Positions 1 through 64,000 of a stretch of 64,000 nt of DNA are shown piece after piece; position 1 is the first letter of the stretch, and each line of letters opens with the position of its first letter. Origin of the DNA: Acidobacteriota bacterium (GTDB lineage: Bacteria; Acidobacteriota; Blastocatellia; UBA7656). A program made the translations under genes and the position numbers. The stretch is taken from assembly GCA_040754075.1 (NCBI GenBank), contig JBFMDH010000008.1, positions 1 through 64,000 on the forward strand, read 5' to 3'. The notes under the pieces are model-generated. The model was not told the origin of the DNA. It saw only the letters and a list, made by a program, of their open reading frames with translations, and searched no databases.

Positions 1-2
1 TG

Positions 3-614
3 GTCTTGCCCGGTCTGCTCCCGCCGTTTACGCAGACCAAAGCTTGGGCTTCAACCACACGCTTGATGGCTGACCCCTTGCTTCCGAAAATCAGCAAAGC
101 GACGATGGTGAAAAAATTATTGACCGTCGAAGGGGAAAATTTTGTTGAAGGGACAAGTTTGTTGGTCAATGGCGTGAAGGTGAAAAGTTACCTTGATGAG
201 ATGACGCCGACGACGAAGTTAAAAGTCAACAAAGCGAACAAGCGATTACCGATAGATGAAATCGTTAAGTTGCAAGCGCGCAATCCTGATGGCCAAGTGT
301 CAGGGGAATTCGCCTTTTTCACCGGTTTGACTTTCAGCACCCAGAACACGATTAATGGGCTTTCGGCTTATGTGCAAGCAGGAAGAAAATTTTTGCTTCG
401 GTTTCAGGATGAAGGTATTTACTGGGGAATCTACTTGGGACCAGGATACCACTACCCTTTAGTCGAATTTTTGACCGAGGTAGATAATGTTATCCCCTCT
501 TCTCAAGGGCTTTACCTTGCAAGGCAACCGGGATACGCGCCGTTCTGGATGGAAGCCTCTCCGGTTGGGCAAGCACATTACCTATACCTTGTAAATCTTA
601 ATGTTGTTGAATAG
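3..614 (+). CDS. IPT/TIG-domain protein, C-terminal part (open at left edge)
   Basis: The reading frame is open to the left edge, so this is probably the C-terminal end of a longer secreted or surface protein; the TTG at position 6 is only the first possible start inside the window. The stretch around nucleotides 100-330 has the pattern of an IPT/TIG immunoglobulin-like domain: a short beta strand leading to VEGENF, then a VNG turn, then LQARNPDGQVS and a closing strand. In acidobacterial surface proteins such domains often close large repeat or propeller proteins. The last 85 residues, rich in Tyr and Gly, match nothing I recognise. The gene ends 154 bases before the next small gene. The domain call is fairly sure; the overall function is unknown. 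Confidence 0.55.
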   Translation, partial: VLPGLLPPFTQTKAWASTTRLMADPLLPKISKATMVKKLLTVEGENFVEGTSLLVNGVKVKSYLDEMTPTTKLKVNKANKRLPIDEIVKLQARNPDGQVSGEFAFFTGLTFSTQNTINGLSAYVQAGRKFLLRFQDEGIYWGIYLGPGYHYPLVEFLTEVDNVIPSSQGLYLARQPGYAPFWMEASPVGQAHYLYLVNLNVVE

Positions 615-768
615 GCATTAGGTAGAAAAACGATTTCACACGATAAACTCAAATTTTCAAAAGCAACTTAGCTTCACTCCCAAGTCATTAAGCATACCTC
701 AATTTAATTACGATTGAGCACGGCTGAATTTTGTACTAACCCAAGCTGTACCTTGCAGAGGTTGAACA

Positions 769-915
769 ATGAAAAAAAGATTATCTCCTGCTCTGATGTT
801 GCTTCCGGTTTTGTTGTTAATCGTTTTCAGCAACTTACTACACCCAACTTCAAAAAGAACCTTGTCAGTACCAGGCAACGAAGCTTTCGATTCGGCTGAG
901 GAAGCGACGCAATAA
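769..915 (+). CDS. Small secreted or membrane peptide (48 aa)
   Basis: The ATG at 769 lies 7 bases after a GAGG-type ribosome binding site (758-761). The product starts MKKRLSPALMLLPVLLLIVF, a basic N-terminus followed by a hydrophobic core, so it resembles a signal peptide or a single membrane anchor. The rest is a short polar tail ending in acidic residues before TAA. There is no lipobox cysteine. The reading frame differs from the longer overlapping frame at 714-899, whose product shows no signal and no ribosome binding site. No family is recognised. It could be a secreted peptide or a small membrane protein. Confidence 0.45.
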   Translation: MKKRLSPALMLLPVLLLIVFSNLLHPTSKRTLSVPGNEAFDSAEEATQ

Positions 916-928
916 CGAGGTCAAGTGT

Positions 929-1019
929 TAAGGCAAAATTAAATTCAATCACTTCCACATTGAACCGTTGAAATTTCAGGACAAGTGCAACCAGGCTGAT
1001 TGAAGATAATTTTGCCTTA
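929..1019. repeat. 13-bp inverted repeat, arms 65 bp apart
   Basis: TAAGGCAAAATTA at 929-941 is the exact reverse complement of 1007-1019. It sits between the convergent small peptide gene and the M56/TonB gene. The spacer is too long for a classical terminator hairpin and no T-run follows, although in RNA the arms could still pair. Its role is unknown. Confidence 0.4.
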
Positions 1020-1023
1020 GCGG

Positions 1024-3054
1024 TTAATTATCGGTCTGAAAATTAAAGGTCAACGTACCGCTCACTTTAACCGGTTCGCCTCGAAGCGTCGCCGGATTGA
1101 AGCGCCATTGACGCGCTGCATCAACCGCCGCATCTCTTAACATTGGATGACCGGATGTGGCTCGCGCGCTGATGACCTCGCCCTGTTCATCAATGGTGAC
1201 TTCAACCGAAACCGTGCCGGTTATTTTCGCAGACTTCGCGGTTTCCGGGTACACAGGATTGACGCGATGAATGACCGCGCCTTGCAAGACGCCGCCGGAT
1301 TTGCGAACCCCATCGGGCGGCGCAGGCGGCAGCGGCGGCAGCGTTGGTTCGGGCGGCGCTTCGGTTGTTGGTGGCGCAGGGGGCGCGGGTTTAGCAAGCG
1401 GTGCAGGTGGCGGTGGTGGCGGAGGCGGAGGCGGTGGAACTTTGCCCCATACCTCACCATCACTAAATATCACGCCGACAACGCTCGCCGTAATATCCGT
1501 CGGCTCTGCTGTCAGATTGACGAACCGACCGGGACTAAAGGTGTAAGCGCCGTAAGGGTCAACCATCTGCTTGCGACTCTCGAAATACATTCGCTCTTCG
1601 TCGTCTTTGGTTTTGAGGACAACCGCGATGCCTCGGATGGCGCGATTGCTGTTGCTGAGTAACTTGAGACTGAATCGCACGGCATAGGTGGTATCGGATT
1701 GCACCCAGTTGCCATTCTGTTTGGTGTAGACTCCGAAATTACGAACTGCCTTGATGGATGCCTGCGTGATGGCAAGCGGCGTATCGTTTTTATTGGCAAA
1801 TTGCAGATTCATTTCCGGCGCTTTATCGAGTTCAGCCATTAAATCTTTAACCCGTTGCGCATTGTCATTTTGTGATAAAGTCTCGATGCCACCTGCGATA
1901 CCGCCTACGACAGCGCCGCTGACGCCGCCTTCAACGCCACCCGCAACGCCACCACTGATGCCGCCTTCAACCCCACCCGGAATGCCGCCGCTGACCCCAT
2001 TTTTAATTTGCGATGCGGAATGATCGCGGCTGAAAACGCCTGCGGCGATGGAAAAAATCACCAGCGTAGTTGCCACCATGCCGACGATGGCGCGATGTGA
2101 CAACGCCAATTTGGTTTTTACTTCGTGTGCCATAATTTTTTCTATTCTCCTTTTGAGGTCTGAACCCGAAGCTGCCGAAACCCCGGCAACTCGCAGCCCC
2201 AGACAAAATTGCAAAACTTTGAGTAAACTGGCGGCATAAATGCCATGTGCGCCGCCAAGTTCAATCACCGTTTCATCACAGGCGCTCTCACGTTCGGCAA
2301 GCAAACGCTTGTCGATGTACCAGACAAGTGGGTGGAACCAGAACAGACAACCGATAAACATTTGCAGGTTGCTCAATAGGTTGTCGTGACGCGATAAATG
2401 AACCAGTTCATGCATCATCACCGCATCCAACTCTTCCTGATTCAAGGTCTCCGATAAGGTTTCAGGTAAAACGATGGTTGGACGAAAGACGCCCCAGATG
2501 CCCGGCTCAAAAACCTTTGCTGAAATGATTAAGCGAATTTCGCGGTTAATCAGCAACCAGGATTTGACGCGCTTGAGCGAATCCCATTCCCGTCCCTCGG
2601 TTTGCGGATTTCCGACTTTTACAGCGCGCGAAAAATTTCTCCGTTGCCCGACCCAATACCCTGTCAAAGCGAGAAACCCCATCAACCAGAGGATTGAAAG
2701 GAGACAGTAAACCTCTCCATGACCCGTGGCGGCAGATGCGGAATCGACGACTTCATAAACACCATAGGTGACGGGCGCTGCCACCTGCGAAATTAAACTG
2801 GGTTCGGTTGATGGATTGGCGAAAAAATCGGGCAAGCCGAGGCGCTGTAGTAGCGAAAATAAAAATGCCGCAGGAAGCGCGAATTTTGCCAGACTCAAAA
2901 TCAATATCGCGTAACGGGCGCGCGCCGGACTCCCTTTCAACAGGTAGATTGCCGCGCAAGCAAGTAGAGCGAAAAGCGTCGATTGCCATAAATGATTGGC
3001 AATTAGCGACCAAAATGAAACGGACGATTCGGCGAGCCATTGGTGAAAGGTCAT
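1024..3054 (-). CDS. M56 (BlaR1-type) membrane metallopeptidase fused to TonB C-terminal domain
   Basis: This 676-residue protein starts with several hydrophobic segments and an M56 peptidase domain. The zinc motif HELVH is at residues 215-219 and a downstream ERESACDE segment at about 254-261 probably supplies the third ligand, as in BlaR1/MecR1. A membrane segment near 323-341 is followed by a Gly-rich repeat (353-390, GG every few residues), a globular part, a proline run (540-580) and a TonB-type C-terminal domain (about 595-676, with NPVYPETAK and GTVSVEVTID). BlaR1 proteins cleave a BlaI-type repressor after sensing a signal; the TonB end suggests contact with an outer-membrane receptor or another periplasmic partner. 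The blaI-like gene lies 25 bases upstream on the same strand, so the two form an operon. No penicillin-binding sensor domain is seen, so a beta-lactam signal should not be assumed. Confidence 0.85.
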   Translation of the reverse strand: MTFHQWLAESSVSFWSLIANHLWQSTLFALLACAAIYLLKGSPARARYAILILSLAKFALPAAFLFSLLQRLGLPDFFANPSTEPSLISQVAAPVTYGVYEVVDSASAATGHGEVYCLLSILWLMGFLALTGYWVGQRRNFSRAVKVGNPQTEGREWDSLKRVKSWLLINREIRLIISAKVFEPGIWGVFRPTIVLPETLSETLNQEELDAVMMHELVHLSRHDNLLSNLQMFIGCLFWFHPLVWYIDKRLLAERESACDETVIELGGAHGIYAASLLKVLQFCLGLRVAGVSAASGSDLKRRIEKIMAHEVKTKLALSHRAIVGMVATTLVIFSIAAGVFSRDHSASQIKNGVSGGIPGGVEGGISGGVAGGVEGGVSGAVVGGIAGGIETLSQNDNAQRVKDLMAELDKAPEMNLQFANKNDTPLAITQASIKAVRNFGVYTKQNGNWVQSDTTYAVRFSLKLLSNSNRAIRGIAVVLKTKDDEERMYFESRKQMVDPYGAYTFSPGRFVNLTAEPTDITASVVGVIFSDGEVWGKVPPPPPPPPPPPAPLAKPAPPAPPTTEAPPEPTLPPLPPAPPDGVRKSGGVLQGAVIHRVNPVYPETAKSAKITGTVSVEVTIDEQGEVISARATSGHPMLRDAAVDAARQWRFNPATLRGEPVKVSGTLTFNFQTDN

Positions 3055-3079
3055 CGCTCACAAACTCCTTTCGACAAGA

Positions 3080-3511
3080 TTACGACCGGCGATGTTTGGA
3101 ATCTTTAGGCGCTTTGGATTTTTCAACTGCTTCGCGAGGTTTCTCGGCAATGAGATTTTCAATTTCGCGAATATCTTCGAGGCTGAGTTTTCCTGCCTCT
3201 GCCAGGTGCGCCATCAAGGGGCGCGCTGACCCCCCGAAAAAATCAAGCAGGTCATTGACCAGTCTTTGATAAGCCGATTGTTTGGAAACCACCGGTTCAA
3301 AAATGTGGGCGTTGCCGATTTTCTTGACCCGACGCACCGCGCCTTTTTCTTCCAGGCGGTAGATAATCGTCTGCACCGTGGTATAGGCAGGACGCTTCTT
3401 GGGCGGCAATAACTCTTGAATTTCGCGAACCGAGCCGCTGCCGAGTTCCCAGAGCGCATCCATGATTTCAATCTCAAATTTCGATAGCTTAATGGGCTTT
3501 TCTCTTGCCAA
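3080..3511 (-). CDS. blaI: BlaI/MecI/CopY-family transcriptional repressor
   Basis: The 143-residue protein has the usual BlaI length and pattern. A winged helix lies at about 8-75, including FEIEIMDALWELGSGSVREI and AYTTVQTIIYRLEEKGAVRR, followed by a dimerisation region with the FFGGSARPLMAHL segment near 92-104. Such repressors bind dyads of the TACA/TGTA type and are inactivated by cleavage by their M56 partner, which is encoded directly downstream. A promoter with a matching dyad lies upstream at 3552-3580. The basic C-terminal tail (KSKAPKDSKHRRS) is probably unstructured. Family assignment is secure; the regulon beyond its own operon is unknown. Confidence 0.9.
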   Translation of the reverse strand: MAREKPIKLSKFEIEIMDALWELGSGSVREIQELLPPKKRPAYTTVQTIIYRLEEKGAVRRVKKIGNAHIFEPVVSKQSAYQRLVNDLLDFFGGSARPLMAHLAEAGKLSLEDIREIENLIAEKPREAVEKSKAPKDSKHRRS

Positions 3512-3551
3512 CGATGTTCTCCCTAAATGAATTTACTACGGCTGAGGTTGA

Positions 3552-3580
3552 ATCTACTACAAATGTCGTAAATTGGTCAA
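3552..3580 (-). promoter_or_regulatory. Promoter of the blaI-M56 operon with BlaI-like operator
   Basis: On the minus strand TTGACC (3575-3580) and GTAGAT (3552-3557) are 17 bp apart, a good -35/-10 pair upstream of blaI. The near-perfect dyad TACTACAAATGTCGTA (3555-3570, plus strand) covers the spacer and part of the -10. It resembles known BlaI/MecI operators built on TACA/TGTA half-sites. A further half-site, TTTACTACGG, lies at 3532-3541, just after the expected transcription start. The arrangement fits autorepression. Confidence 0.6.
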
Positions 3581-3615
3581 CGAAATTTTTAACAAGCGGG
3601 AATTTTGCTGATTGG

Positions 3616-3644
3616 TTGACAGCCGCCCTGTGGTTCCGTAACAT
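3616..3644 (+). promoter_or_regulatory. Sigma-70-type promoter of the tRNA gene
   Basis: TTGACA (3616-3621) and TAACAT (3639-3644) are separated by exactly 17 bp. The -10 ends 16 bp before the mature 5' end of the tRNA, leaving room for a short 5' leader. The match to the consensus is strong for such a short site. Confidence 0.7.
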
Positions 3645-3660
3645 CTTTACTTCGACAAAC

Positions 3661-3733
3661 GGGGCTGTAGCTCAGTTGGCAGAGCGCGTGGCTCGCATTC
3701 ACGAGGCCAGGGGTTCGAATCCCCTCAGCTCCA
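3661..3733 (+). tRNA. tRNA-Ala (anticodon CGC)
   Basis: The 73-base sequence folds as a full cloverleaf. The acceptor pairs GGGGCTG with CAGCTCC (one G-T pair), the D-arm is GCTC/GAGC, the anticodon stem is CGTGG/TCACG around the loop CTCGCAT, and the T-arm is AGGGG TTCGAAT CCCCT. Loop positions 34-36 read CGC, which decodes GCG (alanine). The 3' CCA is not encoded. It has its own promoter and terminator. Confidence 0.95.
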
Positions 3734-3749
3734 TTGTAATTTTCAGTTT

Positions 3750-3779
3750 GCGAGAGGTCATCCGGTCTCTCGCTTTTTT
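3750..3779 (+). terminator. Rho-independent terminator after tRNA-Ala
   Basis: GCGAGAG (3750-3756) pairs perfectly with CTCTCGC (3767-3773) around a 10-base loop, followed directly by six T residues (3774-3779). It ends the tRNA transcript and overlaps the 3' end of the convergent gene at 3778. Confidence 0.85.
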
Positions 3780-4491
3780 ATTTTTCCTGACCACTGGGAA
3801 GCGGATAGGTCACCTTATTAATTTTTCCCCATAAGTAATCATAAACGACTTCTTCCATTCGCTCTTTTAACTCGAAATTAAATGTTTTGGTCTGTCCGGC
3901 AAAATGTCGTTCAAAGCTTGAAAGTGAGAAGCGGTAAGCTCCAGAGCGGCTGATGCTTTGAATATCACCCCACTGCCAGTAGCGTGACTTTTCCGCCTTA
4001 TCGGTTGATTGATAGACCACCTGATCCGAATAAATCTTCAAGAAACCTTCACAGCCGCCAAAGGTATGCAGGTGTTTTACAGCAAGTTCATACTTCGGCG
4101 GTTCAGCAGTTTCTGGAATGACACTGGTTGCAACAGGATAATCGGTCTTCTTTACAAAGAGTGTGCTGATTTCCGGTGTGATTTGTCCGTCAAGGAGTTT
4201 GAATTTGAAAATCCGATCACGTCCGAGCAGGCGTTTTTGGTCTTCATAACTGGTAATCTCCAATTTTGTGGGCGAGACCACTTTAATCTGACGAATCGCC
4301 TGGTATTGCCAGACGCGAGCGTCTTCTTTATGTGGCGTTTGGTATTCGATCTTATCCGCCGTGATCAGAAGTTTGCCCCGACAATCCCACAGGGTGTGTT
4401 CGTGCTCAACGGAAAACTCAAAACTTTGCGCCTGCGCGATCATTGGCACCGACAAGATGAATAAGATCATTGCAAACAAAACTCTTTTCAT
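3778..4491 (-). CDS. Secreted protein with a duplicated ~90-residue domain
   Basis: The 237-residue product begins with a clear signal peptide ending in MIAQAQ. The mature part consists of two similar halves of about 90 residues. The first opens with FEFSVEHEHTLWDCRGKLLI and the second with YELAVKHLHTFGGCEGFLKI. Both continue with a YQ(T/S) strand, a W(Q)Y/WQW segment, an I(R)QI/IQSI segment and an F(K/N)FKL/FEL strand. The shared pattern HxHTxxxCxGxLxI suggests a beta-rich fold resembling PH/GRAM-like domains, but I recognise no named family. It overlaps the upstream ATPase gene by four bases (ATGA), so translation is probably coupled. It is the last gene of the metal/ATPase run. Confidence 0.7.
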   Translation of the reverse strand: MKRVLFAMILFILSVPMIAQAQSFEFSVEHEHTLWDCRGKLLITADKIEYQTPHKEDARVWQYQAIRQIKVVSPTKLEITSYEDQKRLLGRDRIFKFKLLDGQITPEISTLFVKKTDYPVATSVIPETAEPPKYELAVKHLHTFGGCEGFLKIYSDQVVYQSTDKAEKSRYWQWGDIQSISRSGAYRFSLSSFERHFAGQTKTFNFELKERMEEVVYDYLWGKINKVTYPLPSGQEK

Positions 4492-7283
4492 ATTTCCTCC
4501 CGTGTGAGTAACCGGCCAGTTGTGATTTTCGGTTGCTCATTTTTCGGTGGCTCGTAATGCCGCCGAATAACTTTAAAAACCTCAAGCGCCACAAGCGGGA
4601 TTGCGCCAATGGCTAATAAAACGAAGCATTCTGTCCATGACACCTCAGTGTTTTTGAAAAACCGGCAAAGGGTTTGGTTATGGTGCGTCGCGAGTTGAAA
4701 AGCAATCGCTAAACCAGCTACCCAGGCAAGTTTTAGATTCGAGAAGATGCCGACCATCCAGAGAGATTTCGTTTCGCTGCGGCAGCCAAAAGATCGTAGA
4801 ATCTCAGCATAAACCAAGGTCGCAAAAGTGTGCGTTCTGGCCATCTCTAAATTCTCATAGGTTAATCCATATAGGTACACGGCAAACGTTACACCCGCCG
4901 TAAGCATTCCAGTGACGGTCATAGTTATAAAAAAGTTTCGATCCGTAAACGATTCGCTGCTCCGGCGAGGGGGGCGTTGCATGACTTCGGGGTCAATCGG
5001 GTCCATAGCCAGAGCCAGTGCAGGCAGCCCATCGGTCACCATATTGATCCATAAAAGGTGAATTGGCAGCAGGGGTATTGGCAAGCCTATTAACACGCTG
5101 ACGGTCATTAAAAGCAGTTCGCCGAAGTTTCCAGCGAGCAAGTATTGAAGCGTCTTCTTAATATTATCGTAAACGCCTCGTCCCTCTTCGACAGCAGCGG
5201 CGATAGAGGCGAAGTTGTCATCGGTGATGATCATATCCGACGACTCTTTGGTCACCTCTGTACCGGTCTTGCCCATTGCAATACCGATGTCTGCCCCTTT
5301 GATTGCTGGCGCATCATTGACGCCGTCGCCGGTCATGGCAATGACTGCCCCTTGTGCCCGCCATGCCCGAACAATTTGCAGTTTGTGGGCGGCGCTCACA
5401 CGGGCATAAACTAGGGTTTGAGAAACCCGCTCCTGTAATTCAATGTCTGATAGTTGATCGAGATCGCTGCCGTTGAGCGCCTGGTCATCATCCTTTGCAA
5501 TACCCAATTCACGCGCCACTGCCAACGCCGTGCGGGGATGATCACCGGTAATCATTACGACGCGGATACCGGCGCTGCGGCAACGCTTCACGGCATCTTT
5601 AACTTCCGCGCGCGGTGGGTCATACATTCCTGCAAGCCCTACGAAGATGAGTTCGCGCTCGATGTCATCGGCTTCTGCTTGATAGATCTCGGCTGAATCA
5701 ACAATCCGATAAGCCGCAGCCAGAACCCTGAGCGCGCCTTGAGCCATCGCAGCGATCTGAGCCATTACGAATTGACGGTCTATCTCGCTAATCGGTCGAA
5801 GACCGTCAGCGCCAAGAATATGTGTGCAGCGCTCCAATAAAATATCGGGCGCGCCTTTGACCATTGCCTGCATACTTCCATCTGCCATTCTGCGCACCAC
5901 GGACATGCATTTCCGGTCGGCATCAAAAGGAAATTCCCGAACTTTCGGATGGCGATTTTGAATATCACTTTGAAGCACGCCAATCTTCATCCCGGTTGTC
6001 AAAAGGGCACCTTCCGTTGGATCACCAATGACGCTCCATCTCTCTCCCTCTTGTAAAAGATGGGCATCATTGCAACCTACCAAAATCATAAACAACTGAT
6101 GAGCGATGTCGGATTGTTTCTCATTTAAACCAATGCCATCGGCTAAAACCTCGCCTGATGGCGTGTAGCCTTCTCCAGTTACGGAAAATCGTCGTTCGGC
6201 AACAAGCAATTCGCGCACGGTCATTTCGCCAACCGTGAGCGTACCGGTCTTATCCGTGCAGATGACATTCGTAGAACCCAGCGTTTCGACAGCGGGAAGT
6301 TTACGAATCAGGGCACGCCGTCGCGCCATTCGTTGAACTCCGAGCGCCAGCGCCACCGTGACGATAGCCGGCAATCCTTCGGGCACGGCAGCAACGGCGA
6401 GGCTTACTGAAGTAAGAAACAAGTCAAACAACGGTATGCCTCGCAAAAACCCTAAAATGAAAATTCCCCCAACGATAACCAGCGATGCCCATACCAGCAT
6501 TCGCCCGACCCGTTCGAGCCGTTTCTTCAAGGGTGTACCTTCGTCAAGCGCAGCTTCTTCTAATAACCTGGCAATCCGGCCAAACTCGGTCTCCATTCCT
6601 GTAGCAATCACAATAGCTACCCCAGTGCCTGCGGCAATGCTGGTTCCCATATAAACCATGTTCATGCGGTTTCCGATGGGTAAATCTTTCTGATTGAGGG
6701 TGACAGCCCCTTTGTTGACGGTCTCCGATTCGCCGGTTAAAGCGGCTTCCATGCTTTTGAGCGATGCGGCATGCAGTAAACGACCATCCGCCGGAACCAA
6801 GTCACCGGCTTCGAGTTCGATGATGTCGCCGGGAACAATTTCAATGGCAGGAAGCACGACAACGCGCCCGTCGCGTCGAACTTTAGCGCGTGGCGCAGTC
6901 AGTTTTTTCAGGGCGACCAAGGCGCGTTCGGCGTTATATTCCTGATAGAAACCAATGAGCGCGTTGAGAATGACAATCGCTAGAATCGCCAGACAATCAA
7001 TCCATTCACCGAGCAACCCTGAGATAACCCCCGCGCCGATTAATAGCCAGATGACCAGACTGTTGAACTGATTGACTAGGATGGCAAGCGGGTGAATCGC
7101 CGCCGCTTCACGCAAGGCATTTGCCCCATACTGATCAAACCGACGCGCCGCTTCCTCAGTTGAAAGACCTTCGACAGTTGCCTGCATCCCTTCAAGCGAT
7201 TTTTCTGATGACAAGGTGTGCCAGGCAAACGATAATTCGTTGCTCAACCCAGTTTGCTCCAACTTATCCTTCACTTTTATCAT
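4488..7283 (-). CDS. P2A-type (Ca2+-type) cation-transporting P-type ATPase
   Basis: The product (931 residues from the ATG at 7283) is a full P-type ATPase. It has an N-terminal cation ATPase domain, the actuator motif LTGES (about 182-186), the PEGL motif in M4 (about 301-304), the phosphorylation site CTDKTGTLT with Asp near 344, the nucleotide-binding domain and the hinge TGDGVNDAP. M5 reads NFGEL and M6 reads NMVTDGLPAL, matching the SERCA Ca2+ ligands (Asn/Glu and Asn/Thr/Asp), so Ca2+ is the best substrate guess; Mn2+ is possible. The ATG is preferred over TTG 7289 because AAGGAAG lies 7 bases upstream. It overlaps the LOG gene stop by ATGA. No N-terminal heavy-metal domain or CPC motif is present, so it is not a copper P1B pump despite lying in a metal cluster. 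Confidence 0.9.
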   Translation of the reverse strand: MIKVKDKLEQTGLSNELSFAWHTLSSEKSLEGMQATVEGLSTEEAARRFDQYGANALREAAAIHPLAILVNQFNSLVIWLLIGAGVISGLLGEWIDCLAILAIVILNALIGFYQEYNAERALVALKKLTAPRAKVRRDGRVVVLPAIEIVPGDIIELEAGDLVPADGRLLHAASLKSMEAALTGESETVNKGAVTLNQKDLPIGNRMNMVYMGTSIAAGTGVAIVIATGMETEFGRIARLLEEAALDEGTPLKKRLERVGRMLVWASLVIVGGIFILGFLRGIPLFDLFLTSVSLAVAAVPEGLPAIVTVALALGVQRMARRRALIRKLPAVETLGSTNVICTDKTGTLTVGEMTVRELLVAERRFSVTGEGYTPSGEVLADGIGLNEKQSDIAHQLFMILVGCNDAHLLQEGERWSVIGDPTEGALLTTGMKIGVLQSDIQNRHPKVREFPFDADRKCMSVVRRMADGSMQAMVKGAPDILLERCTHILGADGLRPISEIDRQFVMAQIAAMAQGALRVLAAAYRIVDSAEIYQAEADDIERELIFVGLAGMYDPPRAEVKDAVKRCRSAGIRVVMITGDHPRTALAVARELGIAKDDDQALNGSDLDQLSDIELQERVSQTLVYARVSAAHKLQIVRAWRAQGAVIAMTGDGVNDAPAIKGADIGIAMGKTGTEVTKESSDMIITDDNFASIAAAVEEGRGVYDNIKKTLQYLLAGNFGELLLMTVSVLIGLPIPLLPIHLLWINMVTDGLPALALAMDPIDPEVMQRPPRRSSESFTDRNFFITMTVTGMLTAGVTFAVYLYGLTYENLEMARTHTFATLVYAEILRSFGCRSETKSLWMVGIFSNLKLAWVAGLAIAFQLATHHNQTLCRFFKNTEVSWTECFVLLAIGAIPLVALEVFKVIRRHYEPPKNEQPKITTGRLLTREEI

Positions 7284-7945
7284 TTGCAACTTCCTTCAGG
7301 GCAGCGTGAGGCAACACCTTGCGGATGACATGGACAGACATAACTGTCAGACTGGTAACGCCGCAATAAAAGTTCAATCAAATGATCCGGGTTGGCATCA
7401 TAGATAACTTCCGCACCGGTCTTTTTGCCTAAAGCCGCTTCTAATGCCGGCAACGTACTGGTAATGCCCCCCGTGCCGCTCAGTACACCAATTAACTTGC
7501 CCTCTTCATAGGCTATTGAAAATTCCCCGAGCGTGCCTGACCTTCCTCCGACTACGAGCACGATGTCGCAACTGCGGATATTGATTAACTCGCGACCCAT
7601 CAGACCCAACCCGGTAAAAATCAAAACATCATACTCTTGATACGGAGAGTCGAAGGTTTCAATATGTTCTTTAAGACTAACTGCGGGAGAAATGCCAACC
7701 ACATGACCGCCGACTTCCTTTGCTCCAAGCACTGCTTCGTGCGGTAAACCGGGGCAGGCTCCGGTTAATAAACAGCAACCACTCTCTGCTATAGCGCGTC
7801 CAAGCTTTCGACACCGTTCCAAACAGGAGGGAGCGAAGTCACCACCCGCTGATCCCATTACACCAAATCTGATCTGCGCTCCGCTGAATCGATCACGCGC
7901 CATCAGGCTTCTGGTTTTACTTGCTTCTACTGTTTGAAATTGCAT
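7280..7945 (-). CDS. LOG-family (TIGR00725-like) protein with Cys-rich C-terminal tail
   Basis: This protein has a Rossmann fold of the LOG/YgdH-like group: FGVMGSAGG near the N-terminus, LLTGACPGLPHEA, and GGRSGTLGEFSIAYE in place of the PGGxGTxxE motif. Some relatives are cytokinin-riboside phosphoribohydrolases; the TIGR00725 branch has unknown substrates, possibly nucleotides. The last 20 residues contain CPCH and CPEGSC, a possible metal-binding tail not usual for the family. The ATG at 7945 has GAGG five bases upstream and is preferred over GTG 7978, giving 221 residues. The gene overlaps the ATPase start by four bases. Confidence 0.75.
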   Translation of the reverse strand: MQFQTVEASKTRSLMARDRFSGAQIRFGVMGSAGGDFAPSCLERCRKLGRAIAESGCCLLTGACPGLPHEAVLGAKEVGGHVVGISPAVSLKEHIETFDSPYQEYDVLIFTGLGLMGRELINIRSCDIVLVVGGRSGTLGEFSIAYEEGKLIGVLSGTGGITSTLPALEAALGKKTGAEVIYDANPDHLIELLLRRYQSDSYVCPCHPQGVASRCPEGSCK

Positions 7946-7974
7946 GATTGCCTCTTTTCTTAAACCGCCACTGC

Positions 7975-8250
7975 TCACTTCAATGCTTGAGACCGGGTGA
8001 GGTGGTTATAGAGCCAGGCGGTAGCACCCGCGACACTAGCGGTTCCAAGTGTCCAGCCCGCCAAGCCGCCGAAGAAGTTGCCCCAAGTTAGTGACCGTAC
8101 AATGCCACTTAAATCTGCGTGAATAAGATGCCCGGCTATCGCGGTCGTCTCTTTCGGCGCGATGGCGACAAAGAAAGCACATACAACAAACAGAGTTGCC
8201 GCAATCAGTGCCGAGGCAATAGCAAAAGCGCGTATATCAAGTTTCATCAT
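7975..8250 (-). CDS. Small membrane protein, two transmembrane helices
   Basis: The 91-residue product has two hydrophobic stretches, about residues 9-30 (FAIASALIAATLFVVCAFFV) and 55-78 (WGNFFGGLAGWTLGTASVAGA). The second is Gly/Ala rich. AGGAG lies just upstream of the start. It resembles small DUF5676-type membrane proteins often found in metal and redox clusters, but that match is tentative. It sits between the transglycosylase and LOG genes on the same strand. Confidence 0.6.
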   Translation of the reverse strand: MMKLDIRAFAIASALIAATLFVVCAFFVAIAPKETTAIAGHLIHADLSGIVRSLTWGNFFGGLAGWTLGTASVAGATAWLYNHLTRSQALK

Positions 8251-8362
8251 GATTCTCCTTTCATCGTTGTTTTACATCGAGTCTTGCTGGCTCACGTATG
8301 GAAGCGGTCAGCGTGCGCCGACTATGAAAAAAACACGCCTCACAACCTTCCACCAGTTATTG

Positions 8363-9280
8363 TTATTCCATTCCGGCTGAAGTCCGGAGTGATTTTCCTG
8401 CCTGTAACTGTGACCAGGCGCTCATCACCGCTGGAACATAGTTACGCGTTTCCAAGGGCAATAAACCACGCCGTGACATCTCATCAAAATCTCGTATGCC
8501 GGTTTTGTTGATGATGCGTTGCACGCGGTTTTCCCCGGCGTTGTATGCCGCAATCGCTAATTTCCAATCCCCGAATTGACGATAAAGGTCGCGCAGGTAA
8601 CGCGCCGCGGCGCGAGTAGAATGCTCCACATGAGTGCGATGATCATTAGCGGGTTCAACCGTTAAGCCATAGCGCGCTGCGGTTGCGGGCATAAACTGCC
8701 ACATTCCCCGTGCCCCTTTCGGAGACAGCGCCAGCGGATTAAATCGGCTTTCCACGAAAGCCACTGATAACAGCCCGACCGGCAGGCGCTCTTCCTCAAG
8801 AATTGGAGCGAGCGTTCTGTAGTATTGGTTGAGTCTACTTTTCGCCGTCGCTTTCAGCGCATAGAAGAAAGTCTTTTCAGGCTTTATCAATATCGGCGAA
8901 GGGTTGGCTTGCGGAGCAAGCGCCTTCAATTCATGATCAACACGCTTATGCAGTTCACCTAACAAGCCGCCACGTTCGCTTTGGTCTTCCATTGCGGCGA
9001 TTTTCTGCGCCTCTTTCAATATTTCCGTGGCTCGTCCGATCTCGCCGACTTTTTTAGCCTGAGAACTCGCATCGATTAACCGCGAAGCCGCAATCACTTT
9101 TTCCGCAGCCTGATGGCGAGCGCTAACGCTCGATTCAATGCTCTTCATGGCTCGCAAAACCGGATCATCCGTAACCGCCGTCGATTGGCCGTTGGCGATT
9201 TCCGCTCCGGTCAAGATGAGGACAATCAAGATTGTCAGTGTAAAAGCTCGAACCCAGGTTTTGCGGTGATTCGCGTTCAT
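8363..9280 (-). CDS. Lytic transglycosylase (SLT domain), secreted
   Basis: From the ATG at 9280 the protein is 305 residues with a signal peptide (hydrophobic core TLTILIVLILTG, ending near ANGQS). A helical region follows, then a C-terminal SLT domain: VESRFNP carries the catalytic Glu, followed by GARGMWQFMPATA, ARYLRDLY, and WKLAIAAYNAGENRV. These enzymes cleave peptidoglycan to 1,6-anhydro-muropeptides in the periplasm. The start is chosen because AGGAGAGG lies just upstream and only this start exposes the signal peptide. It begins 8 bases after cusA, so it is probably co-transcribed; it may open the wall for the envelope-spanning efflux complex. Confidence 0.88.
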   Translation of the reverse strand: MNANHRKTWVRAFTLTILIVLILTGAEIANGQSTAVTDDPVLRAMKSIESSVSARHQAAEKVIAASRLIDASSQAKKVGEIGRATEILKEAQKIAAMEDQSERGGLLGELHKRVDHELKALAPQANPSPILIKPEKTFFYALKATAKSRLNQYYRTLAPILEEERLPVGLLSVAFVESRFNPLALSPKGARGMWQFMPATAARYGLTVEPANDHRTHVEHSTRAAARYLRDLYRQFGDWKLAIAAYNAGENRVQRIINKTGIRDFDEMSRRGLLPLETRNYVPAVMSAWSQLQAGKSLRTSAGME

Positions 9281-9288
9281 AACCTCTC

Positions 9289-12200
9289 CTATTCTTGATA
9301 AGCCAGCGCCACCGACGTCGTTGAAGCCCTTTTGACTTCGGTATGCCATTTCCAGATTTCATAAATCGCCGGATAAACCACCAACTCCATAATGAATGAG
9401 GTAAACATTCCCGCGACCAAGGGTGCCGCGATACGCTTCATCACATCCGCGCCGGTGCCTACGGCGAGCATCACCGGCACCAAGCCGATGAAATCAACCA
9501 TCACGGTCATGAATTTTGGTCGCAACCGTTTCACTGCGCCGTTCAGGATCGCTTCGTGCAACTGCTCCCTGTTCTTCATCAATCCTTTCGAGCGCATTTC
9601 GTCATAAGAGAGATCAAGATAGAGCAGCATGAAGACACCGGTTTCTGCATCAACACCTAGTAGCGCAATCAACCCAACCCATACAGCAATGCTCAGGTTG
9701 TAGCCGAGTAGGTAAAGCAACCAGATTGCGCCGATTGCCGAGAAGGGAACCGCGAGGAAGACAATGAAGGTTTTCACATAGGAGCGGGTGTTGAAATAAA
9801 GCAGCAGGAAGATGATGAAGATGGTAATTGGCACGACAACCATTAAGCGTTGTCTGACGCGCTCCATATTTTCATATTGACCGCTCCAGGTCAGCGTGTA
9901 ACCCGGCGGCAGTTGCAACTTCTCGCGGAGCACTTGCTTGGCATTGGCGACATAACTGCCGACATCGGTTCCCGAAACATCAACATAAACATAGCCACTC
10001 AACCGACCGTTTTCGTCACGGATCATACCCGGACCCGATTGCACCTTGATGTCGGCGATTTGCGAGATGGGAATCTGCTGCCCGTCCATCGTCGGAACCA
10101 GCGTCCGGTTCAACCGTTCAATGGTGCTGCGATAGTCGCGCATATAGCGAACGTTGACCGGGTAGCGTTCGCGCCCTTCAACCGTCGTTGTGACATTCTC
10201 ACCGCCGATGGCCGACATCACTACCATATTGGCTTGGTCAATGGTGAGACCGTAACGCGCAAGCTCTTCGCGCTTGAGGTCGAAATCAAGAAAGTAACCG
10301 CCCGCCGTGCGTTCAGCGAAGACGCTTGCCGTTCCGGGAACCTCTTTGAGCGCCATCTCGAGGTGTTGACCCAACTCTTGAATCCTGTTCAAATCAGCGC
10401 CGAGAATCTTGATGCCGACAGGGGTTCGGACGCCGGTTGTGAGCATATCCACACGGGCTTTTATCGGCATCGTCCAGGCATTCACGACGCCGGGAATTTG
10501 CATTGCTTCGTTGAGTCCGCCGGGGCCATGAATCAACTCTTCTGTGCTCTTATGGTCAGGCCAACCTTGCCGCAAAATCCCCTGCACCCAGTTGGGTGCC
10601 CAACTGGAATACCATCGCGGAGTCTTGGGCCATTCGGACTGTGGTTTCAAGACGATGACGGTTTCCATCATCGAAAAAGGTGCAGGATCGGTGGCGGTTT
10701 CTGCGCGACCGGCTTTGCCGAAGACGCGCTCGACCTCTGGGAATGATTTGATGATCTTGTCTTGCACTTGCAGCAGCCTCTGCGATTCTGTAACTGATAT
10801 TCCGGGCATCGTCGTCGGCATATAGAGCAACGCGCCTTCATCAAGCGGCGGCATAAACTCCGAACCGAGGCGGTTGTAAACCGGTATAGTCAGCAGAACG
10901 AGCAGCAGCGCGGAAAAAATCGTCGCCCAGCGGTGCCGCAATACCCATTTCACAACCGGATTATAAATTCCCATTAGCAAGCGGCTGATCGGGTGCTTCT
11001 CTTCGCTATAAATCTTGCCAACGAGAAAGAAGTTGACCACTCCCGATAAAAAGCGCGGTCGGAAGGTGAACCGTTTGGCGCGCATCAGAAACACCACCAG
11101 CGCCGGCACGAAGGTGATAGACAAAAATGCCGCTGAGGTCATCGCCAGAGTTTTGGTATAAGCGAGCGGTTTAAAGAGACGACCTTCCTGGGCTTCGAGG
11201 GCGAAGATGGGCAGGAAAGCAATAGCGATGACCAGCAGCGAATAGAAACTCGGTGCGCCTACCTCTTTGGCTGCGGTTATCAGGATGGATTTGAAATCGG
11301 CATTGCGCCCTTCCGCTTCCCAATGTTCAAGCTTCTTATGTGTCTGTTCAACCACCACGATAGAAGCATCAACCATTGCGCCGATGGCGATAGCGATTCC
11401 GGCAAGCGACATGATGTTGGCAGTGATATTCATGCCAAACATCGGAATGAAAGAAGTGATGACGGCAACCACGATGGTGACAATCGGCACGAGGGCACTC
11501 GAAAAATGCCAGAGGAAAATCAGGATGATGACACTGACAACGATTAACTCCTCCGTAAGCGATTCCTTCAACGTTTCAATTGTCCGTTCGATCAACTCGC
11601 CGCGATCATAGGTTGTGACAATCTTCACGCCTTCCGGCAAGGTCGGTTCCAGTTCGGCGATTTTTGCCCGCACCCGCTCAATAACCTTGAGCGCATTTTC
11701 CCCTGATCGCATAATGACGATGGCGCCAACCGCTTCGCCCGTCCCATCCAGTTCACTGATGCCACGCCTTAAATCTGGACCCAAAACAACTCGTCCGAGG
11801 TTCTTGACCAGTATGGGTGTCCCCGTTTTCAGATTGTTAGCGACAACGATCTTTTCAATGTCCGTGACCGAGCGAATATAGCCGCGACCACGCACCATGT
11901 ACTCGGCTCCCGAAAATTCAACCAACCTGCCGCCAACGTCGTTATTGCCGCCCTTGATCGCTTCGACGACTTTATCTATCGGAATTTTGTAAGCCAGCAG
12001 TGCATTTGGGTCGAGGTTTACCTGATACTGGCGGACAAAGCCGCCAATCGGCGCGACCTCTGCGACACCAGGGATGGATTGCAATTCGTACCGCAGATGC
12101 CAGTCCTGAAGCGAACGCAATTCGGCAAGATTGCGTTTTCCGCTTTGATCGACTAGCGCATATTGGTAAACCCAGCCGACTGCCGTTTCATCCTTGGCTA

Positions 12201-12582
12201 ATTCGACATTTACCCCTTGAGGCAGACGCGGCAGGATGTTGCTCAAATACTCAAGCGTTCGCGAACGTGCCCAATAGATGTCTGTGCCTTCTTCAAAGAT
12301 GATATAGACGTAAGAGTAGCCGAAATCGGAGAACCCGCGAATGTCTTTCACCTTGGGCACACCCAACATGGAAGAGATAATCGGGTAGGTGACCTGATCT
12401 TCCATAATGTCTGGGCTGCGATCCCATTTGGCATAGATAATGACCTGAGTATCGGAAAGGTCTGGGATAGCATCGAGCGTGATGTTTTTCATCGACCAGA
12501 TGCCGCTCAGGGTTGCCATGCCAATAAACAGGAAGACAATGAATTTATTGTTGGCGCAAAAATCTATAATTCGATTAATCAT
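9289..12582 (-). CDS. cusA: CusA-type heavy-metal efflux RND transporter
   Basis: The 1,097-residue protein is a full HME-RND pump: N-terminal helix, periplasmic porter loops, a central block of TM helices with the motif GIAIAIGAMVDASIVVVEQ, and the second repeat ending near residue 1,080. Several segments match CusA rather than CzcA. These are YMPTTMPGIS, VFGKAGRAETATDPAP followed by a Met-rich FSMMET, and RVDMLTTGVRTP. The Met residues in these places correspond to the Cu+/Ag+ ligands of CusA. It drives proton-coupled export of Cu(I)/Ag(I) together with the CusB adaptor encoded 17 bases upstream and the TolC-type channel. GGAG lies 5 bases before the ATG. Function is confident; exact metal preference is inferred. 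Confidence 0.92.
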   Translation of the reverse strand: MINRIIDFCANNKFIVFLFIGMATLSGIWSMKNITLDAIPDLSDTQVIIYAKWDRSPDIMEDQVTYPIISSMLGVPKVKDIRGFSDFGYSYVYIIFEEGTDIYWARSRTLEYLSNILPRLPQGVNVELAKDETAVGWVYQYALVDQSGKRNLAELRSLQDWHLRYELQSIPGVAEVAPIGGFVRQYQVNLDPNALLAYKIPIDKVVEAIKGGNNDVGGRLVEFSGAEYMVRGRGYIRSVTDIEKIVVANNLKTGTPILVKNLGRVVLGPDLRRGISELDGTGEAVGAIVIMRSGENALKVIERVRAKIAELEPTLPEGVKIVTTYDRGELIERTIETLKESLTEELIVVSVIILIFLWHFSSALVPIVTIVVAVITSFIPMFGMNITANIMSLAGIAIAIGAMVDASIVVVEQTHKKLEHWEAEGRNADFKSILITAAKEVGAPSFYSLLVIAIAFLPIFALEAQEGRLFKPLAYTKTLAMTSAAFLSITFVPALVVFLMRAKRFTFRPRFLSGVVNFFLVGKIYSEEKHPISRLLMGIYNPVVKWVLRHRWATIFSALLLVLLTIPVYNRLGSEFMPPLDEGALLYMPTTMPGISVTESQRLLQVQDKIIKSFPEVERVFGKAGRAETATDPAPFSMMETVIVLKPQSEWPKTPRWYSSWAPNWVQGILRQGWPDHKSTEELIHGPGGLNEAMQIPGVVNAWTMPIKARVDMLTTGVRTPVGIKILGADLNRIQELGQHLEMALKEVPGTASVFAERTAGGYFLDFDLKREELARYGLTIDQANMVVMSAIGGENVTTTVEGRERYPVNVRYMRDYRSTIERLNRTLVPTMDGQQIPISQIADIKVQSGPGMIRDENGRLSGYVYVDVSGTDVGSYVANAKQVLREKLQLPPGYTLTWSGQYENMERVRQRLMVVVPITIFIIFLLLYFNTRSYVKTFIVFLAVPFSAIGAIWLLYLLGYNLSIAVWVGLIALLGVDAETGVFMLLYLDLSYDEMRSKGLMKNREQLHEAILNGAVKRLRPKFMTVMVDFIGLVPVMLAVGTGADVMKRIAAPLVAGMFTSFIMELVVYPAIYEIWKWHTEVKRASTTSVALAYQE

Positions 12583-12599
12583 CGCTGCTCCTTATTGGC

Positions 12600-14483
12600 T
12601 CATTTTTCGCCGTCATATTTCGGGACTAAATCCATGCCGCAGTCGGGCGCTTTACCGGGCTTAGCGGATTTGTAATCCGGGTGCATCGGGTCGTACCAGT
12701 AAAGGACTTTGCGCGCAGGTTTCGCTTGATGTTGCGAGTGAGCGTTGCTCTGCGCTTGCGGCGGGGCGGAACCGCCATTCGGCTGATGCTGCGAATGATC
12801 TTCAGGTTTCTGCACCTTCGGTTGGTGCTGCGAGTGATCTGCTTGCTTCTGCGTCTTCGGTTGATGTTGCGAGTGATTTTCAGGTTTTATTGGCGGCAAA
12901 GATTGCCCCCCTTGCTGATGCTGTGAGTGATCTGCTGCTGCAGGTTTTTGGGTGTCCGCTGGCGAGCCGCCATGATTCATTCCAGGCATTCCCATTCCTG
13001 CGGCAGCCGACTTCAATTTACTTTCGGAATCAATCAGGAAGTTAGCCGAGGTGACAATGCGCTCGCCCGCCTTCAGTCCACTCAATACGATGAAGTGTCC
13101 ATCTACATTCTCACCCAATTGAACTTTGCGAGGTTCGAGGTAGCCGCCTTCGTATCCCACAAAAACCATCTGTTCAGAACCCGAATCCATGACGGCTTCC
13201 TGCGGCACGACAATTTGTTTGCCGTAATCAATCTGGATTTCAACATTGGCGTACATCTCCGGTTTTAAGAGCATTTGTGGGTTCGCTACATCAATGCGAA
13301 TTTTCAAGGTTCGTGTTTCGTTATCCATTTGCGGATAGATGTATGCCACGTTGCCTTTAAAGGTTTGGTTAGGGAAATAAGAGAGCGTGAAAGTTGCGGT
13401 TTGACCGATGCGAATGTCTGGCGCTTCATTCTGATAAATTTCAGCAACCAGCCAGACGGTTGACAGATCGACAATGGAATAGAGTTCGACATCCGGCGTG
13501 ACGCGCTGTTTTGCATAGGCGTTGCGCGCAAGCACAAAGCCATCTGCCGGAGCGTAGAGCGCCATCGCCTTGGTTGGCGTGCCGCGTTTCTCAAGCTCTT
13601 GAATCTGCTCTTCCGAGATGTCCCAAAGTTGCAGCCGTCGGCGGGTCGCTTCATAGAGAGAGTCCGAGCCGGAAACCGCTTCGGCAAACGGACTTTCACT
13701 CAGTTCGATGCGACCCTTCCGGGCAATCAGATATTCTTGCTGTGTGGAAACCAGTTCAGGACTGTAGATGCTGAGAAGCGGCTGTCCTTGTTTGACCTCT
13801 TTGCCGACAAAATCCACAAAAACATTCTCAATCCAGCCTTCGACTTTCGGGTGAACGCGGACAATCTTCGTCTCATCGTAGTCTACTTTGCCAACCGCCT
13901 TCAGCACTCTGGAGACCCTTTTGTAAGTTACTTCGCCATAGGTGACGCCGATTAACTGCTGCTTTTCTGGACTAATTCTAAATGTCCCATCGGGCAAACT
14001 GGATTCATCCATCCCGTCTTCATAAACCGGCACCAAATCCATTCCACAATCAGGGGCTTTGCCGGGTTTATCAGATGTGTAAGCCGGATGCATCGGGTCT
14101 TGCCAGTAGAGCACCTTACGCTCAGGTTTCGGGACACTCGCAGACCCCGCCGAGGCAGCAAAAAACTTTGACAGCCGGTCTCTCTGCAAATAACCAACTG
14201 TGACAAGAGCGAGTATCAAAAGGATGAAGATAACCCGCGAAACCGCTTTTCTCTTTGACGAAGGATGGCTTGGCTGGACGGCATCCGAGGTCTGCAATTC
14301 CGGAGTACCTTCCGGTTTGGGCGACTCTTCCGGCTTACTAATTTCTGGCTCCGGTTCGCCTATCAGCAAATCAGGCTTTTCGGAGATTGGTGATTTTCCA
14401 TCTTCATTGTCAGTTGGCAATTCGACCGGCAAGGTGACCTGAGAATCCCTGATTTCGTCTGTTGTTTGAATTGAGGTTTTCAT
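12600..14483 (-). CDS. cusB: CusB-type RND periplasmic adaptor with two heavy-metal-binding modules
   Basis: The 627-residue protein has an unusual layout. A cytoplasmic Pro/Glu-rich N-terminus (1-80) is followed by a TM helix (82-98) and a heavy-metal-binding module (about 124-154: YWQDPMHP then KAPDCGMDLVPVYE). The CusB adaptor core comes next (about 165-500: barrel-sandwich, helical hairpin, beta-barrel). The C-terminus carries a His-rich linker with five HSQHQ motifs and a second copy of the metal module (592-627: YWYDPMHP, KAPDCGMDLVPKY). Standard CusB proteins have at most one such module. The duplicated module and His repeats should raise periplasmic metal capture. It lies directly upstream of cusA; GGGAGAAG precedes the ATG. 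Confidence 0.92.
   Translation of the reverse strand: MKTSIQTTDEIRDSQVTLPVELPTDNEDGKSPISEKPDLLIGEPEPEISKPEESPKPEGTPELQTSDAVQPSHPSSKRKAVSRVIFILLILALVTVGYLQRDRLSKFFAASAGSASVPKPERKVLYWQDPMHPAYTSDKPGKAPDCGMDLVPVYEDGMDESSLPDGTFRISPEKQQLIGVTYGEVTYKRVSRVLKAVGKVDYDETKIVRVHPKVEGWIENVFVDFVGKEVKQGQPLLSIYSPELVSTQQEYLIARKGRIELSESPFAEAVSGSDSLYEATRRRLQLWDISEEQIQELEKRGTPTKAMALYAPADGFVLARNAYAKQRVTPDVELYSIVDLSTVWLVAEIYQNEAPDIRIGQTATFTLSYFPNQTFKGNVAYIYPQMDNETRTLKIRIDVANPQMLLKPEMYANVEIQIDYGKQIVVPQEAVMDSGSEQMVFVGYEGGYLEPRKVQLGENVDGHFIVLSGLKAGERIVTSANFLIDSESKLKSAAAGMGMPGMNHGGSPADTQKPAAADHSQHQQGGQSLPPIKPENHSQHQPKTQKQADHSQHQPKVQKPEDHSQHQPNGGSAPPQAQSNAHSQHQAKPARKVLYWYDPMHPDYKSAKPGKAPDCGMDLVPKYDGEK
12720..12932 (-). 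repeat. In-frame repeats encoding HSQHQ motifs inside cusB
   Basis: Five imperfect repeats of a segment encoding (D/N/A)HSQHQ followed by a Pro/Lys/Gln-rich spacer lie in this stretch of the adaptor gene. The three central copies are closest to each other in spacing and sequence, which suggests expansion by slippage or unequal crossing over. The encoded linker offers ten histidines. Confidence 0.7.
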
Positions 14484-14521
14484 ATCTTCTCCCTTCTTTT
14501 ATTCGTCAGTCATACGTCCTT

Positions 14522-15022
14522 TCAAAGGATGTGCTTGACCCTCTCACCGGCTATTTGAATCTCACCGATGGATTTCATATTCGCTGCGTTTGTGCGTAGT
14601 GTGAGTTTGGTGTTACTCACCGCTTTATTGACTGGCTCAACCTTGCAGGTCTGGCGAGCGACCTCCTTACCAACAGGCGTATTGCCCATTCGATAGCCTG
14701 CGGACATTTCCATTTCATTAAATACAAGGACGTGCTCACTGCCTTGCTCGACATGTTGCACCTGGTACATTCCTGGCTTGAGGACTACATCACCAACAAA
14801 GGTCTTTTCTGTCAGATGAAATACTCCCTTTTTGCCGGTTGAGGTCTCTTTAGTGGCAGCCTTTTCATGGTGACTTTTGTGCTCGTCCTGATTTTCAGAA
14901 GCCTCATAGCCGCGAGCGAGAATTGGCAGGCTCAAAATGCCAATGAGCAATGCCAGTACAATTATCGAAGTAGTGGCTTTTGCGATTGAATTGATTGTGA
15001 TTGGGTTATCTGTAGTTTTCAT
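14522..15022 (-). CDS. Secreted hypothetical protein with His-containing segment
   Basis: The 166-residue protein has a membrane-targeting N-terminus (hydrophobic IIVLALLIGILSLPIL, then ARG). A short His/Lys-rich stretch (DEHKSHHEK) follows, and then a beta-rich domain opening GVFHLTEKTFVGDVVLKPG with MYQVQHVEQGSEHVLVF. The pattern of a strand, then GDxxLKPGxYxV, is seen in small secreted acidobacterial proteins of unknown function. It lies between cusB and the TolC gene on the same strand, with AAGGAG before the ATG. A periplasmic metal-related role is plausible from context only. Confidence 0.6.
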   Translation of the reverse strand: MKTTDNPITINSIAKATTSIIVLALLIGILSLPILARGYEASENQDEHKSHHEKAATKETSTGKKGVFHLTEKTFVGDVVLKPGMYQVQHVEQGSEHVLVFNEMEMSAGYRMGNTPVGKEVARQTCKVEPVNKAVSNTKLTLRTNAANMKSIGEIQIAGERVKHIL

Positions 15023-15103
15023 AAGGTCTCCTTTTCTAACTTTTTCATTTTGATAACCTTCCGAATAGCTGTTCGGTGAGGTATGGGTTATTGATCAAGA
15101 ACC

Positions 15104-16444
15104 TCACGGTCTGAGCGTGCGCCCTACAAGAGGCTCTAATGCGGCAACCGCCTTTTCGGTGTTGCTGACTTGTTCGTAATAACTCAACTCATAATTGAGT
15201 AGCGTCGTCAGGTTATCGAGCAGAGTGAGAAAATCGACGCTGCCCACTTCGTATCCGGCGATGGCTGATTCCAGTGACAGTGAGGACTGCGGAATGACGG
15301 TGGTTCCGTAAAGACTCACAAGTTTTTCGGCTGTCTTTGCAGCGAGATATTTTTCCTGAACTTTGTACGCCAGCAAGGTAATCATGCTCTGTAATCGTTT
15401 CTCTTCAGTCGCTTTTGCTGAGGCGGCTTCAGTAACTGCCGGTCGCTGCCTCTGGCCTGGAAAGACCGGTAGTTTTACGCCGACCATTACACCGTACATA
15501 TCGGGCATTGCCGGGCGATTCTGGTAATTGAAGGAGATGGTGACATCGGGGTAGAACTCTTTGTTGGCTAATTCAATGGCGAATTGTTCGCGACTGATCT
15601 TGCTTTTTTGCGCTCTAAGCAATGGGTAGTTGGCAAGCGCCAACTCCTTAACCTCGCCTAAGGTAAAAGGGACTGGTTGCGCTTTAATCTCCTCGGTTCT
15701 CCCGATAAATGATTGCACATCGTGATAGAGCAAACTGTTCATTCGCCCGGTGGCAATCTGGCGGCGCTGCTCTAAAATGGTTTGTTGCTCAATAAGTTTT
15801 GAAATCTCAACCTGAGCTTTTAAGACATCCTGCTGGATACCTTTTCCTACTGCATAGCGTGCCTCGGCAATTTTTGCGAATTTCCCAAGCAGAGCTTTAT
15901 TTCCGGTTACGACCTCAATCGCTTTATCCAGATAAAACAACTCGAAATAGACATCTTTGATTTCGGCGACGACATTGAGTCGCGTCTGTTCATAAGACCA
16001 CCATTCGGCTTCAGCATTCATTGAAGCCATCTTGCCTTTGAGTTCGCGTTTACCCCACAGTGGAAATTCTTGACTGAGGCTGATGGCGCGACCGCTCGAC
16101 GGGTCATCTTTTTGAATGTCGAACGGCGGGATGGGCGTGATGTTGCCCATATAACCAAAACTCAACATCGGTTCAGGCAATGCCTTGGCTTGAGGAATCC
16201 GCGCCCGCATCATATCAATGCTGCGCTCCATTGACTTAATCTCAGGATTGTTAGACAACCCTTGCTCAATTAATTGGCGAAGTGAAATGCGTTCTGGTTG
16301 CTCCTGAATCTGAAGTGCCTTGGTATCCTTTCCGCTGACCGCTGGTGAGGCGTCTTTCGCGGATTCTTGTGCCAGGACGCTTACACTGGTTAAAGCAAGA
16401 GCGCAGACCCAGGCAGTCATCGCATGAAACAATTTCGATTTCAT
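15104..16444 (-). CDS. TolC-family outer membrane efflux protein (CusC-like)
   Basis: The 446-residue protein has a signal peptide ending near VLAQES. Two helical-hairpin repeats typical of outer-membrane efflux proteins follow: the first around NPEIKSMERSIDMMRARIPQ and the Trp-rich WSYEQTRLNVVAEIKDVYF, the second around NYPLLRAQKSKISREQFAIE and VQEKYLAAKTAEKLVSLY. It would form the trimeric channel that completes the CusBA pump. No lipobox cysteine is seen, unlike E. coli CusC. GAGG precedes the ATG by 7 bases. It is the second gene of the metal-efflux run. Confidence 0.88.
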   Translation of the reverse strand: MKSKLFHAMTAWVCALALTSVSVLAQESAKDASPAVSGKDTKALQIQEQPERISLRQLIEQGLSNNPEIKSMERSIDMMRARIPQAKALPEPMLSFGYMGNITPIPPFDIQKDDPSSGRAISLSQEFPLWGKRELKGKMASMNAEAEWWSYEQTRLNVVAEIKDVYFELFYLDKAIEVVTGNKALLGKFAKIAEARYAVGKGIQQDVLKAQVEISKLIEQQTILEQRRQIATGRMNSLLYHDVQSFIGRTEEIKAQPVPFTLGEVKELALANYPLLRAQKSKISREQFAIELANKEFYPDVTISFNYQNRPAMPDMYGVMVGVKLPVFPGQRQRPAVTEAASAKATEEKRLQSMITLLAYKVQEKYLAAKTAEKLVSLYGTTVIPQSSLSLESAIAGYEVGSVDFLTLLDNLTTLLNYELSYYEQVSNTEKAVAALEPLVGRTLRP

Positions 16445-16569
16445 CGAAAAACCTCGTTGACTGGCGTCTTATCAAGACACATGGCGGCTCTAGTCGCCTG
16501 TCTCAATAAGAGAAACAATCGAAATTTATAAAAATAAACAGTGCTATAGAGATGACGCGGCTGGCTTTT

Positions 16570-17103
16570 TTAGATTAGGAAAATCGATAGAACGAGGTAG
16601 ACCGGTCTGGTACGTGGGTAATAATTTGCTGCGATGGGTAGAGTCGAACCTTGATAGCTGGAACTGATTTCAGCAGGTGGAGTTGCAACATCATCCTCAG
16701 TTTGAAGAGGAACTCTCAGGCTTATGGGCTGTGTTTTGGGCTTCTCAACTTGGCAACAGACACGTGGGATTGAGAATGGTTCGTCAACCTGAATCAAACG
16801 AGATATTTTAGCAGTCTCATTGAGAGAAACGGCATTCGGTTGATGCGAAGACGTTTTTGAAATAGCTTTACAGTGAGCATTTTTCATTGCCCCCATTCGG
16901 TCATGGGCTTTACTGAAATCTGTCGATTTTTCAGGCGGACAGCAACGACAATTTCCTTTTTTGACTGTGGAATTCAAGAAACTGTCACAAAGATAAAAAG
17001 CCGACGCAGAAGTCTGTTGGATTAGAAGCGCAGTAATAACAAAGAGCAAGCGCAATGCTGTTCGCTTATTTCTCCCGTTAATTTTGAATTCTTTCTTTGC
17101 CAT
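16570..17103 (-). CDS. Cys-rich secreted protein at head of metal-efflux cluster
   Basis: From the ATG at 17103 the protein has 177 residues. A TTG at 17163 would add 20 residues but has no ribosome binding site. A hydrophobic signal (LRLLFVITALLIQQTSASA) is followed by seven cysteines, including CRCCPP and VCCQ, and several His and Lys residues. The C-terminus is again hydrophobic (VYLVLSIFLI). No family is recognised. The Cys clusters and the position 125 bases upstream of the TolC gene suggest metal binding or redox sensing in the envelope; this is inference. Confidence 0.55.
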   Translation of the reverse strand: MAKKEFKINGRNKRTALRLLFVITALLIQQTSASAFYLCDSFLNSTVKKGNCRCCPPEKSTDFSKAHDRMGAMKNAHCKAISKTSSHQPNAVSLNETAKISRLIQVDEPFSIPRVCCQVEKPKTQPISLRVPLQTEDDVATPPAEISSSYQGSTLPIAANYYPRTRPVYLVLSIFLI

Positions 17104-17467
17104 TAATCTTGCTACTTTCCTGATGCCAGCGTGCAATAGCTTTTGACTTACTATCTGCTCCAAAAGTGAACTAGCAATCTTTGTGCCACCTATAAATCTA
17201 ATAAATTCGTATGGTTGCTTCTTAATGCGAAAGTTTTTGAGAAATAATTCCCAAAGATTGGCGAAAATTTCGCTTTGAGAAATATTCAGTTTGGACGGAA
17301 ATCAATTTTAGAGCTAAAACCAAGCCTCTATGGGTTAAGCGCGACATTATTCTCAAGACAGCGGACTCTGCGATTGCTATTACCTACATTCACCGGAAAA
17401 CCGCGCGCTTCTTTTTCAGCCACTGCTTGCTTTCGACCTCTCTGAAAGTCCATAGCGATTCCGCTTC
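17104..17467. other. Intergenic region upstream of the metal-efflux run
   Basis: No coding frame, hairpin-T-run terminator or clear -35/-10 pair could be picked out by eye. It separates the leftward efflux run from the end of the leftward sensor kinase, so it should hold both a terminator for the kinase and the promoter for the efflux genes. Confidence 0.4.
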
Positions 17468-19378
17468 TTATTGGCGTGATTCGTTTGCGGGGTTCAATAC
17501 GGCGCGCACCATCTGCGCGAGTTCGGTTGAGGTAAACGGCTTATGCAGGAAAGCCACGCCTTCTTTCAGCACGCCGTGATGGACAATCGAATCCGCTGTA
17601 TAACCAGAAAGAAATAACACCTTGATGTTCGGTCTCTCTAATTTCAGTTTTTCGGATAACTCTTTACCGCCCAATTGCGGCATGACTACATCGGTTAAAA
17701 TCAAGTCTATGGTTTCGGGAGTTTGTCTTGCGGTAATCAAGGCGTCATCGCCGTTTGCGGCTTCGATTACTTTATAGCCGAGTCCCCGCAAAACCCGCGA
17801 AGTATACTCGCGCACTTGCAACTCGTCTTCGGCTAAGAGTATCGTCTCGGTGCCTAAAGGCAATATATCGGCAGCCACCGACCGTTCAGACGAGGAGTCG
17901 GTGGGTTCGACTTGCGGCAAATATACCTTGAAGGTTGTGCCACGCTCCGGTTCACTATAAACCCAAATGTGTCCGCCACTTTGTTTGACGATTCCATAGA
18001 CCGTTGCCAACCCCAACCCGGTTCCTTTGCCTTTCTCTTTAGTGGTAAAAAACGGTTCAAAGACATGGGCAAGCGTTTTGGTATCCATGCCGCACCCGGA
18101 ATCGCTGACCACTAACATGACATAATGTCCGGCGCGCACCTCGACATGTTGCGCGGCATAGTTCTCATCCAAATAAGTATTGGCGGTTTCAATCGAGAGG
18201 CTGCCGCCATTGGGCATCGCATCACGGGCATTAACCGCCAGATTCATCAAGACCTGTTCAATCTGTCCGGGGTCTGCTTTGACGGGGTTCAATCCCGGGT
18301 CTAAGGTCGTTCTGAATCGGATGTCTTCGCCAATCAGCCGACTGAGCATTTTGCTGGTGTTTGCCACGATGGTGTTGAGGTCTAACACTTTGGGTTGCAG
18401 CACCTGTTTTCGACTGAAGGCAAGCAATTGCGAAGTGAGAGCCGCCGCCCGTTTACCGGATTTGTAAATTTCATCAATCTCCTGATGCATGGAATTGGTC
18501 GGGTCAAGCCGCGCCTTGATGAGATGGCAATATCCCAGAATAACCGTCAGCAGATTGTTAAAGTCATGCGCAACCCCGCCCGCTAAACGTCCCACCGCTT
18601 CCATCTTCTGCGCTTGAAGCAACTGTTCCTCAGTTCGCCGCAAGATTTCATCTGCCTGTTTGCGCTCCGTCATATCGCGCAATACCAGCACCGCGCCATC
18701 CCGCTTCCCGGCTTGCCCACGGATGGGAGATTTGCTGTAGCTGATAAATTTTTCGGTGCCATCTTTGGAAACCAGAGTCCCTGTATATTCGGTCGGCAAA
18801 TGAGCACTCTCTGCGTCGTTCAAATCTGACACCCGGGGTTCAACGGCTCCGTTGACATCCCCTTCAACCGTTTGAAAGACCTCAGCCAGCGGCATATCAG
18901 CGGCTTGCGCCAATGTCCAACCGGTAAGCGTTTCCGCCGATGGGTTCATGAAATTGATTCGTCCATTCAGGTCGGTGGCAATGACTGCATCGCCTATACT
19001 GGAAAGGGTCACTTGCAACCATTCCCGTTGCTTGCGTAAACGACGATCACTTTCCCGTCGCCCGTTGACCAGCACCACTAAAAGACCGAGTAACACCAGT
19101 ACATTAAACTGCGCAAAAAAATATTTTGCCGTAAGCACTCTCTCCGGTTGTGTCCGCCAAGTTGATAGCACGGAAACCAACTCAAACAACACTAACAGCA
19201 GCAACCCCGGTCCTTTCCCGAAAAACCAACTGATCCCGATTAACGCGAGAATCACCATAAAACTCAAATCAATCCCGATGGAAAGACGACGAAGGAGAAA
19301 CGCAAGGAGAAGAATCAACGCAAACGCGGCAAGTCCGCAGCCGTAGCGCACGATTAGTGATTTGGTGGTTTTTTGCAT
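17468..19378 (-). CDS. Hybrid sensor histidine kinase (DUF4118-PAS-HisKA-HATPase-receiver)
   Basis: From the ATG at 19378 (GAGGAA 7 bases upstream) the protein is 636 residues. An N-terminal DUF4118-type block of membrane helices (about 8-95) is followed by a PAS domain (about 110-235, with SSIGDAVIATDLNGRI). The HisKA domain has the phospho-accepting His in GGVAHDFNNLL. The ATPase domain has NLAVNARDAMPNGG, VSDSGCGMD and GKGTGLGLATVYGIV. A receiver domain follows, with Asp in DLILTDVVMP and Lys in FLHKPF. It autophosphorylates on His and passes phosphate to its own receiver; its output partner is unknown. Its N-terminal half is clearly paralogous to the divergent kinase at 20,220. Confidence 0.9.
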   Translation of the reverse strand: MQKTTKSLIVRYGCGLAAFALILLLAFLLRRLSIGIDLSFMVILALIGISWFFGKGPGLLLLVLFELVSVLSTWRTQPERVLTAKYFFAQFNVLVLLGLLVVLVNGRRESDRRLRKQREWLQVTLSSIGDAVIATDLNGRINFMNPSAETLTGWTLAQAADMPLAEVFQTVEGDVNGAVEPRVSDLNDAESAHLPTEYTGTLVSKDGTEKFISYSKSPIRGQAGKRDGAVLVLRDMTERKQADEILRRTEEQLLQAQKMEAVGRLAGGVAHDFNNLLTVILGYCHLIKARLDPTNSMHQEIDEIYKSGKRAAALTSQLLAFSRKQVLQPKVLDLNTIVANTSKMLSRLIGEDIRFRTTLDPGLNPVKADPGQIEQVLMNLAVNARDAMPNGGSLSIETANTYLDENYAAQHVEVRAGHYVMLVVSDSGCGMDTKTLAHVFEPFFTTKEKGKGTGLGLATVYGIVKQSGGHIWVYSEPERGTTFKVYLPQVEPTDSSSERSVAADILPLGTETILLAEDELQVREYTSRVLRGLGYKVIEAANGDDALITARQTPETIDLILTDVVMPQLGGKELSEKLKLERPNIKVLFLSGYTADSIVHHGVLKEGVAFLHKPFTSTELAQMVRAVLNPANESRQ

Positions 19379-20219
19379 CGCCGGTTCCTCGCAGATTAGA
19401 CCAAACAGATGGTTTGGTAGGTTAAGACTGAGGAACGAAATCAGAGAGATAAGCACAACACTTATCTTGAATTCTCTGTAAGTTACCTTTATCTGCCAGG
19501 TCGAGTATATTACAAAATATATTTAATGCGCGACTCTTTCGTTGCTTAAATTGTGCCCAGACCGTCAACGTCCGCCAGGGGTTGTCCCATTCGGTAATGG
19601 CGACCGCCCCATAGCCCCCGGTACATAAATCGGCGAGATTATAAAAAACACCCGACCATTTTTCAGAACCGGTAAATGCGCCACTGCGTCTTCGCCTCCA
19701 ATCAATAATGATGCTTTCAGGCTACACAAGGCTTATGCCGGGAAGCCGGGTTTCGAGATGATTCCAGATGCCGGTTGGCAACTGATGGATAATTCCTTTA
19801 ATGCGACTTGAAACCGTGATATAAATTCACCCGAAATCAAGAAGCACAGGGGCAAATGGTCAACGTTGACCACAGGCTTTATCAACTTTGGTCATCGTAA
19901 AATCAATTGCTCGTCTGTCGCTCCCCCATAGACTTTGAGCCGGAATGTTGTTGGGCTTAGAGTCTCGCAAACACCTCAGCAAGCGTTTCCGGGCGACTGA
20001 CCTCAACCAGGATGGTGAGGTTTTGTAAGATGACCTGCGCCCGAAGTCATCTACGATATTCCGTGCTAGATTCTTGATGATTGGCGAATGCCGAACGCGG
20101 TGAGTCACTAAAATTAAATCTGCAATCACGTTAATCAATAAGCCTTGCTGAAACGAATTGGATGGTTATTTGATGCCTTTTAGGAAGGGCAATTCACCTT
20201 GGAGAGTGAAGAGGTTTCT
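19379..20219. other. Spacer between divergent kinases; possible decayed coding sequence
   Basis: No intact gene is seen in these 841 bases. On the minus strand, however, three frames show protein-like stretches broken by stops and frame changes. One contains VILQNLTILVEVSRPETLAE (about 19,960-20,040), one VYGGATDEQLIL (about 19,905-19,945), and one LLIGGEDAVAHLPVLKNG followed by ISPIYVPGAMGR (about 19,600-19,720). This could be a dead gene or chance. The region must also contain the promoters of both kinases; none stands out. Confidence 0.3.
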
Positions 20220-23021
20220 ATGAAAAAGAGGGTGCGAACAGTGGCGCTACGCTATGGCTTGCCGGTGCTTTCATTCCTGGCAATTCTTCTGATTGCAGTA
20301 GCCATCAGGCGCTATTTTTCCATAACCTTAGACCCCACAACTTTGCTTATCGTTTTGTTGATTGCCAGCGCCTGGTATGGTGGCAGGGGTCCTGGGTTGC
20401 TCGTTGCCCTGGAATACGAAATTGCCGTGCTATATTACACCTGGCATCAACAAACCGCGCCAAGATATTTTTTTCTCATGTTGAACCGCCTGATTCTCTT
20501 CATCAGTCTGGTGCTGTTTGTCAGTTCTCGCCGCAAGGCTCAACACCGGGTTGAGGCAGAGCGTGAGCGGCTTCGCGTGTCACTTGCAAGTATCGGGGAT
20601 GCGGTGATCGCTACAGACATCAACGGACTGATTGATTTCATTAATCCGACGGCGGAAACCTTGACGGGCTGGACGAAAGACCAGGCGGTCGGCAAATCCA
20701 TTACCACGGTCTTCAATATCGTAAATGAATTCACTCGCCAGTTGGTCGAGAATCCGGTTGCAAAGGTGTTGCGTGAAAAGACCATCGTCGGGCTTGCCAA
20801 CCACACCATCTTAATCGCAAAAGGCGGCAGAGAAATTCCGATTGACGACAGCGGCGCGCCGATTCGCTTATCCGATGGCAAGGTTGTCGGGGTCATCCTG
20901 GTGTTTCGCGATGTGTCGGAGCGTAAACGCGCCGAACAAACCAAAGCGGCATTAGCCGCTATCGTTGAATCATCTGACGACGCCATCTTCAGCAAGGATT
21001 TGCAGGGAGTTATTCTCAGTTGGAATCAAGGTGCCGAACGCCTCTATGGCTACACCTCTGACGAAGTGATTGGCAAATCGGTGGCTTTATTGATGCCGCC
21101 CGACCGCAACGACGATTTCCCAAATATCCTGGCAGCCTTGCAGCGCGGCGAAATCATTTCGCATTACGAAACCGAGCGTAGGCGCAAAGATGGTACAGTA
21201 TTCGAGATTTCTTTGACGGTATCCCCGATTCGCAACGCCATCGGTGAGATGATTGGCGCATCGACAATTGCCCACGACATCACTGAGCACAAGCGCCTGG
21301 AGAAAGAGGGAGAAGTGTTGTTGTTGCGTGAGCAAACGGCGCGTCAGGAAGCCGAACGCCGCTGGCACGACAGCATTACGCTGACCGAGATGAGCCGCGA
21401 ATTGGTCGCCCACCTCGATACCGCTCAGGTAACCGCTACGCTTTGCCGGACAGTGCGTAAATTATTGGGTTGTGATGGAGCAGCTTTTATATTGTATGAA
21501 GGGGAGAGCGTTTTTTATGCCGACGAAGATGCCCGGATGCCGCTTTGGAAAGGACGTCGGTTTTCTTCCACAAACTGTATTTCGGGGTGGTCGATTATTC
21601 ACCGAATGCCGGTAGCGATTGCAGACATTTATACCGATTCCCGAATCCCGATTGATGAGTATAAAAAAACATTCGTGAAAAGTTTGGCGATGATGCCGGT
21701 CGGTCCCAGAGAGCCGGTCGCGGCAATCGGCGCTTACTGGGCACATCAACACCAGGCGAGCGATTATGAACTTGATTTATTGCGCGCTGTGGCATCGGCA
21801 GCCGACCTCGCGCTGGCGAGAGCAAAAGCTTATGAAGAAATGAGCGCCGCCCGCGCCCGCGCAGAAGAAGCCAACCGCTTGAAAGATGAGTTTCTGGCGA
21901 CCTTATCCCATGAACTCCGAACCCCGCTCAACGCCATGATGGGATGGTCGCGTCTCATCCAGGGCGCGAATATAGATGACAAAACCAGGAAGCGCGGGAT
22001 AGAGATTATTGAGCGGAGCGCCGCCGCACAGGAGCAACTTATTGAAGATTTATTGGATGTCTCGCGCATTATTGCCGGGAAACTGACGCTCAATATGGAA
22101 TCGCTGAAACTGGATACCTGCATTGAACCGGCAATTGATTCAGTGCGACCGGCAGCAACCGCTAAAGATATTCAACTGCATGTCAACCTTGACCATTCTG
22201 TGAACCTCATTCGAGGTGATGCTGCGCGCCTTCAGCAAGTGGTCTGGAATTTACTGACCAATGCCATAAAATTTACTCCACGCGGCGGCAAGGTCTATCT
22301 ATCATTGGTTCGCAATGCTCAAGACGTGCAACTTAGGGTGCGCGACACCGGGCAGGGCATCAAGCCGGAATTTCTGCCTTATATTTTTGATCGTTTCCGC
22401 CAACAGGAGAGCATCTACACTCGCCAGCAAGGTGGTCTCGGTCTGGGGCTAGCTCTGGTCAAACACCTGGTTGAATTACATGGCGGAACCATTGAAGCGC
22501 ATAGCACAGGGGAAAACCAGGGGGCGACCTTTATCATTACTCTACCTTTAGTTGAGGAGACGCAAAATATGCCAACCGTTGAAAACGACCATGCGTCAAC
22601 ATCATTGGATTCACATGCGCTTCCATCGGTACGGGTGCTGGTCGTTGAAGATGACCCGGACTCTTTAGAGTTGGTGCGTTTTGTGCTGGAAATGCAAGGA
22701 GCCGAAGTGAAGTGCGCCAGTCGCGTTTCGGAAGCCATCGGCTTATTAAACCAATGGACGCCGCAAGTGGTGGTCTCTGATATTGGTTTGCCGGATGAAG
22801 ATGGCTATTCATTAATCCGTCAGCTAAAGCTAATCGAAGAGGAAAAGAAAAGCGCCATCCCGGCATTGGCACTCACCGGTTTCGCCGGTCGAACAGAAGG
22901 GTTGCGCGCAGTGGAAGCGGGCTTTCAATTCTTTCTCACTAAACCGATGGAAGCCGAAAAATTGATCGACGCCGTAGCGAAGTTGGTCAAGCCGGAACTG
23001 ACAATGAAGGTCACGGAATGA
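20220..23021 (+). CDS. Hybrid sensor histidine kinase (DUF4118-PAS-PAS-GAF-HisKA-HATPase-receiver)
   Basis: The ATG at 20220 has GAAGAGG just upstream and gives 933 residues; the earlier TTG at 20199 is unlikely. Membrane helices of DUF4118 type (about 10-110) precede PAS1 (SIGDAVIATDINGLIDF), PAS2 (IVESSDDAIFSKDLQGVILS) and a GAF domain (about 385-545). The HisKA motif is FLATLSHELRTPLN, the ATPase boxes are WNLLTNAIKF, VRDTGQGI and GGLGLGLALVKH, and the receiver has Asp in VVVSDIGLPDEDGY with Lys in FFLTKPM. The two PAS and one GAF domains suggest integration of several cytoplasmic or redox cues. No response regulator with an output domain lies nearby, so the target is unknown. Confidence 0.9.
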   Translation: MKKRVRTVALRYGLPVLSFLAILLIAVAIRRYFSITLDPTTLLIVLLIASAWYGGRGPGLLVALEYEIAVLYYTWHQQTAPRYFFLMLNRLILFISLVLFVSSRRKAQHRVEAERERLRVSLASIGDAVIATDINGLIDFINPTAETLTGWTKDQAVGKSITTVFNIVNEFTRQLVENPVAKVLREKTIVGLANHTILIAKGGREIPIDDSGAPIRLSDGKVVGVILVFRDVSERKRAEQTKAALAAIVESSDDAIFSKDLQGVILSWNQGAERLYGYTSDEVIGKSVALLMPPDRNDDFPNILAALQRGEIISHYETERRRKDGTVFEISLTVSPIRNAIGEMIGASTIAHDITEHKRLEKEGEVLLLREQTARQEAERRWHDSITLTEMSRELVAHLDTAQVTATLCRTVRKLLGCDGAAFILYEGESVFYADEDARMPLWKGRRFSSTNCISGWSIIHRMPVAIADIYTDSRIPIDEYKKTFVKSLAMMPVGPREPVAAIGAYWAHQHQASDYELDLLRAVASAADLALARAKAYEEMSAARARAEEANRLKDEFLATLSHELRTPLNAMMGWSRLIQGANIDDKTRKRGIEIIERSAAAQEQLIEDLLDVSRIIAGKLTLNMESLKLDTCIEPAIDSVRPAATAKDIQLHVNLDHSVNLIRGDAARLQQVVWNLLTNAIKFTPRGGKVYLSLVRNAQDVQLRVRDTGQGIKPEFLPYIFDRFRQQESIYTRQQGGLGLGLALVKHLVELHGGTIEAHSTGENQGATFIITLPLVEETQNMPTVENDHASTSLDSHALPSVRVLVVEDDPDSLELVRFVLEMQGAEVKCASRVSEAIGLLNQWTPQVVVSDIGLPDEDGYSLIRQLKLIEEEKKSAIPALALTGFAGRTEGLRAVEAGFQFFLTKPMEAEKLIDAVAKLVKPELTMKVTE

Positions 23022-23092
23022 ACTGAAAAGTTAGTTGATAGAAAAACCAGTTTTCAATCTTTGCAAGCCGCGCTGGTCAACTTGCCGAACAT

Positions 23093-24511
23093 TCATCCGC
23101 CAGGTGGTTTGAAAAGCGCAGCATCGCGCCAACCTGAAGGATAAATGATTGATTCAATCAAGGGATTCAATTGGCAAATCGCTTCCGGTTTTACCGCTTC
23201 GCCATCAATCAGCAAATTCACCGCATCCTGAGTGAAACTAACAACCGGCCAGGGAAAGATGCCAAACGCCTCTCGCACAACCGGAAGGCGTTGCGGGTCA
23301 TAGCCCAACAACTGCGCGCCGACGAAATCCATCGCCGCGCCATTGCTGCTCGCAAAAATCATTGCAAGCGGTAACGATTTCGGCGCAAGCGGGCCATCAC
23401 CTTGACCTGCAACAATCGCATCGGCAATGTGCAACACCTTGCGCATCGGTTCATCTGCAAGTCTGCCACTCACATCGCCGTATAACAGAATGCGATTGAG
23501 GTCTAGACAGGTTCGCCATATCGTATCATTGCCCGACCACGAACCTTCGACGCCGATTTTATCTCCGGTCAGTTGTAAAACCCGCGTCAAATTTTTTGCA
23601 ACCCCATTCCAGATTTTCGTCGTCGCTTCCGACGCTGCCATATTTTGCCGGTCGAGCGTATATTCGAGCAGCCGCTTGGTCACGTCCGCGCCCGGATAAC
23701 AATCGCCTGAATTTTGCGAACCGCCAACCCGATGATGGGGCAGATACTCTTTATTGCCATTGATGCCAATCAGATTTTTCAACGCACAGGTAATCCCGGC
23801 TTTTTTGTGGGTTTTCAATTTCGGAAGATTAATGACCACATCGGCTTCCATCACATCTCTGGCGACCAGATATTGATGACGCCCCGGCGCATGCGTCTTT
23901 GCCATCAATCGCGGGTCATAGCAGGTTACGCGAAAATGATTGTCGGGATTGCTCACCGGTTCAAGCAGACTTTCGCTGCCGAGGTCGAATAACACGAATT
24001 CATCCACAGCAATTTTATTTTCATCGGCAAAGCGCACACCATCCTGCATAACACAGGTGGTGCGCCGAAAATCCTTGATGCCTTTAAAGCGTGGCTCAAC
24101 TTTTATCAACTCGTCAGCCCATTGGTTCAGCCCTGTGACCCGCAAAAGCTCAGCAAAATCGCACCGTTGAACCGGCGCATCACCGACGAGAATTTCTGCG
24201 GCTTGGGTTTGCCGGACGATTTCAACTACCACGCGAATGAGCGAGGGATGAGTAATCATCGGCTCCATGCCATCCGCGCCTTCGTTTTCGTGCAACACGA
24301 AATTGGGTTTGATTAACACCCGCGCGCCCTCTGGAATTACTTGCCCCAGTAAATTGCGCGAATCAGTTGACCATCCAAGCGCCTTGCAGATTTGGCTTAA
24401 CGCGAGGTCTAAATCGTCATCCGTTTCACAGACGGTTTTATACGCCGCCGAAGGCAAGCGACTGAGGGCAATGCGCGGGTCAGTCAATGATGAGTTTGCA
24501 CATTGATTCAT
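23093..24511 (-). CDS. DUF362 domain-containing protein
   Basis: The 472-residue protein has the DUF362 signature: RVLIKPNFVLHENEG near the N-terminus, then EILVGDAPVQ, DVVINLPKLKTHKKAGITCALKN in the middle, and a C-terminal half with GDGPLAPK. DUF362 proteins are of uncertain function; some carry ferredoxin-type clusters, but no CxxCxxC motif is visible here. It overlaps the preceding phenylacetate-CoA-ligase-like gene by ATGA, so the two are translationally coupled and may act on the same substrate. It is the last gene of the EPS run and converges on the kinase gene at 23,021. Confidence 0.8.
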   Translation of the reverse strand: MNQCANSSLTDPRIALSRLPSAAYKTVCETDDDLDLALSQICKALGWSTDSRNLLGQVIPEGARVLIKPNFVLHENEGADGMEPMITHPSLIRVVVEIVRQTQAAEILVGDAPVQRCDFAELLRVTGLNQWADELIKVEPRFKGIKDFRRTTCVMQDGVRFADENKIAVDEFVLFDLGSESLLEPVSNPDNHFRVTCYDPRLMAKTHAPGRHQYLVARDVMEADVVINLPKLKTHKKAGITCALKNLIGINGNKEYLPHHRVGGSQNSGDCYPGADVTKRLLEYTLDRQNMAASEATTKIWNGVAKNLTRVLQLTGDKIGVEGSWSGNDTIWRTCLDLNRILLYGDVSGRLADEPMRKVLHIADAIVAGQGDGPLAPKSLPLAMIFASSNGAAMDFVGAQLLGYDPQRLPVVREAFGIFPWPVVSFTQDAVNLLIDGEAVKPEAICQLNPLIESIIYPSGWRDAALFKPPGG

Positions 24512-25902
24512 GAGGCAATCTGCTCCAAAGGTTTAACGTGGCTGATGACCGGACGAAATTTATTGGCTTTGGTGCGTTCGATGTGATCGACCACGACAAT
24601 ATCAATCGGTAATCCTTCAAGATTTAAACCAAGCGTAGATTGAATACGGCTTGAAATAGCTTCATTAAATTCGCGTTTCGGAACGATGCTGAGGTGAATG
24701 GAATAGTCGGCTTGTTGCACCAGTTGATATTCCTGAACCGCCGCGTCTTTCATCATATGAGGAATTTGCGAACCGGAAATCCAACGCCCGCTGCGAAGCC
24801 AGATGCGGTCGGTCTCTCGCCCGATGATTTCATTTAAAGTGAAACTCGGATTTCCCGGCGCACTCGCAACCGGGAAGTGCCCCAGGTCGCCGATGCGATA
24901 GCGAATCATCGGCATACCGTCAGCGTGCAGTTTGGTAATCAGAATCGAACTCACCGTTTCAGTTGATTCCGGCTCAATTAACAGATTTGCCCAGTCAAGC
25001 GCGAAACTTGTGGATTGTTGAGGATTGAGCTGATATCCGATATAGCCTACATCGCGGCTGCCATAACGTTCGTGAACCGGGCGACGAAAGACGGATTCAA
25101 TGATGGCGCGATGATGCGGCAATAATTTTTCCGCGCCGGTTACAAATCCGATTTCAGGATAGTTGGGCTTGAGGTGGTGTTCAGCAACCCACTCGGCTAG
25201 TGCGCCAAGCGGCGCTGCATAAGCGATGATCAGTTCCGGTTGCCAGCGTTGAAATTCAAGGTGATATTTTTCCAGGGTGTCTTGTGCCAAGCGAAAACAA
25301 TCGAACCAGCGTTGATGATTGAGAAACGCAATGAACCGGTCACGCAGGCTATCGCGTTTTACAGGGTCGAGGTGATGTCCCCAGAGTAGCGCCGTGCGGG
25401 TTCCCGCCGGTGCGCCAATTTGTTCCTGAAAACGCTCGCCGGCGCTTTCTCGCCATCCTTGCTCTTCCGCTCCCAGCCATATCTCAACCGGCTTTCCGGT
25501 TGAACCGCCGGTGGAATCGTGCAGAAGTTTTTCTTTCGGTATGGCTTTCGACAAGATGGTTTTTCCGGCTTGAAAGAGGTCATCTTTCTCAAGCGCGGGA
25601 AGCCTTGCGAAATCTGCAAAACTGAAATCCGTGAACGGGTCGAATCCGATATGGTCGAAGCGTTCACGATAAAAATCGGTTTCCCGGTAAGCCCGGCGCA
25701 GCGAAAAATGCAAACGACGCAAAATCCATTCACGCTTTTGCTCGGTGCTCCAATGCGTTGTGGTTCGGCGAAACTCCATGCCTGCGTAAAAGGCAAGCAT
25801 CACCGGACGCCTCGCAGACTTTCTGAAATTTCGCGCCCGTTGCAAGGGAAAATAGAGGCGTCGAGAGATAAACCGATGGGTTGACCTTGCCATACTTCTC
25901 AT
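24508..25902 (-). CDS. Phenylacetate-CoA-ligase-like (CapK/PaaK-family) adenylate-forming protein
   Basis: The 464-residue protein belongs to the PaaK/CapK group of adenylate-forming enzymes found in capsule and EPS loci. The P-loop-like segment HDSTGGSTGKPVEIW near residue 130 is the ATP/AMP motif. VHERYGSRDVGYIGYQ, MIRYRIGDLGHF and GRETDRIW are further core motifs. The N-terminus (FISRRLYFPLQ) also fits this subfamily. The substrate is unknown; a carboxylic acid or acyl group destined for the polysaccharide is plausible. The gene lies 57 bases downstream of a beta-helix gene and overlaps the DUF362 gene. Two ATGs (25902 and 25893) are possible starts; neither has a strong ribosome binding site. 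Confidence 0.8.
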   Translation of the reverse strand: MRSMARSTHRFISRRLYFPLQRARNFRKSARRPVMLAFYAGMEFRRTTTHWSTEQKREWILRRLHFSLRRAYRETDFYRERFDHIGFDPFTDFSFADFARLPALEKDDLFQAGKTILSKAIPKEKLLHDSTGGSTGKPVEIWLGAEEQGWRESAGERFQEQIGAPAGTRTALLWGHHLDPVKRDSLRDRFIAFLNHQRWFDCFRLAQDTLEKYHLEFQRWQPELIIAYAAPLGALAEWVAEHHLKPNYPEIGFVTGAEKLLPHHRAIIESVFRRPVHERYGSRDVGYIGYQLNPQQSTSFALDWANLLIEPESTETVSSILITKLHADGMPMIRYRIGDLGHFPVASAPGNPSFTLNEIIGRETDRIWLRSGRWISGSQIPHMMKDAAVQEYQLVQQADYSIHLSIVPKREFNEAISSRIQSTLGLNLEGLPIDIVVVDHIERTKANKFRPVISHVKPLEQIAS

Positions 25903-25958
25903 AAGCTTTAACTGCCTTGAATTTGCTCAATAGTTAGCCAATGGACTGGCTCCGGTAA

Positions 25959-27884
25959 TTATTGATTGACCTGCAATGCGGCTTTCAATTGATTCATATC
26001 GCAACCAACATCTTTGCCATCGGTGCCGCGACCTTTAAGCGGACTTAACGGGACAAGCTCATAGTTGCCATTGGCTGCGTCAACGAAGCCGATTTCATCC
26101 ATCGTTTGAAAAAAGAAATTCAACTCAGGATACAGCGATGAATTTCCACCAATAAACGCATTGCCTTTAAATTTCTTCCCCGGTAGATATTTATTCAAGG
26201 TGCTTTTGCCCGTGCCTGTGCCATCACCGATAATGCCATACTCATTATGTTGAAAGATGTTGTTCAAAAATTTAACCCCATCGCTTGGCTGCCCATAGGC
26301 GTTGATGGTATTGCCGCTTTGCAAAACCGTGTTGTGCATGACGGTAATGCTGACGACATCGGTGATGATGAGAAAGACGCCGTTGCCGCCGCCCCATTGT
26401 TTGCCATTTATATCTTCAAACAGGTTGTTCACAATCTTGATATTTCTGGCTTTTTCACTGGGCTTGAGATAATCCTGACCGAGAATGTTGATTGCGCCAG
26501 CCGTGTGACGAACAATGTTACTGGTAAACGTGACATCTTCAACGATAGACCAGGGAGCGGTGCCATCCTGATTGCGAACCGTGAACAAAATGGCAACCCC
26601 GCTTTGCGCATCAACCCAGTTATTCTCGAAAAGATTGCCCTCAATCAACACCCGCCGGGCATTCTTCAATTCAAATATATTTTTCACAGACCAGCGGGTT
26701 GCCTGAGTTGGCGGGGTTGCGCGTGTGCCTTCGATTGTGCCGGTATCGATAAACGGACAAATGCCATCGGTTGTCGAACAGGTCAAAGCATCCATTTCAA
26801 AATAGACCCAGTTTCTTTCCGTTACTGTCGGGTCATCGGTAGTTCGATAAATGCGATAAGCCGTCGCCCGCTCGACCGGTTGCCACGATAACTGAATCAA
26901 ATTGTCACCGGTTTGCGGCGTCACGCTGATTTCATCTGAGGCAGCAGACGTAGCGGTTGCACTATAGCCTGCACGGGTGCGCGCCGTGACCCGGTAGTAA
27001 TAAGTCGTATAGCCGTTCAAGGCTCCGCTTGAAGGCAGACTTTGCGCTGTAAGATGGACTGGTTTGGCGAGAATGCCTGCTTTCCAATGCAGTGGTTTCG
27101 CTAAATGATTGCGGCGAAATTCAATATCAGAGGGAACCAGGTTGACTATTTTCGGGTCTGCGCCACCGAATAAAACATTTTCACCTGCGCCTTCCAGATA
27201 GTTGTTGATAATCGTAAACGGGCCTGTGCCATTCCACGAAGCAATCGCCTGCGTGTCAAAGCCTATGCCGTGACAATCGGAAATATAGGAATTGATGATT
27301 GTCGTGGTGGCGCTGTTGAGCGCCACGCCGCGCGCTACATCGGCAAGCGCATTGCCATGAATATAACAACGGTCAAGCGTGAGGTGATGCGGCAGGGCAT
27401 CAATTGTTGTCTCATCGCCGCCCCCGAATTTCACAATGCCATAATTGAGCATAACGTCCGGCGCAATCGTGAATTCAATGCCGATGAAACGGAAATGATG
27501 GGTGTCGTTTACGGTTCTCAGCGCCGCTTCGCTATTGGGGCTGACGAGTTTTGCGAGTTTATTGCTGAATGTCGGGTCAATACGCGAACCGGCAGGTGGC
27601 AACTGTTCGTCCGGCGCTGAAGTGCGAATGGTAATCACACTCCGATTGTTGCTTTCAACTTTCGGAAGAATGAAATTTCCGCTAAAGGTCGCACCGGCTT
27701 CGAGCAGAATGGTATCACCGGGACTTGCCTGATTTAATACGGATTGCAAATCTTCGCCCGCGCGAACCAGGTGAGTTGAATCAACTGGTGAAAATGAATG
27801 AGTGAACGAAGCCATTGCCGGCAGAGTTGCCAGTAAAATAAAAAGCGCGACCCATAAAGATTGGCTTACAGGTTTTTTTACCAT
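25959..27884 (-). CDS. Secreted right-handed beta-helix protein with inserted FN3-like domain
   Basis: The ATG at 27884 follows AAGGAA and starts a signal peptide (SLWVALFILLATLPAMA), giving 641 residues. The body is a parallel beta-helix with ladder-like segments such as HLTLDRCYIHGNA, GAGENVLFGGADP, RRVLIEGNLFENNWV and HNEYGIIGDGTG. About 115 residues with fibronectin-III character (YYYRVTARTRAGYS, LIQLSWQPVERATAYRIYR) are inserted between the KPLHW and RWSVKNIFELKN parts, which are almost adjacent in the two paralogues. Beta-helix proteins in EPS loci are often polysaccharide lyases or epimerases, but no catalytic motif is recognised. The gene shares a 152-bp identical tract with the paralogue at 30,522. 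It overlaps the flippase gene by 7 bases. Confidence 0.82.
   Translation of the reverse strand: MVKKPVSQSLWVALFILLATLPAMASFTHSFSPVDSTHLVRAGEDLQSVLNQASPGDTILLEAGATFSGNFILPKVESNNRSVITIRTSAPDEQLPPAGSRIDPTFSNKLAKLVSPNSEAALRTVNDTHHFRFIGIEFTIAPDVMLNYGIVKFGGGDETTIDALPHHLTLDRCYIHGNALADVARGVALNSATTTIINSYISDCHGIGFDTQAIASWNGTGPFTIINNYLEGAGENVLFGGADPKIVNLVPSDIEFRRNHLAKPLHWKAGILAKPVHLTAQSLPSSGALNGYTTYYYRVTARTRAGYSATATSAASDEISVTPQTGDNLIQLSWQPVERATAYRIYRTTDDPTVTERNWVYFEMDALTCSTTDGICPFIDTGTIEGTRATPPTQATRWSVKNIFELKNARRVLIEGNLFENNWVDAQSGVAILFTVRNQDGTAPWSIVEDVTFTSNIVRHTAGAINILGQDYLKPSEKARNIKIVNNLFEDINGKQWGGGNGVFLIITDVVSITVMHNTVLQSGNTINAYGQPSDGVKFLNNIFQHNEYGIIGDGTGTGKSTLNKYLPGKKFKGNAFIGGNSSLYPELNFFFQTMDEIGFVDAANGNYELVPLSPLKGRGTDGKDVGCDMNQLKAALQVNQ
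26533..26684 (-). repeat. 152-bp tract identical to 31093-31244
   Basis: Every base of this stretch matches 31093-31244 at a fixed offset of 4,560 bases, while the flanking coding sequences of the two beta-helix genes differ markedly. It encodes the segment from the end of KNIFELKN to VEDVT. Identity at silent sites argues for recent recombination rather than selection on protein sequence. Confidence 0.9.
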
Positions 27885-29416
27885 GCTGATTCCTTCGATA
27901 AATTGGTTGATTGATTGCCAGAACTTCGGCGTAAACGCAATGCCTGGCGGCGTAACCATTCCCATTCGTCGGCAGTGAGGATGCCTGACAGGAGAAAAGC
28001 AGACAGATAGCTTACAGAAAAAATGATTGCCATTACAACCAATCTTAAAAATGGTCGGATATCGAGTAAAAAATATGGTAAGACAAACGTGATGATAGCG
28101 GCGGCAGCGGCGCTCAACGCGACCTTTTTTATATCTTTTAATAAATAGTTGTCGCTTCGTCGGACGCCGATGACCTTGCCCATTTTCACGGCTGTCCAGA
28201 TGCGCTCAAGCACGCTGAAGAAAACCACCACCGAGATAATCGCGATTAATCCGAAATAACGGGTCGCTGCCCATAAAGCCAAAATCATGAAACCAATCAA
28301 AACCAGGCGGAGTTTCAACAGGTAATAGCGTTGTTCGGCATAGGCGCGAAGCACCGGGTCAAGCACCAGAATGCTCACCGGCAACATGGTTAAATTGATG
28401 GCAAAAATCGACCAGCTTGCCAGGTATTGGTCAGTGAAAAGAACGATAATGAAATCGCGTCCGGCAACCATTAAAAAGCCATAAAGCGGAAAATAGACCA
28501 TCGCCAGTTTGCGCATCACCTGTGCCATCAGTTCAATGATTTGCTGTCTTGCATCTTGCTTTTGTAAAACACTGATGCGACCAATCATGACCGAGCAGAC
28601 CGATTCGCTGAGAATGCCGACGAGCGGCAATTGAAAACAACCGATAGCATAAATCGCAAAGGTCGCGGCGTCGTAGGTGTAGGCTGCGAAGTAATTGTGC
28701 AAATCACTTTGCAGGGAATAGAGCAGCCCCGCGAAACCGAGCGGCAGGGCATAGGATAACTGCCGGCGCAAAACTTTGTGGTCAAACTTTTGCCAATAAC
28801 CGGGGAATCGTCTGTGTAGATAAACTAACAGCATCAGCAACTGCAAAATGCCTTGAATGATGGCGGCAATCATTAAAGCTTTAACGGATGCGAATGCGAC
28901 CGCTGCAATCACCAGCAGCGCGGTTCTCACAAATTGTGATGAAACAACGAAAGCGAAAGCGAGGCGCGGTTCCTGTTTGGCAACCGCAAGCATTTCGGGA
29001 AGCGGCGTCATCACCCAAAACACAATAATCATGCCAACCAGTGCGCCATAATCAAAAAATTCGGGGCTGTGCAAAATAACCGCAAGCATTGATGGAAATG
29101 CCATAAATGCCACCCCCATCATTAAGCCGATAACCGTGTAAAAAATTAAAATGTTGAAAACCACAGCACCCTGCTTTTCGGGTTCACGCGGCAGAAAATA
29201 ATAGGCGCTCATACCGAAACCGAGCGGCAATAAAGTGATGGCGGTGCCGACCACCAGAAATACCTGTTTGTAGACACCGAATTCGTGTGGGCTGAGCCGC
29301 CGCACAAGCATCAAGGGCAAGATAAAATTCAAGATAAACGCGGCGATTTTGGCGACCATAAACCAGGTAGCGCGGGCGGTCAGCGAAGAATGGGATTGTT
29401 CAGTTTGTGATTCCAT
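27878..29416 (-). CDS. Polysaccharide flippase (Wzx/MATE-like oligosaccharide transporter)
   Basis: The 512-residue protein is highly hydrophobic with about 14 predicted membrane helices. It begins with an ATWFMVAKIAAFILNFILPL segment typical of the polysaccharide transport (PST) family, with the conserved RRLSPHEFGVYKQ after helix 1. It would flip lipid-linked repeat units from the cytoplasmic to the periplasmic face of the inner membrane. The C-terminus is a polar tail. The gene lies within the EPS run, between a glycosyltransferase and a beta-helix gene. No strong ribosome binding site is seen before the ATG. Confidence 0.88.
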   Translation of the reverse strand: MESQTEQSHSSLTARATWFMVAKIAAFILNFILPLMLVRRLSPHEFGVYKQVFLVVGTAITLLPLGFGMSAYYFLPREPEKQGAVVFNILIFYTVIGLMMGVAFMAFPSMLAVILHSPEFFDYGALVGMIIVFWVMTPLPEMLAVAKQEPRLAFAFVVSSQFVRTALLVIAAVAFASVKALMIAAIIQGILQLLMLLVYLHRRFPGYWQKFDHKVLRRQLSYALPLGFAGLLYSLQSDLHNYFAAYTYDAATFAIYAIGCFQLPLVGILSESVCSVMIGRISVLQKQDARQQIIELMAQVMRKLAMVYFPLYGFLMVAGRDFIIVLFTDQYLASWSIFAINLTMLPVSILVLDPVLRAYAEQRYYLLKLRLVLIGFMILALWAATRYFGLIAIISVVVFFSVLERIWTAVKMGKVIGVRRSDNYLLKDIKKVALSAAAAAIITFVLPYFLLDIRPFLRLVVMAIIFSVSYLSAFLLSGILTADEWEWLRRQALRLRRSSGNQSTNLSKESAW

Positions 29417-29466
29417 GCGTTGAACTACAGCTTATTGATGGGCGTTACTTTTGGCGGGTGGTTGTT

Positions 29467-30492
29467 TTACCCGCAGGTTTCCGTTTTTCCGCTATTGAAA
29501 TTTGCCTGTAAGCGGTTGCGAAAAAGGTATGCCGATAATAATGAATGGGGCGCAAGGTTAAGCCAGAGCAAGACCAGTCGGAGTTTCCATCGCCGGTAAT
29601 ATTGATTGGCAAAACGTATGGCTTCGGCTGCGCCTTGAAAATCTTTTTTTAATAGCTGATGTTTGCCGCGTTCCAGTTCCATAGCGGCTGTGAGTTGCAA
29701 TCGGGTAGCGTTCAACAGCAACTCTTCTCGCTCACTCAATGAACCGATTTGCTGAATATTTTCAAGCACCTGAAGTGCGCCCTCGAAGGCTTTAAGCGAA
29801 TTGGCTGAAAGGCTGTCGCCATGTTTGCGATGGTTAATCAATTTCTTTTTTTGAAATCCCATGCGGGTGCCTCGTTGCGCCAGCCTCAACCAGAGGTCGT
29901 AATCTTCCGCAGGGATGATTTGGGTATGCGTTTCATCAAACAATCCCGCATCCATTATCGGTTGTTTTCGCGCCACCACCGTGGAAGTCAGCACCGTACA
30001 GCGCGCCGCCAACAGACTTTCAAAATTCACTTCACCCTGTGAAGGAACCAATTCCATAAAACTGTAGCCCGCTAACGGCGAATGTCCGAATAGATGCGCA
30101 TCGCAATAAACAAAATCAAACTCTCCGGTCTCCATAAAATTCAATTGTTCCTGCAAATGTTCCGGCAGAAAAATATCATCGGAATCAAGAAGCGCAATGA
30201 ACCTGCCTCGCGCCTTGCGTATGCCGGCATTGCGTGCCGATGCCGGGCCACCATTGGCTTTTTTGAGGTAAATGATTTTTCCGGCAAAAGGTCTCAGCAC
30301 CTGTTCGAGGGCTTCGGTATCGGGTGAGCCATCGTTCACTACAATAATTTCAAATGACTTGAAAGTTTGATTGAGCACCGATTCAATGGTTTCGGTGATG
30401 TGCTGCGCGGCGTTGTATGCCGGAATAATGACGCTGATGAGCGGTGTGGCATCGGTTGATTTTGGCTTTTGCAAACGCTTTGAGTCAAGCAT
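29467..30492 (-). CDS. Glycosyltransferase family 2
   Basis: The 341-residue protein has a GT-A fold: ISVIIPAYNAAQHITETIES, then IIVVNDGSPDTE, GGPASARNAGIRKARG and the metal-binding ALLDSDD motif. A DFVYCDAH segment and a PAEDYDLWLRL acceptor motif follow, and the C-terminal ~100 residues are helical. It should add one sugar to the growing lipid-linked repeat unit at the cytoplasmic membrane. GGAGGG lies a few bases before the ATG. The donor cannot be predicted from sequence. Confidence 0.88.
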   Translation of the reverse strand: MLDSKRLQKPKSTDATPLISVIIPAYNAAQHITETIESVLNQTFKSFEIIVVNDGSPDTEALEQVLRPFAGKIIYLKKANGGPASARNAGIRKARGRFIALLDSDDIFLPEHLQEQLNFMETGEFDFVYCDAHLFGHSPLAGYSFMELVPSQGEVNFESLLAARCTVLTSTVVARKQPIMDAGLFDETHTQIIPAEDYDLWLRLAQRGTRMGFQKKKLINHRKHGDSLSANSLKAFEGALQVLENIQQIGSLSEREELLLNATRLQLTAAMELERGKHQLLKKDFQGAAEAIRFANQYYRRWKLRLVLLWLNLAPHSLLSAYLFRNRLQANFNSGKTETCG

Positions 30493-30521
30493 CCGTTACC
30501 CTCCGTGAATAAGCATTCGAG

Positions 30522-32210
30522 TTACAGTTTCGGCTCAATCATGCCGATGTCTTTGGCGAGTTGATTGAGGTCGCAGCCAATATCTTTGCCATCGGTTCCG
30601 GCATTTTTAAATTGACTGGTGGTAGGCAAATTAAAATTTTTTTCGGCTTTTTCGAGGTCGTCCAGGTTAGCCGGGAAAAAATTATCCGCCGGATAAAGCG
30701 ATGCGCGCCCGCCCGCTAATACATTGCGTTTAAAGGTCGGCTTGGAAAAATATTTGGCAATCGTCGGATTGCCCGGACCTACGCCATCACCGATTACCCC
30801 ATATTCATTGTGCGGCAGAAAATTGTTGGTGAAGACAAATCCTTCGTTGGCTCTGCCGTGACCGGTGATGATGTTGCCGCGATGCACGACGGTGTTGTGA
30901 TCGACCGAGACCTGGCGGGTATCGCTGATTTGCAGAAAGACGCCGTTGCCGCCCCATTGTTTTCCGCCGACATCGTAAATCAGGTTGTTATAAATTTTGA
31001 TGCGTTGAACCTGTTGACTCTCGTTATTGTTATCGCGACCGAGAATATTGATAGCGGCTGCTACGTGCCTCAATATGTTATTGGAAAATGTCACATCTTC
31101 AACGATAGACCAGGGAGCGGTGCCATCCTGATTGCGAACCGTGAACAAAATGGCAACCCCGCTTTGCGCATCAACCCAGTTATTCTCGAAAAGATTGCCC
31201 TCAATCAACACCCGCCGGGCATTCTTCAATTCAAATATATTTTTGATAGACCAAGGCTCACCTGCATAAATGGCTTCGTTCTTTTTCCACGCCAACGGTT
31301 TGAAACAGTGATTGCGGCGAAACTCAATATCGGAAGGCACGAGGTTAGCGATTTTCGGGTCAGCGCCGCCGAACATAACATTCTCGCCCGCCCCTTCCAG
31401 ATAGTTGTTGACGATTTTAAATGGTCCCGGCCCATTCCAACCGCAAATTGCCTGTGAATCCGCGCCTTTTTCATGGCAATCCGAAATATGTGAATCAATG
31501 ACGCTGGTGTGCGCACTGTTAAGCGCGATGCCGCGTCTCAGATTGGCGGTGGCGCTGCCGTGTAGGTAACAACGGTCGATGATTAAATCGTGCGCAACCT
31601 CTGCCATAGAGGTTTGCGCGCCTGAACCCAGTTGCAGCAAATCATAAGTCACAGGGGTGGTCGCGGTGACCGAAAATTCAATACCGATAAACCGATAGTG
31701 GTGCGCGCCCGCAGCGGTTTTGATAACCGGGTCAGCGTTGGTGGTGATGAGCTTAGGTAAAAAATTTACATACTTGGGTGTGATGCGGGTTCCCTGTGCG
31801 GGAAGTTGTGCATCGCTTGCCGTCGAGCGAATGATTATCCACTCGTTGCCCGATTTTTTCGGCAAGGTGAAATTTCCTAAATAGGTCGCTCCGGCTTCAA
31901 GCAGGATTACATCGCCGGGTTTTGCCTGATCGAGCGCGGTCTGAAAATTCCTTGCCCCGTCCGCGCCTGCCGCGACTTTGATTTTGCGACCTGCGGTTGT
32001 CGGTAAAGTCGTATCAAGAATCGTCGCCGGTAATTGCGGCGCTGTGGTTGAGACTGGCGAAGTTGATTGAGTGGGTTGGCGGCTTGCGGTAACAGTAGCC
32101 GGATTTGCCGAATCGCTATCGAACTCGCCGCTTTGGTTGGGGTTTGCGGCGCACGACACCAGGCAGATAAAAAGGTAAATGGCTAGTAATGGTTTTAATA
32201 AATTCACCAC
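30522..32210 (-). CDS. Beta-helix lipoprotein, paralogue of the 25,959 and 55,263 genes
   Basis: The first good start is GTG 32210 (or 32207), preceded by GGAG; this gives about 562 residues. The N-terminus is a lipoprotein signal with lipobox LVSC followed by AANP, so the protein is probably anchored in a membrane. A Ser/Thr/Pro linker leads to the right-handed beta-helix: DLIIDRCYLHGSA, GAGENVMFGGADP, FRRNHCFKPLAW, KNARRVLIEGNLFENN and HNEYGVIGDGVG. Unlike its neighbour it has no FN3 insertion. It may bind, cleave or epimerise the exported polysaccharide; no catalytic residues are recognised. It shares a 152-bp identical tract with the paralogue 4.5 kb away. Confidence 0.82.
   Translation of the reverse strand: MVNLLKPLLAIYLFICLVSCAANPNQSGEFDSDSANPATVTASRQPTQSTSPVSTTAPQLPATILDTTLPTTAGRKIKVAAGADGARNFQTALDQAKPGDVILLEAGATYLGNFTLPKKSGNEWIIIRSTASDAQLPAQGTRITPKYVNFLPKLITTNADPVIKTAAGAHHYRFIGIEFSVTATTPVTYDLLQLGSGAQTSMAEVAHDLIIDRCYLHGSATANLRRGIALNSAHTSVIDSHISDCHEKGADSQAICGWNGPGPFKIVNNYLEGAGENVMFGGADPKIANLVPSDIEFRRNHCFKPLAWKKNEAIYAGEPWSIKNIFELKNARRVLIEGNLFENNWVDAQSGVAILFTVRNQDGTAPWSIVEDVTFSNNILRHVAAAINILGRDNNNESQQVQRIKIYNNLIYDVGGKQWGGNGVFLQISDTRQVSVDHNTVVHRGNIITGHGRANEGFVFTNNFLPHNEYGVIGDGVGPGNPTIAKYFSKPTFKRNVLAGGRASLYPADNFFPANLDDLEKAEKNFNLPTTSQFKNAGTDGKDIGCDLNQLAKDIGMIEPKL
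31093..31244 (-). repeat. 152-bp tract identical to 26533-26684
   Basis: Partner copy of the identical tract in the neighbouring beta-helix gene. The third paralogue at 55,263 has the same protein motif here but clearly different codons, so identity is not required for function. Confidence 0.9.
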
Positions 32211-32246
32211 TGTTTCTCCGTCTCTCAATCGGTTTATTCATACCGC

Positions 32247-33059
32247 TCAGGCAATTTCATTGGGCACACAATAGAGATGTCCTTCACGCGCATATTCGGC
32301 ATTCAATTGATTCACCCGTGAACCGGATTCGATGTGCAGCATCTGGTAGTTCAATTTTTCCAACAGCCCAACGACCTGTTGAATGTTCAGGGTTTTTTCC
32401 TGTAAATCCGCTCCATGAATTTCGATGAATAATCGCGGGCGAAATTGCAAAAGGGTGGCTTGCATGCCAAGCAATGCCGGGTATTCCATCCCTTCAATAT
32501 CAAGCTTGATAAAATTTGGCGCGGGCAACCTGCTGCGTGCGATTTCATCATCAAGGGAATTGACTTCGATTTCACCAACGATGGCGCTCGCTTCACTGAC
32601 AATTTGATTGGCGATGGAATGTGTCGCCGTTCCTCTTGCCGGTTCGTTTGCCGGAAAAGTGAATGTCAGTGTTTCTCGCTGACTGCCGATGCCGATATTC
32701 AATACGCGAACATTTGTAAATTGATTCAAACTGACATTGCGTTGAATGCGACGGAAACTTTGAGGATTCGGTTCAAAGGTAATGATCTGTCCGTTTTCGC
32801 CTGCGCGATGCGCGAAAAAAAGTGTGAATAATCCCTGGTCGCCGCCTATGTCATAGATGGTCAACTCGTGCCAATCAAGATTTGCCAGGAAGGTTTCTTC
32901 GGCATCCCATTCGTGTGATCGCGGGACAAAGGTGGGAAGCCAGCCCATTCCGCCCTGCCGTTTCAATCCGCGAGCCGGGCCGTGTTTGGTTTTATAAACC
33001 AATTGGTCAATCAACGGGTTACGATTGAGGCGGGCAACGATACTTCGACTAAGTGACAC
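32247..33059 (-). CDS. FkbM-family methyltransferase
   Basis: From GTG 33059, which has GGAG 8 bases upstream, the protein has 270 residues; an earlier GTG (33176) would overlap the dehydrogenase gene and lacks support. The SAM-binding motif is IYDIGGDQGLFTLFFA, followed by ITFEPNPQSFRRIQRN and the FkbM-typical NFIKLDIEGMEYPALLG with PRLFIEIHG. FkbM enzymes O-methylate sugars or polyketides; here methylation of an EPS sugar is the likely role. The N-terminal 50 residues are basic and polar. Confidence 0.85.
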   Translation of the reverse strand: MSLSRSIVARLNRNPLIDQLVYKTKHGPARGLKRQGGMGWLPTFVPRSHEWDAEETFLANLDWHELTIYDIGGDQGLFTLFFAHRAGENGQIITFEPNPQSFRRIQRNVSLNQFTNVRVLNIGIGSQRETLTFTFPANEPARGTATHSIANQIVSEASAIVGEIEVNSLDDEIARSRLPAPNFIKLDIEGMEYPALLGMQATLLQFRPRLFIEIHGADLQEKTLNIQQVVGLLEKLNYQMLHIESGSRVNQLNAEYAREGHLYCVPNEIA

Positions 33060-33166
33060 GATGATTACTCCATTTTCGTTAGGGATTGGGAATCTGTTTA
33101 AGAAAATTATGCAAGCCCCGGAAGGGCGCAACTCAATAGGCAAACGCGATACGATGAGTAAGTTTT

Positions 33167-34480
33167 TCACCAGCACATCCCTTGATAACTTTTGCGCGCG
33201 TCTTGAACTTCCAATAGCCTGACCAGATCGATAACCACCCGCCCGTTATTTAATTTGTCAGCGAGAATGCGAAATTCATCCTCTTTTTTGCCAATGATGA
33301 TGACTTCCGATTGCTCGATGACTTCATTGAGGTTCGATTGCATCACCGACGAAATATGGGGAATTTCTCGTTCGATATATTGTTTGTTGGCTCCGAAAAT
33401 GCGCGCCAACTCAACATCTCTGTCATAAATCGCGAGTTTCAGCCCTTTGCCAATCAAGCGTTCGATTAACGTGACCATCGGGCTTTCGCGCAGATCATCG
33501 GTTCCCGATTTAAAACTCAGACCCAGCACGCCGACATTTTTACGACCGGTTTGCAGCACCATATCAACGGCGCGCTCAATCTGTTGGCGATTGCTCGTCA
33601 AAATCGCATCCAGCATGGGCATCTCAACATCCAGTTCTTTGGCTTTGTGAGTGATGGCGTGAAGGTCTTTCGGTAAACACGAACCCCCAAAAGCAAATCC
33701 CGGTTTGAGGTAGTAAGGCGAAAGATTGAGTTTGGTATCCTGACAAAACACTTCCATCACCTGATGGCTGTCAACCCCAAGCCCTTTGCAGAGATTACCG
33801 ATTTCGTTGGCGAAGGTGACTTTCAAGGCGTGAAAACAATTGCAGGCATACTTGACCATTTCAGCCTCTTTGATGCCGATGGTTAGAAGCGGCGCATCAA
33901 TGCCCGCATAGAGCCTGCGCAAAATGCCTGCGGCATCATCATCGTCGGTGCCGATTAAAGTAAATGGGGGATTGTGGAAGTCGTGAATCGAAGTTCCTTC
34001 GCGTAAGAATTCCGGGTTGACGGCAACGCCGAAATCACGTCCGGCGCGTTTGCCTGAAAAGACTTCAAGCGTCGGAATCACAGTTTCGTGAATCGTACCC
34101 GGAAGCATCGTCGAGCGCAGAGCGATGGTATGATAACGAGATTTTGATTCCAGAGCAGTGCCGATTTGCTGACAGACACGCTTGATATAGGTGAGGTCAA
34201 GGCTGCCGTTGTGATTGGCAGGGGTTCCGACACAGACGAGCGAAATATCCGAATTTTGAATGGCGTCGGTTATATCCTTGGTGGCGCGCAAGCGATTTTC
34301 CCGAACATTTTTTTTAATCAAGGCTTCGATGCCCTGTTCAACAATCGGGCTTCTGCCTTCATTGATGATGTCAACTTTCAAGGGATTGGCATCCACACCG
34401 ATAACTTCGTGACCTTTATCGGCAAAACAGGCTGCCGAGACACAACCAACATAACCCAACCCAAAAATACTTAAACGCAT
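33167..34480 (-). CDS. Nucleotide-sugar 6-dehydrogenase (GDP-mannose/UDP-glucose dehydrogenase family)
   Basis: The 437-residue enzyme opens with the NAD-binding motif FGLGYVGCVSAACFADKGHE followed by IGVDANPLKVDIINEG and SPIVEQGIEALI, which is closer to AlgD-type GDP-mannose dehydrogenases than to typical UDP-glucose dehydrogenases. The catalytic Cys lies in FAFGGSCLPKDL near residue 263, and the C-terminal domain starts with GLSFKSGTDDLRESP. It oxidises C6 of the sugar to a carboxylate using two NAD+, yielding GDP-mannuronate or UDP-glucuronate for an acidic polysaccharide. AAGGAG precedes the ATG. The donor nucleotide is uncertain. Confidence 0.88.
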   Translation of the reverse strand: MRLSIFGLGYVGCVSAACFADKGHEVIGVDANPLKVDIINEGRSPIVEQGIEALIKKNVRENRLRATKDITDAIQNSDISLVCVGTPANHNGSLDLTYIKRVCQQIGTALESKSRYHTIALRSTMLPGTIHETVIPTLEVFSGKRAGRDFGVAVNPEFLREGTSIHDFHNPPFTLIGTDDDDAAGILRRLYAGIDAPLLTIGIKEAEMVKYACNCFHALKVTFANEIGNLCKGLGVDSHQVMEVFCQDTKLNLSPYYLKPGFAFGGSCLPKDLHAITHKAKELDVEMPMLDAILTSNRQQIERAVDMVLQTGRKNVGVLGLSFKSGTDDLRESPMVTLIERLIGKGLKLAIYDRDVELARIFGANKQYIEREIPHISSVMQSNLNEVIEQSEVIIIGKKEDEFRILADKLNNGRVVIDLVRLLEVQDARKSYQGMCW

Positions 34481-34528
34481 TTACTTCACAACTCCTTGCG
34501 TATAGGGGAGCATATTAAAATGAACTAG

Positions 34529-35749
34529 CTAAGCAGCAAGCGAACGTTTCTGCACGCCTTCGCACACTTGACCGAATGCCGCTGCCACGCGCTGCCAGCC
34601 GAATCGCTCGCAGACAATATTTCTGGCTTGTGTGCCGAGGCGTTCAGCTAACGCTGCATCTTTTAAAACCGTCACCACCGATTCAGCGAATTTCTGCGGT
34701 TCATCGGCGATGATAATTTCTTCGCGGTTGCGAACCGCCAAGCCTTCCGCGCCGATGGTCGTTGAGATGACCGGTTTTGCCATCGCCATCGCTTCATAAA
34801 TTTTCAAACGTGTTCCGCCGCCCACGCGAATCGGCACCACATAAGCCGCCGCGTTGTTAATATACGGGCGCACATCATCAACCCGACCCGTGACTGTGAC
34901 TTGCGAGTTAGTCTCGGCAATAGTTTTTAATCGCTTCGTCGGATTGCGCCCGACAACCGTTAAATGCACGTCGGGAATTTGTGCAGATATTTGCGGCAGA
35001 ATATCGTTTACGAAATAGATAATGGCATCTTCGTTGGGCATCCAATCCATTGAACCGGTAAACACCAGTTCGTTGGCTTGCGGTTTTGCATCAAGCGGAT
35101 TGAAATAGTCTGTATCGACGCCGGTTGGAATATCAAAAACTCGTTCAATGCCAAACTCTTTACGCATTAAATCGCGGTCAACATCGGAAACCGCAACCAC
35201 GGCGTCGAATTGTTGACAGACCTGCTTTTCGTAACCGCGCATTTTGCGCCACTGATTGAAAAAGAAAGCCTTCTTGATTTTATTATTGGCGTTTTGATAA
35301 TGCCGCGCCCAGATGACCGCTTCGACGTTGTGTTGAAACAGCACCGTCGGCACCTGAATTGATTCAGGCATATTGATGCTTGGGGTGAGGAAATCACAAA
35401 CCACAACATCGAAATGATGGCGGTTTAATTCTTCTTCGACGACCTGGCGCATCAACTCTGAACGGTATTTTTGAATCGCATATGGTAAAGGCGAACCGAG
35501 ATTCAATCCGAGTTCATAATAAAATGCCGGACTGAATTTCGGTTTCGCCGCGTGCGGAATGGCAGCAAGTCTGTGGCAATACTCACCTGCCAAATCAAAT
35601 GCTTCGGGTGAATCGCTGACCGGGTCGCAAAGCGTCACATAGGTAATGAAATGCTGTCGCCTGAGATGTTTGAGCATTTGATAGGTGCGAATCTTTCCCC
35701 CTTTATCCACCGGGTGAAGCAATTCGGTTTTTAGCCATAATATTTTCAT
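34529..35749 (-). CDS. Glycosyltransferase family 4 (XrtA/EPS-associated type)
   Basis: This 406-residue GT-B enzyme starts with ILWLKTELLHPVDKGGKIRT, the pattern of the TIGR03087-like sugar transferases found with XrtA-linked EPS genes. The acceptor domain has VVCDFLTPS; the donor domain has VFTGSMDWMPNEDAI, VTVTGRVDDVRPYI and GGGTRLKIYEAMAMAKPVIS with the conserved Glu. It would transfer a sugar from a nucleotide donor to the lipid-linked intermediate. AGGACGG precedes the ATG. Confidence 0.85.
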   Translation of the reverse strand: MKILWLKTELLHPVDKGGKIRTYQMLKHLRRQHFITYVTLCDPVSDSPEAFDLAGEYCHRLAAIPHAAKPKFSPAFYYELGLNLGSPLPYAIQKYRSELMRQVVEEELNRHHFDVVVCDFLTPSINMPESIQVPTVLFQHNVEAVIWARHYQNANNKIKKAFFFNQWRKMRGYEKQVCQQFDAVVAVSDVDRDLMRKEFGIERVFDIPTGVDTDYFNPLDAKPQANELVFTGSMDWMPNEDAIIYFVNDILPQISAQIPDVHLTVVGRNPTKRLKTIAETNSQVTVTGRVDDVRPYINNAAAYVVPIRVGGGTRLKIYEAMAMAKPVISTTIGAEGLAVRNREEIIIADEPQKFAESVVTVLKDAALAERLGTQARNIVCERFGWQRVAAAFGQVCEGVQKRSLAA

Positions 35750-35798
35750 GCCGTCCTGCTCCCGTTTGAATCATTCATCAAAACGCAATTTTCGCTGT

Positions 35799-36491
35799 TT
35801 ATTTCCCGCCAGGTTTTCTGTCCGAATAGGCGACAACACAGTGGAGTTTGCCAACCCGGGAGATTTTGAAGTCAACAAATCCCGCTGCTTTTAATAAACC
35901 CCCAATCGTCGATTTTGTGTAAAAGAACACCGGGCAATCGCGCATCGCCAGCCGCGCTTTACGAATCGGCGCGCGCCACGTCCATCGTCTCGGAAATGAC
36001 AAAATGGCGCGGTCTGTGGTCAACTGACGCATTTTGATTAAGACCGGAAGCGGGTCGCTGATGTAATCGAAAAGTCCTATACCAATCGATACATCGAATT
36101 TGGATTCGGATTCATATTCAAGCAAATCCGAATGAATGAACTGGCAACGACTGGCGACCCCTTCGCGGCTGGCGCTTTGTCGGCAAATCGCCAGCATATT
36201 TTCAGCAATGTCGAGTCCGGTTACCGCAGCCGCGCCGCGACGGATGAAGTCGAGGCTATAGACGCCGCTGCCGCAGCCGACATCGAGAAACCTTCTTCCG
36301 CTAATCGGTTCCGCGTTTTCCATCGTGAACACAAAACGTTCATACATATCTTTGCGAAAGACGCGATCCAGATATTGCGCGAATTTCGATTTCTGATGCG
36401 AATAAATGCTGTGGAAATCGTTGACTTCACGATTCCAATAATTTCGCTGGATTATTAATTCATGGTGATGCGTAACCATCTCATTGCTCAT
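35799..36491 (-). CDS. Class I SAM-dependent methyltransferase
   Basis: The 230-residue protein has the classical SAM motif FLDVGCGSGVYSLDFIRRG, followed by VTGLDIAENMLAICRQ and FDVSIGIGLFDYISDP. A C-terminal segment with LSFPRRWTWRAPIRK is basic. The substrate is unknown; in this context a sugar, or a quinone-like lipid carrier, is possible. The gene overlaps the preceding deacetylase stop by four bases (ATGA). Confidence 0.82.
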   Translation of the reverse strand: MSNEMVTHHHELIIQRNYWNREVNDFHSIYSHQKSKFAQYLDRVFRKDMYERFVFTMENAEPISGRRFLDVGCGSGVYSLDFIRRGAAAVTGLDIAENMLAICRQSASREGVASRCQFIHSDLLEYESESKFDVSIGIGLFDYISDPLPVLIKMRQLTTDRAILSFPRRWTWRAPIRKARLAMRDCPVFFYTKSTIGGLLKAAGFVDFKISRVGKLHCVVAYSDRKPGGK

Positions 36492-37333
36492 AGTCCTAGT
36501 ACCTCTCTGATCGTGGTGAATTTAAAATCGCTGAGCAGCGCATTAAGCCGCTTTTCGGTTTTGTGAAGATTGTGGTAGTGACGAAATTTCTTAACGAAGG
36601 GGATGCTCAACCTCGGTTGCTGGTCGTCAATTTCCCAGGGGTGCAGATAAAACACCGCGGGTCGCCCCTGTTCATTACATTTCGTCAAACAGTATTTGGT
36701 GTATGCGTAAGGAAACAATCGAAAGTAGCCGCCGCCGCTAAACGGAAAGCGTTTACCGAACATTTCCAGACAACTGAGCGGGAATTCCGAAAGCCGTTCG
36801 CTCACTTTGTGGGGGCCTAAAGGGGTTTCCGGTAGTCCATAGTCAGGATGAAAGCCCACAGGAAAAATCGACGAGTCGTAATGGAAATTGTATTTTTCGA
36901 GAATCCGAAATGCCCATTGTTTGGTCTTTTCAACGACGGTAAATGAAGGCGCGCGAAAGCCTCTCACCGGTTGTTGGACGCCGCAATCTTCGAGAGCCTG
37001 CAATGCCTGCACCAAATCATCTTCAAATTCGCGCGGCGTGACTTCGGTGAGTAACAAATGGTTGTGACCGTGAACCGCGATGTCGTGACCGCGCGCTTCG
37101 ATGTCGCGAACCAGTTCCGGCAGTCGTTCGGCAATCCATCCGAGAACGAAAAAGGTGGCGCGAGTTTGATGTTTATCAAAGAGTTTCAGAATGCGTCGGG
37201 TGCTTTCATAAACTCTGAGTTCACAGGTGTCCCAATCTTTCGGTTTAATCAGATGGCTCAGGTTATGCACACAAAACCAATCTTCCAGATCAATAGACAT
37301 TGCGTTTTTCATTGCAACACCGTTTACAGCCAT
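36488..37333 (-). CDS. Polysaccharide deacetylase (XrtA-associated type)
   Basis: The 281-residue NodB-type protein has MSIDLEDWFCVHNLSHL near its N-terminus, RATFFVLGWIAERLPELV, the metal motif GHDIAVHGHNHLLL, GFRAPSFTV and a C-terminal DUF3473-like part (FYLHPWEID). This layout is typical of the XrtA-system deacetylases (TIGR03006-like). It removes N- or O-acetyl groups from sugars of the polymer. GGAGGTGA lies 4 bases before the ATG at 37333. No signal peptide is seen, which suggests action at the cytoplasmic side. Confidence 0.88.
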   Translation of the reverse strand: MAVNGVAMKNAMSIDLEDWFCVHNLSHLIKPKDWDTCELRVYESTRRILKLFDKHQTRATFFVLGWIAERLPELVRDIEARGHDIAVHGHNHLLLTEVTPREFEDDLVQALQALEDCGVQQPVRGFRAPSFTVVEKTKQWAFRILEKYNFHYDSSIFPVGFHPDYGLPETPLGPHKVSERLSEFPLSCLEMFGKRFPFSGGGYFRLFPYAYTKYCLTKCNEQGRPAVFYLHPWEIDDQQPRLSIPFVKKFRHYHNLHKTEKRLNALLSDFKFTTIREVLGL

Positions 37334-37358
37334 TGGTCACCTCCAGAAAATTCAAACT

Positions 37359-39344
37359 TCATCTACCTATTCCCGGCGGGCTTGCGCTTTTTGCCTGGTT
37401 GAAAATTGAAACCGGCAGGTCATCGAGTTCAATGGATTGGTTCTGATATTCGCCGTCAAAAAATTGCCGTTGCCAGATTTCAAAATTGATGAGCATCCAC
37501 AAGCGTTCGTCATGCCGCTCTCCGTCAAGATGTCGGTTCACCAGCGCCTTCACATAATCTCTATTGAAAATGCCGCGCGCGATTGCCCGCTCACCGGTCA
37601 CATATTCATCCAGGATATGGGTGAACGAATGGCGTAACCAACTTCCAACAGGAACCGGAAAGCCCATTTTCCTGCGACTCAAAATCGCTTTGGGTAAACG
37701 CCCACGCATCGCTTCGCGCAAAATGTATTTTGTGGTGCGCCCACGCAGTTTCATATTGACCGGCAGCCGCGCCGCAAATTCGACAAGTTTGTGGTCGAGG
37801 AAGGGAACCCGACTTTCGATGGATGCCGCCATACTCATCTGATCCTGCTTCATCAAGAGTTCCTGCAAGTAAGTTTTCATATCGATTGCCAGCAATTTAT
37901 CGAGCAGAGTTTCGGCGTCCGAGTGTTTGCCATAATCCAGCGAATCCCGGTAAGGGTTGTATTCGGTCATTCGTTCAATCGTTTGACTGGTAAACAACGA
38001 TGATTGTTGATGGCGCGAAAACACCGAAAAATTATCGAAATAGATTTCTTCCAGGTCAGGCGCAAGACATAAAAACGTGCGTGTCAGTTTTTGTTTGACC
38101 GGCGACGTGTTGGGTAATTGTTTAATCGCTTGATGGATTTGTCGTTTGATTGATTGCGGCACGCGCTGATGATAATTGCGTCCCAGTTTCAGGTTATAAA
38201 TGGTGTTGCGGTATTTGCCGTAACCGGCCAGGAGTTCATCGCTGCCTTCGCCGGTTAAAACCACTTTGACCTGTTCCGAGGCAAGTTTCGATACGAAATA
38301 GAGCGGCAAGCTCGATGGATGAGCAATCGGCTCATCTTCCTGATAAATCAGGGTTGGCAGGGCATCGAAAAATTGTTGCGGATGGACGATGATTTCGTGA
38401 TGGTCGGTTTTAAAGGTTCGCGCAATCAAGCGCGCGTATTCGAGTTCATTGGCTTCACGTTCCGCAAAGGCGACCGAAAAAGTCTTGATCGGTTCCGTGA
38501 CCGACCGGCTCATCACTTCGACGATGGCGCTTGAATCAATGCCGCCGGAAAGAAATGCGCCAAGCGGCACATCTGCCATTAACCGCAGGCGCACCGCTTC
38601 TTCAAACAATTCGTTGAATTGAGCGAGGTAGATTTTTTCGCTCAACCGTTCAGGGGTTTTCGCAAAACTGACATTCCAGTAAGGTTCAATATCGATGCCG
38701 CCGTTTTGCCAGCTTAAAGTGTGACCGGGAAGCAAGCGTTTAATTCCGCTAAACAGCGTTTCTTCGCCCGATGGCGAACGATTGGCGGCAAAATCCGCGA
38801 GCACTGCGTAGTTTAATGCCGGACGAGTGGCACGCGCTTCGAGCAAAGCCTTGATTTCCGAAGCGAAATACAAGGTTCCATCATTTCGTAAATGATAATA
38901 GAGCGGCTTGATGCCGAGGCGGTCGCGCGCAAGCAACAGGGTTTTCCGATTGCTGTCCCAGATGGCGAAAGCAAACATGCCGCGAAGTTCTTCAACCAGG
39001 TGTCTGCCACGCTCTTCGTAGAGGTGAACGAGGGTTTCGCTATCGCTGGAAGTGGCATAGTGATGTCCGCGTTTAATCAAGCCTTTGCGCACCTCCCGGT
39101 GATTATAGATTTCTCCGTTGTAAGACAAGAAAATCGTTCTGTCTTCATTGGTCATCGGTTGTTTGCCGCCGCTGAGGTCAACGATGGACAAACGGCGATG
39201 ACCGAGTCCGATGTTGCCATCAAGATACAGTCCGGCTTCATCCGGGCCGCGATGCGTGAGGCTGTCACGCATGCGAACCAGAAGGTTTTCGTTTATTTGC
39301 CTGCCCGAATGTTCAGTCGCGACAATGCCACAAATTCCACACAT
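37359..39344 (-). CDS. asnB: Asparagine synthase-like amidotransferase (EPS-associated)
   Basis: The 661-residue protein starts MCGICG, giving the catalytic Cys2 of a class II glutamine amidotransferase after Met removal. The glutaminase domain includes LTHRGPDEAGLY and HRRLSIVDLSGG. The synthetase domain has the PP-loop FLSGGIDSSAIVEV and VVLTGEGSDELLAGYGKYR. AsnB homologues of this length are regular members of XrtA-type EPS loci, where they are thought to amidate a uronic acid or another carboxylate rather than make asparagine. That role is inferred from context. GAGG precedes the ATG. Confidence 0.88.
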   Translation of the reverse strand: MCGICGIVATEHSGRQINENLLVRMRDSLTHRGPDEAGLYLDGNIGLGHRRLSIVDLSGGKQPMTNEDRTIFLSYNGEIYNHREVRKGLIKRGHHYATSSDSETLVHLYEERGRHLVEELRGMFAFAIWDSNRKTLLLARDRLGIKPLYYHLRNDGTLYFASEIKALLEARATRPALNYAVLADFAANRSPSGEETLFSGIKRLLPGHTLSWQNGGIDIEPYWNVSFAKTPERLSEKIYLAQFNELFEEAVRLRLMADVPLGAFLSGGIDSSAIVEVMSRSVTEPIKTFSVAFAEREANELEYARLIARTFKTDHHEIIVHPQQFFDALPTLIYQEDEPIAHPSSLPLYFVSKLASEQVKVVLTGEGSDELLAGYGKYRNTIYNLKLGRNYHQRVPQSIKRQIHQAIKQLPNTSPVKQKLTRTFLCLAPDLEEIYFDNFSVFSRHQQSSLFTSQTIERMTEYNPYRDSLDYGKHSDAETLLDKLLAIDMKTYLQELLMKQDQMSMAASIESRVPFLDHKLVEFAARLPVNMKLRGRTTKYILREAMRGRLPKAILSRRKMGFPVPVGSWLRHSFTHILDEYVTGERAIARGIFNRDYVKALVNRHLDGERHDERLWMLINFEIWQRQFFDGEYQNQSIELDDLPVSIFNQAKSASPPGIGR

Positions 39345-39355
39345 AATTTAGCGCC

Positions 39356-41905
39356 TCATTTCTCGTTTACTTTTAACTGCCATTGACCTGTGTCTCTGGC
39401 AAACGTGAGGTTGTGAGGTTGGTGGTTTAAGTCAAACCAATTTCCATCAAGAGAAATCTTTTTCCACAAGCCCTTGGTTTCGAGAGTGAACCGGTTGGTT
39501 CCTTCGATGGCTATTTCAAGATGGTCGGATGCCACCTGAATGACGCAATGATTCACGACATCCGTGGAGTGCAATGAAAACTTATTGTGAACCTTTATAA
39601 CCTTGCCTTTGACAAAACAGGTGCGTACCAGACGATTGCCGACAAAGCGCGCCCATGCCATTTGGGCGATGGCGCTCAGCCCTTTGCACTCGACCAGATT
39701 AATGGCGTTTCCGGCAATTACCACATCTTGTGAATCACCCAGCGTGACGATAAAGGCTCTGGCGTCTTTTACACCGATAGATTTTTGCGCCACCTGTGCG
39801 CCTTGATGGTTGGTGGTAAAGGGCAAAATGAAATTCATGACGGTTTGTTCTCCTGTCCCGTTAAACTCGATGGTAGCGATGGGAGCCGAGTCGCGTTCAC
39901 CATAAACAGGTGACACATATCCTCGCAGGATTTCTGTGCGTAGAGGTTGTTCTGCAAACGTAAAAATTGCGAGTTGCTGATGATTTCGATGGATGACCCT
40001 GATTTGATTATCCATACTGATTGCCGCGCATTCCGGCGTGAAGTGAAAAAACAAGCTATAGTCGTGCCGGTCTTGAGCTGAAAATTCATCCTGAACCACC
40101 AGGTAGGTCGGTAATGCTGTGGCGTTGTGCTGATGCAAACAGAGAATGTTGCGCCTATGGATTACCGCATCCTGCAAACGCGCGTAACCATCGTGTGAGC
40201 CTGAAAAAAAACTGATACCTGCGTGGTGATTGAATGAATGTAATTTCGCGGTTGCGATATGATTCCAGGAAAAGATTCCCGCCGGTTGGGATTGTAATAA
40301 GCCATCAACGGTCGCGGTGTTATGCGCGGCGGTTTCGCGAAATTCATCGCGGGTTTTTATATCGCCGGTGTAGGTATAAGTTCCGGGGTCAACCAGCCAG
40401 TTCGTTCCTTGCGCGGTGAATTCAAAAGCCAGCGCGTCGGCATGCGCGTGACCGCAGTTATAAACGCCATGCGGTCCGCAATCAATCAACGCATAGGTTG
40501 AATCTTTCCACCAACCATCGCGCATCACATAATAACCACCTTCAGAAAACCCGCGCGCCGTTTCAGTGGGTCGTTCGATTTCAATCTCATCGAAATGCTC
40601 TAACCCTTCGGGGCCGAGTAACCACAGGGTTTCAATCGCCGCATCACCTGCAACATATTTCCAATCGCCGCGATTCAAAAGCGTCGCGCCGGTTGCCAGC
40701 GTATCGCGAAAATCATCTGCCGCGCGGTCGCCGAGTTTCAATAACCGACCGCCATCATCATCGCCAACGAGCGGCGTGGTACCATCGGGGCGAGTGAGCC
40801 ACATCAGATGATCAAGCGCCAAAGCGAGCTTTTCTTCGACCTCATCAGGCAGGGGCCAGTAACACGAGCGCGAAAGCGTCAACAGGTGGATGAAAAAATC
40901 GACGGTGTAGCGATGATAATAGGTTGATTGTTCAAAATAGACACCATCCGTGCGAATGTGTGCGGGCAATTGTTCGAGCAATATTTTAAGACCTATTTGT
41001 CGCCAAGGTTTGGCGCGACTTAATTCCGGCAATGCCGCACCGATATATAAAAGTCCCAATGCTTCACCGGTGAGATGGGTGTTGGGACTGAAATAATGTG
41101 AGAGATAGGATTCGATGTGGCGACCGTGGGCGACCAGAAATTTCAACAGACGGGCAACAAATCTGGCGGTCAGATGATGCGATTCGGCAAACAGATGTAA
41201 TGCCCATAACCAACTGATTGACCGAAATGCGAGTTCGAGACTGCTTGCCCAATTGATGCCGAGATTCGGCGGATTGGCATCCATCCAATGACTGGCTTGG
41301 GCGACGAATGCTTGGGCATAACGTTCATCATTGGTCAACCAGTAGGCTTGACCGAGGGTGACGAAATGCGCATGGCGATTCAATTCCCAGGTGATTTTTT
41401 TATCTCCGGCAATTTCTGGATTGAGATAATCAATCGTGCTCCAATGCGTCAGCGGTGTGCGTTTTCCCGATATGGGTTCGAGATGCCAGTCAATCGGGTC
41501 GCCGAAACTGAGGTCAGTAAAACCGAGTAAATCAAAACGCCCATTGATGGCGCGACCCGCTCGGTCAAGGATGAATAACCATTGATTGGGAAAGCGATGC
41601 AGCACAAGCGATGGAATATCGTCGCGATAGGCAAACGACGGCAAAAATACAGGGGTTTCGCGCTCGTACAGGTCAGGGGTGATTGAGGTGCGAATGCGTT
41701 CGAGAATCAATGCGCTGATGCCTTCACCGGTTCCGTGGTGATTGGGCGAATGAATTTCACGAAGCAGCGCCGCATCACTCATTTCGTTGGTGCCGATGCC
41801 AAGCAAACGCTCATTCAATTTGGCAATCTCCTGTTTGCCGCGAAGGCGAATTTCGCGGAAAGATTTGCCTTTGAGTTTTTTCAGTTGAGCAACCTTAACG
41901 TGCAT
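39356..41905 (-). CDS. Heparinase II/III-family (alginate-lyase-like) protein
   Basis: From ATG 41905 the protein is 849 residues. The N-terminal alpha/alpha-toroid of the heparinase II/III family spans about 100-400, with SSLELAFRSISWLWALHLF and a characteristic YFEQSTYYHRYTVDFFIHLL segment (catalytic Tyr/His candidates). The C-terminal beta-sandwich starts with GPHGVYNCGHAHADALAFEF and LVDPGTYTYTGD. Family members cleave uronate-containing polysaccharides by beta-elimination. In EPS loci they trim or release the polymer. No signal peptide is obvious, which leaves the site of action open. AGGAAAGG precedes the chosen start. Confidence 0.88.
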   Translation of the reverse strand: MHVKVAQLKKLKGKSFREIRLRGKQEIAKLNERLLGIGTNEMSDAALLREIHSPNHHGTGEGISALILERIRTSITPDLYERETPVFLPSFAYRDDIPSLVLHRFPNQWLFILDRAGRAINGRFDLLGFTDLSFGDPIDWHLEPISGKRTPLTHWSTIDYLNPEIAGDKKITWELNRHAHFVTLGQAYWLTNDERYAQAFVAQASHWMDANPPNLGINWASSLELAFRSISWLWALHLFAESHHLTARFVARLLKFLVAHGRHIESYLSHYFSPNTHLTGEALGLLYIGAALPELSRAKPWRQIGLKILLEQLPAHIRTDGVYFEQSTYYHRYTVDFFIHLLTLSRSCYWPLPDEVEEKLALALDHLMWLTRPDGTTPLVGDDDGGRLLKLGDRAADDFRDTLATGATLLNRGDWKYVAGDAAIETLWLLGPEGLEHFDEIEIERPTETARGFSEGGYYVMRDGWWKDSTYALIDCGPHGVYNCGHAHADALAFEFTAQGTNWLVDPGTYTYTGDIKTRDEFRETAAHNTATVDGLLQSQPAGIFSWNHIATAKLHSFNHHAGISFFSGSHDGYARLQDAVIHRRNILCLHQHNATALPTYLVVQDEFSAQDRHDYSLFFHFTPECAAISMDNQIRVIHRNHQQLAIFTFAEQPLRTEILRGYVSPVYGERDSAPIATIEFNGTGEQTVMNFILPFTTNHQGAQVAQKSIGVKDARAFIVTLGDSQDVVIAGNAINLVECKGLSAIAQMAWARFVGNRLVRTCFVKGKVIKVHNKFSLHSTDVVNHCVIQVASDHLEIAIEGTNRFTLETKGLWKKISLDGNWFDLNHQPHNLTFARDTGQWQLKVNEK

Positions 41906-41926
41906 GTCGAGTAGCACCTTTCCTGA

Positions 41927-43093
41927 TTAATCGGAACCTCCGGTTTGCGCGACTATCGCGGGTTCGTTTTCGGCTGGTTGTCGTGTAACTGTCGAAGTCG
42001 GCGAATGCTCACAGGCTAGCTGTTCATAAAGCGCAATCCATCGCTCGCCGACCGTATTCCAGGTAAACGCCTGGCAATCCTTTAGCGCCTGCTTGATGAG
42101 ACGGTCTGCGAGTCGAGGATTTCGATAGACGGCAAGAATGGCTTCAGCCAGTGCCCGCTCATCGCCGCTTGCGACCAGCAATCCATTCTGGCGATTTTTC
42201 ACCATCAACGGGATGCCCCCGGCGTTGGTCGTAACCACTGCAAGTCCGCAGGCGAAGGCTTCAAGAATCGATAGCGGCATGTTGTCAACTACCGAGGCAT
42301 TCAAATAGATGTCGGCGCGGTGATACAGTTCAGCCATCTCTTGAGGCGATACTGCCCCGACGAATTCAAGGTTTTTCAATTGCAATTTTTGAGCTAATTC
42401 GTGGAGCTGTTTTCGCTGGCTGCCATCGCCTGCGATGATGAGTTGCATTTCAGGAATCTGTTGTTGAACCAATGCAAAAGCCCGCAAAGCGCACCCGACG
42501 TTGTAATGGGTTTCAAAGTTGCGATTGGTGAAAATGATGGGGCGAAGCGGGCGATGTTGATGAAAACGAAATTGACCAAGGTCAACGGTATTGGGAATGG
42601 CTTCGGATGCAATGCCGAATTTTGCTAACACCCCAACCAGATAAGCCGATGGCACGATGATTTTATGCGCCAGTTTAAAAATCGGCATCGCCGTTTTCGC
42701 CCAGTTTTTAAGATGGCGTTCGGCTTCGCCGCTGTGATAATTCAAAATCACCGGTTTGCCAAATAGTCTGCCAACCATTACCGCAGGCGCAGGCGCAAGA
42801 AGGAACGAAAAATTGGAAGCCGAAAAGACATGCAGGACATCGAACTTGGGTATTCTGATAAGCAGCGAGAACAGGTAATAAGTGAACGTCACCAGCGTGC
42901 GAAGGTACTTGATGCGCTGCATCCAGCGAAGCCATTTCGGCAATCGCGGATTAATCGGAATCAATTCGGCATGGATGCGCTTGCTTTGTCTAAGCCCGTC
43001 GAGCAGACGACAGGCGGCAACCGCTTGCCCGCCGAGAATATCAAGCGATGCCACGACCACCCCGACACGAATACTTTTTTTGTCCGTCTTCAT
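41927..43093 (-). CDS. Glycosyltransferase family 4
   Basis: The 388-residue GT-B protein has an N-terminal VGVVVASLDILGGQAVAACR, a VMVGRLFGKPVILNYHSGEAE segment and the donor-site region with YLNASVVDNMPLSILEAFACGL including the conserved Glu of the EX7E motif. It should add a sugar to the repeat unit. The start codon overlaps the stop of the preceding glycosyltransferase (TAATG), so translation is coupled. Confidence 0.87.
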   Translation of the reverse strand: MKTDKKSIRVGVVVASLDILGGQAVAACRLLDGLRQSKRIHAELIPINPRLPKWLRWMQRIKYLRTLVTFTYYLFSLLIRIPKFDVLHVFSASNFSFLLAPAPAVMVGRLFGKPVILNYHSGEAERHLKNWAKTAMPIFKLAHKIIVPSAYLVGVLAKFGIASEAIPNTVDLGQFRFHQHRPLRPIIFTNRNFETHYNVGCALRAFALVQQQIPEMQLIIAGDGSQRKQLHELAQKLQLKNLEFVGAVSPQEMAELYHRADIYLNASVVDNMPLSILEAFACGLAVVTTNAGGIPLMVKNRQNGLLVASGDERALAEAILAVYRNPRLADRLIKQALKDCQAFTWNTVGERWIALYEQLACEHSPTSTVTRQPAENEPAIVAQTGGSD

Positions 43094-44373
43094 TATTGCG
43101 CTTTCGGTTTTCCGGCTGTCAGGAGTTCTTCGTAAAGGTGTTCAACGGCTTCAACCATGCGACTGATGCTGAATTGTGAAGTAACAAATTCGCGCCCATT
43201 TTCGGCAATCCGTTTGCTCAGGGTTTCGTTACTCAAAATAAATCGCAGGCGCTCAACCAACGAATTGACATCTGCCGGGGGAACCAGAAAACCGGTCTCT
43301 CCATCGCGAATCAATTCTCTGGTGCCGCCAACTGCGGTTGCGACCATCGGCACGCCTGCGCTCATCGCTTCCATTACGGTGTTCGGCAATCCTTCGCTGA
43401 GTGAGGTGAGAACCGCAACATCGAATGCCGAAACCAGATGTCTGGCATCGCTTCGATTGCCAAGCAGATGAAGGCGATTTTGAATACCGAGGTTTTCGGC
43501 TTGTTGGGCTAACTGGTTTTTCAGTTCGCCATCACCGACCAGAACGAAATGAGCCTGTTCGGCATTTGCCGCAACCTGTGCTGCCGCTTCCAGAAAATAC
43601 TTGTGACCTTTAACCGGATAAAGCCTAGCCACCATGCCAAAAATTTTGCTTTGAGGATGGATGCCGAGTTCGCGACACAGCGCCTTGTGAGCTTGTTGAC
43701 GTGCCAATTCGTTGTTCAACTGTTCGGCGTGTGAAGGGGTTTGATTTTTCCGATTGCTATTCGATGGCGTTGCCAGTTCGCAAAGCCCGTTGCGAATCAC
43801 GATGATTTTGCTTTCGCAGGCTTGGTTGCGTTCAATAATCGAATCCCGAATTGCCTGTGAATTGACCACGATACGATTGGCAAACCGGTGAATGATTCGC
43901 GTTCCCCATTCATGAACTCGCCGGTCAGAAAGTTTCAGATGCCGCTGGCTGGCAATCACCGTGATGTTGGAAAGTCTTCCGGCAACCGTTCCAAAAAGCG
44001 AATCGTAGAAGCCGTGCGTGTGGATGATGTCGATTGCTTCTTTTTGAATGAGTGCGCGCAAACGTCGCAGTTGGTTGAAGGCATTGCGATTATAAAAGCT
44101 GTTGATGCGAAATTCGGAAATCTCGGAAAAAAGCGGGGCGATTTCCTGATAAAACGCCCCCTCTTTGCGAATCGCCGCCAATCGAACATCGAAGCGATTG
44201 CGATTGATGCGCTTCAACAGTTCGACGAATTGGCGTTCCGTGCCACCCGCCTCAAAACTGTTCACGAGATGAAGCACACGAGGTTTTCGTGTAGTTTCGC
44301 AAGTTTTTTCTTGTGTCCGGTAACTGGCATTTTGCATCGAACGGTCTCCGGTTTCTCCGAGTAAAGTGCCCAT
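43093..44373 (-). CDS. Glycosyltransferase family 4
   Basis: The 426-residue GT-B protein has the motif LHLVNSFEAGGTERQFVELL near residue 35, a pattern seen in XrtA-linked glycosyltransferases (TIGR03088-like). The donor-binding part has FGMVARLYPVKGHKYFLEAA, LHLLGNRSDA and SLSEGLPNTVMEAMSAGVP. It transfers a sugar onto the lipid-linked chain. AAGGA precedes the ATG. The N-terminal 30 residues are polar and probably disordered. Confidence 0.87.
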   Translation of the reverse strand: MGTLLGETGDRSMQNASYRTQEKTCETTRKPRVLHLVNSFEAGGTERQFVELLKRINRNRFDVRLAAIRKEGAFYQEIAPLFSEISEFRINSFYNRNAFNQLRRLRALIQKEAIDIIHTHGFYDSLFGTVAGRLSNITVIASQRHLKLSDRRVHEWGTRIIHRFANRIVVNSQAIRDSIIERNQACESKIIVIRNGLCELATPSNSNRKNQTPSHAEQLNNELARQQAHKALCRELGIHPQSKIFGMVARLYPVKGHKYFLEAAAQVAANAEQAHFVLVGDGELKNQLAQQAENLGIQNRLHLLGNRSDARHLVSAFDVAVLTSLSEGLPNTVMEAMSAGVPMVATAVGGTRELIRDGETGFLVPPADVNSLVERLRFILSNETLSKRIAENGREFVTSQFSISRMVEAVEHLYEELLTAGKPKAQ

Positions 44374-44394
44374 ATATGAATCCTTGCTTACTTC

Positions 44395-45576
44395 CTAACT
44401 TTTGCTCTGTTCGGTTTGCGAGGTGACATCGCGCAAGGGTTCCCAGGTGACGTGCGACTTGCCACCGATAAATTTCATAAACGCAAAAAGTGAAGCGGTA
44501 TTGGCGAGCACGAAATAGTAGGGAATCGCCAGTTGCCCAAGACGTATGCCGAGCAATTCAGCCGCCCAACCGACGAATGCCAACCCATAAAAAAGAATCT
44601 GAACGATGAACAGGGCATTGAAAAATTCATTGGCGCTGGCGAGATAGGCATTGGCATCAAACAACGCGATTAAGAGAAAGGGCACGACATAGCGCAGCGC
44701 TTTATGCGAAATCATTTGAAAGGCATACATTCCATGCCGGAACGGATTGAGAATTTGCCGGTAACGCCATAGCGCGCTCATGGTCTGTTCGATGATGCGT
44801 GTGCGCATGCGAAATTCCTGGTGCCCGCGTTTGTTGGTATCTTCGCTGGAAATCGCTTCGGGGTCATAAATGACGCGCAATCCCTGGAGATAAATTTCCG
44901 AAGCGATGACAAAATCGCTGCTCATATCTTCGTCGAGTTGCGCGTAAGCACTGCGCCGCACGGCGTACAAACATCCACACACGCCAAGCAGGGAACCCAG
45001 ATGACTTTCACATTGTTTAAGAAAAAATTCGTAACCCCAGTATGAACGCGCGCCGAGTCCGACATCGCTTGGCGAACGGTCAACATAAATGACATTGCCG
45101 GTCGCGGCACCGACTTGCGGGTCTGCGAAACTGCGAACGATTTTCTTCAGCGCAGTTTTTTCGTAGTAAGTCGTGGCATCGGAAAAGACCAGTATTTCGC
45201 CGGTGGAGACGCCGACAGCATGATTTTGCGCAGAGGTTTTGCCGCGTCGATGCGGGCGGCGATGAAGAATGACGCCATAACTTGCAAACTCACGCACAAT
45301 GTCATCCGTGCGGTCGGATGAACAATCGCTCGCAACAATGATTTCCAGTTTGTCTTTCGGATAATCAAGCGCCAGTGTCTCTGTGAGTTTGCGGGCAATA
45401 TCTTTTTCTTCGTTGTAGGCGGCGATGATGAGTGAAAGTTTTGGAGTAATTTCAGCCGCGCGAACCGGCTTACCCAACCAGTGGCTCAAAAAGCAGAGCG
45501 CGACCGCGTAGCCCACGTATGTATAAACGATGAGCGTCAGCGACAGGATAAAAATGGTGAGAGCGATGATATTCAT
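44395..45576 (-). CDS. Membrane glycosyltransferase family 2 (poly-sugar synthase-like)
   Basis: The 393-residue protein has one N-terminal membrane helix, a GT-A domain (LSLIIAAYNEEKDIARKL, IIVASDCSSDRTDDI, ILVFSDATTYY with the second Asp) and, after GLRVIYDPEAIS and HQEFRMRTRIIEQ, three or more C-terminal membrane helices. This is the layout of processive synthases such as cellulose and PNAG synthases, although EPS loci also use such enzymes for single transfers. No good ribosome binding site is seen before the ATG. Confidence 0.83.
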   Translation of the reverse strand: MNIIALTIFILSLTLIVYTYVGYAVALCFLSHWLGKPVRAAEITPKLSLIIAAYNEEKDIARKLTETLALDYPKDKLEIIVASDCSSDRTDDIVREFASYGVILHRRPHRRGKTSAQNHAVGVSTGEILVFSDATTYYEKTALKKIVRSFADPQVGAATGNVIYVDRSPSDVGLGARSYWGYEFFLKQCESHLGSLLGVCGCLYAVRRSAYAQLDEDMSSDFVIASEIYLQGLRVIYDPEAISSEDTNKRGHQEFRMRTRIIEQTMSALWRYRQILNPFRHGMYAFQMISHKALRYVVPFLLIALFDANAYLASANEFFNALFIVQILFYGLAFVGWAAELLGIRLGQLAIPYYFVLANTASLFAFMKFIGGKSHVTWEPLRDVTSQTEQSKS

Positions 45577-45612
45577 TTACAGCAAATTTCCCGGTTCAAT
45601 CAGCGAAATTTT

Positions 45613-47100
45613 TCAATCCGATTTTGGATGCATCGCCGCGCGATGAAAAATTTCCGCAGGTTTTGCATCGGCTTTTTGGTGAGCCTTCCAAAGCACTCCC
45701 AATCGAACATTGCGATTCAGTGCTTGTCCTAAAGTCATCGCTTTTTCGCCTTCAGGTTCAACCGCTTCCTGCTCGCTGGCGTAAATCGTTCTGAGCGAAA
45801 TGGCGTAGGCGACCAGGTAGTAGATGTGCCAGAGATACTGGACTGAGCCGAAAAAGCTACAAACCACATAAGCCACAAACGACGCTTGCAAGGCGACGCT
45901 GAAGTAATAAGCGTGTTGTTCGGGTGGCGCATCGCGTCCTTTAATGAGCGCGCCGCGAGGCGCTTTTCGGGTTTGTCGCTCAATGCGTTGCAGCGAACGA
46001 AAGGGCGAGAAGATTAAAATCAAATAGGCAATTAAACCGGCGACGCCGAGTTCTGCTGAAATCTCCAGATAAGAATTGTGTGCCACCTGTTCGCGTATCG
46101 AATAGACATGGAAATTTCCCATGCCGACGCCGATGATTAAATGATTGGCGGCAACCTCCACGCCGCGCGTTAATAATTCGCGTCTGGCTTGCGCAGACCC
46201 GGTCAGGTCTTCTTCAATTGAAAAAATCGTGGTGATGCGATTGGAATAACCCGATGGCATGACGACTAAAAAAAATCCGGTGGCAATGAGAAAAGCGAGA
46301 ATCGTCAACCCGCGATTTCGCCGGCTGAGTTTCCACAATAACACCAACGACAGAGCCACCAGTCCGAGGAAACCACCACGCGAAAATGTCACAATCACGC
46401 CAATACTTAATAGTCCCGCGCAAATCAAGAAGAAAGGTTTTTTCCATCCGCGACTGCTTAGTGCCAGCGCCACCGCAAGCGGCAATAATAAATTCAAACT
46501 GAGCGCCAGATCGTTCGGGTTGCCGAACATCCCTGCAACCACGCCTGCAATGCGATTGGTCGCAATTTTCCCTTGCACCAGAAATTTTCCGTTGAGGTAA
46601 CTGACAATCGCAAACAGGGCGAGTGCTGCCCCGCAGATAACCGCTAGATTGATGAGCGAACGCAAGCGATGATAAGCAGTCAAAAGATTGATCATTAAAA
46701 GAAAAATGATGATGACTTTTAAATAGACATCGAGCAGCACCTTGAAGCTATCTTGCGGAGCGACAGCGATGGGAATGAATAAGATGCCAAGCAGCGCAAT
46801 AGCGAAAACCATGAGCAGTTCGAGCGGCAAGCAGGTGAGGCGTTCGCCCGCCGTCAATTTGGTCATCAAATAAGCGAGCAACGTACCGATGGCGACGATT
46901 TTGACCAGCGGGAAATTGCCGAAAACCTCTGGAAACATCTCCTGCGGTCGCGCATACAACAGAAAGGTAAACAGAAAGAGTCCGGCAAAGGCGATGTTCA
47001 ATTTCGCGGACTTTTTAATTGTTGGGGTCGATTCCGAAACTGCATTTGGATGCGCGCGAAATAGCGTCCCGCCGGAAAAAGTTTTACTGGTTGCATTCAT
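45613..47100 (-). CDS. O-antigen ligase/polymerase (Wzy_C-type)
   Basis: The 495-residue protein has about ten membrane helices and the Wzy_C (O-antigen ligase family) pattern: VTFSRGGFLGLVALSLVLLW, followed by a periplasmic loop with GVGMGNFHVYS and HNSYLEISAELGVAGLIAY. It would polymerise flipped repeat units in the periplasm or ligate the chain. AGAGGGC precedes the ATG. The C-terminal 60 residues are polar and cytoplasmic or periplasmic. Confidence 0.87.
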   Translation of the reverse strand: MNATSKTFSGGTLFRAHPNAVSESTPTIKKSAKLNIAFAGLFLFTFLLYARPQEMFPEVFGNFPLVKIVAIGTLLAYLMTKLTAGERLTCLPLELLMVFAIALLGILFIPIAVAPQDSFKVLLDVYLKVIIIFLLMINLLTAYHRLRSLINLAVICGAALALFAIVSYLNGKFLVQGKIATNRIAGVVAGMFGNPNDLALSLNLLLPLAVALALSSRGWKKPFFLICAGLLSIGVIVTFSRGGFLGLVALSLVLLWKLSRRNRGLTILAFLIATGFFLVVMPSGYSNRITTIFSIEEDLTGSAQARRELLTRGVEVAANHLIIGVGMGNFHVYSIREQVAHNSYLEISAELGVAGLIAYLILIFSPFRSLQRIERQTRKAPRGALIKGRDAPPEQHAYYFSVALQASFVAYVVCSFFGSVQYLWHIYYLVAYAISLRTIYASEQEAVEPEGEKAMTLGQALNRNVRLGVLWKAHQKADAKPAEIFHRAAMHPKSD

Positions 47101-47111
47101 TGTCTTGCCCT

Positions 47112-48152
47112 CTACATTTCTGCTGTTTGAGCCGTTTGCCGCGCGGATTTCGGTTTAGCTAAACGACGCGCATTGCGTATACGGGATTTCACCTGTTCAA
47201 ATCCGCTGGTGATTTGTATGAATCGTGTGAGGTCGCTTTCGGCTGCCAATCGTTTTAATTTGAGAGGCGCGCTCGAAACCTCATTCAACCCTTCATCGGT
47301 GGTTACCGCTTGGCGATAACCCGCCTTGGCAGTTTCCGCTAAAACCTGTTTGTCATAATTGCCGTTCGGGTAACAGAAAAGCTCGACGGTTCGATTCAAC
47401 TTTTCTTCAAGCACGGTTTTGGATTGGCGCAATTCAAATTGAAGTTGTGGCTGATCGATATTCGTCAATATCGGATGAGTGACGGTGTGCGAGCCAATCT
47501 CCACCCCTGCGTTGTCCAATTCGCGAACTTTATCCCAACTGAGCGGTTGAAATTCAGCGGTTGGTTCAGAGGGGAGTGCGACGCCAAGCTTGATAATTAA
47601 ATCGGCAAGTAATGAGTCTTTGAGGTTATTCGGTAACGTTTTTAAAAAAGCATTGAGACAGGTGGCGGCACGGATTTTTGCCGGGGTATCGCTGAGTTCG
47701 ATTCTCAACTGTTGATGATTCAAAGCGAGTTCGACAAACCGACGAGTCGTACGTGGTAACAGAAATTTCAATATATCTGTCCAAAGCCATCTTTTGTGGT
47801 CAATGAAATCCGTAACCACGAAAAGCGTTGCCGGGACATTAAAACGTTGCAGCAAAGGAAGCGCAATGTCATACGCATCGCGATAACCGTCATCAATGGT
47901 GATGGCAGCAAGACCTGGGGGGAAAGGGTCACGCTGATTTAAGAATTCACCAATTTGGGAAAGCGCCACGACGCGATAATGCGCGGTCAGGTATTCGAGA
48001 TGTTGGCGAAAGGCATTTGCTGAAATGGTGTCGTGAGTATCTCGCGCACTGAAGCGATGATACATCAAAATCAGCGCCCGATTGCGATTAAATAATCGAA
48101 AAGGCGTGAATGCGCCGGTCACACGCATCAGATGGCGAGCCGCAGTTTTCAT
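47112..48152 (-). CDS. Polysaccharide deacetylase family protein
   Basis: The 346-residue NodB-type protein has ALILMYHRFS near the N-terminus, AITIDDGYRDAYDIALPLLQ with the catalytic/metal Asp pair, ATLFVVTDFI, EIGSHTVTHP for the metal-binding His residues, and LFCYPNGNYD. It belongs to the general deacetylase group, different from the XrtA-type enzyme at 36,488. It probably de-N-acetylates an amino sugar, which could then be formylated by the neighbouring enzyme. The gene overlaps the formyltransferase stop by ATGA. Confidence 0.87.
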   Translation of the reverse strand: MKTAARHLMRVTGAFTPFRLFNRNRALILMYHRFSARDTHDTISANAFRQHLEYLTAHYRVVALSQIGEFLNQRDPFPPGLAAITIDDGYRDAYDIALPLLQRFNVPATLFVVTDFIDHKRWLWTDILKFLLPRTTRRFVELALNHQQLRIELSDTPAKIRAATCLNAFLKTLPNNLKDSLLADLIIKLGVALPSEPTAEFQPLSWDKVRELDNAGVEIGSHTVTHPILTNIDQPQLQFELRQSKTVLEEKLNRTVELFCYPNGNYDKQVLAETAKAGYRQAVTTDEGLNEVSSAPLKLKRLAAESDLTRFIQITSGFEQVKSRIRNARRLAKPKSARQTAQTAEM

Positions 48153-49018
48153 TGGTTGCTCACCTCTGCGTTTTCCTGAATAGCCGAACTTTGCTGGCGC
48201 AACCGCGCGCGCAATCGGCGACGCAATTCGTCTTTCTCTTTTTTCACCGGCAAGCGATAGCGTTTACCGAGGGCGATATTTTGCGGGGTTAAAATGGCTT
48301 TGCCGTCAGCTAATAGTTGAACCGCGCGCGGCACCAATTCTGCTGCCCGGTCTGATAGTTTCTCGCGAAAGCTTTCGATGAACGGTTCATAGTTGAGACC
48401 GTAACGGTAATCGTAAATCAGTGGCAGGGTTTCCTGAATGATGATTTCGCCGGTATCGACTTTGGCGGCGACGAAATGAACGGTTAATCCGACTTCGGTT
48501 TCATCGTTGAATAACTCCCAGAAAACCGGCGGTCCGCCGCGATAGAAAGGCGCAAGCCCTTGATGAGTATTGATGCAGCCGAGTCTGGGAATCGAGAATA
48601 CCGATTCTTTAAGAATATTGGTGCCCAGCACAACGCCCAGGTCAGCCTCTGTTTGACGCATCAGTTCAAGCGATTCCGGCAAATGGAAATTGCTGACGAA
48701 ATGCGCCAAAAAACCGGAATCCGTAGCTAAATCTCGCAGGCGTTCATAGCTGCTACGGGAAGGCTTTAAGTTTTTCACAGCGGTTTTTCTGAGCGGCGGC
48801 AAAAATTTTTTAGAGTATTTTTTTATGGTTCCGAAAACCCCGTCGTAGCGAATCGAACGTTTGATTTTTTCTTTCAGCGTATAACTTTTAGAGGTTTCGG
48901 TTTCAACAAAGACCGCAACCACCTCTGCACATTCGAGTGCGAGCAAGCGTTCGATGATGACGATGGCTTTTAAACTGCCGTGGGTTAAAACCATCAGGCG
49001 CATTTTTTCAGCTCTCAT
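48149..49018 (-). CDS. Formyltransferase-family protein (sugar N-formyltransferase candidate)
   Basis: The 289-residue protein resembles the catalytic domain of methionyl-tRNA and UDP-sugar formyltransferases. GCINTHQGLAPFYRGGPP carries the Asn/His of the active site, and VDTGEIII carries the Asp. The folate-binding segment GVVLGTNIL precedes it. In an EPS operon, N-formylation of an amino sugar with N10-formyl-tetrahydrofolate is the best guess. AGAGG lies 5 bases before the ATG at 49018. It overlaps the HTH gene by 11 bases and the deacetylase gene by 4. Confidence 0.82.
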   Translation of the reverse strand: MRAEKMRLMVLTHGSLKAIVIIERLLALECAEVVAVFVETETSKSYTLKEKIKRSIRYDGVFGTIKKYSKKFLPPLRKTAVKNLKPSRSSYERLRDLATDSGFLAHFVSNFHLPESLELMRQTEADLGVVLGTNILKESVFSIPRLGCINTHQGLAPFYRGGPPVFWELFNDETEVGLTVHFVAAKVDTGEIIIQETLPLIYDYRYGLNYEPFIESFREKLSDRAAELVPRAVQLLADGKAILTPQNIALGKRYRLPVKKEKDELRRRLRARLRQQSSAIQENAEVSNQ

Positions 49019-49487
49019 CTCTACCTCTTATCGGGGTGATTTTTTCGCCGGATTGCGGTTCATCAGGTGCGCGATGAGCCACTGCCATCGGATATAAAGC
49101 GCGTTTGATTTTTTCAAGGTCGTGATGTTGCAGGTGAGCGCGCAACGCCATGTGACAAATTTCAATGACCGCTGGCGGTAAATCTTCTGCCTTTAATATT
49201 GATAAATCCGCCATATCAATCGCATAGGCATTGACAATCAGGTCATGAAATTCCGGTCGGTTTAACAGACCAAAAACTTTTTGCGGAGAAACACAAAGAC
49301 CGATGCTCAATCGCAGTGCGCTTTCTAAAGTGAGATTGGTCACTAACGAGCTTTGCACCTTTGAAAGCAATCCCTGGTCAAATCCGGTGAGGCGGCAGAA
49401 ATCGGATTGACTGACGCCGAGTTCAGTCAATCGCTCGCGGACAAATATAGAAAGGGGCGTTTGTTCCAACTGTGATCTTTTTTTCAT
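49008..49487 (-). CDS. XRE-type helix-turn-helix regulator within the EPS operon
   Basis: From ATG 49487 the protein is 159 residues; an ATG at 49517 is also possible but has no ribosome binding site. An HTH of Cro/C1 type lies near residues 14-70: IFVRERLTELGVSQSDFCRL, then GFDQGLLSKVQSS and LTLESALRLSIGL. The rest is helical with no known ligand domain. A regulator inside the EPS run could control the operon. It lies between the export protein and the formyltransferase. Confidence 0.75.
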   Translation of the reverse strand: MKKRSQLEQTPLSIFVRERLTELGVSQSDFCRLTGFDQGLLSKVQSSLVTNLTLESALRLSIGLCVSPQKVFGLLNRPEFHDLIVNAYAIDMADLSILKAEDLPPAVIEICHMALRAHLQHHDLEKIKRALYPMAVAHRAPDEPQSGEKITPIRGRDES

Positions 49488-49563
49488 TCCATTTCTCGCT
49501 CGATAAATGCTATCCATAATTTTTTAACCATCGGGCACTTGGCGGTAGCCTTGGCGATGAGGA

Positions 49564-50316
49564 TTATCGACCCAATAGAAATGCCAGAAAATTTCCGAAG
49601 CCAAGCAGAGAAGTCACCTGCCCGATTTTCTTTCGTTTGTTGCCGTGGACAATGATGGTGTCACCGGCTTGCAAGCGAAGGTTTTCTTCGGGGTTGGCTT
49701 TGCCTTCAAGAATGCGTTTGACATCGATTTTTAAAGTTTGCGGACGGTCATACCCGCTTTGTCGTAAGAGTGTGACATTCGATTTATTGCCGAGGTCGGA
49801 AACCCCGCCGGTTGCCGATAGCGCGTCGAGAACCGTCATGGGACGGGTCATCACGACAATGCCGGGATGGGTGACATCGCCAAGCACGCCGATCTTTGCG
49901 CTGTTGGCTTCCAGCAATGACACACTCAATTTGGGATTGATGATGTACTGACTTAAGTCGACCGCGAGTTTTTCGGAGAGTTGGTCAACCGTTAAGCCCG
50001 CGACTTCAACATCACCGAGTAAGGGATGGTAGATGCGACCGACCGGTGAAATTTTGATTTTTTCCAGCGAATAATCCGGTTGATTGAGCACCCGAATGGC
50101 GAGTTCATCATCCGGTCCCAGTTTGTAGGTTTCGTAAAAATCTTTGTATACCTTTTTGAAAAAGGGATCGGTCAGATCATCGGGGTTAATCGTAGCAGTG
50201 ACTTTCTCATCCGCTTTCTGTGCCCGGACATCGGGCGTCGCAATCACTCCGACGACCAGGAGAAAACTTATTAGCGAAAGGTAAAAGCGCAATCTGGTAA
50301 AGATTTTTTGGTTCAT
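49564..50316 (-). CDS. Polysaccharide export protein (Wza-like, SLBB)
   Basis: From ATG 50316 (GGAGG four bases upstream) the protein is 250 residues with a signal peptide (YLSLISFLLVVGVIATPDVRAQ). The Poly_export domain has YKLGPDDELAIRVLNQPD, VGRIYHPLLGDVEVAGLT and an SLBB-like part with KIGVLGDVTHPGIV and MTVLDALSATGGV. A short C-terminal hydrophobic stretch (LLGFGNFLAFLLG) may insert in the outer membrane. It forms the periplasmic/outer-membrane exit for the polymer. No lipobox Cys is present, unlike E. coli Wza. Confidence 0.88.
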   Translation of the reverse strand: MNQKIFTRLRFYLSLISFLLVVGVIATPDVRAQKADEKVTATINPDDLTDPFFKKVYKDFYETYKLGPDDELAIRVLNQPDYSLEKIKISPVGRIYHPLLGDVEVAGLTVDQLSEKLAVDLSQYIINPKLSVSLLEANSAKIGVLGDVTHPGIVVMTRPMTVLDALSATGGVSDLGNKSNVTLLRQSGYDRPQTLKIDVKRILEGKANPEENLRLQAGDTIIVHGNKRKKIGQVTSLLGFGNFLAFLLGR

Positions 50317-50363
50317 CATTCCTCCGTTGGGTTTGGCGCGGAATCCTTCAAACAAGGCGTCGT

Positions 50364-51746
50364 TTAACGTGCGCCCCGTCCAAAAATCACAATCCTGATG
50401 GTTTCAAAAACAATGATTAAATCGAGCACCGGCGATTGGTTTTTGATGTAATAGAGGTCGTATTGAAATTTTTCTATCGCGTCTTTAACCGAAGCGCCAT
50501 AGGGGTAGCGAATTTGCGCCCAGCCGGTCAGTCCCGGTTTAATCAGGTGGCGTTGCGAATAGAAAGGAATTTCCTGAGCCAGCATTTCAACAAATTGCGG
50601 GCGTTCGGGACGGGGGCCAATCAAACTCATATCGCCTCGCAAGACATTGAAAAACTGCGGTATCTCATCAATGCGCAGTTTGCGAATAATGCGCCCGACA
50701 CGGGTCACACGGCTGTCGGATTCGCGCGCCCAAACCGGGCCATTTTTTTCCGCATCGGTGGTCATCGAACGGAATTTCACAATGGTGAAAACCTGGTCGC
50801 CTTTGCCGACGCGCTCCTGCGTATAGAAAATTGGCCCCCGTGAATTGAGCTTGATTAAAATGGCGGTAATCAACATCACCGGCAGCGACAAAACAACTCC
50901 GACGGCGGCGGCAATAATATCCAACAGTCGCCGTCCGTGTTTATACATTCGCGCCAACCGTGAATGGTTGGAAAAAATCAACCAGCTCGGGCGTAACAAT
51001 TCGGTCGGTATTTTGCCGGTCAGGCGTTCGTAAAAAGTGGTGGACTCTTCGATGGCGATGCCGTCGCGCAGTCGCAGTTCGAGAAGCGAAAGATAAGGTA
51101 GGCGTTTGCGCCGGTCATTCAACGAAACGACGATGCGGTCAACGTGATAATGCTCGACAATGGTTGCTAAATCTGAGGTCAAGCCGATGACTCTGGGGTT
51201 GATCAAACTTTTGCCGATTAAACCGGGGTCATCGCCGACAAAGCCGACAATTTGATAGCCTCCCTCCTGGCGTTCCAGCACTTCGCGGGCGACATTGATG
51301 GCGCTCTCTTCGGTTCCCAAAATCAACACCTGTTCCGACAATCGCGGATGACCGATTAACCACATCACGAAGATGCGCCAGCAAATCATCATGGTGAGCA
51401 TCAATATCAGGCTCACCAGAAAAACCCCGCGTCCCAGCATCAATTGCGGGAGGGCGTAAAAAATTACCGCCAAAACGATAGCCGCCAGACCGATGGCTTG
51501 CAGGATGCGCAGATAAAGGGTTGTGCGATTACGAATCATTCGGAAATCGTAAAGGTCAGAAATATAAAAAGCGCCTTGAACGACCAGCATCAATAACAGA
51601 ATTTTCAGCCAGCCGTTACCCTGGATTAACACCTCAATCGCATCTTCATTGAATCTGATGAAAATTGCCGCTATGCCACACAAACAGGTTAACCAGCTTT
51701 CAAAAATCAACAGGGCAAAACTTCTTGAACCGTTTTTAGACATCAT
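50364..51746 (-). CDS. Undecaprenyl-phosphate sugar phosphotransferase (initiating transferase)
   Basis: The 460-residue protein has four N-terminal membrane helices, a CoA-binding-like domain (VLILGTEESAINVAREVL), a fifth helix (LLDIIAAAVGVVLSLPVMLI) and the catalytic sugar transferase domain with YTQERVGKGDQVFTIVKFRS, LRIDEIPQFFNVLRGDMSLI, GPRPERP and KPGLTGWAQI. It transfers a sugar-1-phosphate to undecaprenyl phosphate and starts each repeat unit. It matches the WbaP/TIGR03025-type enzymes of EPS loci. Confidence 0.92.
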   Translation of the reverse strand: MMSKNGSRSFALLIFESWLTCLCGIAAIFIRFNEDAIEVLIQGNGWLKILLLMLVVQGAFYISDLYDFRMIRNRTTLYLRILQAIGLAAIVLAVIFYALPQLMLGRGVFLVSLILMLTMMICWRIFVMWLIGHPRLSEQVLILGTEESAINVAREVLERQEGGYQIVGFVGDDPGLIGKSLINPRVIGLTSDLATIVEHYHVDRIVVSLNDRRKRLPYLSLLELRLRDGIAIEESTTFYERLTGKIPTELLRPSWLIFSNHSRLARMYKHGRRLLDIIAAAVGVVLSLPVMLITAILIKLNSRGPIFYTQERVGKGDQVFTIVKFRSMTTDAEKNGPVWARESDSRVTRVGRIIRKLRIDEIPQFFNVLRGDMSLIGPRPERPQFVEMLAQEIPFYSQRHLIKPGLTGWAQIRYPYGASVKDAIEKFQYDLYYIKNQSPVLDLIIVFETIRIVIFGRGAR

Positions 51747-51806
51747 GAGGAACTACTGCCTTCTTTGCGGTAAACCTTTCTCAGTTCGACAGAGCGGAAT
51801 ATTGAT

Positions 51807-52709
51807 TTACAACTCTTCAGCCCACGATTGTGTGCGATTGAGCACCACCCCAAAGATGTGCTCAGGCGTCAGCGCGCGAACCGCTTTACCCAGTTGCAGA
51901 GAACTGGTTTTGCCTGCGCGAATGACATAGACAATGACATCGGTCATTCGCACCAGGAGGTTTGCGTCATTGACCCGCAACAGGGGCGAAGAGTCGAACA
52001 ACATAAAATCGAATTCGGGTTCGAGCATTTCCAGAACTTCGCGAAATCTGGGCGAGGTGAAAAGTTCCGTCGGGTTTTCTACCTGTTCGCGGGTTGGCAG
52101 GATTTGAAAGCCAAACGGTTGAACCTGTATCGTCGCCTGACCGGGTGAGAGGTTTTGCTGAATGACATTGGTCAGCCCTTCCTGGGCTTCGATTCCCAGG
52201 CATCGCAAAACCGAAGGGCGTTGTAAATCGGCATCAATGACCAGAACCTTTTGCCGGGCGCGTGCCAGTACGCAAGCCAGATTGAGCGCCACGCAGGTTC
52301 GACCTTCGGCGCGATGGGTTGACGCGATGAGAATTTTTTTCAAGGGGCGTTCTTCTTTTTCCGCAATCAGCGAGATTGCCAGTTTGTTGTATTGCTCGGA
52401 AGCCATCAGGCTGGAATCAAAAAACGCAGCCAGATGCGGGTCAATGCGGGTCGAATCAATTTTGACTTGGGTTGCCGGTTCAATCATCGAACGCCGCGAA
52501 AAAGTCGCTATGGCTTCTTCGTGCAGGCGTTGGCTGACTTCGCTTGCCGGTTTGGCATTGAGCGAGTAATCAATAAAATCGAATTGATTGGCGGTTTCTC
52601 GCGCTTCGGCTTTTGCGGCAATGTGCGGGTTTTGAAAAGGTACGGCGCTCAGGTTGTGTTTTGTTTCTTCTCTTTCTGCGCGTTCAATTGCTTCATAAAC
52701 TTTTCCCAT
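51807..52709 (-). CDS. CpsD/BY-kinase-family ATPase with altered Walker A
   Basis: From ATG 52709 (GAGGT 7 bases upstream) the protein is 300 residues and starts MGKVYEAIERA, typical of EPS-linked CpsD-like proteins. The Walker A' motif VLVIDADLQRPS and Walker B FDFMLFDSS are good, but Walker A reads STHRAEGRTCVALNLA: the usual GEGKS lysine is Arg. The C-terminus ends in SWAEEL without the Tyr cluster used for autophosphorylation. BY-kinases control chain length with Wzz; here kinase activity may be weak or absent. It lies just after the Wzz/GumC gene in the transcript. Confidence 0.87.
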   Translation of the reverse strand: MGKVYEAIERAEREETKHNLSAVPFQNPHIAAKAEARETANQFDFIDYSLNAKPASEVSQRLHEEAIATFSRRSMIEPATQVKIDSTRIDPHLAAFFDSSLMASEQYNKLAISLIAEKEERPLKKILIASTHRAEGRTCVALNLACVLARARQKVLVIDADLQRPSVLRCLGIEAQEGLTNVIQQNLSPGQATIQVQPFGFQILPTREQVENPTELFTSPRFREVLEMLEPEFDFMLFDSSPLLRVNDANLLVRMTDVIVYVIRAGKTSSLQLGKAVRALTPEHIFGVVLNRTQSWAEEL

Positions 52710-52777
52710 AATTTTACCTCTTGTGGTTAATCGAAAATGCATTCAATTCACTCAGCAAAAAATTCCCAATTTACTGG

Positions 52778-54352
52778 CTAACGACTGGCGAGCAGTTGAA
52801 ACACCCGTAAATTGTTCAGGATGAAAACCAGCACAGGAATAATGACTGCTGCCAAAAGCAACATGCCGACCACGCGCATTGCCAGTAAGCGTTTGGCGCG
52901 TCCGCGTTCGGAAGAGGTCAGGGTTTCCGGTATGAGCACAATCACCGGTGCGCCGAGATAATATTCGACATCGCGGTCGTCATGAATGGAAAACAAGCGC
53001 GGGAATTCAAATGCGACAACGGCGGCAAGTCCAAGCGCCAGCGCCAACACCAAAGCCAGCCCTAAAAGTTTCAAACGGTCAGGTCCTGTGGGAATTTCCG
53101 GCACCGTCGGCATATCAACAATTTGAAAGAGACCGGGGTCAAGCCCCGCCGCCGTCACTCGCACATTCTGTAAACGTTCCTGACGACGCAACAAGGAATC
53201 GTAACGATTTTTCAATCGCTCATAACTATTACCGGCGACCACCGGTTCACTTGAATCTGTGGCGGCGGGTGTTGTGATGATCGGCGCACTGGTTTTAATC
53301 GAAGCGGCGCTTGGCGAACTCGCAATCGCCTGTTGTTTTCTTTCAAGGGCGCGATTGGTAATCGCCAGTTCAGTTTCCAGGCGCGCCAGTTCGCGTTGCA
53401 GGGTGCGCAATTCACGCGCTTCGGGTGAACTCGCCGAACCACTGTTTTGAATATCGCTGCTCAGTTGGGCGAGTTGACGGTTAATTTCTTCGAGTTGGGC
53501 GCGCGCCTGTATGACTTTGGGATTTTTGTCGGTGTATTGTTGAGTGTAATCTTTGATCTGCGCTTCGAGTTCGGCTTTGCGAACCAGTAACACCCCGTAA
53601 GAACTGCTTGAACGGGCTTCGCTGGGCGCAGATTTGACAAGCTTCTGTTGTTCGGCAATCTGCTGTTTTTGTTGGGCGATTTCGCGTTCGAGAGCGAACT
53701 GTTTGTCGGTTAGGGTTTCAATAGAAGATTGAGCCGCAGCGCGTTCGGCGCGCAGGGCGTTTATATCAATTTTGGGACGCCCCCCGCCTGAGCCTCGGAA
53801 AACCGCGCGCCGTTGGCTTAATAGTGACAGGCTATTTTCAACTTCATTCAATTCCGCATTCAAGGATTCGGATTCATCGGCAAACTGTTTTTCGAGCGCT
53901 TCATTCATACTGCCGAAAACCGCAACCAGTTCGGTTGCGACATCTTTGGCAACCTGCGGATTGGTGTTTCGATAAGTGAGCGCCAATCGCTCGGGAAAAT
54001 CACCGCGCATAAAGGTTTCGACTTTGGTGTCTTTGCGCAGCCGGTTGATTGCCGCATCAAGCGCATAGTTGGTTATGGCATTGGGCTGTAAATGGCGCAC
54101 CGCGATATTTTCTAAAATCTGACGGCTGAGCAAACGCTCTCTTACAGCGGCGACCCGGTCGGCGATGGCTTGCCGGTCGTCGGATTTTCCGGTTACGACA
54201 ATCGCCGCTTTCGATTCATAGGTATCGGGTAAACGGCTGATGATGATGTAGGCGGCAATCAGGGTTGCGCCGGCAACCGCCAAAAACAGGAGCTTACGCC
54301 GCCATAACATTTGTGCATATTCAGAAAAACTTCTAGGTCTTATGCTTGCCAT
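52778..54352 (-). CDS. Wzz/GumC-family chain-length determinant
   Basis: The 524-residue protein has an N-terminal helix (FLAVAGATLIAAYIIIS), a large periplasmic region with long coiled coils (about 150-380, rich in Glu, Gln, Leu, Arg), and a C-terminal membrane segment (LLGLALVLALALGLAAVVAF) with a further one near the end. The proline/Gly motif before it (PEIPTGPDRLKL) is typical of the family. It sets chain length and bridges the polymerase, kinase and export protein. The CpsD partner is encoded separately, next gene downstream. GCGAGG precedes the ATG. Confidence 0.9.
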   Translation of the reverse strand: MASIRPRSFSEYAQMLWRRKLLFLAVAGATLIAAYIIISRLPDTYESKAAIVVTGKSDDRQAIADRVAAVRERLLSRQILENIAVRHLQPNAITNYALDAAINRLRKDTKVETFMRGDFPERLALTYRNTNPQVAKDVATELVAVFGSMNEALEKQFADESESLNAELNEVENSLSLLSQRRAVFRGSGGGRPKIDINALRAERAAAQSSIETLTDKQFALEREIAQQKQQIAEQQKLVKSAPSEARSSSSYGVLLVRKAELEAQIKDYTQQYTDKNPKVIQARAQLEEINRQLAQLSSDIQNSGSASSPEARELRTLQRELARLETELAITNRALERKQQAIASSPSAASIKTSAPIITTPAATDSSEPVVAGNSYERLKNRYDSLLRRQERLQNVRVTAAGLDPGLFQIVDMPTVPEIPTGPDRLKLLGLALVLALALGLAAVVAFEFPRLFSIHDDRDVEYYLGAPVIVLIPETLTSSERGRAKRLLAMRVVGMLLLAAVIIPVLVFILNNLRVFQLLASR

Positions 54353-54383
54353 TGAATACCTCGCATTGATTGAAATCTAAGGA

Positions 54384-54767
54384 TTAAGGTTTTGGGTTTT
54401 CGGGCATCGGTAAATGAATGGGTTCGGTGGCATCGGCTGTTATCTGACCGCTAGTATCTACAGGGAGATGCAGCCTCTTGGAACGCATCATTTTTATACC
54501 CGTAACGATTGAAAGCAGACCGACGCCGAGCAGAAAAAGCAATAAGGGTTCAAAATGCGTACCGGGTGAATAAAGGAAACCAATCAATGCATCAACGCGA
54601 TTTTGATAGCCTTGCTTGAAGCGATTGATTTGCTCGACGTTTTGCATTGCAATTTCGCTTTTTTGAGTTTGAAAAGGTCTGACTTGTACGGAGTAGATAA
54701 TGGCTGCCGAAGAAAGGATGAATAAAAGCAGAAGGGCTAAGAGGGTATGGATTTTTTTATACTTCAT
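54384..54767 (-). CDS. Hypothetical membrane protein (two TM), first gene of the EPS run
   Basis: With start ATG 54767 the protein has 127 residues; ATGs at 54812 and 54833 are alternatives. Helix 1 (HTLLALLLLFILSSAAIIY) and helix 2 (LLLFLLGVGLLSIVTGIKM) enclose about 45 polar residues; a short polar C-terminus ends in PENPKP. The two-helix layout resembles a small Wzz-like subunit, but similarity is not enough to assign it. It lies 31 bases upstream of the Wzz/GumC gene on the same strand. Confidence 0.55.
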   Translation of the reverse strand: MKYKKIHTLLALLLLFILSSAAIIYSVQVRPFQTQKSEIAMQNVEQINRFKQGYQNRVDALIGFLYSPGTHFEPLLLFLLGVGLLSIVTGIKMMRSKRLHLPVDTSGQITADATEPIHLPMPENPKP

Positions 54768-54833
54768 AAGCCTTTTAAGAAACCGGTTGCGGTTAATAAG
54801 TTGACCGCACATCCAGGCGATAAACCCGAACAT

Positions 54834-55262
54834 CCATTGTTGCTGAGGTTAATTCAGTTGTCAGTCGCTCAATTTGCAGGGGAGTCTTAAAGGTCAGTGA
54901 AATAACCGGAGAATAACCATCAGCTTGATTACTTGATTTTCAACTCGTGTTGTCGAGGTTTGTTTTCGACATCTATTCAATATGCTTAACCTTGAGGTTC
55001 TTGCAAAAAATCGCTTGTGTTGGAATTCAGTAAGGTTGGTTGGAAACTTCCTGCAACCCCCAAAAATCAAAGGTTGCAGGTGGGTTTTGAGGCTTGGCGA
55101 TAATCATTAAAAGATTGTTAAAAATTTTCTCAACAATGCGAGGCTCCAAATTACAAATGAGAATAAAAAAGCCTTGTAGGATTTCATTGACCATCCTACA
55201 AGGCTTTTTTGTCTACCGGAAAAATGATTTCCCCGGTTTTGGATTTTTCTCACTGAGGCTGA
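54834..55262. other. Leader/intergenic region of the EPS run
   Basis: No gene is seen. A 9-bp perfect inverted repeat, CCTGCAACC (55050-55058) and GGTTGCAGG (55072-55080) with a 13-base loop, lies here, followed on the plus side by TGGGTTTT, not a clean T-run. A strong terminator lies at 55165-55210. The EPS promoter should be in this stretch; no convincing -35/-10 or sigma-54 site stood out. Confidence 0.45.
55165..55210. terminator. Bidirectional rho-independent terminator
   Basis: An 18-bp perfect stem (55165-55182 with 55193-55210, loop 10 bases) has a GC-rich core GCCTTGTAGGAT flanked by six A on one side and six T on the other, so it can work in both directions. It lies just after the leftward beta-helix/PKD gene and insulates the EPS promoter region from it. 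Confidence 0.9.
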
Positions 55263-57704
55263 TTATTTCGGCAGAATGTGCGTATCGTTTTTAAGTGTGC
55301 CCGGAGAAACAAAAAGATAATTCACCGGCGATAAAACAATCTGGTCGAGCGAAAAGCCATCTTCACGCGGTTGAATTCGCAAGGTGTGTGTGCCGGTTGA
55401 TTGGAAATAAATGACCGGACCCAACACGCCAATCCCCCATCCGTTATCCTGCCAGCCCCAACCCGATAAACCGATGTTGAGATAATCTTCTAAATTGATC
55501 ACTGTGGCATCATTCGTGCCGATGCGATAAATCGGTGAGCCGGATAGCGTGACGCTTCCTGAAAATTGCACATAAAACGAATCGTTGTATGGTGAATTGT
55601 TGATGGCTTTGCCGCGCGTCCACAGTCGATAAGGAACCCCAGCCTGAGCATTAAAGGTCATTTCAAAATAGTGCTTGGGTTTGGTCATCGGGGTATTCAA
55701 TTTTGCAATGCCGAGGTCAGGGTTTTGCAAACGTCTGCCGCCGGCTGCCGTCGAATCGCTGATGACTTGCCAGGAACCAACTTTCACCAGGGATTCCGCA
55801 GCATACAGCACCACATCGGTTGGCGCAGGAGGCGGATTGGTTACCGAAATGGTTATCGATGCCGAAGCCCTTGCGCCGAGGTTATCGGTTACGGTGAGCC
55901 ATGCTCTGTAGGTGCCTTCGGTTAAATAGGTATGTGAGGGTGACAGGGTAGTTGCCGATTGCCCATCGCCAAAGCTCCAAATGTAAGCCACGATTTGCCC
56001 ATCTGCATCCGTGGCATTGCCGGAAAAATTGAGCGCCAGGGGCGCGAACCCGGAAAGCGTAGACGCTGAAACGCTGACGGTTGGCGGTAGATTAACTGGG
56101 GGTGCCGTTTCACCAATCGCCGTATCGACAGCATTGAGGTCTGCGCCAATATCTTTGCCGTCAGTTCCGCCATTCAGGTATGGACTGGTAGATGCGAGTC
56201 GGAAATTTTCTCCGGCAAAGTCTACAAAACCGACGGCGTCCATCGTTGCCGGGAAAAAATTATTGGCTGGATAAAGTGACGGGTAACCGGCGACCAGAAT
56301 ATTTTTTGCGAATGTCGAAGCGGGGAAATAGGCATTGAGGGTTGAAAGCCCGGGTCCGTAACCTGAACCGATGATGCCATATTCGTTATGCGGTGTGAGG
56401 TTATTGGTATAGACAAACCCCGAATGTGATTGTCCATCGGCGCTGATGATGTTGCGGGTTTGAAAAGCGGTGTTATGGTCGATGGTCACATCGGCGGTTC
56501 CATCCAGTAAATAAAATAGCACGCCATTGCCGCCCCAACGCGCTCCACCTACGTCCACGAAGAGGTTGTTTTTAATTTTAATGCGACGCAATTGTTGTGA
56601 AGGATTTATATAATCATAACCGAGCATATTCACACCGGCGGCTGTGTGTCGCACGATGTTATTGGTAAAGGTGACATCCTGCACAACCGTCCACGGCGCT
56701 CTGCCATCCTGATTGCGCGGAGTAAATAAAATCGCGGTGCCGTTTTGTGATTCCACCCAGTTGTTTTCAAAAACGTTGCCATCAATAAGCACCCGTTGGG
56801 CATTTTTGAGTTCAAAAATATTTTTCACCGACCAGCGAATGCCCGCAAAGCTTGCGTCATAAGGATTCCAGGAGAGCGGTTTCGTCAGGGTGTTTCGCTT
56901 AAATTCAATATCGGAAATCACCAGCCCGGAAATGGCTGGATCAGCGCCACCGAATAAAACATTTTCGCCTGCGCCTTCAAGGTAATTATTCACCACTTTC
57001 AGAGGACCCGGGCTGTTCCACGCGGCAACCGCCTGGGTATCAAAACCGATTGCATGAATGTTGGAAATATAGGAATCAACAATTGCGCCGTTTACACAAT
57101 TAAGCGCCACCCCGCGCGAAATATCGCCGGTGTTATTTCCATGAAAGTAACAGCGGTCGAGAACCAAATCGTGCGGCACTTGCTCTAGCGTTGTTTGCTC
57201 GCTGGAGCCGAAACACACCAATCCATAATTTATATTTACAGTTGCCGCTAAACCGAATTCAATGCCAACAAAACGAAAATGATGAGCGCCAGATGCGGTA
57301 GCAATAACCGGCGCAGCATTGGGGCTGATGAGCTTGGGCAACAACCCCGCAGCCGTTGGACTGAGGCGCGTGCCCGGCGCAGGCAGTCCGACTTCGGCAG
57401 AAGAACGAATGATAATCCAATCGGAACCGCTTTTATTTGGAAGGGTAAAATTGCCGACAAAAGTTGCGCCTGCTTCCAGTACGATACGGTCTCCGGGGGA
57501 TGCCGAATTGAGCGCGGATTGAAAATTTCCGCCTGCGGAAACATAAATTGTTTGCCCGGCTGACTGGGGCATCGTGGTATCAAGATAAATTCTGGGAAGT
57601 TCCGGGTCGCTCAGGGATTGGGCATGGCTTTTGAAAAATGTGAGACTTAAAAAAAATAAAAGAATAAGGGCTGTCAACGTTCTCCAGAAAAATTTAAACG
57701 TCAT
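55263..57704 (-). CDS. Secreted beta-helix protein with PKD domain and C-terminal sandwich
   Basis: From ATG 57704 (GAGGAG upstream) the protein is 813 residues with a signal peptide (LTALILLFFLSLTFF, SHAQS). The beta-helix (about 60-510) matches its two paralogues: DLVLDRCYFHGNN, GAGENVLFGGADP, NAQRVLIDGNVFENNWV, HNEYGIIGSGYG. A PKD domain follows (about 540-625: NLPPTVSVSASTLSG, YIWSFGDGQSATT, HTYLTEGTYRAWLTVTD). The last ~190 residues have a carbohydrate-binding-module-like beta pattern (YFEMTFNAQAGVPYRLWTRG, RIQPREDGFSLDQIVLS). It probably binds or modifies surface polysaccharide. It is a single-gene unit ended by the terminator at 55165-55210. Confidence 0.83.
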   Translation of the reverse strand: MTFKFFWRTLTALILLFFLSLTFFKSHAQSLSDPELPRIYLDTTMPQSAGQTIYVSAGGNFQSALNSASPGDRIVLEAGATFVGNFTLPNKSGSDWIIIRSSAEVGLPAPGTRLSPTAAGLLPKLISPNAAPVIATASGAHHFRFVGIEFGLAATVNINYGLVCFGSSEQTTLEQVPHDLVLDRCYFHGNNTGDISRGVALNCVNGAIVDSYISNIHAIGFDTQAVAAWNSPGPLKVVNNYLEGAGENVLFGGADPAISGLVISDIEFKRNTLTKPLSWNPYDASFAGIRWSVKNIFELKNAQRVLIDGNVFENNWVESQNGTAILFTPRNQDGRAPWTVVQDVTFTNNIVRHTAAGVNMLGYDYINPSQQLRRIKIKNNLFVDVGGARWGGNGVLFYLLDGTADVTIDHNTAFQTRNIISADGQSHSGFVYTNNLTPHNEYGIIGSGYGPGLSTLNAYFPASTFAKNILVAGYPSLYPANNFFPATMDAVGFVDFAGENFRLASTSPYLNGGTDGKDIGADLNAVDTAIGETAPPVNLPPTVSVSASTLSGFAPLALNFSGNATDADGQIVAYIWSFGDGQSATTLSPSHTYLTEGTYRAWLTVTDNLGARASASITISVTNPPPAPTDVVLYAAESLVKVGSWQVISDSTAAGGRRLQNPDLGIAKLNTPMTKPKHYFEMTFNAQAGVPYRLWTRGKAINNSPYNDSFYVQFSGSVTLSGSPIYRIGTNDATVINLEDYLNIGLSGWGWQDNGWGIGVLGPVIYFQSTGTHTLRIQPREDGFSLDQIVLSPVNYLFVSPGTLKNDTHILPK

Positions 57705-58385
57705 ATCTCTCCTCAAGAAATTTTAGTCGGACGACCGGCACACTTCTCCTTCATTGAGAAATGCTTACTGCTTTTACAACAGAGAAAGAACTTTATTTGT
57801 GTTTCAGGGGCGTTTTGTTGAGGGATAAAACACAGGGGCAGGACAATGGGCAGGTTAGTAACACACACGTGAAGGGACGCAACCGCACCTGCAATCAATG
57901 ATCAAAGTAGGCTTTTGAATCATTCGATTCCGTTTACGCAATCATCAACAAAAAAGGCATCTGTTGGGATTGTCTATTTATTTTTTATGTGGTGGAGGAT
58001 TAAACCGTATGCCACCCCATCATATGAACGGCAAAATCTCAAGTCAAGAATCTTTCCCGTACACGGTGTTTATTATGAGTTCATAATGAAAACGCTTCTG
58101 GATTTATTGCGTGCAGTTGTATGAATTTTTATTGGATGGTGTGCGATTCTCCTACATTGAGAATACTGAATCAGTGCGCTCATTCCCCAAATATCCCGCC
58201 CAAAATCCGGTTTATTGCCGCAAAAAAATTATGAAAGCAACATTCACATCAATATTCATGCGTAGCAGTAACTTCATTATGTCTACATCAATAATTTCCA
58301 TAATGCGGCATCCCTGTTGCTTTGAGTTCAGAGTCTCAAAAAACAACCAACAAAAATTTCGCGTTGCGTTTTCAAGGTAGCGATT
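57705..58385. other. Divergent intergenic region
   Basis: This stretch separates the leftward beta-helix/PKD gene from the rightward pseudokinase gene. Short frames in it show no ribosome binding site or protein-like composition. It must hold two divergent promoters; no clear consensus or sigma-54 element was found by eye. It is visibly richer in A and T than its neighbours. Confidence 0.4.
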
Positions 58386-60041
58386 TTGGAGAAAATAAAG
58401 CAGGACACACTTATTTCAAATGGCGCTGGAATGGTCGTGCGCAAAGTTTCAGGTCACGACTTTGCGCCACTCCTGTATCGGTTTTCGTTAATCGAAGAGA
58501 TTGCGCCAGCGTATAAGACGCGCCAGTTTATTGCGCGAGAAAATCATACGGTTGAACAATCGCTGGTGAAACTGCGGGTTTATTCACCAACCGACGATGC
58601 CGAAGAGAGCGACCTACTGGCTTTCCTGCTTGAGACCCGCGCCGCGGCTGAGCTAACCCATGAAAATATCGTCTATGCAGCGAAGCCGGAACAACTCGAA
58701 GGCATCCATTTCGCGGTTTCGGAACATCACGAAGCAACAAGCAGTTTACGGGAGGTGCTCAATCGCCGGGGCTGGCTTGAGGTTGAGGAAGCCATAGGGA
58801 TTGCCAGGCAAATCGCCCAAGCTTTGCAATATGCTCACGGTAAAGAAATTTTGCATTTGCAATTGCAACCCGATTGCATATGGGTAAATGACATTGAGGA
58901 AGTAACCGTTGACCGATTCGGCATCCCTGCAACGCCGGTTCGACCGTGGGCTTATGAACGACGAACATCGGGATGCAGTCTATCTTATCGCAGCCCGGAA
59001 CAATTAACCGGAAAACAACCGGATGAACGCAGTGATTTATATGCTCTGGGTGTTGTGCTTTACGAGATGTTGACCGATGCTTTGCCATTTAATGGCGCAA
59101 CCCCCGAACAGCTTAAATCTAAAATCAGTTTGCAAAAAATGCCTCCGGCGCATCTCATTCGCCCGGAAATTCCCGAAACCCTCTCGACGATGATTTCCAG
59201 ATTACTTTCAGAAGACCCGGCACACCGCTTTTCAAATGCCGGGCTTTTACAGGCTGAATTAGCCGCCTGTCTTGAAAAGCCTCTGGCGGCAGAAATTTTG
59301 CCCGACGAAATTTTCCTGGATGAACTGTCGGTCAACGAATCTGTTGAAGTCGCTGAAATACCGGGCAGCACAACTGTTGCTCGCAATTTTGTCAGAGTCA
59401 CTGAAGATGAACCGCTTTCGGCGATTCTTAAAGAGTTTGACGAAAAGGATGATTCTGTTGACGAGCCATTTAAAGCCCCCGACACCATTACACAAACAAC
59501 CGCTAATGAGCGCACCTCATGGGTTTTTGATGACGACTCGAAAACCAATCTGCCGCAACCGTTAGGGCAATTGCCTGCGCCATTTGACCTGGAACAGCCC
59601 GAAGTCCCTTCTACGGTTTTTGCCGGTGAATCCGCGAGGTCGAAAAAGCCTTTATCGGTTGTTCTACTGATGGTCGGAATTATGCTGATCATTACGACAT
59701 CGGTTCTGGCTTACAAACGATATGTGAAGGCGCAGGTTGAAACGATTCCCCAGGTTCAACCGGTGGATTTACCAACCCAACCATCCCTTGATGACAGTGC
59801 CTCACCGGTTGAACACCAATCGGCAACTCCACCGGATTCGAGCAATTCACTTAATGGTAATTTACCAAGCCCGGTTACGGTGCCGCGTGCCGCCAGCCCC
59901 GAAGTTGTGCGATTGCATCAACAATTGCGGCGCACCCATCAAGCCAAAATCAGCCGTAACAAAACCTATAAAAACAAACCGAAGGCGAAACCTCGCAAAA
60001 ACGCTTCAAGATGGCGATTTTTGAAAGCCTTCAGGAGATAG
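58386..60041 (+). CDS. Transmembrane serine/threonine pseudokinase
   Basis: The likely start is TTG 58386 with AAGGT about 9 bases upstream (ATG 58431 is an alternative); 551 residues. Residues 30-300 follow the protein kinase fold: VKLRVY keeps the beta3 Lys (62), ELTHENIVYA is helix C and beyond, and YRSPEQL, DERSDLYALGVVLYEMLT and SEDPAHRF are the C-lobe. Key catalytic parts are lost: no Gly loop, HRDLKPxN is HLQLQPDC (157-164), and DFG is DRFG (176-179). A TM helix (about 425-445) leads to a Pro/Ser-rich extracytoplasmic part and a very basic C-terminus. It probably works as a scaffold or sensor. It is three bases upstream of the AAA ATPase gene and surely co-transcribed. Confidence 0.75.
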   Translation: MEKIKQDTLISNGAGMVVRKVSGHDFAPLLYRFSLIEEIAPAYKTRQFIARENHTVEQSLVKLRVYSPTDDAEESDLLAFLLETRAAAELTHENIVYAAKPEQLEGIHFAVSEHHEATSSLREVLNRRGWLEVEEAIGIARQIAQALQYAHGKEILHLQLQPDCIWVNDIEEVTVDRFGIPATPVRPWAYERRTSGCSLSYRSPEQLTGKQPDERSDLYALGVVLYEMLTDALPFNGATPEQLKSKISLQKMPPAHLIRPEIPETLSTMISRLLSEDPAHRFSNAGLLQAELAACLEKPLAAEILPDEIFLDELSVNESVEVAEIPGSTTVARNFVRVTEDEPLSAILKEFDEKDDSVDEPFKAPDTITQTTANERTSWVFDDDSKTNLPQPLGQLPAPFDLEQPEVPSTVFAGESARSKKPLSVVLLMVGIMLIITTSVLAYKRYVKAQVETIPQVQPVDLPTQPSLDDSASPVEHQSATPPDSSNSLNGNLPSPVTVPRAASPEVVRLHQQLRRTHQAKISRNKTYKNKPKAKPRKNASRWRFLKAFRR

Positions 60042-60044
60042 TTT

Positions 60045-60950
60045 ATGTATAGAGATTTTTATCAATTAAAAAAAATTCCATTCGGGTTGACCCCAGACCC
60101 CAAATACCTTTTCAAAACCGAAAGCTATCTGGAAGTCACCGCCAATTTAAAATACGGTGTCGAACAGAGTAAAGGCATCGTCGTGGTGCTCGGCGAAGTG
60201 GGAACCGGCAAAACCACCACTTTGCGTTCGATGATTCAACAATTCGGGCACGACATTTTATCGGTCTATATTTTCAATCCTTATTTAACAGTTGCCGAAT
60301 TTTTTGAACTGTTCACCGATGGTTTGAAACTCGGATTGCCGCGAACCGTTTCAAAAGCCGATTTGTTGAATGCCATTGGTCGGACGCTGGCGATTCGCCA
60401 CTCAAAAGGTTTGCGCACCGTGCTCGTGGTTGACGAAGCGCATGGGCTATCAAATGCGCTGCTGGAAGAGATTCGTTTGCTTGCCAATTTTGAAACCAAC
60501 AGCGAAAAACTTTTACAGGTCATTCTATGCGGTCAACCCGAATTGCGAGGATTACTCAACCAGCCGCAACTTCGTCAACTGAAACAACGGGTTTCTTTGC
60601 GCTGCAAGATACTGCCGCTCACGCCGCCGGAAGTGAATAAATATATTCGCTTTCGATTGAAAACCGCCGGAGCCGAACGAGTTGATATTTTCGAGCCGGA
60701 AGCGGTGGATTTAATCGCTCAGGTGTCTTTAGGCATTCCGCGCGTCATCAATAACATTTGTGATAATGCGTTGCTTTATGGATACGCTGGCGGGCATCAC
60801 CACATTAGTCGGGAAGTGGTTGATGAAGTCATCGACGTGCTGGATATTTCCGCGAATGATTACACCAACGATACAAACGATTCATCAGAAAAAGGGCAAT
60901 GGGAAAATCTACAAAACGCTGCCGTAGCAGTTGCCAGCCCACACCGTTAG
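60045..60950 (+). CDS. ExeA/XrtA-system-type AAA ATPase
   Basis: The 301-residue protein starts MYRDFYQLKKIPFGLTPDPK, the signature of ExeA-like and XrtA/PEP-CTERM-associated ATPases (TIGR03015-like). Walker A is LGEVGTGKTTTLRSMI, Walker B is TVLVVDEAHGLS, sensor 1 is VILCGQPELRGLL, and a lid follows with GIPRVINNICDNALLYGY. There is no TM or peptidoglycan-binding domain; the membrane anchor may be the pseudokinase encoded just upstream. GGAG precedes the ATG. In XrtA loci such ATPases lie beside Wzz and kinase genes and are thought to support EPS assembly. Confidence 0.9.
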   Translation: MYRDFYQLKKIPFGLTPDPKYLFKTESYLEVTANLKYGVEQSKGIVVVLGEVGTGKTTTLRSMIQQFGHDILSVYIFNPYLTVAEFFELFTDGLKLGLPRTVSKADLLNAIGRTLAIRHSKGLRTVLVVDEAHGLSNALLEEIRLLANFETNSEKLLQVILCGQPELRGLLNQPQLRQLKQRVSLRCKILPLTPPEVNKYIRFRLKTAGAERVDIFEPEAVDLIAQVSLGIPRVINNICDNALLYGYAGGHHHISREVVDEVIDVLDISANDYTNDTNDSSEKGQWENLQNAAVAVASPHR

Positions 60951-61062
60951 CTCACACGTGGGTCGATCAATCGCCGTACAAAATAGATTGATTTCCGAGC
61001 ACATTATTTTTTGAGAAGAAAACAAACCAGAGGTTTAACCCTCAATTAAAGAGGTGATGATT

Positions 61063-62277
61063 ATGGTTGCAGTAATGAAACAGTGGGATGGGAGAAGCGG
61101 GAATTACCGCGAAGATTGGATTCAACTGATTGACAACGGCGATGCCGAATTAATTTGGACAAAACTTTATCACATTGTTTCAAAACATTCGGCGATTCGC
61201 TCGCTTCAGGTCTCAAGGGATTTATCCGGGGTCAACCTGAAAGAGACTTATTCAGACCTCACCCAAGACCTGTATTTGAAATTACAGGAAAAAGATCGCT
61301 GGCGCTTTTATGTCGAAGAAGGTTATACGCACGAAAAGATAGAACATGAATTGTATGACATCGAAATTCCCAATCTGGTTTCGCGGTTGCTCAGAAAACG
61401 CTTTCCCGAATCCTATCGCATCGCGCGTCGCATCAGTAACCTGTTGATGACGAAAAAGGAATTTCGCTGTTTCAGTCGCCCGCGTCAACTGGCGTCCGCA
61501 CCGTGCCAGTTCAATAAAGCGATTTCCTCGACAAAAATGGTGCTCCAGGTTTATGGGCTGGCGGAATGGCCCGCGAACAAACCGCTGAAACAATCCCAGG
61601 ACATGGTTGAGCTGATTAAAGAGGTTGCCTTTCGTATGCGCGACACGCGCCGGGCAGGACGCGGAAGCAGTTCACAAATCGTTATCTCAAACGCTGAATT
61701 GACCGGGTTGCTGGTTGAGATTTTCAGAACCATCGATTCACCTGCCGACGTGCGAACCATGCGTTCACTGGCGCAATCCAAACTGGCGATTGACGATTCA
61801 CAAATTATTTCGATGGATGAACCCATCGAAACCCCCAATGCCCAACCGGAACCGATTAAAATCAGCATCATTGATGATAAGCCGACGCCCGAAGAGGTGA
61901 TTATCGAAAAAGAGTGCGCTGAACGAATGAACTCGCTTGCCGATACCATTTTGGATCAATGCCTTGAAGAGGTGAGAAACAAACCCCAACGCTTTCGCAA
62001 ACTGATAGAAGTTGCCTGGCATTGCTATTTCAATCAGGCTTCGCTGTCACAGACCACGGTTGCCAAACAATTGAATATTTCGGATTCGTTGGTGAGTCAT
62101 TATCGGAAAATTTTTGACCGCGTGATTCGCAGCTACGATATTGCATTGGATGAATGTCTCTATCTCAACAATGCTCTGGATAAACGGCTGACGGAATTGA
62201 TCGGCAAATTTCGTTTGCCTGATAACCGCTTGAAAAAATCGAAGCTGGGTCAAAACATTCGACCGTGCAGCACCTGA
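61063..62277 (+). CDS. Unrecognised protein with C-terminal helix-turn-helix
   Basis: The ATG at 61063 lies 8 bases after GAGG and gives 404 residues. The first ~150 residues are helical, with SDLTQDLYLKLQEKDRWRFY and LRKRFPESYRIARRISNLLM, a pattern slightly like sigma-factor region 2 but not close. Middle residues contain an acidic linker. The C-terminus has an HTH of region-4 or LuxR-like type: ASLSQTTVAKQLNISDSLVS followed by YRKIFDRVI. No receiver or ligand domain is seen. It follows the ATPase gene by 112 bases and may regulate the EPS genes; it could act as a sigma-like factor. This is inference. Confidence 0.6.
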   Translation: MVAVMKQWDGRSGNYREDWIQLIDNGDAELIWTKLYHIVSKHSAIRSLQVSRDLSGVNLKETYSDLTQDLYLKLQEKDRWRFYVEEGYTHEKIEHELYDIEIPNLVSRLLRKRFPESYRIARRISNLLMTKKEFRCFSRPRQLASAPCQFNKAISSTKMVLQVYGLAEWPANKPLKQSQDMVELIKEVAFRMRDTRRAGRGSSSQIVISNAELTGLLVEIFRTIDSPADVRTMRSLAQSKLAIDDSQIISMDEPIETPNAQPEPIKISIIDDKPTPEEVIIEKECAERMNSLADTILDQCLEEVRNKPQRFRKLIEVAWHCYFNQASLSQTTVAKQLNISDSLVSHYRKIFDRVIRSYDIALDECLYLNNALDKRLTELIGKFRLPDNRLKKSKLGQNIRPCST

Positions 62278-62349
62278 TTCAATCAATTTCAGGTTTGCGA
62301 AACCCGGTAAGCGGATAACCGGTCATTAAATTGACAAGCGAGTATTGCA

Positions 62350-63354
62350 ATGAAATTTTCGATCATTATCCCAACTTACAATCGTGCAGAAGATTTACGC
62401 GCTACGCTGCAAAGCCTTGCCGCGTTGGTATCCGATGAACCCTGGGAATTGCTCGTAGTGGATAATAACTCAACCGATGATACGCGCCCGGTGGTTCTCG
62501 ATGCCGCAAAAAATTTTCCCGTTGCATTGCACTATTTATTTGAAAAAGAGCAGGGCAGATGCGCGGCACTAAATTGCGGAATTAAGGCGGCGCGCGGCGA
62601 AATTATCCTGACCACGGATGATGATGTGCGTGTCGAAAAAGACTGGTTACAGCAGGCTGCGGGTGCGCTTGATGAACTGAAATGTGATTTTGTCGGCGGC
62701 AAGGTTTTACCCATCTGGGGCGGCAAGCGCCCACAGTGGTTGCCTGACCATCCCGGTCGCCCCTGGTCGGTCATCGCGCTTCTCGATTATGGCAATGCCC
62801 CGCGTGAATTTGATCAAAGCCATGTGCCGCTCGGTGTCAACCTGGCTTTTCGTCGCGAGTGTTTTGCTCGCGCAGGACTTTGGGATAACCGCATGGGGCG
62901 CAAAGCCGGAACCCTGCTCGGACAGGAGGTTCGCGAATGGGGATTGCGGGCGCGCGCCGCGGGACTTCAGGGTTTTTATGCGCCGGGAATGGTGATTCAT
63001 CACATTATTGCCGCCGAACGTTTAACCAGGCGTTACTTTCGCCGATGGTTTTACTGGAACGGCATCAGCCGCGCCCGGCTTTACGAACAGGGACGTTTCA
63101 ACATGGAATCACCGGAAGACCGTTCACTCGATTTTTCCAAAGTTCCGCACATCGCAGGCGTCCCGCGTTATATGTTTCGCTCGTATTGCAAACGCCTGAA
63201 AAAGATGCTGATGGCTTATCTGCAACGGGATGTTGAGATGAGTTTTGAACAGCAGTTGGAACTCTGTTTTTTTGCCGGAGTGATTCGCCAACGCTGGAAA
63301 GACCGACGCGGCGAAAGGCTACCGACGAAACCCAATGTCGCTGAAATTCGTTGA
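62350..63354 (+). CDS. Glycosyltransferase family 2
   Basis: The 334-residue GT-A protein has FSIIIPTYNRAEDLRATLQS, LLVVDNNSTDDTRPVV, GRCAALNCGIKAARG and the metal-binding ILTTDDDVRVEKDWL. A GVNLAFRRECFARAG acceptor-loop motif and LLGQEVREWGLRARAAG follow. There are no membrane helices. It adds a sugar to an EPS intermediate or another glycoconjugate. It follows the HTH gene by 72 bases and precedes the nucleotidyltransferase. Confidence 0.87.
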   Translation: MKFSIIIPTYNRAEDLRATLQSLAALVSDEPWELLVVDNNSTDDTRPVVLDAAKNFPVALHYLFEKEQGRCAALNCGIKAARGEIILTTDDDVRVEKDWLQQAAGALDELKCDFVGGKVLPIWGGKRPQWLPDHPGRPWSVIALLDYGNAPREFDQSHVPLGVNLAFRRECFARAGLWDNRMGRKAGTLLGQEVREWGLRARAAGLQGFYAPGMVIHHIIAAERLTRRYFRRWFYWNGISRARLYEQGRFNMESPEDRSLDFSKVPHIAGVPRYMFRSYCKRLKKMLMAYLQRDVEMSFEQQLELCFFAGVIRQRWKDRRGERLPTKPNVAEIR

Positions 63355-63379
63355 GGCGCGACCTGATGAAGGAGTGTGA

Positions 63380-64000
63380 ATGAGAGGCATCATACTGGCT
63401 GCGGGAAAAGGCATACGCCTGAATGGCACCACCGGCAACACCCCGAAATGTTTACTGGAAATCGGTGATTGCACGCTGTTGGAAAGGCAAATGCAAACGC
63501 TGAAATCTTGCGGCATCCGCGACATCACTGTAGTTGTCGGCTATCAAAGCGAACGGGTTCGCAAATTTTGTGAGCCGGAAACCCGGATTGTCGAAAATAG
63601 TATTTATGAAAAAACCAACAGCCTGTTTTCGCTCTGGCTGGCTCGCGAATACCTTTCAGATGGCTTCGTGGTACTCAATTCCGATGTCTTGTTTCACCCG
63701 CGATTGCTCACCAATTTGCTGGAATCGTCTTACAAAAATGCGCTATTGATGGAACCGGTCAATCGTTTGGAAATGCTGCTTGGCGATGAAGAGATGAAGG
63801 TCAAAGTAGAAGGCGAGCGAGTAATCGAGATTAATAAAACGATGAAGCCTGACGAAGCCGATGGCGAAAATCTCGGCATCGTAAAATTCGGAAAATCCGA
63901 TGCGCCGGTTCTGGTCAATATCATGGATGCGTTAATTTCAGGCGGATGTCTGCGCGATTGGGCACCCCGCGCCTTTGGTGAATTTGCAACCATGCGCCAT
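63380..64000 (+). CDS. Sugar/choline nucleotidyltransferase (partial, cut by right edge)
   Basis: The frame is open to position 64000 (207 codons seen). It starts MRGIILAAGKGIRLNG, the NTP-transferase signature, followed by NTPKCLLEIGDCTLLERQ, VVVGYQSERV and FVVLNSDVLFHP with the metal-binding Asp. This fits NTP transferases that activate sugar-phosphates or phosphocholine (LicC-like). GGAG lies 5 bases before the ATG. The C-terminal part, which would distinguish the two options, is outside the window. Confidence 0.8.
   Translation, partial: MRGIILAAGKGIRLNGTTGNTPKCLLEIGDCTLLERQMQTLKSCGIRDITVVVGYQSERVRKFCEPETRIVENSIYEKTNSLFSLWLAREYLSDGFVVLNSDVLFHPRLLTNLLESSYKNALLMEPVNRLEMLLGDEEMKVKVEGERVIEINKTMKPDEADGENLGIVKFGKSDAPVLVNIMDALISGGCLRDWAPRAFGEFATMRH

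Follow-up and report, generated by a model that had tools for sequence, protein, structure and literature searches.

In Salmonella, continuous blocks are copied non-reciprocally between the two gene copies tufA and tufB, which differ at 12 nucleotides, in a bacterium whose mismatch repair shortens the conversion tracts (PMC5485169). For the release factors RF1 and RF2, bacterial paralogues that diverged anciently, PMC4530459 reports two independent cases of partial conversion, recovered by phylogenetic methods, that are confined to one shared domain and take in nearly all of it. In Mycobacterium tuberculosis, conversion between repeated genes at the antigen and repeat loci of this pathogen is reported as a source of variation (PMC13061034 and PMC12046097). 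The locus we describe here, in a bacterium of the Blastocatellia, appears to share with these systems the block copying between two genes of a mismatch-repair-bearing bacterium, the anciently diverged paralogues and the generation of variation, and we regard it as one more example of an established process. However, genes A and B are only ~61% identical outside their shared tract, unlike the tuf copies; the tract is a short, fresh one with every base identical, unlike the nearly whole domain of RF1/RF2; and it lies in the polysaccharide locus of an environmental bacterium, unlike the M. tuberculosis loci.

The window (the whole 64-kb stretch of DNA analysed) contains three beta-helix genes, all on the minus strand, and a search with gene B found only these three in this genome. 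Gene A (25959..27965), identified as an ORF and by family search, likely has its real start at 27884, where a signal-peptide-like N terminus (MVKK...) would begin; gene B (30522..32228) is an ORF with a beta-helix fold prediction, and its N terminus (LVSC) may be that of a lipoprotein. Gene C (55263..57716), the third paralogue, has a C-terminal PKD domain, and no conversion was seen in it. Between the tract copies in A and B lie, also on the minus strand, a polysaccharide flippase (27878..29416; Pfam Polysacc_synt_3) and a family 2 glycosyltransferase (29467..30492; Pfam Glycos_transf_2). (Among the 10 window proteins scanned for markers of an XrtA/PEP-CTERM exopolysaccharide locus, none scored over the NCBIfam cut-offs; matches below cut-off were to the amidotransferase, at 594.8 vs 816.9 bits, and to the chain-length protein, at 144.9 vs 278.85 bits.)

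Structure modelling predicts a right-handed beta-helix fold for these proteins, like that of the alginate epimerases and lyases of the AlgE and PL6 groups and of Vibrio cholerae RbmB, a right-handed parallel beta-helix protein encoded in a polysaccharide (biofilm) cluster (PMC11637428). In particular, the model of B (pLDDT 91) gave VIA-align Z scores of 29.5 with AlgE6, 28.7 with RbmB and about 25-26 with PL6 enzymes (24-30 overall), whereas sequence identity to RbmB and AlgE/PL6 is only ~14-19%. No Pfam family scored over its cut-off for A or B, phmmer of B against the PDB returned nothing meaningful, and a PHROGs search with genes B and C gave no match. A profile match to the alginate lyase 6kfn (E=2.7e-7) had its best stretch in the first 56 profile positions only.

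The tract in gene A (26533..26684, minus strand) is an exact match to that in gene B (31093..31244, minus strand; residues 329-379 of the 568-aa ORF), and we call both converted. As the original prediction held, the 152 bp are identical base for base, silent sites included, and the match is maximal, such that neither end can be extended by one base. (Note that a short-read assembler may merge near-identical copies, so that behind the 0 differences the true identity is perhaps slightly below 100%.) The runner-up among direct exact repeats within the window is 23 bp. The sharp borders were likewise borne out: in an A-B codon alignment, full 17-codon windows outside the tract had 10-36 nucleotide differences per 51, those wholly inside had 0 (n=2), and a border-straddling window had 2. 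Gene C is only 73% identical to the tract, consistent with the statement that the third paralogue differs throughout the segment. An fn3-like insert, found by alignment in gene A (26697..27080, minus strand, ends approximate) and absent from B and C, begins some 10-20 bp past the tract border; its match to fn3 (E=0.0034, 18 bits) is under the curated cut-off of 25.

Silent sites also set the tract apart. Synonymous-comparable codons matched between A and B at 48/49 positions in the tract and at 119/216 in the arms (p=4e-10), and four-fold sites at 20/21 in the 51-codon block and 42/93 in the arms, the lone mismatch in the block being at position 3 of the border codon, a single base beyond the tract end. 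At 49 codons, the longest synonymous A-B run gave the minimum P obtainable from 10,000 shuffles (permutation P 0.0001). In the same segment neither A-C nor B-C showed an excess of matches (Fisher p 0.48 and 1.0). An RNA element or an overlapping antisense gene could in principle keep a segment identical through strong selection at the nucleotide level, and antisense ORFs (214 and 215 aa) do span the two tracts. However, the matching segment of gene C has no antisense ORF of at least 100 aa, C differs from A there at 17/37 synonymous-comparable codons, and between genomes the synonymous figure for the segment, 0.421, is close to those of the arms (0.409 and 0.422), which indicates that silent sites in the segment are as free as in the arms. 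The comparison between genomes refutes such selection, save for a constraint that only A and B would share, and we give this explanation a practically negligible probability.

Because silent-site identity is confined to one segment with diverged flanks, and because there is neither an excess with C nor a special constraint, the best fit is recent short-patch gene conversion between the neighbouring, anciently diverged paralogues A and B, which the sequences make very probable. The nucleotide alignment of the three genes, the windowed silent-site counts and the corresponding locus in relatives (all from outside the genus) agree with this reading, and the recombination between A and B originally proposed is thus upheld.

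Similar tracts were found in 10 genomes besides this one. Within Blastocatellia, exact runs of 71-635 bp occurred in 14 of 56 within-genome pairs of the beta-helix family, from 11 of 29 genomes, whereas 0 of 4686 cross-genome pairs had one of 60 bp or longer. (Pairs with fewer than 100 shared codons were excluded from this count, leaving 4742 of 5050; the 101 family members are a subset of those in the class, with loci of single-copy genomes included where the search returned them; and runs ending at contig ends, in G027, G113 and G153, are lower bounds.) Two further cases outside the 56 pairs, the C6 end and C8 start in G020 and C133/C339 in G141, resemble one gene split by a contig end. Tract positions vary from genome to genome. 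These comparisons argue that short-patch conversion recurs in the beta-helix family across Blastocatellia. Among records taken as outside the class, 0 of 22 within-record pairs had such runs, in a biased sample. An earlier single-protein scan of genome contigs for relatives gave no match; an alignment scan gave 313 relatives, of which 80 were retained as 75 loci; 13 of the 75 were dropped as records already counted in the class; and the remainder were assigned by title only, a few titles saying just 'Acidobacteria', so that some may belong to Blastocatellia. (Pairing here was by record prefix and limited to copies within the fetched loci.)

In separate trees for the two arms (5' and 3'), built from 73 of the 101 members, G086 has copies that are sisters in the 5' tree (branch value 100) but widely separated in the 3' tree, a clear incongruence that is not seen for A and B. 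The 3' arm of gene A is sister to G001_71621 (branch value 95); the 5' arm of A is weakly placed closest to that gene too. These placements bear on the idea that the assembler copied or mis-joined the tract. In keeping with that idea, the assembly is in 68 contigs, and two contig-end pairs share 125-127 bp, as expected of short-read graph assembly. Yet the 152-bp tract exceeds the apparent k-mer, both arms of A keep the same neighbour, and the other 10 genomes carry similar tracts; moreover, we reason that two direct copies on one molecule can be joined linearly with their flanks and the intervening stretch in just one way, which makes misassembly highly improbable. Hidden longer tracts would be expected to enrich contig ends inside family genes. 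Across the 31 genomes that have several members or fragments this was not borne out (25 ends seen vs 19.2 expected, P=0.12); in the 16 genomes with at most 250 contigs there were 8 vs 2.55 expected. The test used rounded contig counts and sizes, and we do not count it as evidence.

Across 1.65 Mb of this genome, patches occurred in 4 of 14 near diverged pairs vs 0 of 19 far ones (p=0.024), and with pairs among A, B and C left out, in 3 of 11 near vs 0 of 19 far (p=0.041). By this count conversion in this genome looks biased to neighbours, on few positives. A proneness to conversion limited to the beta-helix family is unsupported, as other neighbouring pairs of this genome carry patches. In loci of other genomes, runs of at least 60 bp occurred in 12 of 35 family and 0 of 8 non-family pairs with at least 55% identity, and in 0 of 8 and 0 of 3, respectively, below 55%, which are too few to separate family from non-family pairs. 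The 2,465-bp case, which lies less than 20 kb from the end of a contig, might instead reflect partial duplication. The two copies of G057 sit on different large contigs, and a 400-kb stretch of that genome held only 2 pairs with at least 55% identity, with patches in neither.

Import of the block from a homologous gene of another strain, rather than copying within the cell, would leave an equally sharp tract. It is nevertheless very unlikely: recombination into the wrong paralogue would still be required, family runs of at least 60 bp occur only within genomes, and near pairs are favoured in this genome. We also considered programmed diversification from a template into a variable repeat, as by a diversity-generating retroelement or a pilin-like cassette system. 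In a diversity-generating retroelement the copies differ, mostly at adenines. The genome has two reverse-transcriptase (RVT_1) matches and the product is probably exported, but the matches lie only on contigs C12 and C14 and not on C8, which carries the tract; the copies have zero mismatches and sit within full ORFs; and tract position varies among genomes. Such a system is extremely improbable here.

The original prediction added that a crossover between A and B would delete the flippase and a glycosyltransferase. The geometry for this stands, the tract copies being in the same orientation and 4,560 bp apart; the event itself is hypothetical. In the relative G001, the locus has a single beta-helix gene and, in the stretch read, lacks A, the flippase and the FkbM gene. 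This locus is unsupported as a simple crossover product: it retains a glycosyltransferase (40% identical), and its gene showed no significant shift in affinity between arms, sites matching A:B being 28:25 (5' arm) and 30:25 (3' arm) for amino acids (p=1.0) and 76:100 and 78:71, respectively, for bases (p=0.12).

Returning to gene conversion, damage to one gene, either a break or a fork that stalled, might be repaired from the other copy 4.56 kb away. Pairing could occur where the beta-helix is better conserved, and synthesis or heteroduplex would span ~150 bp and stop where the sequences are too different, one tract end lying near gene A's fn3-like insert. Genes for RecA, a MutS-type protein and MutL are present in this genome, and with these, ordinary recombination subject to mismatch repair may be explanation enough. 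The direction of copying is unsettled, with A to B slightly favoured; the tract is closest by identity to G001_71621, and because gene B is without a clear orthologue, direction and ancestral state are weakly determined.

The locus offers a clear case of a block apparently copied between strongly diverged bacterial genes with mismatch-repair genes present, and the family supplies 11 natural examples with readable tracts; it is also a warning that trees of such genes blend histories. More tentatively, and with considerable doubt, short patches may be converted unusually often in Blastocatellia between paralogues that lie close together and have diverged strongly, despite MutS/MutL genes (checked in this genome only), a standing mosaic-making process for the beta-helix enzymes of polysaccharide loci that would reshuffle helix coils and possibly polysaccharide specificity. 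If specificity follows the blocks, new polysaccharide-modifying enzymes could arise in this way.

The beta-helix paralogues A (25959-27965) and B (30522-32228), both on the minus strand, share a run at 26533-26684 and 31093-31244 that, in keeping with the original prediction, is identical at every base; the match extends over 152 bp and no further, and the second-longest exact direct repeat in the whole 64-kb window spans 23 bp. The divergence described for the flanks was also evident, A and B being 61% identical once the run and 30 bp to either side are excluded. A third homologue, C, lies at 55263-57716, and using B to search the 7.58-Mb, 68-contig genome revealed no copies beyond these three. 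Comparing the silent sites of the three genes, as had been proposed, we found that 48 of 49 synonymous-comparable codons matched between A and B in the 51-codon block, compared with 119 of 216 in the arms, the gene parts outside the tract (Fisher p=4.3e-10); four-fold sites matched at 20/21 and 42/93, respectively. In the same segment there was no excess for A and C (20/37, p=0.48) or for B and C (19/37, p=1.0), and the longest A-B synonymous run had P=0.0001, the lowest value that 10,000 shuffles can give. This silent-site contrast, with no excess for C, supports recent recombination as the right reading; with 0 differences in 152 bp, divergence since the event is, by the rule of three, at most about 2% (95% limit). 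(Note that B has a 9-bp direct repeat at 31104-31112 and 31245-31253, just inside one tract end and just past the other, that codes for Trp-Ser-Ile and is probably a repeated protein motif; A is without the second copy.)

The segment might instead be kept identical by constraint on its nucleotides, and antisense ORFs do cross both tracts. However, among 73 family members synonymous codons matched between genomes at a frequency of 0.421 in the segment, compared with 0.409 and 0.422 for the two arms; thus constraint on the DNA letters is not special to the segment, and no antisense ORF of at least 100 amino acids lies over the matching segment of C. As for an assembly artefact, two contig-end pairs in this genome share 125-127 bp, which resembles short-read graph assembly, but we reason that when a direct repeat occurs twice on a linear molecule, only a single path can run through the middle and the two outer flanks. 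Moreover, the 3' arm of A is sister to that of G001_71621, a gene of the relative G001 (95 in the tree), and the 5' arm of A also lies closest to this gene, but weakly. (In both arm trees C groups with G001_46465, at 98 and 99.) It is possible that copies a few bases apart were collapsed by assembly, which would leave the reading of recent recombination unaffected.

The family was present in 86 of the 162 genomes surveyed as relatives from the class, probably Blastocatellia, none of them of the same genus, and 101 members and fragments were collected. Exact runs of at least 60 bp were found in 14 of the 56 within-genome pairs assessed (71-635 bp; each pair with at least 100 shared codons) and in 11 genomes of the 29 in which a pair could be assessed, the other 18 having none. 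The runs measured 635 bp in G086, 402 and 302 bp in G020, 289 bp in G057, 152 bp in A and B, 126 bp in G027, 124 bp in G141, 107 bp in G094, 101, 99 and 77 bp in G113, 101 bp in G119, 81 bp in G153 and 71 bp in G152. None of 4686 cross-genome pairs had such a run, the longest being 56 bp in a pair 87% identical. At pair identities of 0.6-0.8, a quantity that conversion itself raises, runs occurred in 10/24 within-genome and 0/104 cross-genome pairs. Permutation gave P ≤0.0017 for 13 of the 14 run-bearing pairs and 0.024 for one G113 pair. Because copies are also alike outside the longest run in G020 (87-91%), G113 (75-80%) and G153 (79%), their history may include older conversion or partial duplication. 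Beyond the counted class genomes, 22 pairs from 13 record sets had no run of at least 60 bp (longest 52 bp, in a pair 81% identical). The resulting contrast, 11/29 genomes in the class and 0/13 record sets outside it (p=0.009), is a lead rather than a result because the outside sample was limited to the 80 top matches and 6 kb on either side of each, came almost wholly from MAGs, and was assigned on record titles alone.

Mapped on B (numbered on a 571-aa open frame, 3 residues more than the 568-aa ORF), the tract ends fall at different residues in different genomes. Cover is densest at residues 230-292 and 360-380, a well conserved part, and no mapped tract begins before residue 117 or extends into the last 30. 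In G086, the 5' arm tree joins the two copies as sisters (100) but the 3' arm tree places them well apart, the pattern expected if the 5' part had been converted. The copies need not always be neighbours: those of G057 are on different large contigs, separated by no less than about 150 kb if both contigs belong to one replicon.

This family is not alone in showing patchy identity between neighbours, because other near pairs in the genome of A and B also show runs. In 1.65 Mb of it, we collected 33 paralogue pairs of at least 55% identity over at least 150 aligned positions; runs of at least 60 bp occurred in 4/14 pairs less than 40 kb apart and 0/19 distant pairs (p=0.024), or 3/11 and 0/19 when the three pairs formed by A, B and C are set aside (p=0.041). 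A tandem on contig C5 (6459-8924 and 9986-12451, L108; C25 peptidases by the one scanned) is an exact direct repeat of ~2465-2466 bp in genes otherwise about 56% identical. Another on contig C3 (L159/L160; Tricorn-type proteases by the one scanned) has a 98-bp patch at 138654-138751 and 142151-142248 and a 62-bp identical patch, and is otherwise 66% identical; an inverted near pair has an 84-bp run. In 400 kb of G057, neither of 2 pairs of at least 55% identity was patched, and in other genomes' loci patched pairs numbered 0/8 outside the family and 12/35 within it.

We suggest that a break or stalled fork in one gene was repaired off the neighbouring copy, and that repair would have begun where the two sequences locally match better; the tract segment is 73% identical to C, whereas the arms of A and B reach 59% and 63%. 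Mismatch density may have halted extension, and the fn3-like insert of A, from which one tract border lies ~10-20 bp away, could be a natural stop for heteroduplex. (This insert, at 26697-27080, sits in a beta-helix loop, and the G082 paralogues at 27763 and 33449 of contig C198 have additional sequence at a similar position.) The genome has matches to one RecA, three MutS-type proteins and one MutL. Mismatch repair shortens tracts in the Salmonella tuf genes (PMC5485169), and partial conversion is on record for anciently diverged release-factor genes (PMC4530459). Transfer from A to B is slightly favoured on sequence comparison, because the tract is closest to G001_71621 (75% of bases, 84% of amino acids), whose 3' arm is sister to that of A; B is without an orthologue for comparison.

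In the stretches read, G001 keeps the window's order from C to the UDP-sugar dehydrogenase, followed by one beta-helix gene, a glycosyltransferase (40% identical), and CoA-ligase-like and DUF362 genes, with FkbM, the flippase and A absent; G002 carries, in the same order as the window, a dehydrogenase, a beta-helix gene, a glycosyltransferase and a flippase. Since these gene sets differ from the window's, gene content at the site changes. A plain crossover between A and B, as a source of the G001 arrangement, is not supported by the G001 locus.

The model of B is a right-handed parallel beta-helix (pLDDT 91), in which the tract covers residues 270-320, that is, four strands and part of a fifth. 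Its best solved-structure matches include AlgE mannuronan C5-epimerase modules (Z 29.5), Vibrio cholerae RbmB (28.7), phage tailspikes, NosD and PL6 alginate lyases; the fold does not fix the function. Among the cluster's proteins are matches to glycosyltransferases, a flippase, a UDP-sugar dehydrogenase and a heparinase-like family, with a chain-length protein match below the cut-off. RbmB acts on its own cluster's polysaccharide (PMC11637428), and by analogy the beta-helix product may be an exported lyase or epimerase acting likewise. (Note that the listed start of A, 27965, overlaps the flippase gene; a signal-peptide-like start at 27884 fits better. Just past the window, a 1,793-aa ORF with TIG repeats and PLD-like and phosphoesterase domains, L094:2554-7932 or 66554-71932 of contig C8, has a 191-codon segment in common with C at 62.5% amino-acid identity.)

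In the literature library searched, we found no paper joining Blastocatellia with gene conversion, and no title among the matches listed concerned the beta-helix family. Gene conversion between bacterial paralogues is well known. The event described here is that ordinary process at unusually low overall identity, and the part worth keeping is its recurrence across a class.
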